From positions 434,001 through 498,000 of the forward strand of contig NZ_CP113929.1 in the NCBI RefSeq assembly GCF_029392075.1: a DNA stretch of 64,000 bases, given 5' to 3'. Within the stretch, counting starts at the first letter, position 1; each line of letters begins with the position of its first letter. Below the pieces are notes generated by a model that did not search any database, was not told the origin of the DNA, and worked only from the letters and a program-made list of their open reading frames with translations. The translations under genes and the position numbers were made by a program. Shown in pieces: positions 1 to 64,000 of this stretch. This DNA comes from Bifidobacterium sp. ESL0704. Its GTDB lineage: Bacteria > Actinomycetota > Actinomycetes > Actinomycetales > Bifidobacteriaceae.

Positions 1-3000
1 GAGCTGACGGGGCGATTCGCCGCGAAAAACAATGTGACCACGGTCTATCCTCGCTTTTCGGGAAACGGATTCACGCCGAACAATGGATCATTGGTGTCCA
101 GCATGACTGTTCCGGCTTCAGGAGAGGTGACCGCCAAGCTTCAGTTGGGTTTGGTCACTCGGGAAATCCCTGAATCCCGCAGCGAATATGATGCGATTTA
201 TCGTGGCGATCTGAAAGATCCCAGCGTTTCGTACAAGCGCCATGTCACCGACTACAACCGTTGGTGGGTTGACAACATCCCCTACATCCAGACCCCTGAG
301 CAGAACATCGACAAAACTGTGTTCTATCGTTGGTGGTTGTCCAGATTCAACTATCTGGATGCCAATATGCCAGGTGGCGTACTCCAATTCCCGACCTCCA
401 TCGAAGGGGTTTTGGGATATAACAATGCCATTGATCTGACCATCGGCATGTTCATGGATGATCTCAAATGGATGCGCAATCCTGAATATTCTTATGGCCC
501 TTGGCTCTCCGCCGGAGAAACGGCCGGGCAGTACGGCCAGTTCCGCGATAACCCCGCGGCTCCGGATAACTGGGGTGCCAGCCATACTCAATGGATCAGT
601 GAGGCCGCATGGGATTCCTATATGATTCACGGCGGTCCCAAGAATGTCGCGGAACTGTTGGCGGGTTACGCTGCCAATGATGCGAAGGGTCAGCTCAAGG
701 TGCCGGGGCGTGATGTCGACAACGACATGGTGCTCGATACGAATTGGAACGCATGGACCGGCAATGATGCCGATGCCGTGTCGTTCGACGAGTATCCCGG
801 CTATGCGCTCGACCGCGCGGAAAGCGCTACCATATGGGCCGGCGCGGTGGCATCGGCGAAAGCCTATCGTGCGGCAGGCGATGACGTCAATGCTCAAAAG
901 ATGGAAGACTACGCCGCCAAGATGAAGAAGTCGTATATCTCGTCGCTGTGGGATGGCAAGGATAAGCTGATTCGTCATAAATGGGTGACGGGTCCGGGCA
1001 AAGGCCAGCTGGCGAAATACAAGGAAATCAACAACTACACGCCTTATTCGGTCGGTTTGATGCCTGCCGAAGGTGACAGCGATTACAAGGATGATTACGA
1101 GAACGCATTGCGTCTGTTGGCGGACGCGGATGAGCATCCCATCTTCCCGTTTGCCACGGCGAACCAGGCCGATGACAAAGAGGTGCGGAAACTCGGCAAG
1201 AATCCGACCAACAACTTCTCCATCATCAACTCGGATTTGTATTTCCGCACGTATCAGGCGGCCATCCGAAAGTATCATGCAGCGGATGCCGACAGGCAGT
1301 ATGTGACACCTGAAATGTACAAGAAGCTGCTGTATTGGAATGCCTTTGCCCATTATCAGGGTGGCGATAACCGCTATGCCGATCAGAATGAATTCTGGAA
1401 CGTCGCCGATCCCAAGGATGGCGGCAAAGTCCAGTATCGTTCCTGGATCCATCACACCCAGCTCGGTTCGACGAACTGGACGATGATTGAAGACGTGGCG
1501 GGAATGACCAGCAGAGCGGACAACAAGATTGAGCTTAACCCGATTGCGTTGCCGGGCTGGAAGCATTTCACGGTGAACAACCTCAACTATCATGGTCGTG
1601 ATGTCTCCGTTGTCTGGAATGCCGATGGCACCTACCAGGCACCAGTGGGATATACGGTATATATCGGCGGCAAGGCGGCGTTCACCGTCGATAAATTGGC
1701 CCACGTGATTTATGACCCGGCTACCGGTGAGGTCCAGATCAAGGATGATTCCGGAGCGAGCGTGCTCGCCAGCGCGACAGCCGACATGCCCGCAGCTACG
1801 GGCGTCAAGTACGGCACCAACAATCGCGTGACCGATTTGTTTGCCAAGGCCGGTACCAATGTCAATGCGGATGCGGTTTCGCAAACCAATTTGGCGCTCA
1901 ACAAGGATGTTCAGGCTACGTTTGAGGCCAATGACAGCGACAGGGCCGCAAAGAATGCCGTCGATGGTTCCACCGTCAACCAGAATTTCTGGTCGACCAA
2001 GGGAACGCCCAATGCCAAGGACAGTCTGACTGTTGATTTCGGCACGTCGGAGAAGGTCGATGATATTCGTCTGTACTTCTATCAGACATCCACGTCGGCG
2101 ACGATATCGGGATATGCCGAGCCAAGCATGTATGGACTGGAATATTTCGATGGTGCGCAGTGGAAGCCGATTCCTTCCCAGGCCCGCACGCCGAATGCGC
2201 CGGACGCCAACTTTAACGAGGTCCGGTTCCCGGCGATCACTGCCCAAAAAATCCGTGTAACGGTCACTCCCCAGTCCGATATGTCGGTTGGTTTGAAGGA
2301 AATCGAAGCGTACGACACCGGCTTCACCGCCCCTGCCTCGACGAACACGGCTCCGGTCGTGGATGCTTTTGTCAAGGATCAGAGGACCGGATTGGTGACC
2401 TTGGGTGGCTCGGTCAAGGATGACGGCATGCCTTCGGGCACGCTTCAGACGACTTGGATGGTCAAATCGGCGCCCAAGGGCGGTGAGGTGAAATTCACCG
2501 ATAGCTCGTCCGTGGTGACCAATGCGCGCTTCTCCAAGAAAGGCGAATACGTGTTGACCCTTACCGCCAGCGACGGAAGTCTGCAAAGTTCCGCCGATGT
2601 GAGCGTGCAGGGAACGGTGAGCGACGGAACGGTGAATGTGGCTCCTGATGCCAAGGCGAGCGCAAGCTACACGTCACAGTATTACCGTCTCAGCGCAATC
2701 AACGACCGACATATCGTCTATAACGTCAATCAGGAGGATTCCACCCATGCATGGGGCAATTGGCGGCAAGACAACCCTTCGTCAGAATGGTTGCAATATG
2801 ACTGGTCCAAACCTATGCGTCTGACTCGAGCGTCCATTGCATTCTGGTGGGATAACGGCAATCAGCTGCCTCAAAGTTGGAAACTGCAGTATAAGGACAG
2901 TGACAACGAATGGACTGATGTTCAGCTGAAAGACGGATCGTCGTATACGACGAAACGCAACCGAATGAATGACGTCCAATTTGCGAAAGCCATTACGACA

Positions 3001-5580
3001 ACCCAGTTGCGTGCGGTCTTCCAAGCGACACCGGACGGCAATAATTATTACAGCTTCGGTGTCGGTGAATTCGAAGCCTATGCCGAGGACCCGCTTTCGG
3101 TCGATAGAACCGCGATCAGCACGTTGACGGGAGAGGTTCCGGAACTGCCCAAGACGGTAAACGTCGCTTACGGAGACGGCACCCGTGCCGATCTGCCGGT
3201 GACATGGCCTGCAATCAAGGCTTCGCAATTGACTGACGGCTCCCAGCTTTCGGTTGAGGGGTCGGTGGTCGGTTCCACGCTGCCCGCTGAATTGACGATC
3301 TATGCCAACAACCGTTTGGGTGATACGCCTACCAACATGGAGTCCGAGATCCCCGAACAGTTCGTCTATCGCGATTCGGATGTCTCGAAACTGCAATTGC
3401 CCAAGACCGTGATCGTCGGTTATAACAATGGACAGCGTCGCAATCTTGCAGTGACATGGAACTCAAATGAGATCGCCAAGCTTGATTTCAGCAAGCTGGG
3501 TACCACGCAGGTGCACGGCACCGTCAAGGGCGCCGAAAGTCTCAATCCGGTAGTGAAGATTACGGTCATCGAGAAGAAGAACGATGACCAGCAGCCGGTT
3601 ACGGCAGACAAGGCGGCGTTGAAGGCCAAAATCGATGAAATCGACGCTGAGAACAACGAGGAATCGCAATATACTCCAGAGACCTGGAAGGCGTTTGCAG
3701 ACGCTCTGAGTTCCGCAAAGGAGGTGTACGACGATTCGTCGGCCAGCCAGCAGGAGGTGGATAGCGCGCTTCAGAGTCTTATCGACGCTCATGCCGCTTT
3801 ACGCAAGGCGGTGAATCGTTCCGTTTTGAAGCAGGATGTCGACGAGGCGTCATCAGTGAACCACTCGTTGTACCGTGAAGACACCCGAGACGTACTCGAT
3901 GGCGCTCTGGCTCAGGGCCAACGAATGCTGGCCGATAAGGACGCCAAGCAGGCTGACGTTGATGCTGCCGCCAAAGCCATCGACCAGGCGATGAACGGAT
4001 TGGTCAAGCTGGACAAGCCTGCACCCAATATAGCCGGCAATGCGACTGCAAAAGCGTCCTATACCACGGCGTGGAATCGTCTGGCTTCCATCAATGACGG
4101 CAAGGTGTTCTTCACCTCTACCGGTGACAGCACTGCCGACAACTCGTCGACATGGGGTACTTGGTCCGCCAGCAATCCCAAGCAGCAATGGCTGGAATAC
4201 GATTGGGTGAAACCGGTGACTGTAGACCATGCGACCATGTATTTCTGGTACGACAATGCTGCCGACAACACCGCCGACAATGTGCCTATGCCGATCGGCT
4301 GGCATCTGCAATATCTCAACGACAAGAATGAATGGAAAGATGTGGCGTCCGCGTCCTCGTTGGCAAGAAAAGCCATCGCCAGGGATAAGGGCAGCACCAT
4401 TTCGTTCGCTCCGGTGACCACGGCCAAGCTTCGCGCCGTCATTGACGCCAATACGGATGGTTCGCGCTACGCAGCAGTGGCAGCCAGCGAATTCGAGGTC
4501 TATGCCGTGCGGACCGTTGTGGATAAGTCGTCTCTCGACAAGGCAATCGCAGATGCGGGTTCGCTGCATGAACAAGACTATGCCAGCGGCTGGCAGCAGC
4601 TTCAACAAGCGGTTGCGGACGGCAAGGCCCTTCAATCTGATGATGAGGCAACGCAGGATGCTGTTGATGCGGCGGCGAAAGCCATTCGGACGGCTATCGC
4701 TGCTTTGGTCAAGAAGCCGGTTGCGGTTACTGGTATCGTCATTTCCGCGGATGGGATCATTGACGGCAGACTACCTCTGCAACAAGGCAACAGCATCAAA
4801 TTGAAAGCGACGGTTTCGCCGAACAATGCCACTGATTGCGGTGTGGTCTGGTCTTCGGCCAACTCGCAGATCGCCACTGTCGGCGCTGAGGGAACAGTGA
4901 CGGCGGTTGCTCCCGGAGTTGTCGGGATCACTGCGGCCTCTCATTCGAACCCGAGCGTGAAGCAGACGATATCGGTGGTCGTCAGCGCGAAGGCCCCGGT
5001 TGCGCCGCCGGTCGATCGCTCCGCGTTGCGTGCCAAGCTCGAGCAAATCGAAAGCGAACATTTGCAGCAGTCGCAATACACTCCGCAGTCGTGGAAGAGG
5101 TTCGCGCAGAAACTTGCGGCGGCGAAGTCGGTCTTGGCTGATTCCGGTGCAACCCAGGCGCAGATTGATTCCGCGTTGCAGGATCTCTCGCAGGCTCGCA
5201 GCGCGCTCACCGACAGGAATGACGGACAGCCCAACCGACCGGCGAACAAGAGCGAGCTGCAGCAGGCTGTCGCCAATGCCGGTTCTTTGCGTCAGCAGGA
5301 TTACACTCCTGAGTCTTGGTCGTCATTCGCCAAGGCATTGGGTCGCGCGCAGGCCTTGCTCGCCGATCCGTCAGCTGGCCAAGGTGATGTCGATGCGGCA
5401 TTGGTGGCATTGCGGTCTGCACAGGGCGGCTTGCGAATGGTCCCAAGCAATGCAGGTCATCAACATGCGAAGCGGATTGGCCTGAGCTCGACAGGCAGCG
5501 ATATCGGGATCATCGGTTTGCTCGCCTGTGTGTTGATTGTCGTTGCGGCGGGCATCATGTTGCGCCGACGTCAACGATAA
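1..5580 (+). CDS. Giant cell-surface glycoside hydrolase, 3' part (5' end outside window)
   Basis: The frame is open from base 1, so the start lies upstream. Counting from the GTG at 34, residues ~55-560 are rich in Trp/Tyr/Asp and look like an (alpha/alpha)6-barrel glycosidase of the MGH1-like type. Then come a discoidin (F5/8C) domain (~618-762), a PKD-like domain (~780-860), a second discoidin (~867-1019), two Ig-like segments, two FIVAR repeats (~1191-1327), a third discoidin (~1331-1492), FIVAR, a BIG2 domain (~1564-1650), two more FIVAR repeats and a C-terminal membrane helix with an RRRQR tail. An LSSTG sequence just before the helix resembles a sortase motif variant. It probably acts on plant or host glycans at the cell surface. 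GH121 (beta-L-arabinobiosidase HypBA2 of B. longum) is one candidate family, but I cannot assign it from sequence reading. Discoidins 2 and 3 are clearly related duplicates. Confidence 0.8.
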   Translation, partial: ELTGRFAAKNNVTTVYPRFSGNGFTPNNGSLVSSMTVPASGEVTAKLQLGLVTREIPESRSEYDAIYRGDLKDPSVSYKRHVTDYNRWWVDNIPYIQTPEQNIDKTVFYRWWLSRFNYLDANMPGGVLQFPTSIEGVLGYNNAIDLTIGMFMDDLKWMRNPEYSYGPWLSAGETAGQYGQFRDNPAAPDNWGASHTQWISEAAWDSYMIHGGPKNVAELLAGYAANDAKGQLKVPGRDVDNDMVLDTNWNAWTGNDADAVSFDEYPGYALDRAESATIWAGAVASAKAYRAAGDDVNAQKMEDYAAKMKKSYISSLWDGKDKLIRHKWVTGPGKGQLAKYKEINNYTPYSVGLMPAEGDSDYKDDYENALRLLADADEHPIFPFATANQADDKEVRKLGKNPTNNFSIINSDLYFRTYQAAIRKYHAADADRQYVTPEMYKKLLYWNAFAHYQGGDNRYADQNEFWNVADPKDGGKVQYRSWIHHTQLGSTNWTMIEDVAGMTSRADNKIELNPIALPGWKHFTVNNLNYHGRDVSVVWNADGTYQAPVGYTVYIGGKAAFTVDKLAHVIYDPATGEVQIKDDSGASVLASATADMPAATGVKYGTNNRVTDLFAKAGTNVNADAVSQTNLALNKDVQATFEANDSDRAAKNAVDGSTVNQNFWSTKGTPNAKDSLTVDFGTSEKVDDIRLYFYQTSTSATISGYAEPSMYGLEYFDGAQWKPIPSQARTPNAPDANFNEVRFPAITAQKIRVTVTPQSDMSVGLKEIEAYDTGFTAPASTNTAPVVDAFVKDQRTGLVTLGGSVKDDGMPSGTLQTTWMVKSAPKGGEVKFTDSSSVVTNARFSKKGEYVLTLTASDGSLQSSADVSVQGTVSDGTVNVAPDAKASASYTSQYYRLSAINDRHIVYNVNQEDSTHAWGNWRQDNPSSEWLQYDWSKPMRLTRASIAFWWDNGNQLPQSWKLQYKDSDNEWTDVQLKDGSSYTTKRNRMNDVQFAKAITTTQLRAVFQATPDGNNYYSFGVGEFEAYAEDPLSVDRTAISTLTGEVPELPKTVNVAYGDGTRADLPVTWPAIKASQLTDGSQLSVEGSVVGSTLPAELTIYANNRLGDTPTNMESEIPEQFVYRDSDVSKLQLPKTVIVGYNNGQRRNLAVTWNSNEIAKLDFSKLGTTQVHGTVKGAESLNPVVKITVIEKKNDDQQPVTADKAALKAKIDEIDAENNEESQYTPETWKAFADALSSAKEVYDDSSASQQEVDSALQSLIDAHAALRKAVNRSVLKQDVDEASSVNHSLYREDTRDVLDGALAQGQRMLADKDAKQADVDAAAKAIDQAMNGLVKLDKPAPNIAGNATAKASYTTAWNRLASINDGKVFFTSTGDSTADNSSTWGTWSASNPKQQWLEYDWVKPVTVDHATMYFWYDNAADNTADNVPMPIGWHLQYLNDKNEWKDVASASSLARKAIARDKGSTISFAPVTTAKLRAVIDANTDGSRYAAVAASEFEVYAVRTVVDKSSLDKAIADAGSLHEQDYASGWQQLQQAVADGKALQSDDEATQDAVDAAAKAIRTAIAALVKKPVAVTGIVISADGIIDGRLPLQQGNSIKLKATVSPNNATDCGVVWSSANSQIATVGAEGTVTAVAPGVVGITAASHSNPSVKQTISVVVSAKAPVAPPVDRSALRAKLEQIESEHLQQSQYTPQSWKRFAQKLAAAKSVLADSGATQAQIDSALQDLSQARSALTDRNDGQPNRPANKSELQQAVANAGSLRQQDYTPESWSSFAKALGRAQALLADPSAGQGDVDAALVALRSAQGGLRMVPSNAGHQHAKRIGLSSTGSDIGIIGLLACVLIVVAAGIMLRRRQR

Positions 5581-5608
5581 TGCCTTCGACAAGCTGATGG
5601 CTTAATCG

Positions 5609-5654
5609 AAAATGGCGTTTTAGCAGAATATGCATTCCGCTAAAACGCCATTTT
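5609..5654. terminator. Bidirectional terminator hairpin
   Basis: A perfect 16-bp inverted repeat (AAAATGGCGTTTTAGC, arms 5609-5624 and 5639-5654) with a 14-nt loop. A-rich on one side and T-rich on the other, it lies between the convergent glycosidase and upp genes and can serve both. Confidence 0.85.
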
Positions 5655-5725
5655 CATATGTTTGTTTCGTTGGTGCACAACTCAAGTTGTGACTTACCGA
5701 TGAGGCAAACTTAAGGGTGGTTGGT

Positions 5726-6364
5726 TCAGTCGATCAGGCCATAGAGACGGTCGCCGGCGTCACCGAGGCCGGGGACGATGTAGCCGTGCTCGTTGAGCTT
5801 CTTGTCGACGCCGCACACCACGACCTTGAAGTCGATGGACGGGTCGAGCGTCTCTTCGACGTGCTTCAAGCCAGGGGTGGCCGCGAGGATGTTGATCGAG
5901 GTGATGTCCTTGGCGCCGCGCTCGGCCAGATAGTGCGTGGCCGCGACGGTGGTGCCGCCGGTGGCGAGCATCGGGTCCAGGAGGAAGCACTGGCGGCCGG
6001 TGAGGTCGTCGGGCAGGCGGTTGGCATAGGTGATGATGTCGAGCGTCTCTTCGTCGCGCTTCATCCCGAGGAATCCGACTTCGGCGGTGGGCAGCAGACG
6101 GGTCATGCCATCGAGCATTCCCAGGCCGGCGCGCAGAATCGGGACGACCATGGGGCGCGGGCTGGCGAGATGCTTGCCGGTCATCTTGGCGATCGGCGTC
6201 TCGATATCGCGGTCGACCACGTCAAGGTCGCGCGTGGCTTCGTAGGCTTCGAGCGTCACCAGTTCGCTGATGAGCTCGCGGAAGATGTTGGAGGGTGTGT
6301 TCTTATCCCGCAGAACGGTGAGTTTATGCTCGACTAGCGGGTGATCCAAAACATGTACTTGCAT
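5726..6364 (-). CDS. upp: Uracil phosphoribosyltransferase
   Basis: Salvages uracil with PRPP to give UMP in the cytoplasm. The 212-residue length is normal for the family. The N-terminus ([13 protein letters not shown]) and the PRPP-binding loop ([12 protein letters not shown], ~127-138) are canonical, as is the uracil-binding C-terminal region ([16 protein letters not shown]). It is a single gene that converges on the glycosidase gene and shares its terminator. The ~260 bp upstream contain GC-rich hairpin-forming sequence but no gene that I can support. Confidence 0.97.
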
Positions 6365-6624
6365 ACTTCCAAGGATATGCCTAGCCGTGTCTTTTTTAAA
6401 ATCGAAAACTGAATATTATCCATAACGGCATAATTTGATGGTTAACAGAAAAAGTAAAACGCTGAACCGCGAAAGCGCCTGTCGGCGCGAACGCCGCTCG
6501 CAGCGGCAAAAAATGAAGCCCGGGGCTTAAGCACGGTCCAGCGCGTCTCCAAGTATAACGGGTCAACCTACGTTTACACGCCGAGCGCGTAAAGTGCTGG
6601 CTCCGAGTGCTGTAGTGTGACGGC

Positions 6625-7704
6625 TTACTCGAGTTTTCCTTGACGCCAGAGGCTGGCTCCGTGGCGGAAATCCGCGGAAGTCGTCATCAGATTGCTGCCG
6701 GTGTGCAAGAGACGCGCGGCGACGGTGCGCGGGTCGTTGGAGGCCGGGCCGGCCGAGCTCGCGGGGCCCTTGCCTTCTCGATAGCGCCTGTCGGCGTCAT
6801 TGAGGGCCGAGTGGTATCGATTGGCTGTGGAGCTGTTGCGGCCGCGTTCGCCGTAAGCAGTGTGATTATCATCATGGTTCGTGCCGGTGTCGTTGCCGAT
6901 GCCATGGGAATCGTTGGCGTTCTCGGCTGCCAAGCGCGGACTGGTCGGGTTTTCGCTGTCGTTGCTGTCGTTGCCATCGGCGGCTTCATCGGCCACCTGT
7001 TGGGCTGCTTGCTGGGTGGACTGTGCCGCTTCTGCGGTCTCGACCTCGCGCTGCAGCTCACGCATATGTGCCTCGCGGCGGGCCGTTTGCTCGGCCTCCA
7101 TCTTCCGTGCTCGGCCGGTCAGCATTTTCGCGCGGATCGCAAGACCTTTGGCGATGACGTCGATAAAGGCTGAAGCACGCTGAAGTGCGACCGAAAAATC
7201 ACCGGTGAACGCCCCGGAAAGAATGGAATCCGCGGTGTGCACGATGTCTTCGGCGCTGGGTGGCGTGTCGACACCGGCGATGGCCGAGGCCGCGGTGTCC
7301 TCGGGTTCGGCGATACGGTAGAGGCTTGCAAGCGATCGTTGGTTCCTGCGCATCCAGGTGCGCAGCAGGTATAGCCGCCAAAGGATGCCAGGCAGCGAAT
7401 CCGGCTCAGACCTGCTCCAGAGTTCCGCGATGATGTCGACGCCCTCGCGGTCGACCAGGGTCAACACGCGCTGCACGATTTGTGGGTCCTGGGTATGGTG
7501 CACGCGATCGAGCATGGCCTGCGCCGAAGCGTGGCTCATCTCATTGATTTCCTCCGGGTCCATGCCGCCGGCCATCTTCTCGGTCAACGCCGGGTCGAGC
7601 TGGGCGGGGCGGGCCGGACGCGACGATCCGGTACGGGCGGGCGCAAAGCCTGGATGTGCGGAATTGACGGAACCGGAACTGTAATGCACTGGGTTAGTAG
7701 ACAA
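6625..7704 (-). CDS. Conserved hypothetical protein of the ppk operon
   Basis: 359 residues; I do not recognise a named family. The N-terminal ~45 residues are polar. Residues ~50-205 form a helical core, and ~205-235 look like a charged coiled coil (RKMEAEQTARREAHMREL). The remainder is an Asn/Asp/Ser-rich disordered tail. No signal peptide or membrane helix is apparent. Its start codon overlaps the end of the Nudix/phosphatase gene by 11 bp, so the two are probably translationally coupled and belong to the ppk transcript. The function is unknown. Confidence 0.75.
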   Translation of the reverse strand: MSTNPVHYSSGSVNSAHPGFAPARTGSSRPARPAQLDPALTEKMAGGMDPEEINEMSHASAQAMLDRVHHTQDPQIVQRVLTLVDREGVDIIAELWSRSEPDSLPGILWRLYLLRTWMRRNQRSLASLYRIAEPEDTAASAIAGVDTPPSAEDIVHTADSILSGAFTGDFSVALQRASAFIDVIAKGLAIRAKMLTGRARKMEAEQTARREAHMRELQREVETAEAAQSTQQAAQQVADEAADGNDSNDSENPTSPRLAAENANDSHGIGNDTGTNHDDNHTAYGERGRNSSTANRYHSALNDADRRYREGKGPASSAGPASNDPRTVAARLLHTGSNLMTTSADFRHGASLWRQGKLE

Positions 7705-9232
7705 CTGGAGCCATTCTTTGGATATCGATGATACGCGGGCCTTCCGCGTCTTTCACGATGAACAATGCTACCGCATTGCCTGTCGGCATGTAAGGCGATT
7801 TGGCGATAAGCTGTTTGCCCAGCGATTTCGAGGCGCACATGGGGCGCAAGTGCTCGAAAATACCGCCGATGACGGGTCGATGCATGCAGATCGCGGTGGC
7901 TTGACTGTATTGTTTTGGTGCCTTTGCGGGCTCGGGAGCCGATTGTCGTCCCGTTTTTGAGGCAGCTGCGGCATGGTCAGTTTCTGTGTTTCGATCGGGC
8001 GATTGAGTGCTTTTTGTTGGCGGTTGAGTGCCCGCGCTGCCCATGCCTGAACCGGATATCGCATTGGGGGAGCCCCCGGTCCTGTCATCGTTTGTTGCTT
8101 CGTCGGCGAGCTCGCTGGCAGCATCGTCTTGGGGGATGTCGGTTGATCGAGGATCCGAATCTTGGGGATTCGAATCGTCGATATCGTTGATTTTGACCAC
8201 GGCTTTGGTGCCTACTCGCACAGCGCATTTCGCAGCCGAGACGTCATCGGCTTCGGCGAACAGCTGATCGATGACCTCTCGGACACATTGCCAGGTTGCT
8301 TGCGGGTCGGCCGCGAAGGCATCTTCGGTCAGTGCCGGAAGCGGCGTGATTTCAAGTCCCGTATGCCATGCGTATGGTTCCAGCGTTTCCATGCAACGCA
8401 GCCAGGGGGACGAAGCGAGTTTTTGCGGAGCGTAACAGCCCAGCTCCTGGTCGAGCGCAAAACTTGCGGCGGCACCGCGGGGGATGATGGGTCGGTCGGC
8501 GTCGGTGCCGTTCCACTTCTTTCGGGCCACGGCCTTGCTGTGACGCACGATAATCAGTTTCTGCGCTTTGAGCGCGCCTTCCTGGATGCGGTCGACGAAT
8601 TGGTCGAGGATATCACGGTCAAGCGGGTGTGAGAGCAGCTTTCGGGCCTGAGGGATGGCCAGCCATCTCACCTCGTCGATTTCGCTGGTTTTCGCATGTT
8701 TGATGGTACCGACGGCCCGTTGCCGGCTTTTCGCGGTTTCCGGCGCAATCGGATGGGCCATCCAATAGACGACATGTTTGGTGTAGATCGCTCCGGTCTT
8801 GGATCCGGTTTTGGCGTGCTTTGATTTTTTGCCCTCGGCATTGAGCGGATACTCGACTTCTCCGATGCTCGGCCCCAAGGCCACCGGCACGCCGGTTTCC
8901 TCTTCCATCTCGCGTATCGCCGCGTGGCGGCTGGATTCATGCTCTTCGAGTTTGCCTTTCGGCCAGCTCCAATCGTCGTATTTCGGACGATGCACCAGGC
9001 AGACTTCCAGTTGCGTGATGATGGCACGAAAGTGGATTTCCGCTTCGCTCAGAGGCGGCTTGCGCCTTTGCCGCTTGCGTTTGCTGGTGCTGCGGGAGGC
9101 ACGGGCCTCGGCGAATTCGCCTGCTTTTTCGGCTCGTTCGTCGAGGCTTCTGGCCTTGCCGGCGGCAACCCAACGGTAGGGTATGCCCCCCGCCGATTCA
9201 ACGACGTGCGATGGTTTGAGCTCGGAGGTCAT
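7694..9232 (-). CDS. Nudix hydrolase fused to a histidine-phosphatase (MutT1-like) domain
   Basis: 512 residues. The Nudix box fits GX5EX7REUXEEXGU exactly (residues 93-115, GKLEEHE...REMEEETGV). A C-terminal SixA/phosphoglycerate-mutase-type domain begins at VRHSKA (R230, H231). This two-domain layout matches actinobacterial MutT1 proteins, which hydrolyse 8-oxo-dGTP or diadenosine polyphosphates. Two inserts are unusual: ~40 basic, Ser/Arg-rich residues before the Nudix core, and about 100 Asp/Ser/Thr-rich residues inside the phosphatase domain (~335-440). It lies 20 bp after ppk on the same strand, consistent with a shared role in polyphosphate and nucleotide-pool control. The exact substrate is not deducible. 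Confidence 0.88.
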   Translation of the reverse strand: MTSELKPSHVVESAGGIPYRWVAAGKARSLDERAEKAGEFAEARASRSTSKRKRQRRKPPLSEAEIHFRAIITQLEVCLVHRPKYDDWSWPKGKLEEHESSRHAAIREMEEETGVPVALGPSIGEVEYPLNAEGKKSKHAKTGSKTGAIYTKHVVYWMAHPIAPETAKSRQRAVGTIKHAKTSEIDEVRWLAIPQARKLLSHPLDRDILDQFVDRIQEGALKAQKLIIVRHSKAVARKKWNGTDADRPIIPRGAAASFALDQELGCYAPQKLASSPWLRCMETLEPYAWHTGLEITPLPALTEDAFAADPQATWQCVREVIDQLFAEADDVSAAKCAVRVGTKAVVKINDIDDSNPQDSDPRSTDIPQDDAASELADEATNDDRTGGSPNAISGSGMGSAGTQPPTKSTQSPDRNTETDHAAAASKTGRQSAPEPAKAPKQYSQATAICMHRPVIGGIFEHLRPMCASKSLGKQLIAKSPYMPTGNAVALFIVKDAEGPRIIDIQRMAPVVY

Positions 9233-9252
9233 TTACCGCCTACTTCTTGATC

Positions 9253-11481
9253 TTACTTGCGGCCACGTTGATGGGTCTTGATCAGCAGCTCCTGGCAATC
9301 GACCAGAGGCTTGCCGTCCAAATCGTGCGAATGGCGGATATAGGTGCCGTCCGGTTGCATGTGCCATGACGAGGTGGTATCGGCCATCTGCAGGTCGACA
9401 TAGTCGATGAGCGAGGCCACCTCCTCGGGGTCGGTGACGCGCACCAAGGCCTCTACTCGACGGTCAAGGTTGCGGTGCATCAGGTCGGCCGAACCGATCC
9501 AGACTTCCGGACCGGCCGTCGGTCCCTCGCCGATTTGCGGGCCTGCGGAATTGGCGAAGGCGTAGATACGGCTGTGCTCGAGGAAACGACCGAGGATGGA
9601 ATGCACCCGGATGTTCTCGCTCAGGCCCGGGGCTCCCGGTTTGAGCGCGCAGATGCCGCGTACGACGATGTCGATCTTTACCCCGGCCTGGCTGGCACGA
9701 TAGAGCGCATCGATGGTCTTTTCGTCGACGATGGAGTTGACCTTGATCTTGATCCAGGCTTCATGACCGGCCCGTGCCGCGTCCTCCTCGCGGCGGATAC
9801 GCTGGATGAGGCCGCTGCGGCACGTGCGCGGGGCGACCAGCAGGCGATGGAAGCTGGAGCGCGGCGCGTAACCGGAAAGCTGGTTGAACAGGCGGGTCAA
9901 GTCCTGCCCGACCACTGGATCGCAGGTCAGCAGGCCGAGATCGGTATACTGGCGGGCGGTTTTCGGGTTGTAGTTGCCCGTGCCGACGTGGCAGTAGCGA
10001 CGCAGACCGTCCGCTTCCTGACGCACGACCAGCGAAAGCTTGCAGTGGGTCTTCAGACCCACGATGCCATAGACGACGTGGACGCCGGCGCGTTCGAGCT
10101 TGCGGGCCCACGCGATGTTCGCGTCTTCATCGAAGCGTGCCTTGATCTCGACCAGTGCCAGGACCTGTTTGCCGGCCTGCGCGGCATCGACCAGTGCGTC
10201 GATGATCGGCGAATTGCTGGAAGTCCGGTAGAGCGTCTGTTTGATGGCCAGCACCCTCGGATCGGCCGCGGCCTGGGCCAGGAAGGCCTGCACCGAAGTG
10301 GAGAACGAATCATAAGGGTGGTGCAGAAGGATGTCGCGCTCGCGAATGGCGGCGAAGATATCCTGCGCACGGCTCGACTCGACGGTGGCGATCTGACGGT
10401 TGGTGGTGGGGATGAACGGCTTGTTCTTGAGGTCCGGCCGGTCGATGTCCTGCAGCTCGAACATGAGCTTCATGTCCAACGGCGCGGGAAGACGGAAGAT
10501 CTCCTCCTCGTTGACGCGCAGACGGCGTGCCAGAAGCTGGGAGAGGAACGGGCTGGTGGCGTCGCTGATCTCGAGGCGGATCGGTGGCCCGAAGCGGCGG
10601 CGAAGCAGTTCCTTCTCCATGGCGTTCAGGAGGTTTTCGGCGTCATCCTCCTCCACGTCGATATCCTCGTTGCGGGTGACGCGGAAGGAACGCGCCTCCT
10701 TGATGATCATGCCGGGGAAGAGCGATTCGAGGTGGGCGATGATGAGGTTCTCCATGGTGATGAAGCCATAGCGTTCCTCGCGGCTCTCCTCGTCGGTCAG
10801 GTCGTCGACGGGCACCAGACGGTTCAGGTTGTCGGGCACCTTGACGCGCGCGAAATGCGTCTTGCCGCTGTTCGGGTTCTCCACCAATACGGCGAGGTTC
10901 AGCGATCCGCCGGAAATGTAGGGGAACGGATGCGCGGGGTCGAAGGCGAGCGGTGTCAGGACCGGGAAGACCTGCTGGCGGTAATAGCGTGAAAGCCGTT
11001 CCTGCTCGGCGCTGGTGAGCCGGTCCCAACTGAGCAGAACGATGTGTTCGCGGGCCAGTTCAGGCAGGATGTGCTTGATGGCCTCGTTGGCGTGCTCGGT
11101 CTGCAGCTCGTGTGCGGTTTCGCTGATGGAGCGCAACTGCTGGCGCGGGCTCAGGCCTGAGGCGCTCGTCACGGCGATGCCGGTATCGATGCGGCGTTTG
11201 AGTCCGGCGACGCGCACCATGAAGTACTCGTCGAGGTTCGAGGCGAAAATGCCGGCAAAGTTGGCGCGTTCCAGGAGCGGGACTTCGGGGTCCTCCGCCA
11301 TCTCGAGGACGCGCTTGTTGAATTTGAGCCAGCTCAGCTCGCGGTCGAAATAACGGTCCGGCGGCAGGGGCTGTTCTTCCGGCAGCGCCTTGCGCTTGTC
11401 GGACTTCTCGGTTTCGGCGATGTGCTCGGCAATCTGGCTGCGGAGCAATGCCTTCGAAGGTGCGTCAAAAATCTGTGCCAT
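9253..11481 (-). CDS. ppk: Polyphosphate kinase 1
   Basis: Makes inorganic polyphosphate from ATP. 742 residues, normal for PPK1. The N domain opens with [20 protein letters not shown]. The catalytic histidines are H479 (THCKLS) and H498 ([13 protein letters not shown]), with the same 19-residue spacing as the E. coli pair H435/H454. The HPYDSF segment is also present. It is the first gene of a minus-strand operon with the Nudix/phosphatase fusion and the hypothetical gene. The ~700 bp upstream are without a convincing gene. Confidence 0.97.
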
Positions 11482-12197
11482 ATCCTTACTCTAAGCATTA
11501 CCGTAGAGCTATGGAAGCCTGTAACCGCAAAATTCACCATATGTGGATAACTCATTGCTCATCCACCGCCATTTGCCCGGAATGTGCATCAATGGCACGC
11601 ATTATTTCGGCATTTGGCCCAGCGATTTCCGATAGTTATGCTATGAGAATAGCAAACAGACAGAAACTCACAATAGGCTCTTCTAAGAGGACAAACAGTG
11701 ACATTATGTGTGCATTGCAGGCTGGAAGGGGACGTTAGCTACCATTAACGCACAAACGGTGGTTTTGGCTTGTGTATGGCAGCTGGATGGTACATAATAT
11801 GAACTACAAGTACAACTGAACAGGGCAGATCCACAAAAAGACAAGGTCTCGATGACTATTACGTTGAACGGGCCGATGATAAAGCTTACCGTTACGACGA
11901 TGGAGTTGTGAAGTTATCTGCTGTTCGGATTGGACTTGCAGGAGACCCGTTTCGGCGGGTCTCCTTTTACGTTCGGCGCGGTTTGGTCTACGCGGCTCAT
12001 GTATCAACGGTGTTTGACGTGTCGCGTCCCAGAACTGCCTGATGTGCCGTATGCCGGGATTTGAACTCGATGTTGCCGGTATGGTTTATCTGCTCGGCGC
12101 AAATCGATGGCACGGGCAGGCGAACGACTTGTGGATATTCCGGCTTGAGATGCGGGGGGAGGTGCGCTCGTAGTCTGCGCCATCTACACTGAAAGCC
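11482..12197. other. ~715-bp intergenic region with a possible small transcript or decayed ORF
   Basis: No intact gene is supported. Between ~11820 and 12040 one plus frame stays open and reads like protein (DDYYVERADDKAYRYDDG) but has no usable start and is cut by the hairpin at 11941. This suggests either a decayed gene or coincidence upstream of a small RNA. The region also holds the promoters of ppk (minus) and the PAP2 gene (plus). Confidence 0.4.
11941..11968 (+). terminator. Rho-independent terminator without an annotated gene before it
   Basis: GGAGACCC (11941-11948) pairs with GGGTCTCC (11957-11964) and is followed by TTTT. The orientation implies a plus-strand transcript ending here, although no intact gene lies between ppk and this point. 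Confidence 0.7.
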
Positions 12198-13745
12198 ATG
12201 ACTGACGATTCCATTGGGCAGGCCGCAACGGCCGGCAACTCTCAAGAACCTTCGCCGCGTAATCAGACCGGAATCAGGATTCCTGCTCCTCCTCGGCTGC
12301 GGGTTGATGCGCCGGTTTCGCCGGGTTCGCAGGTTGATGCGCCGGCGCGGGATCAAAGTGCCGTGCCGGCGTTTGACGAAGCGCAAACGGAGTCGTCCGC
12401 AGAAGGGCGATCGCCTGATCATCCGGCAGGTGCCGCCCAAGCGGGAACGTCTCATGGCGCTTTGGACGAGGCCCGACACGCGGATGAACCGTTTGCTGCA
12501 TCGCCAGCCGAGAGTTCGGCTTCAGCTTCGACTTCGAGCCCGGCTGCGGCTCCGGCCGCTCCTTCGGCATCGATTCCGGTCTCAGCTCAATCTTCGTCTC
12601 AGTCTCAGTCCGAGTCTCAGTCCCAGCCTCAGCCCGAGCGTGAGCCCGTGAACTTCGTTGCGTTCGGCAGCGAGAATGCCGTGTTTGATGATGGTGGCAG
12701 CACTTCGACGAGCAGTTCCTCCGCCGTCGGCGCAAGTGCGAGTAAGTCCAATGCCGAGTTTTCCTCTGCGATCTCGAACGACGGCGCATCCAAAGAAGAG
12801 GATGAGATCGAAAAGGGGCTCGCCCGGATCGATCCGTTGACCGTCCACCCGCGTGTGTCCAGCTGCGTGCTCGCCGTGGTGCTTGCCCTGCTCTGCTTCG
12901 CCTCTGCGGCCGCGATCTATTGGTTCGGTGTGCACACCATGGAAGGCCAGAGTTTTGACGAAATCGTATGGCAAAGTTTCAATACGAGCGCTCCCGGCTG
13001 GATTATCGCGACGGCGCATGTGCTCAACCGTAGCGTGGTGATCGTGGCCATCAGCCTGGCCATTGCCGTGCTCGCGTTCATCGTCGCGGCGGTTCGCAAG
13101 CGCTGGTGGCTGATCGGCCAGATGGCCGTGTTCGGTGTAGTCGCGTATGGTGCCGCTTGGCTCAAACGGCTGTTGCCGCGGCCGATGATCATCCGCGTTC
13201 TTTCCACTCATGAAAACAGCGCTCCATCGGGGCATACGCTGCTTGCCGTGGGGGCGGTGCTGGTGCTGCTCGTCGCGGTTCCTCGCGTCTGGCGTGCGCT
13301 GGTCGCGTTGCTTGGGGGAGCATACGGCGTCATTGTCGCCGCGTCGCTGATCGTCGGTCGCTGGCACCGCCCCTCCGACGTGCTGATGTCGCTGTTGATT
13401 GGTGGTGGGCTGATGATGCTGGCGCTCGCGTTCACGCGCAAATCCGGGATGGACAGCCCCGGCAGCCGCATGTCGTCGGCCAGCATCCAGATTGTCGGCA
13501 GTATCATGATCACCTTCGGCCTCGTCTCGTGCGCTTATGCCGGCTACATGCTTTGGCAGATCTATCCGGGGCTCGACATGATGGCGATGTGGGCCAAGAA
13601 CGGTGCGTGCGCGCTGACCATGGCCGCCATTCTCGGTGTGGGTTGCCTGATGTTCGGCCTTACGCTCGCCATTCGCCAGCTGACCGCCTCCCCACTGACC
13701 CGGCTCGGCCTAGTCGGTGCGCCTCCCGCTCCGCCGCAGAAGTAA
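12198..13745 (+). CDS. PAP2-family membrane phosphatase with long disordered N-terminus
   Basis: 515 residues. The first ~210 are Ser/Gln/Pro/Ala-rich and probably cytoplasmic, including an SQSQSESQSQPQPE run. The rest is a membrane domain that begins with a helix at ~220. The phosphatase signatures are present: KRLLPRP before the active site, APSGHT (~343) and RWHRPSD (~388). These indicate a type-2 phosphatidic acid phosphatase or undecaprenyl-pyrophosphatase-like enzyme acting on lipid phosphates at the outer membrane face. Two extra helices follow the catalytic core. The start at 12198 is preceded by a GAAAG-like ribosome site. The substrate is not determinable. Confidence 0.85.
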   Translation: MTDDSIGQAATAGNSQEPSPRNQTGIRIPAPPRLRVDAPVSPGSQVDAPARDQSAVPAFDEAQTESSAEGRSPDHPAGAAQAGTSHGALDEARHADEPFAASPAESSASASTSSPAAAPAAPSASIPVSAQSSSQSQSESQSQPQPEREPVNFVAFGSENAVFDDGGSTSTSSSSAVGASASKSNAEFSSAISNDGASKEEDEIEKGLARIDPLTVHPRVSSCVLAVVLALLCFASAAAIYWFGVHTMEGQSFDEIVWQSFNTSAPGWIIATAHVLNRSVVIVAISLAIAVLAFIVAAVRKRWWLIGQMAVFGVVAYGAAWLKRLLPRPMIIRVLSTHENSAPSGHTLLAVGAVLVLLVAVPRVWRALVALLGGAYGVIVAASLIVGRWHRPSDVLMSLLIGGGLMMLALAFTRKSGMDSPGSRMSSASIQIVGSIMITFGLVSCAYAGYMLWQIYPGLDMMAMWAKNGACALTMAAILGVGCLMFGLTLAIRQLTASPLTRLGLVGAPPAPPQK

Positions 13746-13882
13746 TCGCGCTGTTCGCCAGTGGTTCCTGTCTGTGACGAGAGTGAAAAATCGGTTGATG
13801 GGTGTCCTTCGTTCTCGGTCGGTTTTTATTGGTGCCTTTTGCTTGCTTACTTGCTTGAGCTGAGGAAGTAAAAGACACGAAT

Positions 13883-13952
13883 AGACCGTCTCAATGTTGC
13901 TTTTACGTAGGTATACCGAGCAAGCAGATGAAAAGACGAATTGAGACAGTCT
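13883..13952. repeat. Alternating inverted repeat, intergenic
   Basis: AGACCGTCTCAAT (13883-13895) and ATTGAGACAGTCT (13940-13952) are inverted copies with one mismatch. They enclose a smaller CTTTTAC/GAAAAG pair around a core (CTTGCTCGGTATACC on the minus strand) related to the cores near 19.67, 23.05 and 29.22 kb. Confidence 0.55.
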
Positions 13953-13999
13953 CCTAGACGGTCGCCACGTTGAGCAGGCAAAGAATTGTGCCGGTTGGA

Positions 14000-15715
14000 T
14001 TATTGCTGGGCGGATTCTTCGCGCCCAAATCTTCTGCACATTGGCGTAAGAATGAACGCGCCAATCGCTAGGCATATGCCGGTGCCGGCCGTGATCGGCG
14101 CGATCGCCGCGCGGTCGAACAGCAGCCCATACGTCATCTGGCCCAGCGGCGCCGCGCATATGCAGACAGCGTTGACGAGCGCCATGATCTTGCCCATCAG
14201 TTCGTCGGGAATCAGCGTTATCAGGGTCGGGCTGACAATGATGTTGGTGAAGTCGATGGCCAGGGTGAGCAGGCAGAACGAAGCGATGAACGTGACCAGT
14301 TTTGCGGGCCTCCCTATCGGCAGCGTGAAGACCACGGCGATAGGCGCGAAACAGAGGGCGGAGGCAGCGATGGTCGCTGGCACGTGTCGCATCAAAAGCT
14401 TGGCGGCCAGTGCCGTGGTCAGCAGGGTGTCGAGCAGCGAGACGATGCTCATGATCCCGTCGCAATAACCGTAGACGTCCGCGCCGAAACGCAGCGCGGT
14501 GCGGATGATATACGGTGAGCCGACGGAGGAGACGCCGCTCAAGAAGAAATTCAGGGCGGCGATGACGGCGCAGAGTTCCAGCAGGGTCGGGTTGGCCTTG
14601 AGAAACGTAGCGGCATCACGGGTATCAGCAAGGAAGACCGCGAGGATATGCCGGCAGGCAGGTGGATTATCGTAGGCCGATTGTAATGGTGGCGCTGCTA
14701 ATGGCGCTGCTGATGCCGAACCATCTGTTCTCGTAGTGTCGAGAGACGTTTCGGAAGTTCGGACGAGACATCCGTTTTCTATGGCAGTTGTGCGAGTCCC
14801 GGTTCTGTTCGCTTTTCTGTAGTTCAATGTGGATTGGTCTTGATGCGTTGCGGCTCTATCGGCGCGGCGTACCGGATTCAGTTTGATGAAACATTCCAGG
14901 CCGGCGGTCAGAAAGAAGCAGATGGTGGTCGCGGCCATCATGGTGCGGATGCCGATCAGCGCGTACAGCGCACCGCCGGCGAAGGTCGGGATGATCTGCA
15001 TGATGGCGTTGACCTGGCTGGAAATCGCTTGGGCGCGACGCAACAGCACGGCGTTGCTTCTGCCGAGCATCTGGGGGATGGCGGCGCTGACGGTGGGGGA
15101 TTCGAGCGCATCGAGGACGGAAAGCGTGATGAGCAGCACCGCGATCGAGACGATGGTGTGGACTTGCATGAAGCCGAACGCAAGGGTTGCGGCGAGCACC
15201 ACGCAGCCGCTGACGGCGTCGAGCACGACCATCATGGTGCGGCGGTTGACGCGGTCGGCGATGACGCCGCCGAACGGCATCAAGGCAATGGTCGGAATAA
15301 TGGAGATGGAAAGCAACGTCGCAAAAACGGTGGCTGAGCCGGTTTCGTCGAGCACCCACATCGACATCGCGAAGCGCAGCATGGTGTTGCCGAACAGCGA
15401 GAGCCCCTGTCCGGCGATGAGCAGGACGAAGTTGCCGGAGCGCAGCGGTGAGGGTGCCGATGGTTGGCAGTTCTGTTCAGATTCGTTGCCATCCGTTTCG
15501 TCTTCTCGCCCCGGTTTTGCCACTATGGGGGTTTCAAAGGAGGTCGAGTCTTCCGGTGCTGTTTTGTTTGCGGAGTGGCGGGTATTGCTATTGGCCGTGT
15601 CGAGGAGGGTCTGATTCTCAAATGCTTGGTTTTTGAGGGCCGGTTTGTTTGCGGAGTGGCGGGTATTGGTATTGGCGCTGTCTTTCATATTGCTTCCTAA
15701 CAACATTTTCTTCAA
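14000..15715 (-). CDS. MFS exporter (TetR-controlled)
   Basis: 571 residues. An N-terminal extension of ~95 polar residues precedes about 12 membrane helices that start at NFVLLIAGQGLSLFGN. The motif RVNRRTM follows helix 2. The fold resembles the MFS_3 group (EntS/antibiotic efflux type). A second polar stretch of ~75 residues (RADRAATHQDQ...) fills the central loop. The N-terminal extension contains a duplicated NTRHSANK segment, encoded by direct repeats at 15563-15595 and 15644-15676. A TetR gene lies just upstream on the same strand, and an operator-like palindrome sits directly in front of this gene. The cargo is unknown. Confidence 0.85.
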   Translation of the reverse strand: MKKMLLGSNMKDSANTNTRHSANKPALKNQAFENQTLLDTANSNTRHSANKTAPEDSTSFETPIVAKPGREDETDGNESEQNCQPSAPSPLRSGNFVLLIAGQGLSLFGNTMLRFAMSMWVLDETGSATVFATLLSISIIPTIALMPFGGVIADRVNRRTMMVVLDAVSGCVVLAATLAFGFMQVHTIVSIAVLLITLSVLDALESPTVSAAIPQMLGRSNAVLLRRAQAISSQVNAIMQIIPTFAGGALYALIGIRTMMAATTICFFLTAGLECFIKLNPVRRADRAATHQDQSTLNYRKANRTGTRTTAIENGCLVRTSETSLDTTRTDGSASAAPLAAPPLQSAYDNPPACRHILAVFLADTRDAATFLKANPTLLELCAVIAALNFFLSGVSSVGSPYIIRTALRFGADVYGYCDGIMSIVSLLDTLLTTALAAKLLMRHVPATIAASALCFAPIAVVFTLPIGRPAKLVTFIASFCLLTLAIDFTNIIVSPTLITLIPDELMGKIMALVNAVCICAAPLGQMTYGLLFDRAAIAPITAGTGICLAIGAFILTPMCRRFGREESAQQ

Positions 15716-15716
15716 T

Positions 15717-15737
15717 ACATACCGACCGACGGTATGT
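15717..15737. promoter_or_regulatory. TetR operator in front of the MFS exporter
   Basis: ACATACCG-N5-CGGTATGT is a perfect 8-bp inverted repeat directly upstream of the exporter start. The same core (ATACCGAC) recurs in the palindrome upstream of the TetR gene at 16814-16830. Confidence 0.7.
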
Positions 15738-15952
15738 AAATGAATGATAATTTTTTTATATAGGTTGCTGCCTCCGGGCGGACGTATATAGCTGGCAGAT
15801 GGGTGCGGGACTTGCGGGGAACTGAAGAGTGAGGAGCTTGCGGGGGCTGGCTGGTGAGGGGCTTGCGAAACGTTCTGGTTACTGGGTGAGGCTGTTGAAT
15901 GGCTTTGTCCTCGCGGCTCTTTGCTGTCGGTGTTTCGTGCGCTCCTCAGCTT

Positions 15953-16699
15953 TCAGGGTTTCTGTGCATCGTCGGTGCCGTTGTTGTCATCGATGGCACC
16001 GATTTCGGTTGCGTTATCGGCATCGCGGTTGTCAACCGCTGCATTGCCGGTTTCCGAACCTTGAATCTGCGCATAGAAATCGGCGAACTGCTCGGTCATG
16101 TCACGGGTGATTACCGGCACACCGAGCGAAACACAGATGGTGGCCAGGCATTGCGAGCGGTGCCGTAAAACGCTGCGGGTACCGGGGTAGAAATTCGGCA
16201 GGAACCATAGATTCATCAGCAAGGTGATGAGTTCGGCGGCCTCCTGCGGGTAATCCGTGATGATCGAGCCGTCCTCAATGCCGCAATCGATGAGCGTGCG
16301 CATGTCTTTTGGCAGGATGCGCGTCCAGGCGTGGAGGCTTGCGGACATTTCCTGCGGATCCTCGATGGTACAGAGCGTGCCCCTCAGCCGTTCGATGTGT
16401 TCGGGGTCGGTGATGTTGGAAAGAATGAGCTCGCGGATTTTCTGTAGGCCGTTCAAGTCCTTGCGTTTCAGGACGGCGGCGTAGCGGTCGAGAGCTTTTT
16501 GGTTGTCCGCGGCGCTGACGGCTTCGAGGATGTCCAGTTTGGACTTGAAATGGTGGTATATCGCGCCTTTTGAGAGGTCTCCGAGTTCGTCGATGATGTC
16601 TTGGACCGAGGTGTTTTCGTAGCCTTTGGCGGCGAACAGTTTTTGTGCCGCATCCAGTATGCGGCGTCTGGTCACTTCCGGATGTGCGTTGCGTGCCAT
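15953..16699 (-). CDS. TetR/AcrR-family repressor
   Basis: 248 residues. A typical N-terminal TetR helix-turn-helix spans ~8-58 (RRRILDAAQKLFAAKGYENT, then KGAIYHHFKSKLDIL). The ligand-binding C-terminal domain has a polar tail rich in Asp and Asn. It lies 237 bp upstream of the MFS exporter on the same strand. Matching palindromes precede both genes, which indicates that it represses the exporter and itself. Confidence 0.93.
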   Translation of the reverse strand: MARNAHPEVTRRRILDAAQKLFAAKGYENTSVQDIIDELGDLSKGAIYHHFKSKLDILEAVSAADNQKALDRYAAVLKRKDLNGLQKIRELILSNITDPEHIERLRGTLCTIEDPQEMSASLHAWTRILPKDMRTLIDCGIEDGSIITDYPQEAAELITLLMNLWFLPNFYPGTRSVLRHRSQCLATICVSLGVPVITRDMTEQFADFYAQIQGSETGNAAVDNRDADNATEIGAIDDNNGTDDAQKP

Positions 16700-16813
16700 G
16701 CGGTGCCTCCTTGTGGCTTCGGCGGATTGTCGACGGTCGACACGGCAGTGGGACCATAGGCTGGGCCTTGCTGTGTGTTGTAGCCATGAGATAAGCCGTT
16801 ATTGTCATTATAC

Positions 16814-16830
16814 ATACCGACGGTCGGTAT
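16814..16830. promoter_or_regulatory. TetR autoregulatory operator
   Basis: ATACCGAC-G-GTCGGTAT is a 17-bp palindrome upstream of the TetR gene, nearly the same as the site at 15717-15737. Confidence 0.7.
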
Positions 16831-17021
16831 TGAGTGGGTGTGTTGTGGCAAGAATGGAAATTTGTGCGGTTGACTTGCTCGGCGACGCAGATTCGGCTTG
16901 TGCGATTAATGCCTGACGCGAATGCCTTCAGCGTCTGATGTCGTTCGTGGCTAGCGTGGTTTGCCTTCCTCAAATGGTCAACCTGCAACGCGAGTTCGCC
17001 GCCCCGAGGCACAATGGAGAC

Positions 17022-17909
17022 ATGACTTCCAAAGGAAAACCTTCCCCGCGTTCGAGTGTCAAACCGTTGAGCGATGCGCAAGTAGAACTTCTGGGGCGTC
17101 GCCATCACTTGGTCGATCCGACGCAGTATTTCCCGACCGGCCCGCGCAAAGCGAACACCGCCGAGATCGAGGCGCAGAATCCCAAGGGTACCAAGCGCTT
17201 GCTCGACGCCGTCTCCGCAGTGTTGCGCGCGCACAGCAAGGTCTACGCGTGGGGGCTCGAGCGCGTGCCCGAAACCGGGACGTTCATCACTGCCGCCACG
17301 CATGTGACGATGTATGACGTTTTTGTTCCCATGGATGCATTGTTCCACATGGGCCGTCGTCCGCGTTACATGGCGAAGGCGGAGATGGCGCATTGGCCGA
17401 TTATCGGTAAGTGGTTCCAGCTGGTGGGCATGCAACCGGTGCCGCGGCGTAGCGGTAAAGCCTTGGAAATCGAAAAGGAATCCATCGATATCATCACTTC
17501 CGGCCGTCCGCTGACTGTATGGCCGGAAGGCACGCTTTCGCGCGACCCGCTCAAATGGCCGATGAGTCTCAAGGATGGCGTCGGCATCATCGCGCTCGAG
17601 TCCTCGCGTCGGCTTGGCTTCCAGGTGCCGCTCTATTGCGCGGTGACGTGGGGGGCGGCGAGCATCAACCATTGGTGGCCGTGGCCGCGCAAGAACGTGG
17701 TGATGTGCTACGACGACGTGCTCGACTACGGTGACCTGCTCAAAGACAGCGATTCCTGGGGTGCCGAGCCGCCGATGGAGCTGGTTACGGAACTGACGAC
17801 ACGTATCCGTGAACGGATGGAGACCATTATGGCCGAGATTCGCGGCGAGGAGCCTCCCGCCGAGGGCTATTGGGATTTCCGGACGATGAGCCGCAAACCA
17901 CGTCGCTGA
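17022..17909 (+). CDS. plsC: 1-acyl-sn-glycerol-3-phosphate acyltransferase
   Basis: Acylates lysophosphatidic acid in phospholipid synthesis at the inner membrane face. HVTMYD (H94, D99) is the HX4D catalytic motif and WPEGT (167-171) is the substrate-binding motif. I place the start at 17022 because GGAG lies at the right distance and the domain begins soon after. An in-frame ATG at 16938 would add 28 residues unlike the family. It is followed by gpsA, so two steps of phosphatidic acid synthesis are adjacent. Confidence 0.92.
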   Translation: MTSKGKPSPRSSVKPLSDAQVELLGRRHHLVDPTQYFPTGPRKANTAEIEAQNPKGTKRLLDAVSAVLRAHSKVYAWGLERVPETGTFITAATHVTMYDVFVPMDALFHMGRRPRYMAKAEMAHWPIIGKWFQLVGMQPVPRRSGKALEIEKESIDIITSGRPLTVWPEGTLSRDPLKWPMSLKDGVGIIALESSRRLGFQVPLYCAVTWGAASINHWWPWPRKNVVMCYDDVLDYGDLLKDSDSWGAEPPMELVTELTTRIRERMETIMAEIRGEEPPAEGYWDFRTMSRKPRR

Positions 17910-17990
17910 TTTCGCAGATCGTGGTGCTGGCGTATCGCTTCGCGTGCAGGTGCTGCCATGGAATCGCCCGATATGACCGTGATGGCATCA

Positions 17991-18092
17991 ACGTGGTGTA
18001 TCGGTCGGGCGTAGATGTTGCCGGTGGTTTATGAACGTGGTGTATCGGTCGGGCGTAGACGTTGCCGGTGGTTTATGAACGTGGTGTATCGG
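17991..18092. repeat. 44-bp tandem repeat, ~2.3 copies
   Basis: The unit starting ACGTGGTGTATCGG begins at 17991, 18035 and 18079. The two complete units differ at one position (GTAGAT/GTAGAC). Confidence 0.9.
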
Positions 18093-18216
18093 TTCTGTTG
18101 CCAATGATGGTGAACCTGTGATGCAGGCGGGCTATTCCTGGCGTAATCAGATTGCCAGCATTGTGTCTCAATCGTCTCACTCGCCTCAATCGTCTTCATC
18201 TCTCCGATATCAGCCA

Positions 18217-18356
18217 TCTTGGTGCCGCCAACCCCTGCCTTTTTTGATGAATTGCCGTCGATTTGCCCTAAAAAGGCCTTCTTGGTGCACCAAGAAGGCG
18301 AATTTCGATGAATATTTGTGAATTTTGCTTGAAAATGGGTATCTTGGTGCCACCAA
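18217..18356. repeat. Three palindromic CTTGGTG(N)CACCAAG elements
   Basis: Copy 1 (18217-18232) is TCTTGGTGCCGCCAAC. Copy 2 (18276-18299) is a perfect 24-bp palindrome centred on TTGGTGCACCAA. Copy 3 (18344-18356) is TTGGTGCCACCAA. The same element occurs three times at 55283-55434. Confidence 0.85.
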
Positions 18357-18591
18357 CATCCCCACTGAATGAGGAATGAGGGTTGCGCGAAACGGGGAAG
18401 GGGCGGTTGCGTGCATATGAAGGAGGAAATGTGGGGTCTGTGGGCCGCGCGAGGTACGGATTGATGAAATTACATGGGTTGCGGCACAATGGTTAGGTTC
18501 TTGAAGGCGGTGGCATCCGAAGGATTGGCATGGCCCTTGATAGGTGATTGACGCTATTATGGGTTGCATCGTGGATGCGAAGGAGCAGATT

Positions 18592-19590
18592 ATGAAGACG
18601 ACAGTACTTGGGGCAGGCGCTTGGGGGACGGCGTTCGGCCAGGTGCTCGCGGATGCGGGCAATGACGTGATGATGTGGGCGCGTGAGCCGGAAATCGTGA
18701 AAGGCATACGCGACAACCACTGCAACGAAATGCGCCTTCCCAGCGTCAAGCGACTTCCGGATAGCATGACCGCCACCGGCGATCGGGCGGAAGCAGTGAA
18801 GGACGCCCAGATTGTGGTGGTCGCCATCGCGGCCCAGCACGCGCGTGAGGCACTGGAGCTTTTCGCGCCGCTCATCGACTCCAAGGCCATCGTGGTTTCA
18901 CTGATGAAGGGGATCGAGCGAACCACCGGCAAGCGTATGGACGAAGTGGTGTGTGAGGCGTTGGGCGACCTGCCGGCTGAGCGTTTCGTCGCGATTTCCG
19001 GGCCGAACCTGAGCAAAGAGGTAGCCGACCGCGAGCCCGGTGCCACAGTGGTGGCCTGCGAGAGCATCGACAATGCCAAGATCGTGGCGCAGGCCTGCCA
19101 GACCCCCTATTTCAAGGCGTTTGTCACCACGGACGTCATCGGTGTGGAAATGTGCGGATCGCTCAAGAACGTCGTGGCGCTCGCGGTGGGTATGGCCCGC
19201 GGCGCAGGATACGGCGAGAACACGGCCGCGATGATCGAGACGCGCGGGCTTGCTGAACTCGCGGCGCTTGGCAGGGCTTCGCACGCCGAAGACAAGACGT
19301 TCCTGGGCCTTGCCGGCGTGGGGGACCTCGTTGCCACTTGCGGTTCGCCGTTGAGCCGTAACTATACATTCGGGGCGAACCTTGGCCGCGGCATGAGCGT
19401 CGAGGAGGCCACGAAGGTCAGCAACGGTGTGGCCGAAGGTGTGCCCACGACGCAGGCCGTGGTGCGCATGGGCGAACAGCTTGGCGTGCCGACGCCGCTT
19501 GCCAGTGCGATGAACGATGTGCTCAATCGTGGCATATCCTGCGAGCAGATGCTGCATGAGCTCCTCAAGGGCGACATCACGGAAGAATGA
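18592..19590 (+). CDS. gpsA: Glycerol-3-phosphate dehydrogenase [NAD(P)+]
   Basis: Reduces dihydroxyacetone phosphate to glycerol 3-phosphate for phospholipids. 333 residues. The dinucleotide-binding loop GAGAWG is at residues 7-12, and GPNLSKE and CGSLKNVVALAVG carry the conserved catalytic lysines. I choose the ATG at 18592, which has AAGGAG just upstream, over the in-frame ATG at 18544. It lies between plsC and ddl. Confidence 0.96.
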   Translation: MKTTVLGAGAWGTAFGQVLADAGNDVMMWAREPEIVKGIRDNHCNEMRLPSVKRLPDSMTATGDRAEAVKDAQIVVVAIAAQHAREALELFAPLIDSKAIVVSLMKGIERTTGKRMDEVVCEALGDLPAERFVAISGPNLSKEVADREPGATVVACESIDNAKIVAQACQTPYFKAFVTTDVIGVEMCGSLKNVVALAVGMARGAGYGENTAAMIETRGLAELAALGRASHAEDKTFLGLAGVGDLVATCGSPLSRNYTFGANLGRGMSVEEATKVSNGVAEGVPTTQAVVRMGEQLGVPTPLASAMNDVLNRGISCEQMLHELLKGDITEE

Positions 19591-19942
19591 TTGAAGTCTA
19601 AGAGCTGGTTAGGGGCGATCAAGGCGCGGGCCCAAAGGTGCTGTATTGGTCGCTTTTACCTGCTCGCTTGCGTAAGGCATATAAAAGCGGCAAATGAACT
19701 GTTCAAATGTCGCGTTTTATTTGGGTGAGTCCAGCAGGGGCGTAAAAGCGGCAAATGCCGTCATACGGTATGGGTGCGCAAAGTCGTGGATTGACGAGGT
19801 GTGCGCATTCGTCTGTATTGGTTTTTCTGTATCGGTTTTTCTGCATCGGCTTTGTGAATGAGCGTGGAGGACGTCGGAGTGTCGTTCTGACGCCGTGTAG
19901 GCTTGGGATTCAGATTCGATTCCTTAAGAAAAGCGAGGGAAC
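19591..19942. other. ~350-bp intergenic region with alternating repeats
   Basis: No gene is seen. TAAAAGCGGCAAATG occurs at 19682-19696 and 19743-19757 (61 bp apart). Inverted versions (CGCTTTTAC near 19650 and GCGTTTTAT near 19712) lie in front of each copy. The ddl promoter should lie in the last ~150 bp. Confidence 0.65.
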
Positions 19943-21091
19943 ATGCGTAAGCAGCGCGTGGTGGTTTTGTATGGTGGCAGGGCGGACGAGCATTCGATTT
20001 CCTGCATTTCCGCTTCCGGGGTCCTGAAGGCCATGGATACCGAGCGTTTCGAGCCCATACCCATCGGCATCACCAAGGCCGGGGAATGGGTGATGGGCGG
20101 CACCGATCCCCGTGATTTCGATTGTTCCGATGGTGCGATGCCCACCGTCGATGAGGCCGATGTCAATGCAACCGTCAAACCGGTGGTTCTCGATATGTCC
20201 CGCGGCAACAACGGTTTCTACGTTCGTGAACAGAATGGCGCCCTGACCTCGTTGGGCTATGTGGATGCGGTGTTTCCCGTCCTGCACGGCCCGTACGGCG
20301 AGGACGGCACCGTGCAGGGCCTGTTCGAGATGATGGGCGTGCCCTACGTCGGCTGTGGCGTCTTCGCTTCGGCCGCCTGCATGGACAAGGCATTCACGAA
20401 GATTATTCTTAGCGAAGCCGGCATCCCCGTCGCTCCGGGGGTGACCTTCGATACCCGTGCTTTCGATGCGTCCGACCGATTCAGCAGCGATGCCGCCGAG
20501 GCGATGAAAAGCATCAAGTCGGCCAGACTGCGTTACCCGTTGTTCGTCAAACCGTCGCGGGCCGGTTCGAGTTTCGGCGTGACCAAGCTGGAGCACAAGG
20601 GCGATGAGGAGGAACTCGCCGCCGCGCTTTTCGAGGCGTCGCACCACGACTGGAAGGTATTGGTGGAGCAGGGCATCGATGGACGCGAAATCGAGTGCGC
20701 CGTGCTCGCACCGGTGGCGGGTCAGGAGCCGAAGTCGGCATTGCCCGGCGAAATCGTGCTCGACCATCGTGCTGCCGGCGACGACCAATTCTATGATTTC
20801 GATAGCAAATACACCGATTCCGCGGCTTCACACGTCGAGGTTCCGGCGAGTCTGCCGGAGACTACGTTGCAACGTGCGCAGGAGATTGCGGTCCGTGCGT
20901 TCAAGGCTGTCGACGGTGCAGGGCTTTCGCGTGTGGATACGTTCGTCACCGAACGCGGTGAAGTGATGGTCAACGAAATCAACACCATGCCCGGCTTTAC
21001 CCCGATTTCGATGTATCCGAAAGCCTGGGGGGCGAGCGGAGTGGGCTACACCGAACTGATCACCCGTCTCATCGAAGGCGTGCTGAGGTAA
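19943..21091 (+). CDS. ddl: D-alanine--D-alanine ligase
   Basis: Makes the D-Ala-D-Ala dipeptide for peptidoglycan. 382 residues. The N-terminal VVLYGGRADEHSIS matches the family. HGPYGEDGTVQGLFE, the ATP-grasp segment YPLFVKPSRAGSSFGV and the C-terminal EINTMPGFTPISMYPK motif are all intact. GAGGGA precedes the start. It follows gpsA after a repeat-filled gap and precedes the membrane protease. Confidence 0.96.
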   Translation: MRKQRVVVLYGGRADEHSISCISASGVLKAMDTERFEPIPIGITKAGEWVMGGTDPRDFDCSDGAMPTVDEADVNATVKPVVLDMSRGNNGFYVREQNGALTSLGYVDAVFPVLHGPYGEDGTVQGLFEMMGVPYVGCGVFASAACMDKAFTKIILSEAGIPVAPGVTFDTRAFDASDRFSSDAAEAMKSIKSARLRYPLFVKPSRAGSSFGVTKLEHKGDEEELAAALFEASHHDWKVLVEQGIDGREIECAVLAPVAGQEPKSALPGEIVLDHRAAGDDQFYDFDSKYTDSAASHVEVPASLPETTLQRAQEIAVRAFKAVDGAGLSRVDTFVTERGEVMVNEINTMPGFTPISMYPKAWGASGVGYTELITRLIEGVLR

Positions 21092-21225
21092 TCCTGTGTG
21101 TTATGGATTGATGGATCTGATTGAATGCTGATAGCCTCATTTTCAGGATCCCTCAAGATCCCGGTTCATATAATGAGGGGGTATAGGCGGATCGGTCGGT
21201 AATCCGAGAAGGTGTGTGGCGCAAT

Positions 21226-22950
21226 ATGAACGATGACAACCGTCCTGAAGAAGAGACTTCACCATCGGGGACGCACGAAGAATCCGGTTCGTCGCAGCCT
21301 TCGCGCTATCAGCCGGAATCGGCCTATCGGGCGTTGAATTCGCAGCCCCAGCCGCAGATACAGCCTTCGCAGACCCAGCCGCAGTATCAACCCCGACATC
21401 ACTATCCGCAGCCTCAGGCGTTCCAGACGCAGCCATACACGCCGCAATATCAGGGTCAGACCCAAGCCCAGCCGTATCAGCAGCCGCAGCTACGGGAATA
21501 CCAGCCGTATCAGGCGCAGGCCGAGGACCAACAATCCCGGCGTCAGACATACCAAGGCCAGTCTCAGCGCCAGTTCGGTCAGCAATACCAAGACCAGCAA
21601 AGTCAGCCTCAGCGCCAACCTGAGTATCGGCAAGGTCGGCAGTGCCAGATGCCCCAAGGTCAGTCGCGGCCTCAGAGCCAGCCAAGTCGGTTCTATCAGC
21701 AGCACGTCCAGTATCCGCCACAGCAATACCGGACTTATGGATGTCCTTCGTATCCATCGCAGCAGCTTGGAGCGCAGCCCCAAGGCCAGCCTCAGCCTCA
21801 GCCTCAATCCCAATTCCAGTACCAGCCTCAGTATCCGCCGCAGCAATTCCAACCTGGCATGGGCTACCAATACCCAACGCAGCTTCAATACAGACAGCAA
21901 TCGCCCGCACGTACGGGCTTCGGTGGCTACGGGAATCAGCCCAATCCGACATGGCAGGCGGCGATGTATGGATGGCTTGGCGAAGTACGCAAGCGGTTCT
22001 CGAACATCGGGTATGCCCTGGATCTGGTTGTTCTGGTGTGGTACGCATTGGTGTCGGTCATCGGGGAGGTGACGAGGCAGTTCGTCGACCCTGCAAAGCT
22101 GCCCATGTGGGCCGAGTTCCTGCTGAGCAACGGGCCGCTTTACGCCATCGCGATTCCGCTTTCCCTGTTGGTTTTCCGCACGATACCCAAGGTAAAACGC
22201 AAAACGAGCAATATGGGTGTGGGGATGTTCCTCGCGTTGATGGCGATTTCGTTCCCGCTGGCGGATATCGGCAATATCATCGGCAACATCCTTTCAGGCC
22301 TGCTTTCCAACAATCAGGCGCAAAGCAGCATCAACGAACTCATCGAAAACCTCGATCCGATAAGCCTTCTGCTGTTCACTGTGATCATCGGCCCGATTTT
22401 CGAGGAATGGCTGTTCCGCAGACTGTTGATCGACCGCATGCAGCAATATGGCGAGAAAATGGCGATTCTGGTCTCCGCCTTCGCCTTCGGCCTGTTCCAC
22501 GGCAACCTCTTCCAGTTCTTCTACGCTTTCGGTTTCGGCCTGTTGCTGGCTTATGCCTACGTGCGCACCGGCAAGTTGCGCTACACCATCGCCATGCATA
22601 TGACGTTCAATTTCTTCGGTGGATTCCTGCCGCAAGTGCTGCTTCTGCCGATGAGCAAATCGGTGAGAAGCGCCGTTGATGCCGATATCGTCAGCGGAAT
22701 GAAGCACGCGTTCGCTGTGGGCCATGGCGGCGAAGTCACGCCATTCCTAGCCTATCTGGTATTTGACGGTGTGATGTTCGTCCTTGGCATCGTCATCGCG
22801 ATCGTCGAACGCAAGAAACTCGTGTTTTACCGGGCGCCCGAGGAATTGCCCAGAGGTACCCGTGCCAAAACGGTGCTTGCCAATCCGGGAGTCATTATTT
22901 TCATCATCATGTCCGTGCTGCTGATGATTGCGGCGCTGTTCAACGCGTAA
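21226..22950 (+). CDS. CPBP (CAAX-type) intramembrane metalloprotease with Gln-rich N-terminus
   Basis: About 574 residues. The first ~240 are an extreme Gln/Pro/Tyr-rich region (many YQ, PQ and QP pairs) that is probably disordered and cytoplasmic. The C-terminal half has about eight membrane helices and the Rce1/CPBP signatures FEEWLFRR, FGLFHGN and HMTFNFFGG. The family includes prenyl-protein proteases and bacteriocin-immunity or processing proteins; the substrate is unknown. I choose the ATG at 21226 because the GTG at 21214 sits directly on the GAGAAGG ribosome site. Confidence 0.88.
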   Translation: MNDDNRPEEETSPSGTHEESGSSQPSRYQPESAYRALNSQPQPQIQPSQTQPQYQPRHHYPQPQAFQTQPYTPQYQGQTQAQPYQQPQLREYQPYQAQAEDQQSRRQTYQGQSQRQFGQQYQDQQSQPQRQPEYRQGRQCQMPQGQSRPQSQPSRFYQQHVQYPPQQYRTYGCPSYPSQQLGAQPQGQPQPQPQSQFQYQPQYPPQQFQPGMGYQYPTQLQYRQQSPARTGFGGYGNQPNPTWQAAMYGWLGEVRKRFSNIGYALDLVVLVWYALVSVIGEVTRQFVDPAKLPMWAEFLLSNGPLYAIAIPLSLLVFRTIPKVKRKTSNMGVGMFLALMAISFPLADIGNIIGNILSGLLSNNQAQSSINELIENLDPISLLLFTVIIGPIFEEWLFRRLLIDRMQQYGEKMAILVSAFAFGLFHGNLFQFFYAFGFGLLLAYAYVRTGKLRYTIAMHMTFNFFGGFLPQVLLLPMSKSVRSAVDADIVSGMKHAFAVGHGGEVTPFLAYLVFDGVMFVLGIVIAIVERKKLVFYRAPEELPRGTRAKTVLANPGVIIFIIMSVLLMIAALFNA

Positions 22951-22968
22951 TCGCAGATTGTGCCCGCG

Positions 22969-23110
22969 AGTGTGATTACGCGTTGCGCCTGGTGTGGATA
23001 TGCAGAGATAATCACGAAATTACGGCGAAAAGTGTGATTACCGCTGCGCTTGTTTCGGATATGCAGAGGTAATCACACAATTGCGCCCAAAAGTGTGATT
23101 ACCTCTGCAT
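22969..23110. repeat. ~61-bp tandem/inverted repeat between convergent genes
   Basis: AGTGTGATTA begins at 22969, 23031 and 23092, and inverted copies (TAATCAC) lie between. The right-hand part forms a perfect 18-bp stem (23061-23078 with 23093-23110, loop 14 nt). It lies between the protease and mscS genes and probably ends both transcripts. Confidence 0.85.
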
Positions 23111-23122
23111 CGGGCTGAGGCT

Positions 23123-23875
23123 TCAGATGATGAAATCTTCCTTGGCCAACGCCCGAACGGCGCAATCGCGAACCCGTTCCTGATTGATCCCGGCATTGGC
23201 GAACAGCAAGGCCTTGCCCTGCACCCCGTCGACGCTGAAACCAGTGAAGTTGATTTGCGGCGGATTGTTGCGATTGGTGATGTCCGCCGTTGCGCTCCGC
23301 AGAACATTGGCGATGCGTTTGGACGCCGTTTTGATATCGGTGCCGGGCTTCACGGTGAAATCGACGCTTACGCAAGCTTCGCCTTCGGGCGTCAGCCGTT
23401 CAAGCGACGAGGTGTTGAGTACCGAATTGGGGATGATGAGCTGGTTGCCGTTGCGTTCGCGCACCATGGTCTGCCGCCAGGTGATGTCCTCGACGGTTCC
23501 CGTGATGCCCTGGATGCGCACCTGATCGCCGGGATGGATGACATGACCGATCATCAGCCCGAAACCGGAGATGATGTTGGCGATGGTGTCTTTCAAGCCC
23601 AGCGAGATGGCCAGGCCTCCAATGCCGAGTGCGGTGACGATGGTGGTCGGGTTGATACCGAAAACCGGCTGCAGAACCATGGCCACGGCAATGATCCAGA
23701 TCGACACCAGTGCGAGATTGACGAAAATCGACGCGTTCGGGATGCCGGAATGATTGAGCAGTTTCTTAAGCCAGCGGGAAACCACCTTTGCGGCTACGAA
23801 GGCCACAACAAAGACAATAACCAAAAATACGATGCGGCTATCGTGCATCTTAAGCCAGCCCAGCAATTGTTCCAT
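23123..23875 (-). CDS. mscS: Small-conductance mechanosensitive channel
   Basis: 250 residues. Hydrophobic helices lie at ~13-35 and ~50-72, followed by the pore-lining Gly/Ala-rich helix (ALGIGGLAISLGLKDTIAN) and the beta domain with the GDQVRIQGITGTVEDITWRQ segment typical of MscS. It opens under membrane tension to release solutes during osmotic downshock. It is a single gene, convergent with the protease gene. Confidence 0.92.
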   Translation of the reverse strand: MEQLLGWLKMHDSRIVFLVIVFVVAFVAAKVVSRWLKKLLNHSGIPNASIFVNLALVSIWIIAVAMVLQPVFGINPTTIVTALGIGGLAISLGLKDTIANIISGFGLMIGHVIHPGDQVRIQGITGTVEDITWRQTMVRERNGNQLIIPNSVLNTSSLERLTPEGEACVSVDFTVKPGTDIKTASKRIANVLRSATADITNRNNPPQINFTGFSVDGVQGKALLFANAGINQERVRDCAVRALAKEDFII

Positions 23876-23930
23876 AACGCTTTAGCTTACCTTGTCGAGC
23901 TCAAGTCTGTTGGATTGGCGAAAACGTCGA

Positions 23931-24725
23931 TCAGGCGGTGTGGTTGATGCCGCCCATGAGTGTGGCGCTCGGCCTGAAACCGTCGGCATGTTGATGCTGC
24001 ATGTTTTGAAGATCCTCAAGCAGGGCATCGACCTCGCGCTTGAAATCCTTGTCTTTGCTTTCGGTTTCGGCGATGGACTTCAGCAGGGAGCCGTCGCCCT
24101 TCTCCAACGCGCTGCGGAACATCTGCACCCAGAATCCGGGCATGCTGTTGCCGGAGATCGCCAAATAGAGCGTTCGCGCGACCACGGCTGCGTCAAGGTT
24201 GCTCCACTGTTCGACGGTCGTCTCCTTGGCGAGCTTGGACCACATCGCGGATATCGAGAGCAGGCCGCCCACCGAGAATTCCAGCAGGACGTCCTGGTTG
24301 ATCGTCATATCCCGGTCGAGATGCTGCCATTCGATGAAACTGTCGCGAATCGCGTCGTGCACGGTGAACAGCAGGAACGGGGAGGTGTGACTGCCTACGG
24401 TCAACGCAATACGGTCGAGATAGATACGGTTGGCCTGCACGCCGATGAGTTGCATAACGACGCCGTTCCACGCCTTGGACGGGTCATCGGTGAATTCGGG
24501 TATTGCTCGTCTCACGCCCTCGACCGCGTGCTGAACGGCGGTTTCGGCGAGATTGTTGAGTTTGCAATAGTGATAATAGAAAGAGTTACGGTTGACGCCT
24601 GCCATATTGACGATGTCGGTGACGGTGATTTTCGGATAATCGCGCTCCTCAAGCAACTTCCAGAACGCATTCTCCATACGTGTCGTAGCCGGCAATTGAT
24701 TTGAGTCTTGTCGGGGTCTAGACAT
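23931..24725 (-). CDS. TetR-family transcriptional regulator
   Basis: 264 residues. The helix-turn-helix is at ~12-60 (KITVTDIVNMAGVNRNSFYYHY), followed by a long all-helical ligand domain. It is divergent from the lactonase-like gene, with a ~290-bp AT-rich intergenic region. An imperfect inverted repeat at 24747-24769 (GAAAATTCT/AGAATTTC), directly in front of its start, is a candidate operator. The target may be itself, the lactonase-like gene or both. Confidence 0.9.
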   Translation of the reverse strand: MSRPRQDSNQLPATTRMENAFWKLLEERDYPKITVTDIVNMAGVNRNSFYYHYCKLNNLAETAVQHAVEGVRRAIPEFTDDPSKAWNGVVMQLIGVQANRIYLDRIALTVGSHTSPFLLFTVHDAIRDSFIEWQHLDRDMTINQDVLLEFSVGGLLSISAMWSKLAKETTVEQWSNLDAAVVARTLYLAISGNSMPGFWVQMFRSALEKGDGSLLKSIAETESKDKDFKREVDALLEDLQNMQHQHADGFRPSATLMGGINHTA

Positions 24726-24746
24726 TCTGAGCCTCCTGATGATTGA

Positions 24747-24769
24747 GAAAATTCTATGTGAAGAATTTC
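24747..24769. promoter_or_regulatory. Candidate TetR operator
   Basis: GAAAATTCT (24747-24755) and AGAATTTC (24762-24769) form an inverted repeat 22 bp upstream of the TetR start. There is no direct proof. Confidence 0.35.
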
Positions 24770-24937
24770 TGTATTGATTCTAAAGGATAATGGTTGACGA
24801 TTTTTGTTAAACGATGATTGTCGCGTAGGGGAGGCTTTCGCAGCGTTCGGCATACGTATGCGTATGTATATTAAACGGGATAAAATTATTTATAGAGCAT
24901 AATTCTTTATACGTATTATTGCATTGCTGCAATTTAA

Positions 24938-24957
24938 AATGTGATGTAAGTCACATT
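24938..24957. promoter_or_regulatory. CRP-like palindrome upstream of the lactonase-like gene
   Basis: AATGTGA-TGTAAG-TCACATT matches the CRP consensus TGTGA-N6-TCACA exactly. It lies 59 bp before the ATG at 25016 in AT-rich DNA. Confidence 0.55.
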
Positions 24958-25015
24958 AATTAAAAATACGCTATCAGTGTTGGGTTGAAGGTTCAAGGCG
25001 CGATAGATTGAAAAT

Positions 25016-26395
25016 ATGAAAATTCAGGCGTATCGGTTATTGGTTGGCGGATTCGGTGCTATCCATCATGAAAAGAGCAAAGGCGTCGAGCGCTATGTAT
25101 TGGCGTTGCCTGTTTGTTCGGGTGCACAAACGTTCGACGTCAATACGGCCTCGAATGCGTCGATGGGTGTCAAAAGGGAACGAAAAATATTTCAAACCGA
25201 TATAACGGATATCTCTGTTTTGTCGCCAACAATCACACCTGCTGGCGTCGCCTCCGAGGTGCCGTCTCCCTCCTGGCTTCTGCGGCAAGGCGGTACGGTT
25301 TTTGCGGTCCTTGAAGACACGGACGAAGTGGCTGCGTTGCGAATCGTATATAAGGATGCCAAGCCGGGCGATGCGTCGGGCAACGCGTCGAGCGGTGATC
25401 TCGGCGAAAGCGGAGAAGTGACGCTCGAAGAGATTTCACGGGTGAAATTGCCTGCCGGGTCCGGCCCTACCCATGCGGCTATTGCCGTTGATCCCCAACT
25501 TGGCCGTCACCTGATTACCGCCGATTATGTGGACGGCACGGTTTGCGTTCTGCCTATCGGCGAGGGTGATGTGCTGGGGCCGGTGGCGCAGGTGCTGCAT
25601 GGCGACCCTGATCGTCATGGGCCGTTGCCGGCGCAAGAGGGGCCGCATGCGCATTGGATTCTTCCCCTGCCTGACGGGCGTGTGCTCACTACTGATTTGG
25701 GTGCCGACCGTATTCATATTCATCACTGGGCCGGTTCGCGTCTGGTTCGTACGGGATTCGTCTGTCTTGCCCCCGGCACCGGTCCGCGGGACATGCACGT
25801 TTTGCCGGGGCCGTCCGCTGAGCTCAAAGAAGACGATGATTGGAGCGTCGCCGTCGTCGATGAGTGGGGCTGCACGGTCACCGTGCTTAAGCCGAACGGA
25901 GGCGACGAGGCGAGGCAAGGCGGGAGCGGCCATGGGCAGACCGGGGAATTCCGGGTGGCTCAAACCGTCAGTCTCGGCGGCGACAAAGGGGAACGGCCCG
26001 ATCAGGCCGCTTCCTTGGCTTTCGTCCCTGTTGCCGTTCATCCTGGCGTTTCTGAAGGGGACGGTGGGGTTTCGCCGTCCTCGCGCGGTTATGTTTACGT
26101 AGGGCTGCGGGGCTCCGACCGTATCGTGACGTTGTATTGGGACGGCGACAGGTTGGGCCGTCTGGCCGAAGAGGGCGATCCGAGCTGGAAGGGTCGCGGC
26201 GTCTCGAGTGGCGGCAAGCGTCCTCGGCACATCCTGGCCGTCGGCGACATGCTTGTCGTGGCCAACGAGGTCAGCGACAATCTGAGTCTTTTCCGCTCGG
26301 CCGCCGACGGTGAGCCCGTGCATATCGGTGATTGTCCTGCCGGATCGCCGACGGTCGTGCTGGCGTTGACCGGAATCGAGAATAGGTCGTCCTGA
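25016..26395 (+). CDS. Lactonase-family beta-propeller protein (6-phosphogluconolactonase-like)
   Basis: 459 residues. The pattern matches the YbhE/lactonase family: SGPTHAAIAVDPQLGRHLITADY, PHAHWILPLPDGRVLTTDLGADRI, GTGPRDMHVLPG and a late GKRPRHILAVGD. It is longer than the usual ~340-380 residues because of loops rich in Gly, Asp and Ser. Some family members hydrolyse 6-phosphogluconolactone and others have unknown lactone substrates; bifidobacteria rely on the fructose-6-phosphate shunt, so its role is unclear. No signal peptide is visible. The ribosome site is weak. Confidence 0.8.
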   Translation: MKIQAYRLLVGGFGAIHHEKSKGVERYVLALPVCSGAQTFDVNTASNASMGVKRERKIFQTDITDISVLSPTITPAGVASEVPSPSWLLRQGGTVFAVLEDTDEVAALRIVYKDAKPGDASGNASSGDLGESGEVTLEEISRVKLPAGSGPTHAAIAVDPQLGRHLITADYVDGTVCVLPIGEGDVLGPVAQVLHGDPDRHGPLPAQEGPHAHWILPLPDGRVLTTDLGADRIHIHHWAGSRLVRTGFVCLAPGTGPRDMHVLPGPSAELKEDDDWSVAVVDEWGCTVTVLKPNGGDEARQGGSGHGQTGEFRVAQTVSLGGDKGERPDQAASLAFVPVAVHPGVSEGDGGVSPSSRGYVYVGLRGSDRIVTLYWDGDRLGRLAEEGDPSWKGRGVSSGGKRPRHILAVGDMLVVANEVSDNLSLFRSAADGEPVHIGDCPAGSPTVVLALTGIENRSS

Positions 26396-27338
26396 TGATG
26401 GCATCGTGAAGAACGTAGTCGGCGAATAATAAACGGATTGTTATTGGTTTCGCTTGCCGATGTATCGGTCAAGCACGTTGCTTCAATGCTCGATTCAGAA
26501 TGTGAATCATTCCAATACGTCAAAGTGACATGATGATGGGCGGGTTTGCCTTGACATGCGGCGAGATTCGTTGTTGACGTCGTTGTGTTCGACACCATAG
26601 GATTGTGGTCGTGGGGTCGGGGAAGGGCGCGGTGAGCGGTCAGGAGCCTGTTGGGATTTAAGGACGGTATGGCATGTGTTGTGCGCCACATGTCCCGACC
26701 GTAACGTTCTGGTTTTCGGTTGTAGCATTTGAAAAGTTGATTGCATATTTAAAGAATGCAACAGAATTTATGCATCGGATAAAATCGTATGACGGTATAT
26801 TATCGAGGTCGATTTTTCTGAAAAGCAGATGAATAATCGTGAAAAAAGATACTTGAAAAATATTCTGGGAGCATAATTTTGAGTCGGCACGGCTGGCGGC
26901 TGACGGAAGTTCCGGACTTTGGCCATGGCGTTGCCGGGTGCGGCGACATGAAAGATGCATGATTCGTATTGTATCGGCTTTGGCCGGTTCCGGCGGCCGG
27001 ATCGGAGATCGTTCGAGTATTCGGCGGTAGGGGCCATGCGCGACGTATCGTCGCCTTCGCAGCCAGGCTCCTGATGATCAATGGGCCGGTGGTGACCCGA
27101 GTTTTTCCGTATATCCGTAAACTTTATGTCTCTCAATCCGCGTCTCAATTCATGGTTGATCCACGTCCGAGCTGCGGCTACGCTATGTTCAAACCGTTTC
27201 GTAAAGGTTGGAAAATCAAGGATGCAACCGTGAGTTGACACGCTTTTCGGTTGCGTTTCGACGGTGCAACCGGAAGCTGGCAGCGCGGCATGCTGTTTCG
27301 GTGCATACTGGTGAGGAAACCAACGAGAAAGGGTTCTG
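26396..27338. other. ~940-bp region without a convincing gene
   Basis: I see no credible gene on either strand. 26740-26880 is conspicuously AT-rich. GCAACCG (27224), its inverse CGGTTGC (27248) and GCAACCG again (27265) precede the XRE gene and may form an operator. TTGACA at 27235 lies within this repeat. Confidence 0.5.
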
Positions 27339-28616
27339 ATGAGTTTTCGGAACAATCTTCAATATCTGCGATCCAGACGCAATATGACCCAGGAGCAGTT
27401 GGCCATGCTGCTCGGCGTCACCCGTCAGGCGATTTCCAAATGGGAGTCCGAAAAGGCGTATCCCGAGATGGACAAGCTGCTGATGATCTGCGATCTGTTC
27501 GGCTGCACGCTCGATGATCTGGTCTTGGGCGATGTGCAAAAGCCTGGCGAGGCGACAGCCGGCGGTGGTCATGCCGATCGCGTAAGTGGTGCGGTTTTGC
27601 TGGATTCAGGGAAATCGGCACCTGCCGTTCAGGGAAAACCGGACATGGGGGATTCCGGTGGCGCGTCTCGTTCGATGGATGACGTGCGTCGGCCGGGTCG
27701 TGATGCCGGTTCCGTTGATTTCGAGCATGATGCATCTCGGCGGTACATCAATGGTGGTGTGCAGGCCGATGCTCCCGCTCCCGCCTTCGTCGGCGATGGT
27801 TCTGTGAAGGACGCCACCGGCTACGACGCGCAGATGAAGGGCTTCGCATGGAAGCTGGCGGCAGGTGTCGGGGCGATGGCGGTAGGCGTGGCTTTCTCTG
27901 CCGGGTTTGGGGACTGCGATACTCCGCTGACGGATATGCTTTCGTTCGCGTTTGTCGCCCTTGGCGCAGTGGTTGGATTGGCGCTTATCCTGTTTGCCTC
28001 CACTTCTCGCCGCGATTTCATGCGCAGGCACCCGTATGTGGAGGACTTCTACACCGATCGCGATCGTACGCGCGCCAATGCCGTCTTCGTTGTTTCGCTT
28101 GTCGGAGGTGTTGCCGAGGCGTGTCTGGGCATCGTCATCAACCAGCTTGGATATGCCGTCTTTGCTATCGGCGGCGATGACGGTGGTTGGCCGATGGTTG
28201 TGATGATGCTGCTGTTCGCCCTCGCTGTGGCAAGTTTCATCTACGGCTCATTGCAACGTTCGCGGATCAAGATCGATCGCTACAACAGGCGTTGCGAACG
28301 ACACGAGGACTGGCTCAACGCGGCAAACGGCGGCTCCCGGGGTTTATACGATGGACGTGGAGGTCGGGACGGTGGCGCAACGGTCGACCGGTTTGGCCAT
28401 CCCAAACGGTTCTATACGCGTCTGAGCGGCGCCATCGACACCTTCATCATGTTGGTGGCCACATTGCTGGGCTTGCTGATGCTGTTCTTGGGGCATGAAA
28501 CAGGCATGGGCCCGGGGTTCCTGGGCTTCCCGTTCTGGCTGACGTGGCCGGTGGGCGGCATCATCTGCGCCGTGGCCGATGCCGTCATCCAGGTGGTGCG
28601 TGCGGGTAACGCATGA
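27339..28616 (+). CDS. XRE-family regulator with membrane domain
   Basis: 425 residues. An N-terminal XRE helix-turn-helix (~4-58; RSRRNMTQEQLAMLLGVTRQAISKWES) is followed by a polar linker to ~165. Then come about six hydrophobic segments (e.g. MLSFAFVALGAVVGLALILF and GAIDTFIMLVATLLGLLMLF) with a polar stretch between the fourth and fifth. It is thus a membrane-tethered DNA-binding protein of a kind common in Gram-positives. AGAAAGGG precedes the start. The signal and target are unknown. Confidence 0.85.
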   Translation: MSFRNNLQYLRSRRNMTQEQLAMLLGVTRQAISKWESEKAYPEMDKLLMICDLFGCTLDDLVLGDVQKPGEATAGGGHADRVSGAVLLDSGKSAPAVQGKPDMGDSGGASRSMDDVRRPGRDAGSVDFEHDASRRYINGGVQADAPAPAFVGDGSVKDATGYDAQMKGFAWKLAAGVGAMAVGVAFSAGFGDCDTPLTDMLSFAFVALGAVVGLALILFASTSRRDFMRRHPYVEDFYTDRDRTRANAVFVVSLVGGVAEACLGIVINQLGYAVFAIGGDDGGWPMVVMMLLFALAVASFIYGSLQRSRIKIDRYNRRCERHEDWLNAANGGSRGLYDGRGGRDGGATVDRFGHPKRFYTRLSGAIDTFIMLVATLLGLLMLFLGHETGMGPGFLGFPFWLTWPVGGIICAVADAVIQVVRAGNA

Positions 28617-28756
28617 AAACGGCGGGGCTCCGGCGGAATCGGTGAATGATCGTATCATGTTGTCGCGCACCCTGATTCATGGTTGCCCAGTACAGGAATA
28701 CGTACGGTATCTTTTGGCGACCATGGGGGTTTATGGTGCGTCGATTGCCCATCATT

Positions 28757-28785
28757 TTGCCCTTGGTCGGCCCCGGTTGTATACT
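28757..28785 (+). promoter_or_regulatory. Sigma-A-type promoter of rpmB
   Basis: TTGCCC (28757-28762), a 17-bp spacer and TATACT (28780-28785), ~87 bp before the rpmB start. Confidence 0.65.
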
Positions 28786-28871
28786 TGGTAAGTTGTGTGT
28801 CGCTGTTGTGCGCCAAAACGCAGGATAACGGCATCAAGACTTGCAAGTCAAAACAGTATAGGGAGTCCATT

Positions 28872-29066
28872 ATGGCAGCTCGTTGCGCAGTGTGCGGCAA
28901 GGGACCGCAGACCGGTTACAGCGTTTCGCATTCACATATCCGCAATAAGCGCACCTTCAACCCGAACCTTCAGTCGGTTCACACCACTATCGACGGACAG
29001 AACGTCCGCGTTCGCGTGTGCGCCAAGTGCCTCAAGGCAGGCAAGGTTCAGCGCGTGGTTGCGTGA
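28872..29066 (+). CDS. rpmB: 50S ribosomal protein L28
   Basis: 64 residues. [20 protein letters not shown] and [13 protein letters not shown] are typical. The two CxxC pairs make it the zinc-binding (C+) form. Reading must start at 28872, where AGGGAG lies upstream. In many actinobacteria rpmB stands next to recG; here recG is ~10 kb away, behind an accessory module. Confidence 0.97.
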
Positions 29067-29456
29067 AAACGCGGAAAGCAATTTTGAAAACCTCCGTACG
29101 TTTCGGCGTCGGAGGTTTTTTCATGCCTTGGCACAGCGCCGTTCGGCGTTGGCGGCGTTCGCGCCGCGTCGTAGTGCCGGCCGGCGATGTGGGCTTGGGG
29201 TATTTGTCGCTTTTTACATGCTTGCTTGGCGGATATGTGCAAAAGGTGACAAATAGACAGGCTAATTGTCACCTTTTACACGGCTGACCTCATATCGCGC
29301 GCAAGAAGTGACTATTGGCGGGAGCGAGATCAAAAAATCGGGGTTGGATTTAGATAAGTGTTTTCAACCTTGCTTTAATTACGAACGTAAGTTATATTAG
29401 TTTTGAACGTAATTTTAGATATGAATTACGCTACTTCACATCGTTCGAAAGAGGCA
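29067..29456. other. ~390-bp intergenic region between rpmB and the glycyl-radical activase
   Basis: No gene is seen. It holds the rpmB terminator, a hairpin array (29206-29277; AAAAGGTGACAA at 29241-29252 pairs with TTGTCACCTTTT at 29266-29277) and an AT-rich stretch. In that stretch AATTACG (29377-29383) and CGTAATT (29408-29414) form an inverted repeat, likely the operator of the activase gene. Confidence 0.65.
29087..29121 (+). terminator. rpmB terminator
   Basis: AAAACCTCCG (29087-29096) pairs with CGGAGGTTTT (29110-29119), followed by further T. The surrounding ~67 bp recur at 37305-37371. Confidence 0.9.
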
Positions 29457-30365
29457 ATGTTGGAATCAGCGATTGTTTTCAATGTTCAGAAATTCAGTCT
29501 TAACGACGGACCGGGCATACGAACCGTGGTCTTTCTCAAAGGCTGCCCATTGCGGTGCGGCTGGTGCTCCAATCCGGAGAGTCAGAAGAAGACTCCTGAG
29601 ATTGAGTGGGATGAGCGTTCTTGCGATGGCTGTGACGCTTCCGATGCTCTCGCCCGTAAAGTCGGTTTCATTAAAACCGGTGCGCGGCGAGGGCCGGACG
29701 TGACTCGCCTGCAAATAGGCGACGCGCAGGTCGATGAAGCATTGAAGGATTGCCCCGGTCTCTCTGTTGTCGGAGTGAGGCGCACGAGTGATGACGTGCT
29801 TGAGGAATGTCTGCAGGATGAGCCGTTTTACGAGGAAGGTGGGGGAGGTGTCACGCTTTCCGGCGGTGAGCCGTTGGTTTGGGGACATTTCTGTGTCGAG
29901 CTGCTCGATAAGCTCAACGCTCGTGGCGTCGACACCAGTATCGAGACGACCGGTCATGTGCCCGAAAAGGTTTTCAGGGCAGCAATCGGGCATCTCGATC
30001 ATATTTTCATGGATATGAAGCAATATGACACGGACCTTCACAAGCGGGGCACCGGTGTCGGCAACGAGCTGATTCTTAGGAACATGGCCTATGCGGCGTC
30101 AACGGGCAAAGACCTTTTGATTCGTACTCCCGTCATTCCCGGTTTCAATGACTCGCTTGAGGATGCAAGGGGCATGGCTCGTAAGCTCAAGGCAATAGGC
30201 GTCGATAAAGTGCAGCTGCTGCCGTTCCATAATTTCGGCGAATCAAAGTACGAGTTGCTGGGTCGCGAAGACTACGCGTTCAAGGGTGTACCCAACACGC
30301 ATCCCGAAGATATCGAGGATTTCAGGCAGGTGTATCTTGATGAGGGCGTGGAGGCTTTCTTGTAG
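29457..30365 (+). CDS. Glycyl-radical enzyme activating protein (radical SAM)
   Basis: About 302 residues. KGCPLRCGWCSN gives the CX3CX2C cluster motif that binds a 4Fe-4S centre and SAM; FSLNDGPGIRTVVF and the GGVTLSGGEPL segment are diagnostic. It installs the glycyl radical on the GRE encoded at 31649. The ferredoxin-like insert seen in many GRE activases is degenerate here: only scattered CDGC and DCPG remain. I choose the ATG at 29457 because the family begins there and AGAGG precedes it; an ATG at 29421 is possible. Confidence 0.9.
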   Translation: MLESAIVFNVQKFSLNDGPGIRTVVFLKGCPLRCGWCSNPESQKKTPEIEWDERSCDGCDASDALARKVGFIKTGARRGPDVTRLQIGDAQVDEALKDCPGLSVVGVRRTSDDVLEECLQDEPFYEEGGGGVTLSGGEPLVWGHFCVELLDKLNARGVDTSIETTGHVPEKVFRAAIGHLDHIFMDMKQYDTDLHKRGTGVGNELILRNMAYAASTGKDLLIRTPVIPGFNDSLEDARGMARKLKAIGVDKVQLLPFHNFGESKYELLGREDYAFKGVPNTHPEDIEDFRQVYLDEGVEAFL

Positions 30366-30556
30366 GTTTCTTCTTTCGAATACTTTCTTCCAGCAGTTTC
30401 GTGATTACTGTTTTGATAGGGTCAACGAAAATAGTGGCTTTGGCTGAGTAAGCGAAAAGCTTTTGTTCGAAAGTCGATCTGTTTGTTATTCCTTGGTATT
30501 GGGTGTTAGGCTGGCAGGGTAGACGAAGCGTGAACCTGATTACGGAAGGCGGGTCA

Positions 30557-31303
30557 ATGGAAACGAGGACGAACCGGATTCTCGAGCTGCTCACCGAGCA
30601 CAAACGTATCGAGGTCGCCGCGCTTGCCGAAGAACTCGGGGTTTCCGAAGTCACCATGCGCAAGGATCTGAGTGGACTCGAAAAGCGCGGCATCATCGAT
30701 CGTGAGCACGGATTCGCCGTGCTGAAAAGCGCTGACAACATGGAGAGTCGGCTTGCCTACCATTACGAAGAAAAGCTGAAAATCGCCAAGCGTGCAGCGC
30801 AGTGTGTCCATGATGGCGATACGGTGATGATCGAGAACGGCAGCACCTGTGCTTTGCTGGCCGCTGAACTGGTTTCGACCAAAAACGATCTCACCATCAT
30901 CACCAACAGCGCGTTTGTCGCCGGATATGTGCGTGGCAAATCCCAAAGCCAAATCATCCTTTTGGGTGGAATATACCAGCAGACGGCGCAGGTCATGGTC
31001 GGACCGATGGTTGAGCGTTGTCTGAAGGGCATGTACGTCGATATTCTGTTCGCCGGCACCGACGGTTACAGCGAGGAGACAGGATTTGCAAACCGTGATT
31101 CCCTGCGGGCCGAGACCGTGTGCGATATGGCGCAACATGCAGGCCGTGTGGTTGTGGTCACCGAAAGCAGCAAGTTCTCGAGACGGGGTACCGTGCCTCT
31201 TGAATTCGGAGACAAAGATGTCGCCACATTCACCGATGCCGGACTTTCGGATGCAGCCAGGGACATGCTGGACCGGCACGGTGTCGACATCGTCACGGTC
31301 TGA
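30557..31303 (+). CDS. DeoR-family transcriptional regulator
   Basis: 248 residues. The N-terminal DeoR helix-turn-helix (RILELLTEHKRIEVAALAEE, then SEVTMRKDL) is followed by the DeoRC sugar-phosphate-sensing domain (IENGSTCALLAAEL, TIITNSAFVA, and a GTDGYS motif). I use the ATG at 30557 after GGAAGGCGGG. It sits between the activase and the GRE and is likely the local repressor, released by a phosphosugar. The repeated TTACGAA element in front of the module's transcription units is its candidate site. Confidence 0.93.
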   Translation: METRTNRILELLTEHKRIEVAALAEELGVSEVTMRKDLSGLEKRGIIDREHGFAVLKSADNMESRLAYHYEEKLKIAKRAAQCVHDGDTVMIENGSTCALLAAELVSTKNDLTIITNSAFVAGYVRGKSQSQIILLGGIYQQTAQVMVGPMVERCLKGMYVDILFAGTDGYSEETGFANRDSLRAETVCDMAQHAGRVVVVTESSKFSRRGTVPLEFGDKDVATFTDAGLSDAARDMLDRHGVDIVTV

Positions 31304-31648
31304 TATTTCGCTGTAGGGGAAATATTTTATTCTGATTGAGCTTTTCTGCCCATATGTGTTCTTTGTCTGCCTTATCCCGGGTTTGCGCTGCGGATGGTTA
31401 TCTGCAATTTCTGATGGCGGAGTAATAGATAATCTTTTATTTTTAAAGCTTTAATAAGTGTTGCCTCCATGCTTTCTCTTTGATTTCGGCATTGAGGAAT
31501 ATGCAAAATATTTCTCGAAGAGATCTAATCGAAAGTTTTTTATTTACGAACAAAAGATAAATCGCTTACGAAATTGACAAAAAAACTTTCTTTCGTTATT
31601 CTGAAGCTACGTAAGTGATGTAGCTTACATTTATGAAAGGAAAGTACG
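31304..31648. other. 345-bp AT-rich leader and control region of the GRE gene
   Basis: No gene is seen. The last 100 bp hold a promoter, two TTACGAA boxes and an inverted repeat. The rest is AT-rich with poly-T runs that may terminate the regulator transcript. Confidence 0.6.
31554..31628 (+). promoter_or_regulatory. Promoter and operator region of the glycyl radical enzyme
   Basis: TTGACA (31574-31579), 17 bp and TATTCT (31597-31602) form a near-consensus promoter. TTACGAA boxes at 31554 and 31566 abut the -35. AGCTAC (31605-31610) and GTAGCT (31620-31625) form an inverted repeat at the expected start site. This fits tight repression by the neighbouring DeoR protein. Confidence 0.65.
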
Positions 31649-34075
31649 ATGAGTGATTCACATTTTGGAAAGCTCACTGACAGGATGAACTCTTTCCGCG
31701 ATCAGCTGTTGGATGCAGTGCCGCAGATCGATGTCGATCGGGCGATGATCACGACCAAGGTCTATCAGGAGCAGCAGGATCAGCCTTTGGCCATCAAACG
31801 TGCCATTATGCTCAAGGAGATTCTTGAACAGATGCCGATTTTCATTGAGCCCGAGACGGTTATCGCCGGCAACCAGGCTTCGAAGAACAGGTCGGCGCCG
31901 ATTTTCCCGGAATATGCGATGGACTGGGTGATCGATGAACTCGACCAGTTTGAAAAGCGCGATGGCGATGTGTTCACCATCACGGAGGAAAACAAGGAAA
32001 AGCTGCGTTCCATCTATCCGTTCTGGAAGCACAACACGCTTCAGGACCGCGGATTGGCGGCCTTCCCTCCCCATTCCAAGCTGTTCTACGACCTCGGCAT
32101 CATCAAGTCCGAAGGCAACATCACCTCGGGCGACGCCCATTGCGCCGTCAATTATGAGGGATTGCTGAAGCTGGGACTGAAGGATTATGCGCGTCGCGCC
32201 CAGGAAAAGCTTGACGCTCTCGATCTGACGGATTACCGCAACATTCATAAGAGCTACTTCTATCGGGCCATTCTCATCGTGGTCGATGCCGTCAAGGAAT
32301 TCGCCGGTCGATATGCCTCGTTGGCTCGCCAGCAAGCCACGGAATGCTCGCAGAGGGGCGACGAACGTCGTGCTTCGGAACTGTGTGGGATGGCCGAGGC
32401 ACTGGATCATGTGCCGTATGAGCCGGCACATACCTTGCGCGAAGCGGTGCAATCGGTCTGGCTGATCCACCTCACGCTGCAGCTCGAGTCCAACGGCCAT
32501 TCACTTTCGTATGGTCGTATGGATCAATATCTGTGGCCGTACTATGAAAACGATCTGAAGACCGGTCGGATCACGGCGGACGAGGCCGATGAGCTGATGT
32601 GCAATCTGTGGCTCAAGACCTTCACCATCAACAAGGTCCGCCCGTGGAGCCACACCCAGTTCTCCGCAGGTTCACCGCTCTACCAGAATGTCACCGTGGG
32701 TGGCCAGAAGCTGGTGGACGGCGAAGCGCGCGATGCCACCAACCCCATGAGCTGGCTGATCCTGAAGTCTGTGGCCCAGTGCCATCTCACCCAGCCGAAC
32801 CTCACCGTCCGTTATCATGAGAACCTTCCGGACGATTTCATGAACGAGTGCATCGAAGTCGTCCGTTGCGGTTTCGGCATGCCCGCCTTCAACGACGACG
32901 AGGTCATCATTCCCAGCTTCATCGAAAAAGGTGTGACCCGCGAGGACGCCTACAATTATTCCGCTATCGGCTGCGTGGAAACGGCAGTGCCGGGCAAATG
33001 GGGCTATCGTTGCACCGGCATGAGCTTCCTCAATTTCCCGAAGGCGTTGCTGATTGCCATGAACAACGGCGTCGACCCTCAAAGCGGCAAGAAGCTCGTT
33101 GAAGGCACTGGGCATTTCAAGGACTTCACAAGTTTCGATCAGGTCATGCAGTGCTGGGATAAGGTCATTCGTGAGATGTGCCGGCAGTGTGTCATCATCG
33201 ACGCGACCTGCGATATGGTACTTGAACACGACACGGCGGATATCCTCTGCTCCTGCCTGACCGACGATTGCATCGAACGCGGCCTGAACATGAAGGAAGG
33301 CGGAGCCGTCTACGACTTCATCTCCGATCTGCAGGTGGGCATCGCCAATCTCGCCGATTCTCTCGCGGCCATGAAGAAAGTGGTCTTCGAAGAGAAGAAG
33401 GTGACGCCTGAAGAGCTCTGGGATGCCATGCAGGACAATTGGCAGGGCGAAAAGAACGAACATATCCGTGAGCTGATGAAGGCCGCGCCGAAGTACGGCA
33501 ACGACGATGATTATGTTGATTCGCTGATTCGTCAGGCCTATGACATCTATATCGACGAAATGAAGAAGTACCACAACACCAGGTATGGTCGCGGCCCGAT
33601 CGGTGGCATCTACTATGCCGGTACCAGCTCGATTTCGGCGAATGTTCCCCAGGGCGCCGGGACACTGGCCACTCCCGACGGCCGTGCCGCGGGTGAGCCC
33701 CTCGCCGAAGGTTGCAGCCCTTCGCATTCCGCCGATCAGCACGGCCCGACCGCCGTGTTCAAGTCGGTCTCCAAGCTACCCACCGATGACATCACCGGAG
33801 GCGTGCTGCTCAACCAGAAGATGACTCCGCAGGTGCTTTCGAAGATGGAGAACAGGCAGAAACTCGCTTTGCTGACCCGTGCGTTCTTCGACAAGCTTCA
33901 CGGCTACCACGTGCAATACAACGTCGTCTCCCGCGAAACGTTGCTTGATGCGCAGGTCCATCCTGAAAAGCATCGTGATCTGATCGTTCGCGTCGCCGGT
34001 TACAGCGCGTTCTTCGTGGTGCTGTCCAAGGCGACCCAGGACGACATCATCGAGCGGACGGAACAGACGCTGTAA
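31649..34075 (+). CDS. Glycyl radical enzyme, dehydratase/lyase (PflD/YbiW) type
   Basis: 808 residues. The radical site is RVAGYSAFF with the glycyl at G784. The active-site motif is GCVE (C442, E444), typical of dehydratase and lyase GREs; pyruvate formate-lyase has two adjacent cysteines instead. AAAGGA precedes the start. It is followed after 51 bp by an FSA-type aldolase. From context I infer a lyase that opens a phosphorylated anhydro or deoxy sugar to a ketose phosphate for the aldolase, as I recall for the E. coli PflD/YbiW enzymes acting on 1,5-anhydroglucitol 6-phosphate. Glycerol or diol dehydratase is an alternative, but no aldehyde dehydrogenase, alcohol dehydrogenase or microcompartment genes are nearby. 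The GRE class is certain; the substrate is not. Confidence 0.93.
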   Translation: MSDSHFGKLTDRMNSFRDQLLDAVPQIDVDRAMITTKVYQEQQDQPLAIKRAIMLKEILEQMPIFIEPETVIAGNQASKNRSAPIFPEYAMDWVIDELDQFEKRDGDVFTITEENKEKLRSIYPFWKHNTLQDRGLAAFPPHSKLFYDLGIIKSEGNITSGDAHCAVNYEGLLKLGLKDYARRAQEKLDALDLTDYRNIHKSYFYRAILIVVDAVKEFAGRYASLARQQATECSQRGDERRASELCGMAEALDHVPYEPAHTLREAVQSVWLIHLTLQLESNGHSLSYGRMDQYLWPYYENDLKTGRITADEADELMCNLWLKTFTINKVRPWSHTQFSAGSPLYQNVTVGGQKLVDGEARDATNPMSWLILKSVAQCHLTQPNLTVRYHENLPDDFMNECIEVVRCGFGMPAFNDDEVIIPSFIEKGVTREDAYNYSAIGCVETAVPGKWGYRCTGMSFLNFPKALLIAMNNGVDPQSGKKLVEGTGHFKDFTSFDQVMQCWDKVIREMCRQCVIIDATCDMVLEHDTADILCSCLTDDCIERGLNMKEGGAVYDFISDLQVGIANLADSLAAMKKVVFEEKKVTPEELWDAMQDNWQGEKNEHIRELMKAAPKYGNDDDYVDSLIRQAYDIYIDEMKKYHNTRYGRGPIGGIYYAGTSSISANVPQGAGTLATPDGRAAGEPLAEGCSPSHSADQHGPTAVFKSVSKLPTDDITGGVLLNQKMTPQVLSKMENRQKLALLTRAFFDKLHGYHVQYNVVSRETLLDAQVHPEKHRDLIVRVAGYSAFFVVLSKATQDDIIERTEQTL

Positions 34076-34126
34076 TCCGCGATCCGCGATTGGTCGCTGA
34101 ACTGTTGGCAATGAAAGGAAATAACC

Positions 34127-34804
34127 ATGAAACTCATCATTGATGATGCGGATACCGAGGCCATCAAACGCTTGGTCGAGTATTATCCGATCGATGGTGT
34201 GACCACCAACCCCTCGATTCTGGCGAAGGCCGGACGCCCGCCTTTCGAGGTGCTGCACGAGATTCGCTCGATTATCGGGCCGGATCGCGAGCTGCACGCG
34301 CAGGTGGTCGCCAGAGACGCCAAAGGCATGGTCGCCGATGCCCATCGGATCGTCAAGGAGCTGGGAGACAACACGTTCCCCAAGGTTCCGAGCGTTCCGG
34401 AAGGGTTCAAGGCCATCAAGCAGTTGTCGGGCGAAGGCATCAACGTGACTGCGACCGCGATCTATACGCCTTTGCAGGCGTTCATAGCGGCGAAGGCCGG
34501 AGCGGTATATGCCGCCCCGTACATCAACCGCATCGACAATATGGGTTACGACGGAGTCGGCGTCGCGTGCAAGATCCACGACATCTTCAAAGCCAACAAC
34601 CTGCATTGCGAAGTCCTCGCGGCGAGCTTCAAGAACTCGCAGCAGGTGCTTGACCTGGCAGTTCATGGTGTGGGCGCTGCGACGATAGCGTCTTCGGTCA
34701 TCGACTCGCTGACCAAGAACGCTGCAATCGATGCGGCAGTAGATGATTTCGTGGCCGATTTCGAAGGTCTTGTCGGCTCCGGAAAGACTATGGCCACTCT
34801 GTAG
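34127..34804 (+). CDS. Fructose-6-phosphate aldolase/transaldolase-like (FSA/TalC)
   Basis: 225 residues, close to the ~220 of E. coli FSA and much shorter than true transaldolase. DGVTTNPSILAKAGRPPF and the Schiff-base lysine K86 in FPKVPSVPEG match the family, as do NVTATAIYTPLQAFIAA and APYINRIDNMGYDG. It should cleave a ketose 6-phosphate into glyceraldehyde 3-phosphate plus dihydroxyacetone or hydroxyacetone. It lies directly behind the GRE with AAAGGA as ribosome site, so the two are co-transcribed. Confidence 0.93.
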   Translation: MKLIIDDADTEAIKRLVEYYPIDGVTTNPSILAKAGRPPFEVLHEIRSIIGPDRELHAQVVARDAKGMVADAHRIVKELGDNTFPKVPSVPEGFKAIKQLSGEGINVTATAIYTPLQAFIAAKAGAVYAAPYINRIDNMGYDGVGVACKIHDIFKANNLHCEVLAASFKNSQQVLDLAVHGVGAATIASSVIDSLTKNAAIDAAVDDFVADFEGLVGSGKTMATL

Positions 34805-34863
34805 GCGATAGCCGGCTCGATGGTATGAGAATGTCTCTCTCACGCCGTCGAAGTTATTAAGAT

Positions 34864-34914
34864 CGTTGGTTTCGATGGTGATTTTAGCCAATGAGACCAC
34901 CGTCGAAACCAACG
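34864..34914. terminator. Hairpin after the aldolase gene
   Basis: A 17-bp stem (34864-34880 with 34898-34914, one G-T wobble; core CGTTGGTTTCGA) separates the GRE-aldolase unit from the kinase-permease unit. A long T-run is lacking. Confidence 0.6.
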
Positions 34915-34993
34915 ACAACAAAACGGGACGAACATTTCAAGGCGCAATGTGCGATCGGCGTCGATTCGGCATTGTGGCTTCAAAATCAATTTT

Positions 34994-35000
34994 TTACGAA
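34994..35000 (+). promoter_or_regulatory. TTACGAA box in front of the kinase gene
   Basis: TTTTTTACGAAATTC repeats the TTACGAAATT of the GRE promoter (31566). It suggests that kinase and permease are controlled with the GRE. Confidence 0.4.
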
Positions 35001-35063
35001 ATTCCGGGATATGCTATGCACCGAAACTTCGAATAACAGGTATGGATAACGCAAGGATGCATC

Positions 35064-36080
35064 ATGAAAATTCTGGCCATTGATATCGGCGGAACCAATA
35101 TCAAATATGCGTATATGTTGGAGAACAGCTCGATTACCTCCCGTGGGTCGATTCCCACCCCGCAGGAAGGTCGTGATGAATTGATTGCGGCGTTGACTCA
35201 GCTTTTCAAGCAGGAGCCCGGGGTACAGGGCATTGCCATCTCGATGCCGGGCATCATTGATTCGGACGAGGGATATTGCGCGATGGGCGGAGCGTTGCGC
35301 TACAACGACGATTTTTATCTTCGTCATGAGCTGTTCAGCCATTGCCCGGTGCGTATCGTGATGGACAACGACGCGAAGTGCGCGGCCACCGCGGAGGCGA
35401 CCGTCGGTGCGCTGAAGGATGTGAGCGATGGCTTTGTCCTGCTGTTCGGAACCATGATCGGCGGCGGCATCATCAAGAACCATGTGCTTCATCGCGGCCC
35501 GCACTTCTCGGCCGGCGAAGTGAGCTACATCATCACTTCGCACGATGAAGGGCCGACCCGTGAAGGGGTTTGGGGCAACCAATGTGGAACGCCTGCCCTG
35601 TGCGCGAATTATGCGAACATCAAGGGCGTGGATCCGGATTCCATCAATGGTGTGAAATTCTTTGAAGCGGTGAACGCGGGGGAGCCCGACGCGTTGGATT
35701 GCCTGGATCATTATGCCCACGACATCGCGGTGCAGATATTCAATATTCAGAACATCGTCGATCCGGAACGGTTTGCCATCGGTGGCGGCATCTCGGCTCA
35801 GCCTGCGTTCATCGAAGCCATACGCGCCAATCTGCAGAAGCTGTACGCGACTTGCCCGTACTTTGTCTCCCAGGCAGATGTGGTCAGCTGCAAATTCCGG
35901 AATGACGCCAACTTGGTGGGTGCTTTGCAATGTTACCTGCGTGGCGTCGACGAACGTGAATACTTCGTCAACAAGGAGGATGTGGACGGATCGATCGAAA
36001 AGTCGAAACAACAGTCCGACGGTGAAGAGGAAAAGGTACCTGAAGGCAAGGTGCTGGTCAACAACTTTCAAAGTGAGTGA
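35064..36080 (+). CDS. ROK-family sugar kinase
   Basis: 338 residues. AIDIGGTNIKYA is the phosphate-binding motif, MDNDAKCAA carries the catalytic Asp, and GTMIGGGII and FAIGGGIS follow. The ROK zinc motif CXCGXXGC is missing; the region reads GPHFSAGE...GNQCGTPALC. The C-terminus carries ~40 extra, mostly acidic residues. It has no N-terminal DNA-binding domain, so it is an enzyme and not a regulator. It probably phosphorylates the sugar that enters through the EIIC gene right behind it, giving the substrate of the GRE. Its stop codon overlaps the alternative GTG start of the permease. Confidence 0.9.
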   Translation: MKILAIDIGGTNIKYAYMLENSSITSRGSIPTPQEGRDELIAALTQLFKQEPGVQGIAISMPGIIDSDEGYCAMGGALRYNDDFYLRHELFSHCPVRIVMDNDAKCAATAEATVGALKDVSDGFVLLFGTMIGGGIIKNHVLHRGPHFSAGEVSYIITSHDEGPTREGVWGNQCGTPALCANYANIKGVDPDSINGVKFFEAVNAGEPDALDCLDHYAHDIAVQIFNIQNIVDPERFAIGGGISAQPAFIEAIRANLQKLYATCPYFVSQADVVSCKFRNDANLVGALQCYLRGVDEREYFVNKEDVDGSIEKSKQQSDGEEEKVPEGKVLVNNFQSE

Positions 36081-36085
36081 ATGAC

Positions 36086-37291
36086 ATGGCCAAGAAAAAG
36101 AGTTTGCTGAACGTCGTCATCGATGGTATTTCCGGGATTTTCCTGCCGATTGTGAACCTGCTTTCCGCGGCGGGCATCATGAAGGGTGTGCTGATCATCC
36201 TCACCAGTTGCAAGGTGCTGGATGCGTCCGGCAATACGTATCTAGTGCTTGACGCGATGGCATCGTGTGTGTTCACCTTCCTGCCCGTCATGCTTGCGTA
36301 TACGTCCGCCAAGCAATTCAAGACCAATCCGTATATCGCGGTTGTCATCGCCTGCCTGATGCTGTATCCGGCGCTGGTGAAAGTGCAGGAAAAGGGCACC
36401 ACTCTGTCCTTCTTTGGCATACCGATGTTGGGTGTCAAATATGCTTCAAGCGTGCTGCCCATCATTCTGGCGATTGGTTTGCTGCGCTTCGTGCAGCAGT
36501 GGCTTGACAAGGTCCTTCCAGAAGTGATTCGCGGATTCCTCACGCCGCTGATCTGCGTTCTGTTCGTCGGCTCGGTGACGTTGCTGCTCTTTGGGCCGTT
36601 CGGCAAAGTGGTCGGTGACGGACTCGCCGCCGGATACGAATGGGTATATGCGCTTTCGCCGATCGTCGCAGGCCTGTTGCTGGGCGCTGCCGTGCAACCG
36701 ATGGTCATTTTCGGTTTCCACTGGAGCCTGATCCTTATCGGCATGAACAATCTGGCGGTTTCCGGGCGCGATACGGTACTCGCTCTGATGGGACCTCCCG
36801 TCTTTGCGCAGGCAGGGGCCGCGCTGGCCGTTATGCTCAAAAGCCATGACGCGCCGTTCAAGACGACCTGTATTTCCGCCAGTATCTCGGCTTTGTTCGG
36901 CATCACGGAACCGGCCATGTTCGGCGTGAACCTCCCTCGTAAGATGCCTCTTGCCGCTGTGTGCATCGGTGGCGGTGTGGGCGGTGCCATTGCCGGATAT
37001 TCCGGAGTCCAAGCCCATGCTTTCGCGCTTCCCAGCATCGCCACGTTGCCCGTTTTCTTCGGCCACGGTTTTGTGACCTACGTTATCTCCTGCGTGGTTG
37101 CCATGGTGGTCGCCTTCCTGCTGACCCTCGTCTTCAAGTTCCCTGTGGACAACTTGGACGATGAAAATGACGAGGTTCGCTCCGAGGAAGACCGTGAGAT
37201 GCTCGAAGAAAACTCACAGGCCGAAGGTGAAACCTCTGCGAATTCCGAAGTGGGTATCGCCGCTGACGTAATCGCAACGGCCAAGCCGTAA
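36086..37291 (+). CDS. Stand-alone PTS EIIC permease (glucose/beta-glucoside superfamily)
   Basis: 401 residues, about ten membrane helices. FGFHWSLILIG and FGITEPAMFGVNLP are the conserved EIIC sugar-binding signatures of the Glc family. No EIIB (phospho-cysteine) or EIIA domain is fused or encoded nearby; instead the C-terminus is a ~45-residue acidic tail. Because a ROK kinase precedes it, the protein may work as a transporter of unphosphorylated sugar and not as a true PTS component. A GTG start at 36077 is an alternative. A terminator follows at 37332. Confidence 0.9.
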   Translation: MAKKKSLLNVVIDGISGIFLPIVNLLSAAGIMKGVLIILTSCKVLDASGNTYLVLDAMASCVFTFLPVMLAYTSAKQFKTNPYIAVVIACLMLYPALVKVQEKGTTLSFFGIPMLGVKYASSVLPIILAIGLLRFVQQWLDKVLPEVIRGFLTPLICVLFVGSVTLLLFGPFGKVVGDGLAAGYEWVYALSPIVAGLLLGAAVQPMVIFGFHWSLILIGMNNLAVSGRDTVLALMGPPVFAQAGAALAVMLKSHDAPFKTTCISASISALFGITEPAMFGVNLPRKMPLAAVCIGGGVGGAIAGYSGVQAHAFALPSIATLPVFFGHGFVTYVISCVVAMVVAFLLTLVFKFPVDNLDDENDEVRSEEDREMLEENSQAEGETSANSEVGIAADVIATAKP

Positions 37292-37331
37292 ACGGGGCTT
37301 AACCGCGTGAAAACGCGAATAGCAGTTTTCT

Positions 37332-37365
37332 AAACCTCTGATGTCATTCGACGTCGGAGGTTTTT
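37332..37365 (+). terminator. Terminator of the kinase-permease unit
   Basis: AAACCTCTGA (37332-37341) pairs with TCGGAGGTTT (37354-37363), then T. The segment 37305-37371 closely resembles the rpmB terminator segment 29061-29127. Confidence 0.88.
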
Positions 37366-37638
37366 CATGCCTGGCTCCATATCGTACGTAGCGGGTAACG
37401 GATGGCGGAATTCGGCGGCGTGGCGATGCTCACGTTATGCCGATTGCTGATACGGTTGTCCACCGGCACGCTAATAATCAAAGTTTGCTTTTGGAATTGA
37501 GGGGTTCCTGCCAATATAAAGTGGACGCGGTTTGCGTCACCCTTGTAAATGGAAGCGCGCTTCAAGGCGTGATACACGAATGGCCCGTGCAACCGTAAAC
37601 GGTGATAAGACGCGGGTATGAAATGGAGAAGAACAAAC

Positions 37639-39135
37639 ATGGGTTCTACCATGTCGCAGACAGTTGCGCCCGAAAACGGGAAAACGCAGCATGACGAACA
37701 GTCGCAGACACCGAAAGGCGCGATGAAGGCACGCGTGGACGTCAAGCATCCGAACCTGACGATGCTCGGCCTTTATCTCGGGGCTTTTCTGGGCATGCTC
37801 AGCGAAACCGCGATGAACATCGCATTGCCGGCCCTGAGCAAAAGTTTCGGCATCGGCCAGGGTACCGCGCAGTGGATGGTGGTGGGCTACATGCTCGTCA
37901 TCGGTATCGTGCTGCCGTTCACCAGCTTGCTGTTGAAGTGGGTGCCCTCCAAGCCGCTGCTGCTTTTCGCGCTGGCCATGTTCTTCATCGGCTCGTTGAT
38001 CTCGGGCCTCGCGCCGACGTCTATGTTCGGCGTGCTGCTGGCAGGTCGTATGATTCAAGGCATCTCGACCGGCTTGGCTCTGCCGATGATGTTCTCCGTG
38101 ATCCTTGAGGTCTTCCCCCTGAACAAGATCGGCGCGGCGATGGGCATGGCCGGTCTCGTGGTCATGTTCGCCCCGGCCATCGGCCCCACCCTTTCCGGTG
38201 CGTTGATCGGTGCGTTCTCGTGGCGTGCGATTTTCTTCTTCTTCGCGGTGATTGCAGCCGTCGCTTTCGTCTGCGCCTGCATCTGGATGGTCAACGCCTA
38301 TAAGCTGACCCGTCCGAAAATCGACATCATCTCCTGCATCGCCTCGATTCTCGGCTTCGGCGGCCTGGTGTTCGGCGTAAGCCTGATCAGCGATATCGGC
38401 TTCACCTGGCAGGTCATCCTGATTCTCGTCATCGGCATCGCTGCGGTCGCCTTCTACAGCTACCGCCAGATGCATATGGCGAACCCCATCATCAATCTTC
38501 GTGCCTTCGGCATCCGCCAGTTCACCACCTGCGCCCTGATTGTGATGATGAACTTCGGCATCACCTTGGCCACCATGTACCTGATGCCGCAGGAACTGCA
38601 GAACGGCATGGGCGTGGCCGTGGCCATGACCGGCCTGGTGATGCTGCCCGGCGGTGTGGTCAACGCGCTGGTCTCCATGCTCTCCGGCCGCCTCTTCGAC
38701 ATCGTCGGCCCGAAGTGGCTTGTGCGTGGTGGCCTGGTGCTCTCCATGATCGGCGTTGTCCTGCTGATGCTGGCAGGCCCGACCGCTCCTGTGGCATACA
38801 TCATCTTCGCGCATGTCATCCTGATGATCGGCGTCCCGATGGCGATGAACCCGGCCCAGTCCTCGGCGCTCGCCTCGCTGCCGCAGCACCTGTCGACCGA
38901 TGGCTCCACCATCTTGAACACCATGCAGCAGGTCTTGGGCGCGGTCATCACCGCCGTGGCCACCATTCTGCTGGCTGCCGGCCAAGCCTCCTCGCACACC
39001 GGCGGCAAGGCGATGGCCTTCGTTACCGGCTCGCGCTGGGGCTTCGCCTTCGCGCTGGCGCTGGCCATCGTCGCGTTCGTCATCTCCTTCGGCATGGCCA
39101 AGCAAACCAAGTCGGATGACGCCTCCAAGCGCTGA
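37639..39135 (+). CDS. DHA2-family MFS multidrug exporter (14 helices)
   Basis: 498 residues. Polar N-terminal ~38 residues, then about 14 membrane helices. The EmrB/QacA-type features are present: LSETAMNIALPALSKSFG in helix 1 and GPTLSGALIGAFSWRAIFF (motif C) in helix 5. I start at 37639, with GGAGAAG seven bases upstream. It stands alone between the glycyl-radical module and recG, with no regulator beside it. The substrate (drug, bile salt or other) is not deducible. Confidence 0.9.
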   Translation: MGSTMSQTVAPENGKTQHDEQSQTPKGAMKARVDVKHPNLTMLGLYLGAFLGMLSETAMNIALPALSKSFGIGQGTAQWMVVGYMLVIGIVLPFTSLLLKWVPSKPLLLFALAMFFIGSLISGLAPTSMFGVLLAGRMIQGISTGLALPMMFSVILEVFPLNKIGAAMGMAGLVVMFAPAIGPTLSGALIGAFSWRAIFFFFAVIAAVAFVCACIWMVNAYKLTRPKIDIISCIASILGFGGLVFGVSLISDIGFTWQVILILVIGIAAVAFYSYRQMHMANPIINLRAFGIRQFTTCALIVMMNFGITLATMYLMPQELQNGMGVAVAMTGLVMLPGGVVNALVSMLSGRLFDIVGPKWLVRGGLVLSMIGVVLLMLAGPTAPVAYIIFAHVILMIGVPMAMNPAQSSALASLPQHLSTDGSTILNTMQQVLGAVITAVATILLAAGQASSHTGGKAMAFVTGSRWGFAFALALAIVAFVISFGMAKQTKSDDASKR

Positions 39136-39398
39136 ACCATTCGCTAAAAAGGTACCTTGTGCCGCGGCTCGTCTCAACGGCGTCGGTACAAGGCATGGCT
39201 TCGGCCAGAGCCTACAAGGCTTCCGATACGTTGCCAGTGCGCAGCCGGTTAGGGCTGTGGCAGGATATCGGCGATGAAGCCGTCGGTCCCGGTGCCCGCA
39301 ATGGGTATCGGGACCGAGGTGTATCTGCTGGCGTTGCGGTTTGCGCAGGCCTTTGTCGTTATTCGCTTTCTTTCGCTTACCTCTTATAGAATGAAGAT

Positions 39399-42107
39399 AT
39401 GAGCAATACCGTCACCCTCACCACTCCGATTTCCTCGCTGATCGCCAACAAACGGCGGGTCAGCGCGCTCAAAGGACTTGGCGTGGTGAGCGTCGGCGAC
39501 GCCCTGACCTATTATCCGTTCCGTGTCACCGAGCCGGTGCCGCTGCGTCCCATCCGCGAAGCGAGGGTCGGCATGCCGATGGCGTTCGCGGCGGTGGTGC
39601 GCTTTTCTCGGATTATTCCCATGGGCGGCCGTCGTGGTTTTCGCCTTGAGGCCGTCGTTGACGACGGTGCGTTCGCCGCAAGTCGGCAGGTGGCCGGTTT
39701 CAGTTGCAGGCTGGTCTTTTTCTCGCACAAAAAGCAATATATGGACTGGATGGGCGGACGCCTGCGTTCGGGCGCGGACGTCGTGCTTGCCGGCACGCCC
39801 ACCGAGTTCAACGGCCAGCTGCAGTTCACCCACCCCGAAGTGCTCACGGTGATGCCGCAAGGCGCGAACGTTTTCGTTGACCCGGTCGCAGCGTCCGGTT
39901 CCGCAAGTGCCGGCGAACTTTCTTTTGATGACATTTCCAACGGGGCCGATGCACAGCCTCCAACGCAAAGTGGCGCATTGGCTACTGCCGGTGTTCCCGC
40001 TTCGCATTCCCAGCAAGCTCAAGCCCTCAATGCCCTGAAATTCGACGCGTCAACCGCCTACGAGGCGCTGCGGCATGTCTGTCGGCCGCGGCCGGTCTAC
40101 CACGCCAATTCGCGCATCTCCACCGAACACATCCACGAATCCATCGTCGCGATGCTCGATGCGCTGAAAGCGAGCGGGGAGGCGGGGCCTAAGAAAGCCG
40201 GCGATGCCGATGACGGTTCCGCAGTGCCGAAGAATCAGGCGGCAATCGATGAGAACGATACTGATAATGCCGGCGATCACAAGAAGGGAATACTCGCCTT
40301 ACGCTCTGCAATCCCTGACGTGCTGCCCCAAGAAGTGATTGAATCCAAGCATCTCATGCATCGCGCGGACGCGTTCGCCGCCATCCACGACCCGCAGTCC
40401 ACCAAAGCGTTCCACGAGGCTTTGGCGACGCTGCGCTATGAGGAGGCGTTCGTCTCCCAGATTTCCGTGCTGCAAAACCGCGAGGACGCGCGCAAGGCCG
40501 AAACGTTCGAATGCAAGGATTCCGGGCTGCGCAGCCGGTTCGTCGACTCGCTGCCGTTCACGCTTACTCAAGGCCAGGAAGACGTCATCGACACCATATG
40601 CGAGGACATGAGGCGAAGCTATCCGATGCAACGACTGCTGCAGGGCGAGGTCGGCAGCGGCAAGACCGTGGTGGCGCTCGCGGCGATGCTGCAGGCGGTG
40701 GGTTCCGGCAACCAGGCCGTGCTCGTGGCACCCACGCAGGTGCTCGCCGAGCAGCATTTTCAGACCATCAGCGGCATGGCCGCCAAGCTCTCTGGCGAAG
40801 AGAGCGGCGAAACGACGGACCGTGATGCCGAAGACCAGGATGGCGCCGACAACGATCAAGGCGGAGCCAGGCAGAAATCCGAAAGCAAGTCTTCGAGCAT
40901 TCCGGTGACGCTGCTGACCGGCGGCATGAAGCTTGCGGCCCGGCGAAAGGCGCTCGCGACGGCGGCCAGCGGAGAACCCGGCATCATCATCGCCACGCAC
41001 GCGGCGTTTTCCAAGGTGTTCCAGGCGCCGAACCTGGCACTGGTGGTCATCGACGAGCAGCATCGCTTCGGCGTCGAACAGCGCGAGATTCTGCGCGAAA
41101 AAGGCGAGAAGACGCCGCACTTGCTGGTCATGACCGCGACTCCGATTCCGCGCACTGCCGCGATGACGTGGTTCGGCGACCTTGATATTTCCTGGCTCAC
41201 CGAATTGCCCGGCGGGCGCAAGCCGATCCGTACGTTCATCGTGCCCGAAGCCGACGGCAATATGATGGCGCAGATGTTCGTCCACATCCGCCGACGCATC
41301 GATGCGGGGGAGCGGGCGTACGTGGTCTGCCCGCGTATTGATGCCGATGAGGCCTCGAGCGAGGCAGCGATGGACGGTCCTGCGAAGCGAGCAAAGTCTG
41401 GTCGCGCGGGAGAAGAAAACGACAACGACGATTTCGTTGAGATTGACGATTACGGCGATGAGAACGCGGACGGTACGCCTCGCGAACCTAAGCCGCCGCT
41501 GCACGCCGTCGATGAGATTGCGCAAAGGCTTTCGTCGTTGCCGCAGTTCGCCGGTATCGAATTCGCTACGTTGACCGGTCGGGATGACGACGAAACCAGG
41601 CGAGCGGTGATGGCCGATTTCGAATCTGGCAAGACGCCGATTTTGGTGGCGACCACGGTTATCGAGGTCGGGGTCGATGTACCGCAGGCAAGTTGTATTA
41701 CGATATTCGACGCCGATCGTTATGGGCTTTCCCAGCTGCACCAGTTGCGTGGCCGTGTCGGCCGTGGCGGCACCGACTCCTGGGCGTTCCTCGTTTCGCG
41801 CGCCGAACCCGGCAGCATCGCCGAGCAACGGCTGAAGGTCATCGAAGGCTCGCTCGACGGGGCCGAGATCGCGCAGGCCGACCTCGAACTGCGCGGCGCC
41901 GGCGACGTATTGGGCGACGCCCAGTCCGGCGGCAAGTCCGGCCTGAAGCTCCTGCGCGTGGTCAAAGACGCCAAGATCATCGCCGATGCCCGTGAGGCTG
42001 CCGAAGTGCTGCTCAAGCGTGACCCGACGCTGGGCGACCAACCTCAACTTGCCGGTGCCGTCCTCGACTTCACGCGCGGTGGCGAGTCCGAGATTCTGAG
42101 CAACTGA
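39399..42107 (+). CDS. recG: ATP-dependent DNA helicase RecG
   Basis: 902 residues, against ~690-750 for most RecG. The wedge domain (~1-160) and helicase motifs are clear: LLQGEVGSGKTV (Walker A), VVIDEQHRFGV (DEQH box), MTATPIPRT, TTVIEVGVDVP and HQLRGRVGRG. It remodels stalled replication forks and Holliday junctions. The extra length comes from four polar, acidic or Ser/Ala-rich inserts (around residues 165-215, 255-300, 470-505 and 645-700). It is a backbone gene, normally near rpmB and rsmD. Confidence 0.97.
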   Translation: MSNTVTLTTPISSLIANKRRVSALKGLGVVSVGDALTYYPFRVTEPVPLRPIREARVGMPMAFAAVVRFSRIIPMGGRRGFRLEAVVDDGAFAASRQVAGFSCRLVFFSHKKQYMDWMGGRLRSGADVVLAGTPTEFNGQLQFTHPEVLTVMPQGANVFVDPVAASGSASAGELSFDDISNGADAQPPTQSGALATAGVPASHSQQAQALNALKFDASTAYEALRHVCRPRPVYHANSRISTEHIHESIVAMLDALKASGEAGPKKAGDADDGSAVPKNQAAIDENDTDNAGDHKKGILALRSAIPDVLPQEVIESKHLMHRADAFAAIHDPQSTKAFHEALATLRYEEAFVSQISVLQNREDARKAETFECKDSGLRSRFVDSLPFTLTQGQEDVIDTICEDMRRSYPMQRLLQGEVGSGKTVVALAAMLQAVGSGNQAVLVAPTQVLAEQHFQTISGMAAKLSGEESGETTDRDAEDQDGADNDQGGARQKSESKSSSIPVTLLTGGMKLAARRKALATAASGEPGIIIATHAAFSKVFQAPNLALVVIDEQHRFGVEQREILREKGEKTPHLLVMTATPIPRTAAMTWFGDLDISWLTELPGGRKPIRTFIVPEADGNMMAQMFVHIRRRIDAGERAYVVCPRIDADEASSEAAMDGPAKRAKSGRAGEENDNDDFVEIDDYGDENADGTPREPKPPLHAVDEIAQRLSSLPQFAGIEFATLTGRDDDETRRAVMADFESGKTPILVATTVIEVGVDVPQASCITIFDADRYGLSQLHQLRGRVGRGGTDSWAFLVSRAEPGSIAEQRLKVIEGSLDGAEIAQADLELRGAGDVLGDAQSGGKSGLKLLRVVKDAKIIADAREAAEVLLKRDPTLGDQPQLAGAVLDFTRGGESEILSN

Positions 42108-42868
42108 GTGTTGAAACCGGACGATTGTCATCGTCTCCTGCCTGTTTCGAAAGTGCCGCGGGAATGCTCGTGGCATTTGTGTGTTCACGGTTTGCGCTTC
42201 CCGTGACTGGGGCAGGGAGGTGAAGTGATAGCTCAATTGCAACCCGGTTGGTGGGTGCGCAAACTTTCGATTTGCTCCATTCTTCCGGGTGCCGGGGAAT
42301 CGGCGTCAACCGTTTTGCCCCTCTCGTCGTCGGGCCTTTCGTCGGTGTCTTCCAGGTTTGGGCGTAGAGGTGACCGGAAATGTGAAAAATATGTTTTTCT
42401 TATTAATGATAATGATATTTACATAAATGTGTTTGACCGTATTTTCATGGCGTTATCATTATGTTTTTGATATGGAAACGCTGGATATTGTATGATTTTT
42501 CTTTTTAGGAAACTTAGTGTACATTGAAAGTGCGTGCAGAGATACACGAAGATTTTATTCAAAGGTGAAAGCCCGTAAGGGTTGTTCCCTATTCAGGTTC
42601 GAGGAGGTATTCAAGTTCAGAAATTCAGCGCTGTCGGGAAACGGACGTGAACACGTGCGCTATTGAAGACCAAGTGGCGAAGTCGCAATGCTATCAGGTC
42701 TCGATGTCTGACGATTTTGACGTCGAAAATCGCAAAATCTCGGCTTTTGGTTTGAAATCGTTGCAGCGTACACTTTCGTTTTGGATGTATAAATGAAAAG
42801 ATTATCGTTTTATCAAGTAATGGTCTTCACGGTGTCGTGATGGCCATATTGCTCGAAGAGGAGTGGAA
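42108..42868. other. ~760-bp leader of the GNB/LNB operon
   Basis: No gene is supported. 42370-42520 is AT-rich. 42540-42720 is GC-balanced with several short hairpins (e.g. AAAGCCCGTAAGGGTTG). A palindrome CGATTTT-N7-AAAATCG lies at 42712-42732. This could be a long structured 5' untranslated region with operator sites. Confidence 0.5.
42712..42732. promoter_or_regulatory. Candidate operator upstream of the GNB/LNB operon
   Basis: CGATTTT-GACGTCG-AAAATCG is a 7-bp perfect inverted repeat with a palindromic centre. It lies 137 bp before the binding-protein start. It differs from the palindrome in front of the ROK repressor. Confidence 0.35.
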
Positions 42869-44179
42869 ATGGTAGGTAAAAAGAGGATTTTGGCTTCGGT
42901 CGCTGCAATTTCGGCCTTGGCCATGGGCTTGGCGGGCTGTGGAGCCGGCAATGGGAACAGCGATGCGTCAACGCCGAACAAGGGAGAAAAGGTCACGTTG
43001 ACCTATATGCACCGTCTGCCGGATTCCAAGGGGATGACGCTGGTCAACGACATCGTCAAGAAGTGGAACGACAAGAACCCGAATATTCAGGTGAAGGCCA
43101 CGAAGTTCGATGGCAAGTCCGCCGAGATGATCAAGAAGCTTGAAACCGACGTCAAGGCCGACAACGGGCCTGATCTGGCTCAGCTCGGTTACGCCGAGGT
43201 GCCTGAGGTATTCACCAAGGGCATGCTGCAGGACGTGACGAGCGAGGCCAAGAAGTATGAGGGCAATTTTGCCAAGGGGCCGTTCAATCTGATGCAGGTA
43301 GACGGCAAGTACTATGGCCTTCCTCAGGACACCGGCCCGATGCTGTATTTCTATAACAAGGCCGAGTTGGACAAGCTGGGGATCACCGAGCTGCCCAAGA
43401 CCGCCGATGAGATGATTGCGGATGCCCAGAAGACGGCGGCCGCAGGCAAGTACATGATGACCCTTCAGGCCGACGGCAACTGGCTGTCCGGCATGGCCGG
43501 CGCTTCAGGCCCGTGGTACAAGGTCCAGGGCGGCAAATGGGCCGTCAACACCAACACCGAGGGTTCCAAGGCCACGGCGGACACCTTCCAGAAGCTGGTT
43601 GACGCCAAGGCCGCGCTTTACATCGATCGCTGGTCGCCGACGTTCGATTCCGATATCCAGAACAACACCATCATCGGTACCGTGGGTGGCGCCTGGGAGG
43701 CTCCGTTGATCATGGGCTCCGCCGGTGAACACGGGGTAGGCGATTGGCGTATGGCGCAGCTCGGCGACTGGTTCGGCAACGGCACGAAGACGGGCCCCAA
43801 CGGTGGTTCCGGTGTTGCGGTCCTCAAGGGCAGCAAGCATCCGGCCGAGGCCATGAAGTTCCTCAATTGGTTCAACACTCAGGTCGCCGACCTGACCAGC
43901 CAGGGCCTGATCGTGGCGGCCACCACCGAAAAGGCGAAGACCCCCGAAGCCTGGGCCAAGTTCTATGGCGGCGAGGATCTCATGAAGGAATTCGCCACGG
44001 CGAACGACAACATGAGCAGCTTCACTTACATCCCCGGTTTCTCTGCTGTCAATTCCGACATTGTCGAGAAGACGGCCAAGGTGGCTGACGGTTCTGTGAA
44101 GATGAAGGATGTCTTCGATTCCGCGCAGAAGACCTCCGTCGACACCTTGAAGAACTACAACCTCCCGGTCAAGGAGTAA
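42869..44179 (+). CDS. GNB/LNB-binding lipoprotein of ABC transporter
   Basis: 436 residues. A lipoprotein signal with lipobox LAGC gives membrane anchoring of the mature protein. The rest is a family-1 extracellular solute-binding protein (GPDLAQLGYAEVPEV, GTVGGAWEAP). Close likeness to B. longum GL-BP and position ahead of two permeases and lnpA mark it as the high-affinity binder of galacto-N-biose and lacto-N-biose. I start at 42869 (GAGGAG upstream); a GTG at 42863 is in frame. A strong hairpin follows the gene. Confidence 0.93.
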   Translation: MVGKKRILASVAAISALAMGLAGCGAGNGNSDASTPNKGEKVTLTYMHRLPDSKGMTLVNDIVKKWNDKNPNIQVKATKFDGKSAEMIKKLETDVKADNGPDLAQLGYAEVPEVFTKGMLQDVTSEAKKYEGNFAKGPFNLMQVDGKYYGLPQDTGPMLYFYNKAELDKLGITELPKTADEMIADAQKTAAAGKYMMTLQADGNWLSGMAGASGPWYKVQGGKWAVNTNTEGSKATADTFQKLVDAKAALYIDRWSPTFDSDIQNNTIIGTVGGAWEAPLIMGSAGEHGVGDWRMAQLGDWFGNGTKTGPNGGSGVAVLKGSKHPAEAMKFLNWFNTQVADLTSQGLIVAATTEKAKTPEAWAKFYGGEDLMKEFATANDNMSSFTYIPGFSAVNSDIVEKTAKVADGSVKMKDVFDSAQKTSVDTLKNYNLPVKE

Positions 44180-44211
44180 GTGGTTCCGGTTCGAAAATGG
44201 TGTAGTGGTTT

Positions 44212-44252
44212 TGGCTGGTCGGTGCGTCCGCGTGGCGCCTCCCGGCCAGCCA
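44212..44252 (+). terminator. Hairpin between binding protein and permease genes
   Basis: An 11-bp stem (TGGCTGGTCGG with CCGGCCAGCCA, one wobble). Without a T-run it is better read as an mRNA-stabilising or partial-termination hairpin that raises binding-protein output. Confidence 0.6.
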
Positions 44253-44338
44253 TTTCCGCCATATGACGGAATCCGGATATCCGTAAACGCAAAAGTCCGG
44301 TTTCAAAAAGAAAATCGAAGAGGAAAGGTTGATGCAAT

Positions 44339-45325
44339 ATGGCTGCAATAACCACGGCGACGACGGCGCCGCCGGCCAAAGAAGGGGAGACGGACGGCAA
44401 GAAGAAAACAAGACGTTCATCCGCTGCGAAGCGTGAGAACCGACGGGCATGGGTGTTTATGCTGCCCTTTGCCATTCTCTTCTCGCTGGTGTTCATCCTT
44501 CCGATTATCTGGGCGATCTATTCGAGTTTCTTCCGTCAAGTCTCGACGGGCGGCGGTGCGTACGGCGGCGGCACGCTGGTTAACAAATTCGTGGGACTGA
44601 CGAACTTCCAATATGTCTTTACGTCCAGAAACTTCTGGCTCGGATGTGGCAGGGTTCTGATCTATACCGTCATCCAGGTGCCGGTGATGATGGGCATCGC
44701 GCTCGCGTTGGCGATGATTCTTGACTCGTTCATCGTCAAGCACGTCGTAGGATTCCGCCTGAGCTACTTCCTGCCCTATGCGATTCCCGGGGCTGTGGCC
44801 TCCATCATCTGGGTGTTCCTCTACAACGACCAGATTTCCCCGATCGTCAAAGGACTGAAGGCTATCGGCATACCGGTCAACTTCTTCGCTCCCGGCATGC
44901 GTATCGTTTCCATGGCCAACATCACCACATGGACGTTCACCGGCTATAATATGCTCATCTTCCTGGCGGCTCTGCAGGCGATTCCGCATGACCTGTATGA
45001 GGCCGCGCGCATTGATGGCGCCAACAATTTCCAGATAGCCATGAAAATCAAGTTGCCCAATGTCCGAGGAGCGGCCCTGCTTGCCGTGCTTCTCTCCATC
45101 GTCGGCAGCATCCAGCTGTTCAACGAACCCCAGATCATGCAGACCATGGATCAGGGAATTTCCAAGTCGTATACGCCGATGATGATGGCCCTGAATACTT
45201 CGCAGGGTTCGTTGACACCGGGTGGTGACGGGCCGGCATCGGCCATAGCGATTGTAATGGCATTGATTGCCGGCGTGCTCGCCATAGGCTATGCCTTTGC
45301 CGAAAGCAAGGTGAATGAGCAATGA
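44339..45325 (+). CDS. ABC transporter permease for GNB/LNB (first)
   Basis: 328 residues. Polar N-terminus (~30), then six membrane helices. The coupling EAA loop reads EAARIDGANNFQIAMKIKLP. It pairs with the next gene to form the membrane channel of the importer. No ATPase gene is in the operon, so a shared MsiK-type ATPase encoded elsewhere must energise it, as is usual in bifidobacterial sugar importers. Its end overlaps the next start by 4 bp. Confidence 0.94.
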   Translation: MAAITTATTAPPAKEGETDGKKKTRRSSAAKRENRRAWVFMLPFAILFSLVFILPIIWAIYSSFFRQVSTGGGAYGGGTLVNKFVGLTNFQYVFTSRNFWLGCGRVLIYTVIQVPVMMGIALALAMILDSFIVKHVVGFRLSYFLPYAIPGAVASIIWVFLYNDQISPIVKGLKAIGIPVNFFAPGMRIVSMANITTWTFTGYNMLIFLAALQAIPHDLYEAARIDGANNFQIAMKIKLPNVRGAALLAVLLSIVGSIQLFNEPQIMQTMDQGISKSYTPMMMALNTSQGSLTPGGDGPASAIAIVMALIAGVLAIGYAFAESKVNEQ

Positions 45326-46263
45326 GTTCCCAAGATATTCGAGCAAGCCGCGCACGTCGTAAAGCCGATAAACTCCGTGACAAGGCGGCCAACGACCTGC
45401 CTCGCTCCATGCGTCCTTCGCCGCAGGTGAAAATCATCACCGTTCTGGTGCTGGTGGTGGCGCTGATTTACTTCCTGTTCCCGATTTACTGGGCCGCCAT
45501 CGCCTCCAGCAAGACACCCGCTCAGATGAGCGGCAGCAACGGCCTGTGGTTCTCCGTGCCGCTGAACAAGCTGCCGGCGGCCATAGCCGCCAACTACAGC
45601 CTGCTGCTGGGATGGACCCGCAGCTACTTCTGGCGTTGGGTCTTCAACTCGCTGCTGTATTCCGCGGTGTCGGCCGCCATCGGCACCATCATCTCCGTGA
45701 TGGCGGGATACGCCACGGCGAAGTTCAGTTTCCGTGGCAAAGGCCTGATTATGGGGGTGGTGATGGCATGCATGCTGATGCCCGCCACGCTCCTGACCAT
45801 TCCGCTCTACTCCATCTTCCATGCGCTGCATCTGACCAACACGATGCTTTCCATCATCATCCCCTGCTGCGTGTCCCCGTTCGGTTTCTTCCTCGGCCGT
45901 GTGTACGCGCAAAGCTCCGTGCCTGACGAGTTGCTTGAGGCGGCACGCATCGACGGGGCAGGAGAGGCAAGGATCTTCTTCACCATCGTGCTTCGCCTTC
46001 TGGCGCCGGCCATGGTCACGATCTTCCTCTTCCTGTTCGTCTCGACGTGGAACAACTTCATGTTGCCGTTGATGATGGTCTCCAGCGACAACCTGAAGCC
46101 CGTCACGCTCGGCCTGTACGGATTGGTCTCCCTGCCGGTGTTCACCGACCGTGGGGCGTTGATGATGGGTGCGCTGCTCGGCGTGCTGCCGGTCATCGTG
46201 CTCTTCCTGGCCCTGCAACGCTACTGGCAGGCCGGTCTTGCGGCAGGTTCGGTCAAGGGCTAG
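45322..46263 (+). CDS. ABC transporter permease for GNB/LNB (second)
   Basis: 313 residues, six membrane helices, EAA loop EAARIDGAGEARIFFTIVL. It partners the preceding permease; the ATGA overlap implies translational coupling. It ends before the hairpin that separates transport genes from lnpA. Confidence 0.94.
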   Translation: MSSQDIRASRARRKADKLRDKAANDLPRSMRPSPQVKIITVLVLVVALIYFLFPIYWAAIASSKTPAQMSGSNGLWFSVPLNKLPAAIAANYSLLLGWTRSYFWRWVFNSLLYSAVSAAIGTIISVMAGYATAKFSFRGKGLIMGVVMACMLMPATLLTIPLYSIFHALHLTNTMLSIIIPCCVSPFGFFLGRVYAQSSVPDELLEAARIDGAGEARIFFTIVLRLLAPAMVTIFLFLFVSTWNNFMLPLMMVSSDNLKPVTLGLYGLVSLPVFTDRGALMMGALLGVLPVIVLFLALQRYWQAGLAAGSVKG

Positions 46264-46284
46264 CGACATTCATATGATCGGCGA

Positions 46285-46322
46285 TTGGGTTCTGAAGCCC
46301 GATGTTCGGCTTCAGAACCCAA
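46285..46322 (+). terminator. Strong hairpin between permease gene and lnpA
   Basis: A perfect 15-bp stem (TTGGGTTCTGAAGCC, 46285-46299, with 46308-46322) and 8-nt loop. No T-run follows, so it is probably an attenuator or an mRNA-processing/stability element and not a full stop. Confidence 0.7.
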
Positions 46323-46451
46323 CTCTGTCGATACGCAATCGGCCAGCGCGCTGTTGGCCCGCATCACGTTGCAGATGGCAACACAGATAATCACGTTCCG
46401 GGGCACAACCGTCCTCGGGCAGTCACAATATAGAAATTTTGGAAGGTTGAT

Positions 46452-48617
46452 ATGGCATCGACAGGGCGATTCACGATTCCCAGCGAGGAACATTTCGCAC
46501 GCAAAACCGTGGAGCTGGCAAATCTTTGGGGGGCGGACGCCATTCGCAACTCGGACGGCACCCATCTGGACGATGAGGTCCTCGCTTTGGGCAAGAAGGT
46601 CTATAGCGCGTATTTCCCCTGTCGCGCTCATAATGAATGGATTACCTTGCATATGGACGAGACCCCGCAGGTCTATCTGTTGAGCCAGCGTGTGCTCGCC
46701 ACTTCCGGCACCGTGTGCATCCCCTTCATGGACACCTTCTTTTCCGAACAACTGAAGCCGAATTACGACGCTGACCCCGCCCGGTATTGGGAGGTCATCG
46801 ATCGCACCACCGGCACCGTGGTGCCTACCAAGGATTGGAGCCTCAAGCCGGAAGAGAACGTTGCGGTGATCCACCATGCGGTGCCGATGCACGAATACAC
46901 CGTCTCGTTTTTGGCCTATATCATCTGGGATCCGGTGGAGATGTACAACCACCTGACCAACGATTGGGGCGACAAGGAACACGAGATCCCCTTCGATATT
47001 TACCATCCCGCGACGAGAAAGTTCGTTTTCGACACCTTCGGGCAGTGGCTGAAGGACAATCCCGAAGTCGACGTCGTGCGTTTCACCACCTTCTTCTACC
47101 AGTTCACACTCCTGTTCGACCAACACCATCGTGAGAAAGTCGTCGACTGGTTCGGCTGCGCCTGCACCGTCTCGCCGCAGGCGCTGGAGGATTTCGCCGC
47201 CCGGTTCGGCTATCGGCTTCGTCCAGAGGATTTCGTGGACGAGGGCTGCTACAACTCGTTGTTCCGTGTTCCTCGCCAGGCGCAACGTGATTGGATACGC
47301 TTCCTTTCCGATTTCGTGCGGGGCAATGTCAGGAAACTTGTCTCCATGACCCATGAGGCAGGCAAGGAAGCCATGATGTTCCTGGGCGACCAATGGATCG
47401 GTACGGAGCCGTATATGGACGGTTTCGGCGATCTGGGGCTGGATGCCGTGGTCGGCTCCGTTGGTGACGGCACCACCACCCGTATGATCTCGGACATCAA
47501 AGGCGTGAAATACACCGAAGGCCGCTTCCTGCCGTACTTCTTCCCCGATACGTTCTATGAGGGCAATGACCCGAGCATCGAGGCGTGGAGCAATTGGCGC
47601 AAGGCGCGCCGGGCCATCCTGCGCAGCCCGCTCGACCGCATGGGTTATGGCGGCTATCTCTCGTTGGCCGCGAAATTCCCGAAGTTCGTCGACGCGGTGA
47701 CCCATATCGCCGACCAGTTCCGGCTTCTGAGCGACAAGACCCAAGGTCGGCCGGCCGTGGGCGACCTCAATGTCGCCGTTCTCAATTCCTGGGGCAAGAT
47801 GCGTTCGTGGATGGCCTACACCGTCGCGCACTCGCTGCCCATCAAGCAGACGTATTCGTTCTACGGCATTCTTGAGGCGCTTTCCGGCATGCGCGTCAAT
47901 GTGCGTTTCATCAGTTTCGATGATGTGCTGGCTTGCGGCATCGATCCGGATATCGACGTGATCATCAATGCGGGTTCGGTCAATACCTCCTTCACGGGAG
48001 GGGACGTGTGGAAAGACGGTCGTCTGGTCGAAATCATGCGTTCCTGGGTGCGCCAAGGCGGTGCGTTCGTCGGTGTGGGCGAGCCCTCAAGTCTGGCGTG
48101 GCAAGGCCGGTTCTTCCAATTGGCCGATGTGCTCGGCGTCGACGAGGAACGCTTCCAGACCCTTTCGGTCGACAAGTACTTCCCGGAGGTGACGGCCCGC
48201 CACTTCATCACCGAAGACGTGCCGAGCGGCGAGTCCATCGATTTCGGCGAACCGATCGCCAATACCTACCCGATCAATGAACAGGTGACGTTGCTCAAGG
48301 CGGAAGGCGGTCAGGTTCAGCTTGCTGCCAACGAGTATGGCAGGGGGCGTGGCGTCTATATTTCCGGGCTCCCTTATTCGGCCGTCAATGCTCGCCTTTT
48401 GGAGCGTGCCCTGTTCTGGGGCAGCCATAAGGAGGGCGCTTACCTCGCTTACAGTTCGTCCAACCCGCAGTGCGAACTCGCCCGTTTCCCGGAAAGCGGC
48501 TGGTACTGTGTGGTCAACAATACCGACGAACCGCAGTCAACGGAGGTCCGGTTGCCTCAGGGAGACTCGGTGCACTTTGATATCGAGGCGAACGGCATCG
48601 TATGGAATCGATTGTGA
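46452..48617 (+). CDS. lnpA: 1,3-beta-galactosyl-N-acetylhexosamine phosphorylase (GH112)
   Basis: Splits GNB or LNB with phosphate into galactose 1-phosphate and N-acetylhexosamine in the cytoplasm. The sequence is very close to the B. longum enzyme throughout. The catalytic acid D313 (FLGDQWIGTEP) keeps its published number. At 721 residues it is ~30 shorter than the B. longum enzyme: as I recall that sequence, a loop between HFITEDVP and IDFGEP (~residue 585) is missing. The feeding genes are the upstream importer; its products go to nahK and lnpC beyond the inserted regulator. Confidence 0.97.
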   Translation: MASTGRFTIPSEEHFARKTVELANLWGADAIRNSDGTHLDDEVLALGKKVYSAYFPCRAHNEWITLHMDETPQVYLLSQRVLATSGTVCIPFMDTFFSEQLKPNYDADPARYWEVIDRTTGTVVPTKDWSLKPEENVAVIHHAVPMHEYTVSFLAYIIWDPVEMYNHLTNDWGDKEHEIPFDIYHPATRKFVFDTFGQWLKDNPEVDVVRFTTFFYQFTLLFDQHHREKVVDWFGCACTVSPQALEDFAARFGYRLRPEDFVDEGCYNSLFRVPRQAQRDWIRFLSDFVRGNVRKLVSMTHEAGKEAMMFLGDQWIGTEPYMDGFGDLGLDAVVGSVGDGTTTRMISDIKGVKYTEGRFLPYFFPDTFYEGNDPSIEAWSNWRKARRAILRSPLDRMGYGGYLSLAAKFPKFVDAVTHIADQFRLLSDKTQGRPAVGDLNVAVLNSWGKMRSWMAYTVAHSLPIKQTYSFYGILEALSGMRVNVRFISFDDVLACGIDPDIDVIINAGSVNTSFTGGDVWKDGRLVEIMRSWVRQGGAFVGVGEPSSLAWQGRFFQLADVLGVDEERFQTLSVDKYFPEVTARHFITEDVPSGESIDFGEPIANTYPINEQVTLLKAEGGQVQLAANEYGRGRGVYISGLPYSAVNARLLERALFWGSHKEGAYLAYSSSNPQCELARFPESGWYCVVNNTDEPQSTEVRLPQGDSVHFDIEANGIVWNRL

Positions 48618-48813
48618 ATCTCGCGTCTATCGGTTTGTAGGCGATGCTTGAAGCCGGCCGGGTCATGGTTGCGCGTGGCGACGGCCGGTTTCTTTTTGTG
48701 CGAGCCGGGGTATGGGTTGTTGCCGAAAGCCGTATGGTGAGGTCTGGAGGCCGTTGGCGCTCAATGGGTTCGCGGTTTGCCGATTTCCTGCGTCGTTGCG
48801 TCGTTCTGTGGTT

Positions 48814-49956
48814 TCAGCGATTGACGAAGTCGCGCACCATCGTGATCGCGGCGCCGCGTATGGTGGCATTCGGTCCGCATTCGCAGCGCCGGATGGTGGC
48901 GTGCTTGCGGAACATCGAAGTGGTGGTGCGGTCAAGCTGCTGTTGGGCGGCGTTGAGAAACGCGGCGTTGATGATATCGGCAACCCCGTAGATGCAGATG
49001 TCGTCCATATCCAGCAGCCCTATGGGCATGGCCAAGGCCGTTGCGACCCGTTGTCCGGCTTCCTGCAGGATTTTTACCTGGTCTTCGTCCGATGCGCCGT
49101 ACATGCGTTGGCGCAGCAGGGGCGCAGAAACGAACATTTCCAGGCATCCCTGTTTGCCGCATGGGCATTTCGGGCCATCCGGCTCAATGGAGATATGGCC
49201 GATTTCTCCGCCCGCATGGTTTTCGCCGACGATGACCGTATCGTTGATCAGCGTTGCTGCGCCGATACCGCGGTCGAGCTTGACGAAGAGCATGTTGGAA
49301 CCTGCGGCACCGAAAAAGCGCTCGGTAAGCATGGAGCAGACCACATCGTTGGCGATGATGACCGGCAGTCCGAATCGCTTCTCGATCGGCGTCTTCAGGT
49401 CGAAATCATGCCAGTCGAATTCCGTGGATTGACGGATGACGCCATCCTGCACCACACCCGTGGCCGCGATGCCGATGCCGATGATGTGATCGACTCCGGT
49501 GATCAGCTTGTCGATGAGCCCGATGATGGTATGCTCATCGACATGATCTGCGGCGCTGAGGGCGATTTCGCTGTGATTCAATGAGTTGCCGAGCAGGTCG
49601 GTCACCGCGCCTTCGATAAGGTGGTTTTGCGAAAGATCGACGGTGACGATTCTCAGCCGTGTGGGGTCGATGCCCAGCAGAGTGCCTCGTTTGCCTTTCC
49701 CGCTGGCTTTTGTTTCATAGCCGCACTCGTAGATGAGTCCTTCGTCGAGCATATCGCTCACCACGTCGGAAACGGCCACGCGAGAAAGGCCGGTTATGCG
49801 GCCGAGCTCGGCGCGCGAATATTGCGCATCGGGAAACAGCAGCCCGAAAATCAAGGATCGGTTGTTCCTGCGGACGTCCGATGGGCTCGCCTTGGTGCTT
49901 GTTCCTGGGGTGTTGAGCACCAGGGAATTCGCATATTGCTGTGGGGACATCGTCAC
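48814..49956 (-). CDS. ROK-family repressor (NagC/XylR type)
   Basis: About 380 residues. An N-terminal winged helix-turn-helix (~30-85; SRAELGRITGLSRVAVSDVV) is followed by a ROK sugar-binding domain with zinc motif CPCGKQGCLE. It sits on the minus strand between lnpA and nahK and is divergent from nahK. A sugar such as N-acetylglucosamine or a GNB/LNB-derived phosphosugar is a plausible inducer. Start is GTG 49956 or ATG 49950. The palindrome at 49971-49985 suggests autoregulation and control of nahK-lnpC. Confidence 0.92.
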   Translation of the reverse strand: MTMSPQQYANSLVLNTPGTSTKASPSDVRRNNRSLIFGLLFPDAQYSRAELGRITGLSRVAVSDVVSDMLDEGLIYECGYETKASGKGKRGTLLGIDPTRLRIVTVDLSQNHLIEGAVTDLLGNSLNHSEIALSAADHVDEHTIIGLIDKLITGVDHIIGIGIAATGVVQDGVIRQSTEFDWHDFDLKTPIEKRFGLPVIIANDVVCSMLTERFFGAAGSNMLFVKLDRGIGAATLINDTVIVGENHAGGEIGHISIEPDGPKCPCGKQGCLEMFVSAPLLRQRMYGASDEDQVKILQEAGQRVATALAMPIGLLDMDDICIYGVADIINAAFLNAAQQQLDRTTTSMFRKHATIRRCECGPNATIRGAAITMVRDFVNR

Positions 49957-49970
49957 GCTGTCTTTCTGTG

Positions 49971-49985
49971 ATTGGTATCACCAAT
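49971..49985. promoter_or_regulatory. Candidate ROK-repressor operator
   Basis: ATTGGT-ATC-ACCAAT is a 6-bp perfect inverted repeat 15 bp in front of the ROK gene, inside the divergent promoter region shared with nahK. Confidence 0.5.
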
Positions 49986-50045
49986 ATATCGTATCTGGTA
50001 GAAATACGTGGATATAGTCTTTACTTATTTATGCCTATATGGGCA

Positions 50046-50165
50046 ATGAAGTCGATAAAACGCGAGAATTGCATAATTCTAATTATGTATCTAATATTAA
50101 CAATTAGCGGTTTTGCTTATGTTTTTCCGCTGATTGGTTCCATTTACGTAATGAGGCGACTTTGA
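50046..50165 (+). CDS. Possible small membrane protein in front of nahK
   Basis: A 39-codon frame: a short basic start (MKSIKRENC) and one long hydrophobic stretch (IILIMYLILTISGFAYVFPL), ending 12 bp before nahK. It could be a real small protein, the remnant of a lost permease start, or chance in AT-rich DNA. The ribosome site is poor. Confidence 0.25.
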   Translation: MKSIKRENCIILIMYLILTISGFAYVFPLIGSIYVMRRL

Positions 50166-52951
<2,786 letters not shown>

Positions 52952-53168
52952 GTACGAGGCCATTGCTTGTTGCATGCAGCGTCCATATTGCTCGCTTTGC
53001 ATGTTTGCCGGGATAAGGCATATAAGAGGTGCTATCGAGCTTTTCTGTTTGTCGCTTGGCAAGCGGAAATGTTGAGAGGCGTGGACCAAGCACGTTGGCC
53101 TCATTTTTCCTTTTGTTGCGCAGAGCATGGACACTCGCGGCAAATCATGGTTTCGGGCAGACGCTACG

Positions 53169-53753
53169 ATGACGAATATGCGTGTGATTGCGGGACGATT
53201 CAAGGGATTCGAGCTGGCGAAGGCCAAGCCGGGCACCAGACCGACGACGGACCGGACCAAAGAGGCCATTTTTTCCAAGCTTGAGGCATGGGGCATGTTG
53301 GATGAGGCCCGCGTGCTCGATCTGTTCGCGGGAACCGGTGCGCTGGGCATCGAGGCGTTGTCGCGCGGCGCCGATGAGCTGGTCGCCGTCGAATCGGCTG
53401 GTCCGGCTTCCGCTCTGATTGACAAGGAACTGGTTGGTCTGAAACGCAACCGTTCGTGGGATGCCCGTACAATGAAGGCCCGCGTGATGCGCAAACGCGC
53501 CGAGCGCATCGCTTCCGGCTACGATGGTCCGGCGTTCGATGTCATCTTCGCCGACCCGCCGTATGCCCTGACCACGGAGGAATGCAACCGACTTATCGCC
53601 GATCTGGGCGCATCACCGATCGCGGACGAGCACACGGTGATGGTTTTTGAACGCTCGACGCGTTCCGAGCAACTGACCATGCCGGACGGTTGGCGGGTTT
53701 CCGATCAACGTCACTACGGTGAAACCGAGGTCTACTACATAGACCACGAGTGA
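53169..53753 (+). CDS. rsmD: 16S rRNA (guanine-966-N2)-methyltransferase
   Basis: 194 residues. MRVIAGRFKG, RPTTDRTKEAIFSKL, LDLFAGTGALGIEALSRGA (SAM loop) and the catalytic FADPPY are canonical for RsmD. I start at 53169; 53178 is also possible. It is a backbone gene convergent with trmD. Confidence 0.94.
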   Translation: MTNMRVIAGRFKGFELAKAKPGTRPTTDRTKEAIFSKLEAWGMLDEARVLDLFAGTGALGIEALSRGADELVAVESAGPASALIDKELVGLKRNRSWDARTMKARVMRKRAERIASGYDGPAFDVIFADPPYALTTEECNRLIADLGASPIADEHTVMVFERSTRSEQLTMPDGWRVSDQRHYGETEVYYIDHE

Positions 53754-54047
53754 CGAGATGACGCTGATGGGTGTCAGCGGGTAAGAAGGCGCCACATGCA
53801 TACTTCGTGTCGGAAGTTTTTTTTAGGTTGGGTGCTGTGTATCGGTGCTGAGTATAGGAGTGGAACGAACACGCCGGTACATGTTCGGATTTGCGGTGCT
53901 CGCGTCTGATGCCTGCGTCTGGTGCAACCGCAAAGAACAAGGTTGTTGATCGATCACATCTCGGTTGTGGATGTGGCTCTATGGTCTTAGACCGAACAGA
54001 CGGTTGTACATCGGTCGGTTGATGTGCGGGCATATATCCCCCACCTA

Positions 54048-55154
54048 TCAATCATGCAACTTGCGCGGATGACTGCCGGAGACTTCCCAGCCCAGTGCCA
54101 TCAGCGTCTTGCGGTCGGCTTTGTTTAGGGCTTTGCAGTCGAGCTGCTCGATGAGGTCGGGGCGCAGTTGGTCGGTGTGGGCGATGGCCTCATCGCGGCG
54201 GAATCGGTCGACCTTGCCGTGATCGCCGCTGGTCAGCACCTCGGGGACACCCATGCCGCGCCAGACGGCCGGTTTGGTGTACTGGTAATGCTCCAGCAGC
54301 GCGTTCTGCCCGGTGTAGGATTCTTCCACTATGGAGTCGGGGTTGCCCATGAAGCCGGGCATCAGGCGGGTGATGGCTTCAAGCATCACCGAGACGGCCA
54401 CTTCCCCTCCGTTCAGGACGTAATCGCCGATGGAATACTCTCGTACGTCAACGCCCTGGGCCCGGTAATAGCGGGGGATTCGTGCGTCATAACCCTCGTA
54501 GCGTCCGCAACCGAAGAGCAGGTGCCCGGCCCGCGAAAGCTCGGTCGCGTCGTGCTGTGTGAACAGCGGCGCCGAGGGATTCGGGAAAATGAGAATCGGT
54601 TTGCTGTGTTCTTGCTGTGTCGTGCTCGGAGCCGGCGAGCCGTCTTCCGGATTGTTCTTAAACGTGGCGGCAGAGGTTCCGGTGTCCGGCGACGATGTCG
54701 CGGTGTTGTCTACGATTGTTCCCGTTGTTTCGTCGTTTGTGGTCAAATTCAACCCGCTGGAGGGTTCGAGCCCGTCGCTAGCGGTCGAGTGGGATTGGTT
54801 TATTGCCTTGTCGATATCGTCCGAGCTCTTCGATGTTGACGATACTTTTCCGCGACCATCATCTTTGGCTGTGATGGTGGTGGATGGTCCTGCCGCAGTG
54901 TCATTATCCGCGATATCAACTGGTTCCAGCCCCAGCAGATCATCCAGGCATTCGGCCCAGACCTCTGGCTTCATCACCATGCCGGCGCCGCCGCCGACCG
55001 GGGTGTCATCGACGGAATGGTGCACATCGTGGGTCCAGTCGCGCAGATCGTGCGTCTTCACGTCAAGTAGTCCGCGCTCGATGGCTTTGCCAAACAGGCC
55101 GACGTTGAGGGCTTCGAAATATTCGGGAAACACGGACACGATATCGATTTTCAT
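54048..55154 (-). CDS. trmD: tRNA (guanine-37-N1)-methyltransferase with large insert
   Basis: 368 residues, against ~240-280 usually. MKIDIVSVFPEYFEAL, the SAM-knot segment FGCGRYEGYDAR and EYSIGDYVLNGGEVAV are intact. Between GMVMKPEVWAECLDDLLG (~residue 75) and ILIFPNPSAPLFT (~185) lies an insert of about 100 residues, almost all Ser/Thr/Asp/Asn/Gly. It is probably a disordered surface loop. I start at 55154 (MKIDIV); ATG 55166 is also in frame. It is the last gene of the rpsP-khpA-rimM-trmD group, although 338 repeat-filled bp separate it from rimM. Confidence 0.95.
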   Translation of the reverse strand: MKIDIVSVFPEYFEALNVGLFGKAIERGLLDVKTHDLRDWTHDVHHSVDDTPVGGGAGMVMKPEVWAECLDDLLGLEPVDIADNDTAAGPSTTITAKDDGRGKVSSTSKSSDDIDKAINQSHSTASDGLEPSSGLNLTTNDETTGTIVDNTATSSPDTGTSAATFKNNPEDGSPAPSTTQQEHSKPILIFPNPSAPLFTQHDATELSRAGHLLFGCGRYEGYDARIPRYYRAQGVDVREYSIGDYVLNGGEVAVSVMLEAITRLMPGFMGNPDSIVEESYTGQNALLEHYQYTKPAVWRGMGVPEVLTSGDHGKVDRFRRDEAIAHTDQLRPDLIEQLDCKALNKADRKTLMALGWEVSGSHPRKLHD

Positions 55155-55492
55155 GTCTTCAACCATATCGCATGCCCATCCGTCGGCGAGCAGGAGAAGA
55201 TCAGAGCTCGGATGAGCGGTACATGATGTTTCATGCCGGTCTTATGTTTGCGCCACACGTCATTTATTGTGTGAAAATACTCATTTAGAGGGGTCTTGGT
55301 GCACCAAGTACCCCAAAAAAATGAGATTGAGACTTCATTCTTGTGATTGAGGGGGTACTTGGTGCACCAAGACCCCTCTAAATCGCAGAAATGTGCATGA
55401 TTTTAGAGAAAAACCGTTGCTTGGTGGCACCAAGAGAGGATAAAATGACGAATTCAAGACTGATGGCGGAGATTGGACGCGATTGACGGCGC
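55155..55492. other. 338-bp gap between rimM and trmD, dominated by palindromes
   Basis: No gene is seen. The repeats at 55283-55434 occupy nearly half of it. The trmD promoter, if separate from the rimM transcript, must lie in 55155-55282. Confidence 0.6.
55283..55434. repeat. Perfect 32-bp inverted repeat plus third palindrome (TTGGTGCACCAA family)
   Basis: Arms 55283-55314 and 55352-55383 are perfect inverse copies. Each arm itself contains the palindrome CTTGGTGCACCAAG. A third element, CTTGGTGGCACCAAG, lies at 55420-55434. The same element is present three times at 18217-18356. Confidence 0.92.
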
Positions 55493-56161
55493 TCAAAGCA
55501 GGGGAATCAGACCGATTGGCGGATCGATGGTGATGCGGTTGCTATGAAGATCGATGTCCGGCACGAGTTCATCGACGAATGGGACCAAAGCGGTTTTGAT
55601 GATTTTCTCGTTGTCTTTTTCGTCGGTTTCGGGGGCTGATGCGGCACTAAAACTTCCGTCTTTCTGCTCGATGACGGGGTTCGTCAAGCGTATTTTCAGC
55701 AGCGATTGCGCAGGGCCATCGATGACGTCCACGACCTTGCCGATAATCTGTCCGGCCTTTGCCGCACTGATTCCGTTGGTCGGATTGTCCGCGACGCGTG
55801 CCTCGAGTCCGATAAGATCCTTGGGATACCAAGCATCCTCTTCGGCCATTTCTTCGGGGTCGTCGGCTTCGACATAGAGTTCCAGGCCGTTCAAGGTCTC
55901 GGAGGCGTCACGATCATCGATACCCTCGAGATGAAGAATCCAACGATCCTTGAACGTGCGGGAATGCGCGATGGAGTAGGTGTGCTCGCCATCTTTGGTA
56001 TACAGCACCGAACCGGTGGCAAACCGGCGTTCCGGTTCGTCGGTGAATGCGCGGACATTGACTTCGCCTTTGAGCCCTTGGGCACGGCCGATACGGCAGA
56101 CCCTCAACAGTTCACGCTGCTGAGGGTCTGCCTGCTGCGAAATGGTTTCGTCGCGATTCAC
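55493..56161 (-). CDS. rimM: 16S rRNA processing protein RimM
   Basis: 222 residues. RVCRIGRAQGLKGEVNVRAFT opens the N-terminal beta-barrel; the PRC-barrel part reads DAWYPKDLIGLEA and ends PFVDELVPDIDL. A ~30-residue polar insert (KDGSFSAASAPETDEKDNEK) lies just before that end. It assists 30S maturation. Its start overlaps the khpA end by 4 bp. Confidence 0.94.
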   Translation of the reverse strand: MNRDETISQQADPQQRELLRVCRIGRAQGLKGEVNVRAFTDEPERRFATGSVLYTKDGEHTYSIAHSRTFKDRWILHLEGIDDRDASETLNGLELYVEADDPEEMAEEDAWYPKDLIGLEARVADNPTNGISAAKAGQIIGKVVDVIDGPAQSLLKIRLTNPVIEQKDGSFSAASAPETDEKDNEKIIKTALVPFVDELVPDIDLHSNRITIDPPIGLIPLL

Positions 56162-56391
56162 TTGCGAACATCCATGATGTCGACGCGCACCTTGTGGTCG
56201 GACAAGGCCTGCACCACGGTACGGATGGCATTGGCGGTGCGGCCGGAGCGGCCGATCACGCGCCCGATGTCTTCAGGGTTCACACGCACCCGCAACAATT
56301 CGCCGCGGGCGTTCTCGTGGGACTTCACCGACACATCATCGGGGAAGTCGACGATATTGGAAATGAGGTGTTCCACAGCTTGCGCGAGCAT
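56158..56391 (-). CDS. khpA: KH-domain RNA-binding protein
   Basis: 77 residues, a single type-II KH domain with the loop VIGRSGRTANAIR. It belongs to the YlqC/KhpA family, which binds RNA and in Gram-positives forms a complex with KhpB. It lies 2 bp from rpsP and overlaps rimM, the usual operon position. Confidence 0.94.
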   Translation of the reverse strand: MLAQAVEHLISNIVDFPDDVSVKSHENARGELLRVRVNPEDIGRVIGRSGRTANAIRTVVQALSDHKVRVDIMDVRK

Positions 56392-56393
56392 GA

Positions 56394-56876
56394 TTACTCA
56401 GCCTTCTCGGTCTCTTCGGCCTTGGCTTCTTCAGCGCCGGCTTCGTCAGCCTTTGCTTCGTCGGCCTTGGCGGCTTCCGCTGCCTTCTCGGCCTCGGCCT
56501 TCGCCTTGGCTTCGGACTGCTTGGCCTTGCGCTTCTGAGCGTCGGCCTCAGCGGCCTCGACGCGAGCGGCGGCATCCGGGCCGGCTTCGGCGGTCTTCAG
56601 CGTGCCTTCAGCACCAGGCAGACCCTTGAACTTCTGCCAGTCGCCGGTGATCTTCAAGAGGTTCAGCACCGGTTCGCTCGGCTGTGCGCCGACGCCGAGC
56701 CAATACTGAGCGCGCTCGGAATCGATCTTGATCAGCGAAGGCTGCTGGTTCGGATCGTACTGTCCAATCTCCTCGATCGACTTGCCATCGCGCTTTTTGC
56801 GCGAATCCATGATGACGATGCGGTAGACGGCATGGAACTTCTTACCCATGCGCTTCAGACGAATCTTGGTAGCCAT
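56394..56876 (-). CDS. rpsP: 30S ribosomal protein S16 with Ala/Lys/Glu-rich tail
   Basis: 160 residues. [20 protein letters not shown] and IEEIGQYDP are diagnostic. The S16 core ends near residue 90. A ~70-residue Ala/Glu/Lys-rich tail follows, probably one long helix; such tails occur in bifidobacterial S16. The start at 56876 is fixed by the family N-terminus and a GGAGAG ribosome site. Confidence 0.96.
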
Positions 56877-57134
56877 TGTGGCTCTCCTTGTAGGTATCAT
56901 TGCGGTTTCTTGCCCGTATGTGGGGCATACTTGCTCGAATCCGCGTTGTCCCTCACGGCCTGCGGGAATGAGAGGGCCCCGCACCCGTGAATAACTTATC
57001 AACTATAGCTCGCCGGCTGGATAGACGATCGGTGCTTGCCTTGATGAGGACGAGATCTTTGGCTTGAGAGAAGACGGCATATAATCAATGCGACTCAATA
57101 TAGTGTCGCTTATAGGAAAATCGGAGAGGATGCC

Positions 57135-58178
57135 ATGGAAATCGGTTCGGATATCTGGCGAGATCATGCACTGGGTGCGTTGCGGGGGCTTTCCTTGGGC
57201 GACGCGCTCGGCATGCCGACCCAGAGCATGAGCAAGGAGCGGATTGAGTCGACTTACGGAAAAGTGACGGGACTGGTGGATGCGGCAGCCGACCAGCCGA
57301 TTGCGCCCGGTATGCCCGCAGGCTCGGTGACCGACGATACCGAGCAGGCTCTGCTGGTCGCTCGCCTCATCGATGAAGGTGACGGGCATATCGATCCAAG
57401 GCGTCTGGCCTCTGAGCTGTTGGCTTGGGAGGACGATATGAAACGTCGCGGTTCCCTTGATCTGCTCGGGCCTTCCACCAAGCTTGCGCTTCAGCAGGTC
57501 AGGAATGGTGCCGATATCACCAAGACCGGGCGTACGGGAACGACGAACGGATCGGCGATGCGCGTGGCACCTGTCGGCATCGCCCATGATGCGTTTCACG
57601 CGTCGTTCGCCGATTACGTCTATGAATCCTGCCGTGTGACCCATAACACCGTTCCGGGTTTTCAAAGCGCATTGCTGGTTGCCGCCGCCGTCAGCTTCGG
57701 CGTTGCGGGGCAATCTCTGCGTCCGTCCCTGCAACAGGCTCTGGAACTGGCTGAAAACACTTCGTATAAGAGGGCTTCCTGGAGCTCCAAGGCGAGCGTC
57801 GTCGCACGTGTCGGTTTGGCCGTCAAAGCCGCGCAGACCACTGCCGATGAGGATGAGTTCATCGAGCGGTTGCGGCGGGCGTTCGGCACCTCGGTCGAAT
57901 CCAACGAGTCGGTTGCCGTGGCGTTCGCATTGGCGTACCGATATGCCGATGAACCGTTGAAGGCGTTGCTGGACTCGGCCAATATCGGCGGCGATACCGA
58001 TACGATCGGTGCGATTTGCGGGGCGATGTTGGGGGCGGCGTCGGGTGCAGACGCGTTTCCGGGTGCACTGACCTCAAAGGTCGCCGTTGTCTCTCATCTC
58101 AACCTTTCGCAATCGGTGGAACCGTTGCTTGAAATCCGCGCGAGGGAAGCGAAAGAGGGCGAATCCGCCGATGCGTGA
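57135..58178 (+). CDS. ADP-ribosylglycohydrolase family protein
   Basis: 347 residues. GLSLGDALGMPTQ near the N-terminus, VTDDTEQALL (the metal-binding TDDT-type motif), TTNGSAMRVAPVG and NIGGDTDTIGAICGAMLGA are the family signatures with magnesium ligands. It removes ADP-ribose from a protein or cleaves a related N-glycoside such as a nucleoside. It overlaps the next kinase gene by 8 bp. The pair recalls E. coli yegU-yegV, thought to act in nucleoside use. AGAGGA precedes the start. It is divergent from rpsP. Confidence 0.92.
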   Translation: MEIGSDIWRDHALGALRGLSLGDALGMPTQSMSKERIESTYGKVTGLVDAAADQPIAPGMPAGSVTDDTEQALLVARLIDEGDGHIDPRRLASELLAWEDDMKRRGSLDLLGPSTKLALQQVRNGADITKTGRTGTTNGSAMRVAPVGIAHDAFHASFADYVYESCRVTHNTVPGFQSALLVAAAVSFGVAGQSLRPSLQQALELAENTSYKRASWSSKASVVARVGLAVKAAQTTADEDEFIERLRRAFGTSVESNESVAVAFALAYRYADEPLKALLDSANIGGDTDTIGAICGAMLGAASGADAFPGALTSKVAVVSHLNLSQSVEPLLEIRAREAKEGESADA

Positions 58179-59136
58179 ACCTGAATTGATTCATCTGGCT
58201 CAGGTATGTGTTGATCTGACGCTCTCGATCGACCACCTGCCCGATCGTGGAGGGGATATCTTCGCCAGCAATCAGGCGATGAGTGCCGGAGGCGGTTTTA
58301 ATGTCCTCTACGCCGCGCGTCAGATGGGGGCGCGCGCGACATATCGGGGTGCCGTTGGCACCGGCCCGATGGCCGACGTGGCTCGCGAGGCTTTGTCCTC
58401 GATCGGCGTCGCCATGGAAGGGGCCGTCCTGCCTGACCTCGATACCGGTTACAGCATTGCGATGACGGAACCGGACGGCGAGCGTACCTTCGTCTCGACC
58501 AGAGGCGCGGAAACGCAAGTGCCGGAGGATTCCTACGAGAATATCGAGCTTGTCGACGGCGATGTGGTCTATATCTGCGGCTATTCGTTTTCGCACCAGA
58601 AGAATGCGGAGGCGATACGCCGATTCGCCGCGAAAAATGCCGGCTGGAACAAGGGCCACGTCGTTGTTGACACCAGCCCCATGATTGCCGACATCGGTGA
58701 TGAAAGCCTCAAAAGCCTGCGGACGCTGCACCCGATATGGACGATGAACGAGCGCGAGGCCGCCATTCTTTGCTCGCGTTTCGCGCTTGACGCCGGACCT
58801 GAGGATTACGCGGAGCAATGCCGCCTGCTTGCAAGGTATTTCGACGATCCGGTGATCGTGCGTGTCGGCGCTTTGGGCGCTTGGTATGGTGACGGGCGCA
58901 GGAGCTCGCAGCGAACCGTCACGCATATTCCGGCCCTCAACGTCACGGCCGTGGACACGAACGGTGCGGGGGACACCCACGCAGGTGTGTTGTGCGCGGC
59001 TTTGCTGGAATCGGACGATATCCTTCGGGCGCTGAGGTTCGCCAACTGCGCTGCGGGACTGTCGACATGTCATTGCGGTCCTGCCACATGCCCTTCGAGA
59101 GTCGAGATCGAGTCGGCGTTGAAACATCTGCGTTAA
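58171..59136 (+). CDS. PfkB-family sugar/nucleoside kinase
   Basis: 321 residues. AGGGFNVLYAARQMGA is the N-terminal PfkB signature and the C-terminal DTNGAGDTHAGVLCAAL holds the catalytic Asp and anion hole. It resembles ribokinases of the YegV/YeiC kind. It starts inside the end of the glycohydrolase gene, so the two are made together; the kinase probably phosphorylates the sugar or nucleoside that the glycohydrolase releases. The C-terminus (STCHCGPATCPS) is unusually Cys-rich. Confidence 0.92.
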   Translation: MREPELIHLAQVCVDLTLSIDHLPDRGGDIFASNQAMSAGGGFNVLYAARQMGARATYRGAVGTGPMADVAREALSSIGVAMEGAVLPDLDTGYSIAMTEPDGERTFVSTRGAETQVPEDSYENIELVDGDVVYICGYSFSHQKNAEAIRRFAAKNAGWNKGHVVVDTSPMIADIGDESLKSLRTLHPIWTMNEREAAILCSRFALDAGPEDYAEQCRLLARYFDDPVIVRVGALGAWYGDGRRSSQRTVTHIPALNVTAVDTNGAGDTHAGVLCAALLESDDILRALRFANCAAGLSTCHCGPATCPSRVEIESALKHLR

Positions 59137-59277
59137 GCGGGACGAACGGAACGACAATCGGGAAGAAAAGCGCCAAAAAGGATTCAACAAGGTGATTTTC
59201 TGCGTAGCAACAGTGCCGAAAAGGCATTTCACCGATAACCCGATTTGCTAAATATGAATATGAATATGAATATAAAT

Positions 59278-59310
59278 AGGGTGACATCTCGATGAAAAAG
59301 ATGTCACCCT
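59278..59310. terminator. Terminator after the PfkB gene
   Basis: AGGGTGACATC (59278-59288) pairs with GATGTCACCCT (59300-59310). It lies between convergent genes and follows a short AATATG triplicate (59253-59271). Confidence 0.75.
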
Positions 59311-59382
59311 GAACAATTCAAACAGTTTCAACGGTTCTCTAAGACCGTCTGTAGCTCACCCGTCAGTGGGAGCTTGTCTCTA

Positions 59383-59613
59383 TCAGACGCTTGCCGGTGC
59401 GTCGAAGGTTGCGAGAATCTTGTCGAATTCCTCGTTAACCTCCTGAAGCGTCACCTCCTGCTCCACGCCTTCGCCCGCGGCTTCGATCAGCTTTTCGGCC
59501 GCCCAATCTTGTACCGGCCTTTCCTCAAGTGCTGCAGCTCGTTTCATAAGTGCGAGCTGGTCTTTGCTGAGGGTGATATTGAATTGAATGTCTGCATTTT
59601 GTGTGTCGTTCAT
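59383..59613 (-). CDS. Small ribbon-helix-helix/DUF1778-like antitoxin candidate
   Basis: 76 residues. IQFNITLSKDQLALMKRAAA resembles the N-terminal strand and first helix of DUF1778 (TacA-type) antitoxins, and VQDWAAEKLIEAA the second helix; an acidic tail follows. GAAGGA precedes the start. No GNAT or other toxin gene is adjacent, so it may be an orphan antitoxin or a stand-alone regulator. Confidence 0.6.
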   Translation of the reverse strand: MNDTQNADIQFNITLSKDQLALMKRAAALEERPVQDWAAEKLIEAAGEGVEQEVTLQEVNEEFDKILATFDAPASV

Positions 59614-59918
59614 AATATATCCTTCTTTGCATTCGACATTGAATTCATACTTTTAGTATCGGTTCAAGTCGACTACATAGCAACCAAATGGACAGCATAT
59701 GGACACTCTTGCAGAAAGTCAATAGGCAGATACGTTATGTCTGGTTTCAGGCGTTTCAAGCGGGTGTCGGAGCGTGTCGGTGAAGCAGGGAAAAGCCGTG
59801 AATCGCTTGGTTCGGGCAAGGAATTCATGGCTTGAAAATTACCGAAATGGTTTTCGGTCGATTTTTGTATTTCGCTGTGAGCCAACCAACACTGGCCGGG
59901 ATATGACAGAGCCGAGAA
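59614..59918. other. ~305-bp region without a supported gene
   Basis: Promoter DNA of the small antitoxin-like gene lies at the left end. I find no credible gene or strong repeat in the rest. Confidence 0.5.
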
Positions 59919-60932
59919 TCATTGATGACGCAACTGGGCGAGCAACGCGAGATGGTCGCTGCCAGGGATGGCGAGGGTGCGTACGTTGGAGACGGCGATG
60001 CCGGAGGTCACGAGGATATGGTCGAGTTCCAGACGCGGCCAAACGAGCCACTGCGGGAAACTTGCCGCAGCGGCGTGCGAGGTGTCAAGCCCTGCATCTG
60101 CGAATCCTGCGTCGAGCAGTTTTCGGAAACTGGGGTGATCGAGATTGGAGTTGAGGTCGCCCATGATGATGGCTTCGGTGGTTGAGGCAGCCTCCGGAAG
60201 TCGGTTATTGTCTGCAGTGCACCTGCCAAGCGTTGCAAGGCTGATGATGCCGTGGGACCATTCCCTGCATCCGCGCATGGGGGATTTGGGATGTGCGCTG
60301 TATACGGCCACACCGTTGATTTCGCAATATGGCACGTCCGCTGCGGCGACGTCGATGGTGCGTTCGGTGTGCACGTCTGGCCGGATTGCCGAAAAGATGC
60401 CGTTGAATCCGCCGTTGTCGTTCTCCTGCGCCTTGCCGAGCTGGCGGTAGGGGAGCAGCTTGGTGATGCCCGCTTGGTCGAGCGCGAAGACGAGATTTTG
60501 CGTGAGTTCCTGCAAGGCCAATATGGATACTTCGTTGCTGCGCACGGCGTCGATAATGGACTGCGGGTCGGCTAATCCATACCGGCAATTCAATGTCATG
60601 ACAGAATAATGATTATCGGTATGTTGGATTTCTCTGTCTGGTGATCGTTGCTGCCGGGTCTGGTCTTGTCGCGCCGGGGCGTGACGGGTTTTCCTGTACC
60701 AAGGGGCAGCGAACGAACCGGTGAGTATGGCCAATATCGCGGCGAGAGCGGCGATAATCCAGTGATGGAAAATAAGCGCAGTTGCCGAGAGGATGATTGA
60801 CGGTATCCACAAAAAGCGGACGAATGCGATGAGATACGGCAAGGGGCCGTGCCCATCCGCACCAGCCGGAAGGAAACGCAGCGCCCACCAGAGGGCGGTG
60901 GCACCCAGCAGTATGCTCAGCGCGATGCTCAT
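59919..60932 (-). CDS. Endonuclease/exonuclease/phosphatase (EEP) family membrane protein
   Basis: About 337 residues. Two or three membrane helices occupy the first ~80 residues, then a polar linker, then an EEP domain: MTLNCRYGLADP, ALQELT, MGDLNSNLDH and the closing GSDHLALLAQL. Catalytic Glu, Asp, Asn and His are in place. The domain probably faces outside; the substrate could be DNA, phospholipid or another phosphoester. I start at 60932, after GAAAGGGG. Confidence 0.87.
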   Translation of the reverse strand: MSIALSILLGATALWWALRFLPAGADGHGPLPYLIAFVRFLWIPSIILSATALIFHHWIIAALAAILAILTGSFAAPWYRKTRHAPARQDQTRQQRSPDREIQHTDNHYSVMTLNCRYGLADPQSIIDAVRSNEVSILALQELTQNLVFALDQAGITKLLPYRQLGKAQENDNGGFNGIFSAIRPDVHTERTIDVAAADVPYCEINGVAVYSAHPKSPMRGCREWSHGIISLATLGRCTADNNRLPEAASTTEAIIMGDLNSNLDHPSFRKLLDAGFADAGLDTSHAAAASFPQWLVWPRLELDHILVTSGIAVSNVRTLAIPGSDHLALLAQLRHQ

Positions 60933-61262
60933 GGGATTCGCCCCTTTCTTGGTACAAAGACGCATTTGGTGGCTGGTCTGTTTTCGAGACTCTTCTGTGA
61001 CCGGCGTCTTGAAGGCAGAACTTTGGATTGTTGCCTCTAAGCCAATAGATAGCCGCCGTTGTTATTGGCTTAGAGGCACTGGCGGGAGCGTTCTGCCTCT
61101 AAGCCAATAACAATCGCTCACAGATGTTGGGTTAGAGGTAGAAACTAGCGGAAACTGCCTCTAACCCAACAGAATCGCTGCCAAGGTGACATGGACGGGG
61201 CAGATGTGCAGATGTACCGATATGCAAATCGGCGGGAGTGCAGATGTGCAGGAGGTTGCGGT
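60933..61262. other. 330-bp gap downstream of ffh, filled by repeats
   Basis: No gene is seen. It holds the five-copy array at 61032-61171 and presumably the promoter of the EEP gene at its left end. Confidence 0.6.
61032..61171. repeat. Five alternating copies of a 16-bp element
   Basis: TGCCTCTAAGCCAATA lies at 61032-61047 and 61094-61109. Its inverse lies at 61063-61078 (perfect). A diverged pair, TGTTGGGTTAGAGGTA (61125-61140) and TGCCTCTAACCCAACA (61156-61171), follows. The copies alternate in orientation about every 31 bp. Confidence 0.9.
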
Positions 61263-62933
61263 TCAGCCGAGCAGTCCGGCAAGGCCTCCGCCGAAGTTCG
61301 GCGGAAGGTTCGGGGTGCCGTTCTCGTCGGTGCCGGCGGCATTTATGGCTTCCTGCAAACCTGCCGGAAGGGCGGGGTTCTGCGGTTTCTTGGCAAAAGC
61401 GGAACCGCCGGAGTGCTTCTTGCCGGCAAGCTTCTGACGCAACGCCTTTTCCTCGGCTTCGCGCTTCATCGGGTTGCCTGACTTGGACTTGCCCTTCTTC
61501 TTGCCTTTCTTGCCTTTCTTGCCCTTCTTGCCGCCGTAGCCGCCGCCCATCGCGGGGCCGCCGAAGCCGGGGATGCCGCCGCCGACCTTGTTGGTCATGC
61601 GTTTCATCATCTTGGCCGCCTGTTCGAAGCGTTGCAGCAGGCCGTTGACTGAGGAGACCGTGTTGCCTGAGCCGTAGGCGATGCGGGCACGGCGGGAACC
61701 GTCGATGATGGAGGGGTCGCGCCGTTCTTCCGGGGTCATCGAGTGGATGATGGCTTCGGTGCGATCGATCTCGTGTTCGTCAAGGGCTTCGAGTTCCTTG
61801 CGGTGTGCGGCCATGCCGGGAATCATCCCCAGCAGGCTTTTCATCGAACCGAGCTTGCGCACCTGTTCGAGTTGTTCCATGAAATCATCCAGGCCATAGG
61901 TGCCTTGCGCCATCTTCTTGGCGGATTCCATGGCTTCCTGCTCATCGAACTCCTTCTGCGCCTGCTCTATGAGGGTGAGGATATCGCCCATATCGAGGAT
62001 GCGGGAGGCCATGCGGTCGGGGTGGAAGACCTCGAAATCCTTAAGCCCTTCGCCGTTGGAGACGAAGAGGATCGGCTTGCCGGTCACGCTCGCGACGGAA
62101 AGTGCCGCGCCACCTCGTGCGTCGCCATCGAGCTTGGAAAGCACCACGCCCGTGAAATCCACACCCTTGTTGAACGCCTCGGCGGTCTGCACCGCATCCT
62201 GACCGATCATCGCGTCGATGACGAAGAGGATCTCGTTGGGATTGACGGCATCGCGGATGTCGCGGGCCTGCTTCATCAGCTCCTCGTCAACGCCCAGACG
62301 GCCTGCGGTATCGATGATGACCGTGTCGTAAAGCTTGTCTTTGGCGTATTGAATTGAGTCGCGGGCCACCTTTACCGGGTCTCCGGAGGTCTGGCCGGGA
62401 GCGGCGACGGCCTCGCCGCCGTCGGACTGCACGCCCTTCTCGGGAGCATAAACCGGTACGTCGGCGCGCTGGCCGACCACTTGCAGCTGCGTGACTGCGT
62501 TCGGACGCTGCAGATCGGCCGCGACCAGCAACGGGGTATGGCCCGAGTCCTTGAGCCAGTAGCCGAGCTTGCCTGCCAGCGTGGTTTTGCCGGCGCCCTG
62601 CAGGCCCGCGAGCATGATGATGGTCGGTGGGTTCTTGGCGAAGTTCAGTGGGCGGTCGACGCCTGCACCGAGAATCTGCGTCAACTCTTCGTTGACGATT
62701 TTCACCACCTGCTGTGCCGGGTTGAGCGCCTGCGAGACCTCTTCGCCGAGCGCGCGTTCGCGGATGTGGGAGGTGAAGGTTCGCACCACGTCAAGTGCCA
62801 CATCGGCGTCCAAGAGAGCGCGACGAATCTCACGGATGGTGCCGTCGATATCCGCTTCGGTGAGTTTGCCTTTGCTCCGCAGGTGTTTGAACGCGCCCGA
62901 GAGCCTATCTGTCAAAGAACTGAATGCTGCCAT
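61263..62933 (-). CDS. ffh: Signal recognition particle protein Ffh
   Basis: 556 residues. N domain, then the SRP GTPase motifs LQGAGKTTLAGKLG, DTAGRLGVDEELM and SKLDGDARGG, then a Met-rich M domain (YGSGNTVSSVNGLLQRFEQ...) with a Lys/Gly-rich tail that binds SRP RNA (GKKGKKGKKKGK). It targets membrane proteins during translation. In bifidobacteria it stands near rpsP; here four accessory genes lie between. Confidence 0.97.
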   Translation of the reverse strand: MAAFSSLTDRLSGAFKHLRSKGKLTEADIDGTIREIRRALLDADVALDVVRTFTSHIRERALGEEVSQALNPAQQVVKIVNEELTQILGAGVDRPLNFAKNPPTIIMLAGLQGAGKTTLAGKLGYWLKDSGHTPLLVAADLQRPNAVTQLQVVGQRADVPVYAPEKGVQSDGGEAVAAPGQTSGDPVKVARDSIQYAKDKLYDTVIIDTAGRLGVDEELMKQARDIRDAVNPNEILFVIDAMIGQDAVQTAEAFNKGVDFTGVVLSKLDGDARGGAALSVASVTGKPILFVSNGEGLKDFEVFHPDRMASRILDMGDILTLIEQAQKEFDEQEAMESAKKMAQGTYGLDDFMEQLEQVRKLGSMKSLLGMIPGMAAHRKELEALDEHEIDRTEAIIHSMTPEERRDPSIIDGSRRARIAYGSGNTVSSVNGLLQRFEQAAKMMKRMTNKVGGGIPGFGGPAMGGGYGGKKGKKGKKGKKKGKSKSGNPMKREAEEKALRQKLAGKKHSGGSAFAKKPQNPALPAGLQEAINAAGTDENGTPNLPPNFGGGLAGLLG

Positions 62934-62978
62934 AATGCGTTCTATTCTACCGGTTCGTAGGGAGAAAACGGATTGCCG

Positions 62979-64000
62979 TTAGACGAGTGGGTTGTGCTTT
63001 TTGGGAATAAGAGCATCGGTTGATTCCGCGTTAAGCAAGGCATGGCTCGATACATATCGGTGGTTTTGTACGAATGCTGTTGAATGACGATGGGGTATAT
63101 CATTTTGAAGAACAAAGTGTTTTCCTGATTCCGTCGTCTCGCTGTGCTGGCGTGACTCGGTAAGCAGAAACACCTTGTATCCTTGCTGGCTGTCCTTCCA
63201 ACCGTGTGCGGTTTTTATGCCTTCCGGGGTTAAGGCCCAGTGTATGGCCTTGCCTAAGATTTGATCGGACTTATCCTCTGAAGACAGTAGCCGTTTGGCG
63301 TTTTCTTCGTTCCATTCGACCTTTTCATAAATTTTACGAATATGCGGTATCTGTTGCCGAATGGTTTTGGATTCATAAAATCCCAGATATTGTGAATCCC
63401 TGAAGAAACGACCGATATGGCAGACGTAGATGGGTTGCTTCTGGTAAATGTCCCATGCCACCCGTCCGGGAACGATTACTGTATCCAAAGCTATTTCGGG
63501 GCAAGAGTTATATATTTGTTCCCAGCGGCTATGGGATTTCATCCAAGCGCAATATTCGGGCGAAATCAGCTCTGCCAGATTGAAGACGTCATTCATGGCT
63601 TTCCGGACATCAAAATCTCTCATATAATTCTGATGGGCGGCATGGTTTCTGGTAACTCGTATGCTCTCAACTAATCTGGAGACTTCACTGCGCTTGACTT
63701 TCGGATTGGTTCCGCGAGAAAAAATATGATGCAGGATTGGCTTCCACAAATTATTGTCATATTCTTTTCTAAACAGGCTGGACCAAAATCCGAAGGTCAA
63801 TGAGGCTATGATCCTATCGCGTGCATCCGGTTTTCGGTTATTACGTAGCTGTTCTCGGACATGATTGATAATGTCTTGGTTCCGGTCGCCTAGAGGTGAG
63901 GAAATTTGCAGGAACCAGGGTATTCCGCATTCCTCCTCGTGATAATACCTTTTCAGCTCGTTGTCGATGGCGTTGCGCAAGAGGATCTCAAGATGTCCGA
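62979..64000 (-). CDS. Abi-like (AbiD/AbiF) HEPN-type protein, 5' end outside window
   Basis: At least 340 residues; the frame continues past the window end. HLEILLRNAIDNEL, LTFGFWSSLFRKEY and TRNHAAHQNY match the Abi_2 family. RNHAAH fits the HEPN RX4-6H ribonuclease motif. Such proteins abort phage infection by cutting RNA. The C-terminal ~90 residues (DNA bases ~62979-63250) are not conserved in the core family as far as I can tell. Its codon use looks less GC-biased than ffh next door, which suggests acquisition. Confidence 0.8.
   Translation of the reverse strand, partial: GHLEILLRNAIDNELKRYYHEEECGIPWFLQISSPLGDRNQDIINHVREQLRNNRKPDARDRIIASLTFGFWSSLFRKEYDNNLWKPILHHIFSRGTNPKVKRSEVSRLVESIRVTRNHAAHQNYMRDFDVRKAMNDVFNLAELISPEYCAWMKSHSRWEQIYNSCPEIALDTVIVPGRVAWDIYQKQPIYVCHIGRFFRDSQYLGFYESKTIRQQIPHIRKIYEKVEWNEENAKRLLSSEDKSDQILGKAIHWALTPEGIKTAHGWKDSQQGYKVFLLTESRQHSETTESGKHFVLQNDIPHRHSTAFVQNHRYVSSHALLNAESTDALIPKKHNPLV

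Follow-up and report, generated by a model that had tools for sequence, protein, structure and literature searches.

A six-gene cluster of Bifidobacterium sp. ESL0704 probably encodes a version of anhydroglycolysis that does not depend on the PTS, in which an EIIC-only permease would serve as facilitator and a ROK kinase as kinase of 1,5-anhydroglucitol (AG). The cluster lies in the window, by which the whole analysed stretch of 64,000 nucleotides is meant, and its features are listed in Table 1. The earlier note had interpreted these genes as a PTS-independent route through AG 6-phosphate (AG6P). This interpretation is supported by the phylogeny of the glycyl radical enzyme (GRE), by its pocket columns and by the PTS families not found in the genome.

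Table 1 Features of the cluster, with positions in the window
Feature	Position	Strand	Basis
GRE-activating radical-SAM enzyme (activase)	29457-30365	+	PF04055, PF13353 (Radical_SAM), TIGR02494
DeoR-family regulator	30554-31303	+	PF00455 (DeoRC) and PF08220 (HTH_DeoR)
Promoter with candidate DeoR operator, preceding the GRE gene	31527-31648	+	-35 TTGACA (31574), -10 TATTCT (ends 31602); candidate operator elements TTACGAA (31544 and 31566), AATCGAAAG and CTTTCGTTA
GRE, YbiW-type, proposed AG6P lyase	31649-34075	+	PFL-like and Gly_radical domains, PDB sequence search, trees, pocket columns
Fructose-6-phosphate aldolase (FSA)	34127-34804	+	TAL_FSA; Q59, K85, Y131 in FsaA numbering
ROK sugar kinase, proposed AG 6-kinase	35064-36080	+	PF00480; nearest solved structure 4htl
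EIIC-only permease, proposed facilitator	36077-37291	+	PF02378 alone (PTS_EIIC)

Gene order and conservation

All six open reading frames described in the earlier note were found in place on the + strand and matched their families, in the order activase, DeoR, GRE, FSA, ROK and EIIC. Among 112 Bifidobacterium genomes searched, six have an EIIC protein of at least 94 % identity (the window genome, L021 (= G002) and L158-L161), and the six-gene order is identical in all of them; strain ESL0784 is one of these carriers. In G004 one additional FSA gene is present upstream within an otherwise equal gene order. Relatives of the GRE were compared at 49 loci with full flanks, where relatives of the activase (47 of 49), of the DeoR regulator (45) and of the FSA (29) occur within 4 kb of the GRE. 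The grouping of the six genes is therefore not due to chance, given the order kept in six genomes and the recurring activase, DeoR and FSA neighbours. ROK neighbours are found at 26 of the same 49 loci, so that entry via a kinase may not be unique to this cluster; neither FSA nor ROK lies within 4 kb of the GRE relative at seven loci. The order GRE-FSA-ROK was encountered elsewhere in Actinomycetota, and in Spirochaetota (L028) and Bacillota (L049, L052) as well. A gene of the glycerol dehydrogenase subfamily (GldA-type) adjoins the GRE gene in L054, and L059 and L078 harbour an additional PflD-like GRE. The transporters encoded beside GRE relatives vary and include PTS systems. The unusual part of the cluster is the EIIC-only permease.

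Identity of the glycyl radical enzyme

The GRE, 808 amino acids long, has both catalytic residues (C442 and E444) as well as the radical glycine (G784). Its best matches in the PDB were 6xs4 (908 bits) and the YbiW structures 8id7 and 8yjn (896 bits each), while glycerol dehydratase, PflD and pyruvate formate-lyase (PFL) scored 583, 444 and 161 bits, respectively. Phylogenetic analysis united YbiW and the window-type GREs in one clade, supported by 100 in a tree of 105 rows (SH-aLRT) and by 100/100 in a tree of 28 rows, the latter leaving YbiW and the window-type rows unseparated inside the clade. GD/PD-like, PflD and PFL rows, the kinds of which were checked, fell outside the YbiW clade in both trees. 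The grouping with the AG6P lyase YbiW, which the earlier note had put forward as supporting its proposal, was thus recovered. The GRE groups neither with PflD nor with glycerol/diol dehydratases or PFLs, the last two being the placements that the note had named as refuting it.

The active site, likewise singled out for comparison in the earlier note, was compared over nine pocket columns, chosen after what we take to be the substrate contacts of glycerol dehydratase rather than after a YbiW complex. All nine equal those of YbiW and are invariant in all 82 rows of the clade; five of the nine are common to other GRE kinds and hence non-discriminating. At columns 342, 457 and 660 the window GRE has S, G and S, whereas the GD/PD-like rows shown have Y, D and Y, and PflD has F, D and Y. 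Together with column 284, where the window GRE agrees with YbiW and differs from PflD, these columns separate YbiW from PflD. A glycerol/diol dehydratase identity was rejected on the position outside the GD/PD-like clade and on S/G/S instead of Y/D/Y. Identity with PflD was rejected on the different clade, the four differing pocket columns and a score of 531 bits against the PflD model NF007437 (cut-off 1109), and identity with PFL on the PFL rows lying outside the clade and the low PDB score. The earlier note had assigned AG6P to GREs of both PflD and YbiW type. This holds for YbiW, which acts on AG6P, but not for PflD, the substrate of which is the mannitol epimer AM6P according to a review (PMC12441222).

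Activase, aldolase and kinase

The activase scores 276.7 bits against TIGR02494 (cut-off 174.35) and has the radical-SAM cysteines of the CxxxCxxC motif (C30, C34 and C37); its auxiliary ferredoxin-like insert has few cysteines in the alignment. An in-frame TTG is located at 29403, upstream of the activase open reading frame. FSAs are distinguished from transaldolases by K85, Q59 and Y131 in place of Glu and Phe. The aldolase of the cluster has these three residues and retains 11 of the 13 active-site residues compared, with scores below the NCBIfam cut-offs of TIGR00875 (198 versus 246 bits), NF009296 (206 versus 306) and NF009299 (200 versus 214). Judged by its sequence, it is a divergent FSA. 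A GldA-type protein is also encoded in the window genome (482 bits, cut-off 336).

The nearest solved relative of the ROK kinase is the beta-glucoside kinase BglK (4htl, 131 bits). However, the kinase reaches only 164.3 bits against the BglK model NF042998, which has a cut-off of 550, and it stays below every NCBIfam cut-off among the models matched.

The EIIC-only permease and the PTS

The permease is a Glc/beta-glucoside-type EIIC and the sole PF02378 match in the window genome. Its AF2 model resembles EIIC(Glc) structures of the Glc superfamily (E. coli 8qsr and V. cholerae 9lgt) over most of its length, with TM scores of 0.55-0.56 by query. Unlike these systems, the window protein has no EIIB or EIIA domain, and the core PTS parts were not found in the genome: a search with four PTS families returned no match for HPr, the Enzyme I (EI) N-domain, Glc-type EIIA or EIIB, while the positive controls for each family gave matches in five or seven out of 14 genomes. 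The EIIB/EIIA, HPr and EI that a working PTS permease requires were thus not found, which makes ordinary PTS uptake very unlikely and strengthens the PTS-independent reading of the earlier note. HPr is absent from four of the six carrier genomes (the window genome and three others) and present in two (G004 and G029). The 120 listed of 1508 EIIC homologues all lack EIIB and EIIA domains.

EIIC relatives were also surveyed in a Lachnospiraceae group (the family of G061), which yielded 11 matching genomes out of 299 (E <= 1e-80). None of the five loci fetched and compared, one of them frame-broken, has a ROK, GRE, FSA, DeoR or activase relative in the flanks fetched. Three species, B. saimiriisciurei, B. 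simiarum and B. primatium, have a gene for a PF06800 sugar permease downstream of the cluster. In L022 this gene is separated from the ROK gene by one for acetolactate decarboxylase, encoded on the opposite strand, and an open reading frame with a similar protein start occupies the same place in L024; because of these intervening genes the PF06800 permease is no firm stand-in for EIIC, which slightly weakens the case for the proposed pathway.

Regulation

Conservation across the six aligned genomes covers the block from 31527 to 31648 but not the DNA preceding it. Of the two TTACGAA copies, five of the six genomes retain the one at 31544 and all six the one at 31566. A consensus promoter scan returned three promoter-like sites, fewer than the 5.5 expected from shuffles. 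The regulator is 94 % identical to that of L021 and 94-96 % to those of L158-L161, and it may bind the candidate operator before the GRE gene.

Proposed pathway and alternatives

In the pathway that we infer, in its substrate, transport mode, regulation and the chemistry of every step, from the genes, families, clade, residues, conserved gene order and the lack of matches to the four PTS families searched, the EIIC-only protein would admit 1,5-anhydroglucitol without phosphorylation and the ROK kinase would convert it to AG6P with ATP. The activase would place a radical on G784 of the GRE, from where it would move to C442, and the GRE would open the ring of AG6P to give 1-deoxyfructose 6-phosphate. 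FSA would cleave this product to glyceraldehyde 3-phosphate and hydroxyacetone. The former would enter lower glycolysis, bypassing fructose-6-phosphate phosphoketolase, and the latter would be reduced to 1,2-propanediol by the GldA-type dehydrogenase encoded elsewhere, balancing NADH. Expression from the GRE promoter would be controlled by DeoR. The steps through FSA, hydroxyacetone and GldA reportedly belong to the pathway described by Ma and co-workers.

A different substrate is conceivable, although we consider it unlikely: the GRE may be a relative of YbiW whose ring-opening or dehydration reaction is directed at a related phosphorylated polyol or deoxy sugar, be it AM6P, a further anhydrohexitol 6-phosphate or some hexose derivative, with FSA still cleaving the product. 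The 51 % identity to YbiW, the loss of 99 of the 177 YbiW-specific columns and the varied transporters beside GRE relatives are in line with this, as are the H and T that the FSA has at F57 and L107 of FsaA/FsaB (40 of 43 rows). However, the nine compared pocket columns all equal YbiW, and those separating PflD (284, 342, 457 and 660) are YbiW-like. H57/T107 does not decide the substrate, since the FSA beside a PflD-like GRE in L120 has the same residues.

It is very improbable that the EIIC still works in a PTS with partners borrowed from another system, the ROK kinase phosphorylating some other substrate. HPr does occur in two of the six carriers, and the search of the window genome, estimated to be 96 % complete, covered four families of a larger PTS set that also includes PF02302 and PF00359. 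Against this stand the missing matches for HPr, the EI N-domain, EIIA-Glc and EIIB-Glc, the three further carriers without HPr, and the listed homologues devoid of EIIB and EIIA domains. That the GRE is a glycerol/1,2-diol dehydratase or a PFL with incidental neighbours is hardly credible. It matches TIGR01774, but this is a general family model covering such enzymes; both trees set GD/PD-like and PFL rows apart from the YbiW clade, columns 342, 457 and 660 are unlike the GD/PD-like rows, and the activase and FSA neighbours recur. The PTS-independent pathway with AG6P as substrate of the GRE is therefore preferred.

Relation to known systems and significance

The cluster resembles ybiW-ybiY-fsaA of E. 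coli in its YbiW-clade GRE, the compared pocket columns and the adjoining activase and FSA genes, but has its own DeoR regulator, ROK kinase and EIIC-only permease in addition. The pflD-pflC-fsaB-gldA-frw locus of E. coli (AM6P lyase) likewise groups a GRE with its activase, an FSA and GldA; however, PflD is only 35 % identical to the window GRE, belongs to another clade and differs at four pocket columns, and the locus carries PTS genes. According to the review (PMC12441222), the E. coli routes begin with PTS phosphorylation, and the core anhydroglycolysis pathway was published by Ma et al. 2024. With the core already known, PTS-free entry by an EIIC-only permease and a ROK kinase most likely represents a variant. 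No publication on anhydroglycolysis in bifidobacteria was found among the titles and abstract openings of the literature matches listed. According to the same review, 1,5-anhydroglucitol is said to occur in most foods (PMC12441222).

We lean slightly towards the broader view that in bacteria devoid of a PTS an EIIC freed from this system acts as sugar facilitator. Together with a ROK kinase dedicated to the task, it would supply a radical glycolysis by which the bifid shunt is avoided, some bifidobacteria fermenting 1,5-anhydroglucitol to 1,2-propanediol. The carrier genomes and the small gene set named here make the proposal directly testable. If true, anhydroglycolysis would be possible without a PTS, one member of the large EIIC family lacking PTS partner domains would have a function, and bifidobacteria would gain a hexose-like route bypassing fructose-6-phosphate phosphoketolase.

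Identity of the glycyl radical enzyme

The six ORFs of the cluster lie at the coordinates reported in the earlier note, all on the + strand, and the families assigned to them there match the domain and model scans. Sequence search of the glycyl radical enzyme (GRE) against the PDB gave 6xs4 (908 bits) and YbiW (896), well ahead of glycerol dehydratase (583), PflD (444) and pyruvate formate-lyase (PFL; 161). The GRE shares 51% identity with YbiW, 39% with the glycerol dehydratase-like L116 and 35% with PflD. It scored above the cut-off of the general subfamily model TIGR01774 and under that of all equivalog models matched, including HypD, CutC, PflD and PFL.

The phylogeny that the earlier note had proposed as a check groups the GRE with YbiW. 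In a 105-row tree, which carries a long-branch warning for CutC, PFL, PflD and two unknown rows, 82 window-type GREs (98) stand beside 6 enterobacterial YbiW sequences in a joint clade (100). A 28-row tree, which left out HypD, CutC, PFL and the unknown rows, gave the joint clade at 100/100, with YbiW and window-type rows unseparated within it. Reference rows were labelled by closest structure or model: L116 (glycerol dehydratase 1r8w, 1185 bits), L124 (9rco 1396 bits, 1r8w 1099, diol dehydratase 982), L118, L120 and L078 (PflD) and L059 (PflD as best equivalog model, score under cut-off). Rows labelled PFL (L122, L126, L127, L128), HypD (L121, L005) and CutC (L123) were all above their cut-offs. 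A YbiW-type GRE of a Bifidobacteriaceae MAG fell outside the bifidobacterial group in the 105-row tree, and two Bacillota genomes harbour a PflD-like and a YbiW-type GRE within one locus.

The active-site comparison, also proposed earlier, showed the window GRE to be identical to YbiW at 9/9 pocket columns, picked and numbered after glycerol dehydratase contacts (Y640 of that enzyme being uncertain). These columns are invariant across all 82 clade rows, and five of them are common to other GRE kinds as well. Columns 342, 457 and 660 are S, G and S in the window GRE and YbiW, Y, D and Y in the displayed glycerol/diol dehydratase-like rows, and F, D and Y in PflD; G at 457 also occurs in HypD. 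Column 284 is H in the window GRE, YbiW and the dehydratase-like rows and S in PflD. Retention of 78 of 177 YbiW-special columns counts against a strict equation with YbiW.

Aldolase, kinase, activase and promoter region

The fructose-6-phosphate aldolase (FSA) agrees with FsaA at 11 of the 13 positions examined and scored under the NCBIfam FSA cut-offs. Its residues fit an aldolase and not a transaldolase. FsaA positions 57 and 107 are H and T in 40/43 FSA rows. The closest match of the ROK kinase was a beta-glucoside kinase structure; identification as BglK was ruled out by NCBIfam models. The gap separating the FSA and ROK genes contains an inverted repeat of 18 nt with 94% complementarity. 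The activase keeps all three radical-SAM cysteines, but in the window group few cysteines occur in its ferredoxin-like insert, where those for auxiliary iron-sulphur clusters usually sit. This insert is absent from the activases of three primate bifidobacteria (B. saimiriisciurei, B. simiarum, B. primatium), whose GREs match the window GRE at 84-85% identity.

The last ~120 bases 5' of the GRE contain a -35/-10 pair and words including TTACGAA, AATCGAAAG and CTTTCGTTA. These words are conserved in six genomes (the first TTACGAA in five), and sequence farther upstream is not conserved. DeoR may bind in this stretch.

The EIIC protein and the PTS

The host genome (2.416 Mb, one contig, 96% complete; closest named record of the genome scan Bifidobacterium sp. 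ESL0784, GRE 97% identical) supports the PTS-independent route suggested in the earlier note. It gave 0 matches to the four PTS families searched, EIIA-Glc, EIIB-Glc, HPr and the Enzyme I N-domain; controls were positive in 5, 5, 7 and 7 of 14 genomes, respectively. HPr was found in 85/112 Bifidobacterium genomes. The window EIIC has PF02378 as sole domain and is the sole PF02378 match in the host. In its AF2 model (mean pLDDT 82) the fold is similar to that of EIIC(Glc) structures, with query-normalised TM scores of 0.55-0.61 and an rmsd of about 6; sequence search against the PDB gave 0 hits. EIIC-only proteins form a large family: among the 120 listed of 1508 homologues, EIIB and EIIA domains occur in none; PF02378 is the only domain of 119, and the remaining protein (P0058) is fused to a HAD domain. 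Neighbours at five fetched Lachnospiraceae-group EIIC loci (L173-L177) were unlike the window cluster.

Distribution and gene neighbourhoods

With the GRE as query, copies of at least 97% identity were found in 4/37 Bifidobacterium genomes, host included; the remaining 33 gave matches only at 27-36%, two of which were classified as a HypD-type GRE (G035) and a PFL (L007). GREs above the NCBIfam hydroxyproline dehydratase cut-off occur in G035 and B. simiarum. With EIIC as query, orthologues of at least 94% were found in 6/112 genomes (G000, G002, G004, G029, G126, G128), all with the order activase-DeoR-GRE-FSA-ROK-EIIC (window, L021 of G002, L158-L161). HPr is missing from four of these and found in G004 and G029. 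G004 has a second FSA gene upstream of the activase, 92% identical to the window FSA. GRE, FSA and ROK genes also occur in the three primate species, where the activase gene is on the opposite strand; of their fetched loci, only that of B. simiarum contains the EIIC (72%, 384 aa, PF02378 alone). All three have a PF06800 sugar permease gene slightly downstream.

Coordinates of features in the window and in related loci
Feature	Locus	Position
Activase, window	window	29457-30365
Inverted repeat	window	34863-34915
Activase, primate species	L022	7797
Activase, primate species	L023	3306
Activase, primate species	L024	7846
PF06800 permease	L022	15111-16121
PF06800 permease	L023	12251-13129
PF06800 permease	L024	15241-16119
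Second FSA, G004	L160	4044-4925
GRE above hydroxyproline dehydratase cut-off	L005	1501-4110
GRE above hydroxyproline dehydratase cut-off	L121	1417-3843
YbiW-type GRE, MAG	L077	804-3296
PflD-like and YbiW-type GREs	L078	2966-12406
PflD-like and YbiW-type GREs	L059	9992-17309

GRE loci were the best 80 of 166 confirmed, biased towards near relatives, and 49 had at least 4 kb on each side. Within 4 kb of the GRE in these 49, BLAST with the window proteins found activase in 47, DeoR in 45, FSA in 29, ROK in 26 and EIIC in 2; FSA and ROK were both missing in 7. Six of the 26 ROK proteins are of the window kind (at least 45%) and 20 of a distant kind, of which three were scanned (PF00480) and are candidate AG kinases. 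Transporters near the GRE relatives are diverse: 15 loci have an RbsA-like ATPase cluster (Pfam run on examples), and others a mannose/sorbose-type PTS protein (L040), PTS_EIIC_2 (L084) or MFS (L088). A GldA-type dehydrogenase directly follows the GRE in L054; elsewhere in its genome, outside the cluster, the host encodes a lactaldehyde reductase and a member of the glycerol dehydrogenase subfamily.

A probable variant of the known pathway

The later FSA and GldA steps of the pathway were reportedly described by Ma and co-workers in 2024. According to a review, YbiW and PflD cleave 1,5-anhydroglucitol 6-phosphate (AG6P) and its mannitol epimer AM6P to 1-deoxyfructose 6-phosphate following PTS phosphorylation (PMC12441222). 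The pathway core is thus already known. The reviewed YbiW/PflD routes start with PTS phosphorylation, whereas the window has a kinase and an EIIC-only permease. A beta-glucoside-type permease and kinase would suit 1,5-anhydroglucitol, whose glucose ring lacks the free hydroxyl at C1. 1,5-Anhydroglucitol, as AG6P, is probably the substrate. The window cluster is probably a new form of this pathway: it retains the core enzymes and adds a kinase and an EIIC-only permease, and its host has no detectable PTS core.
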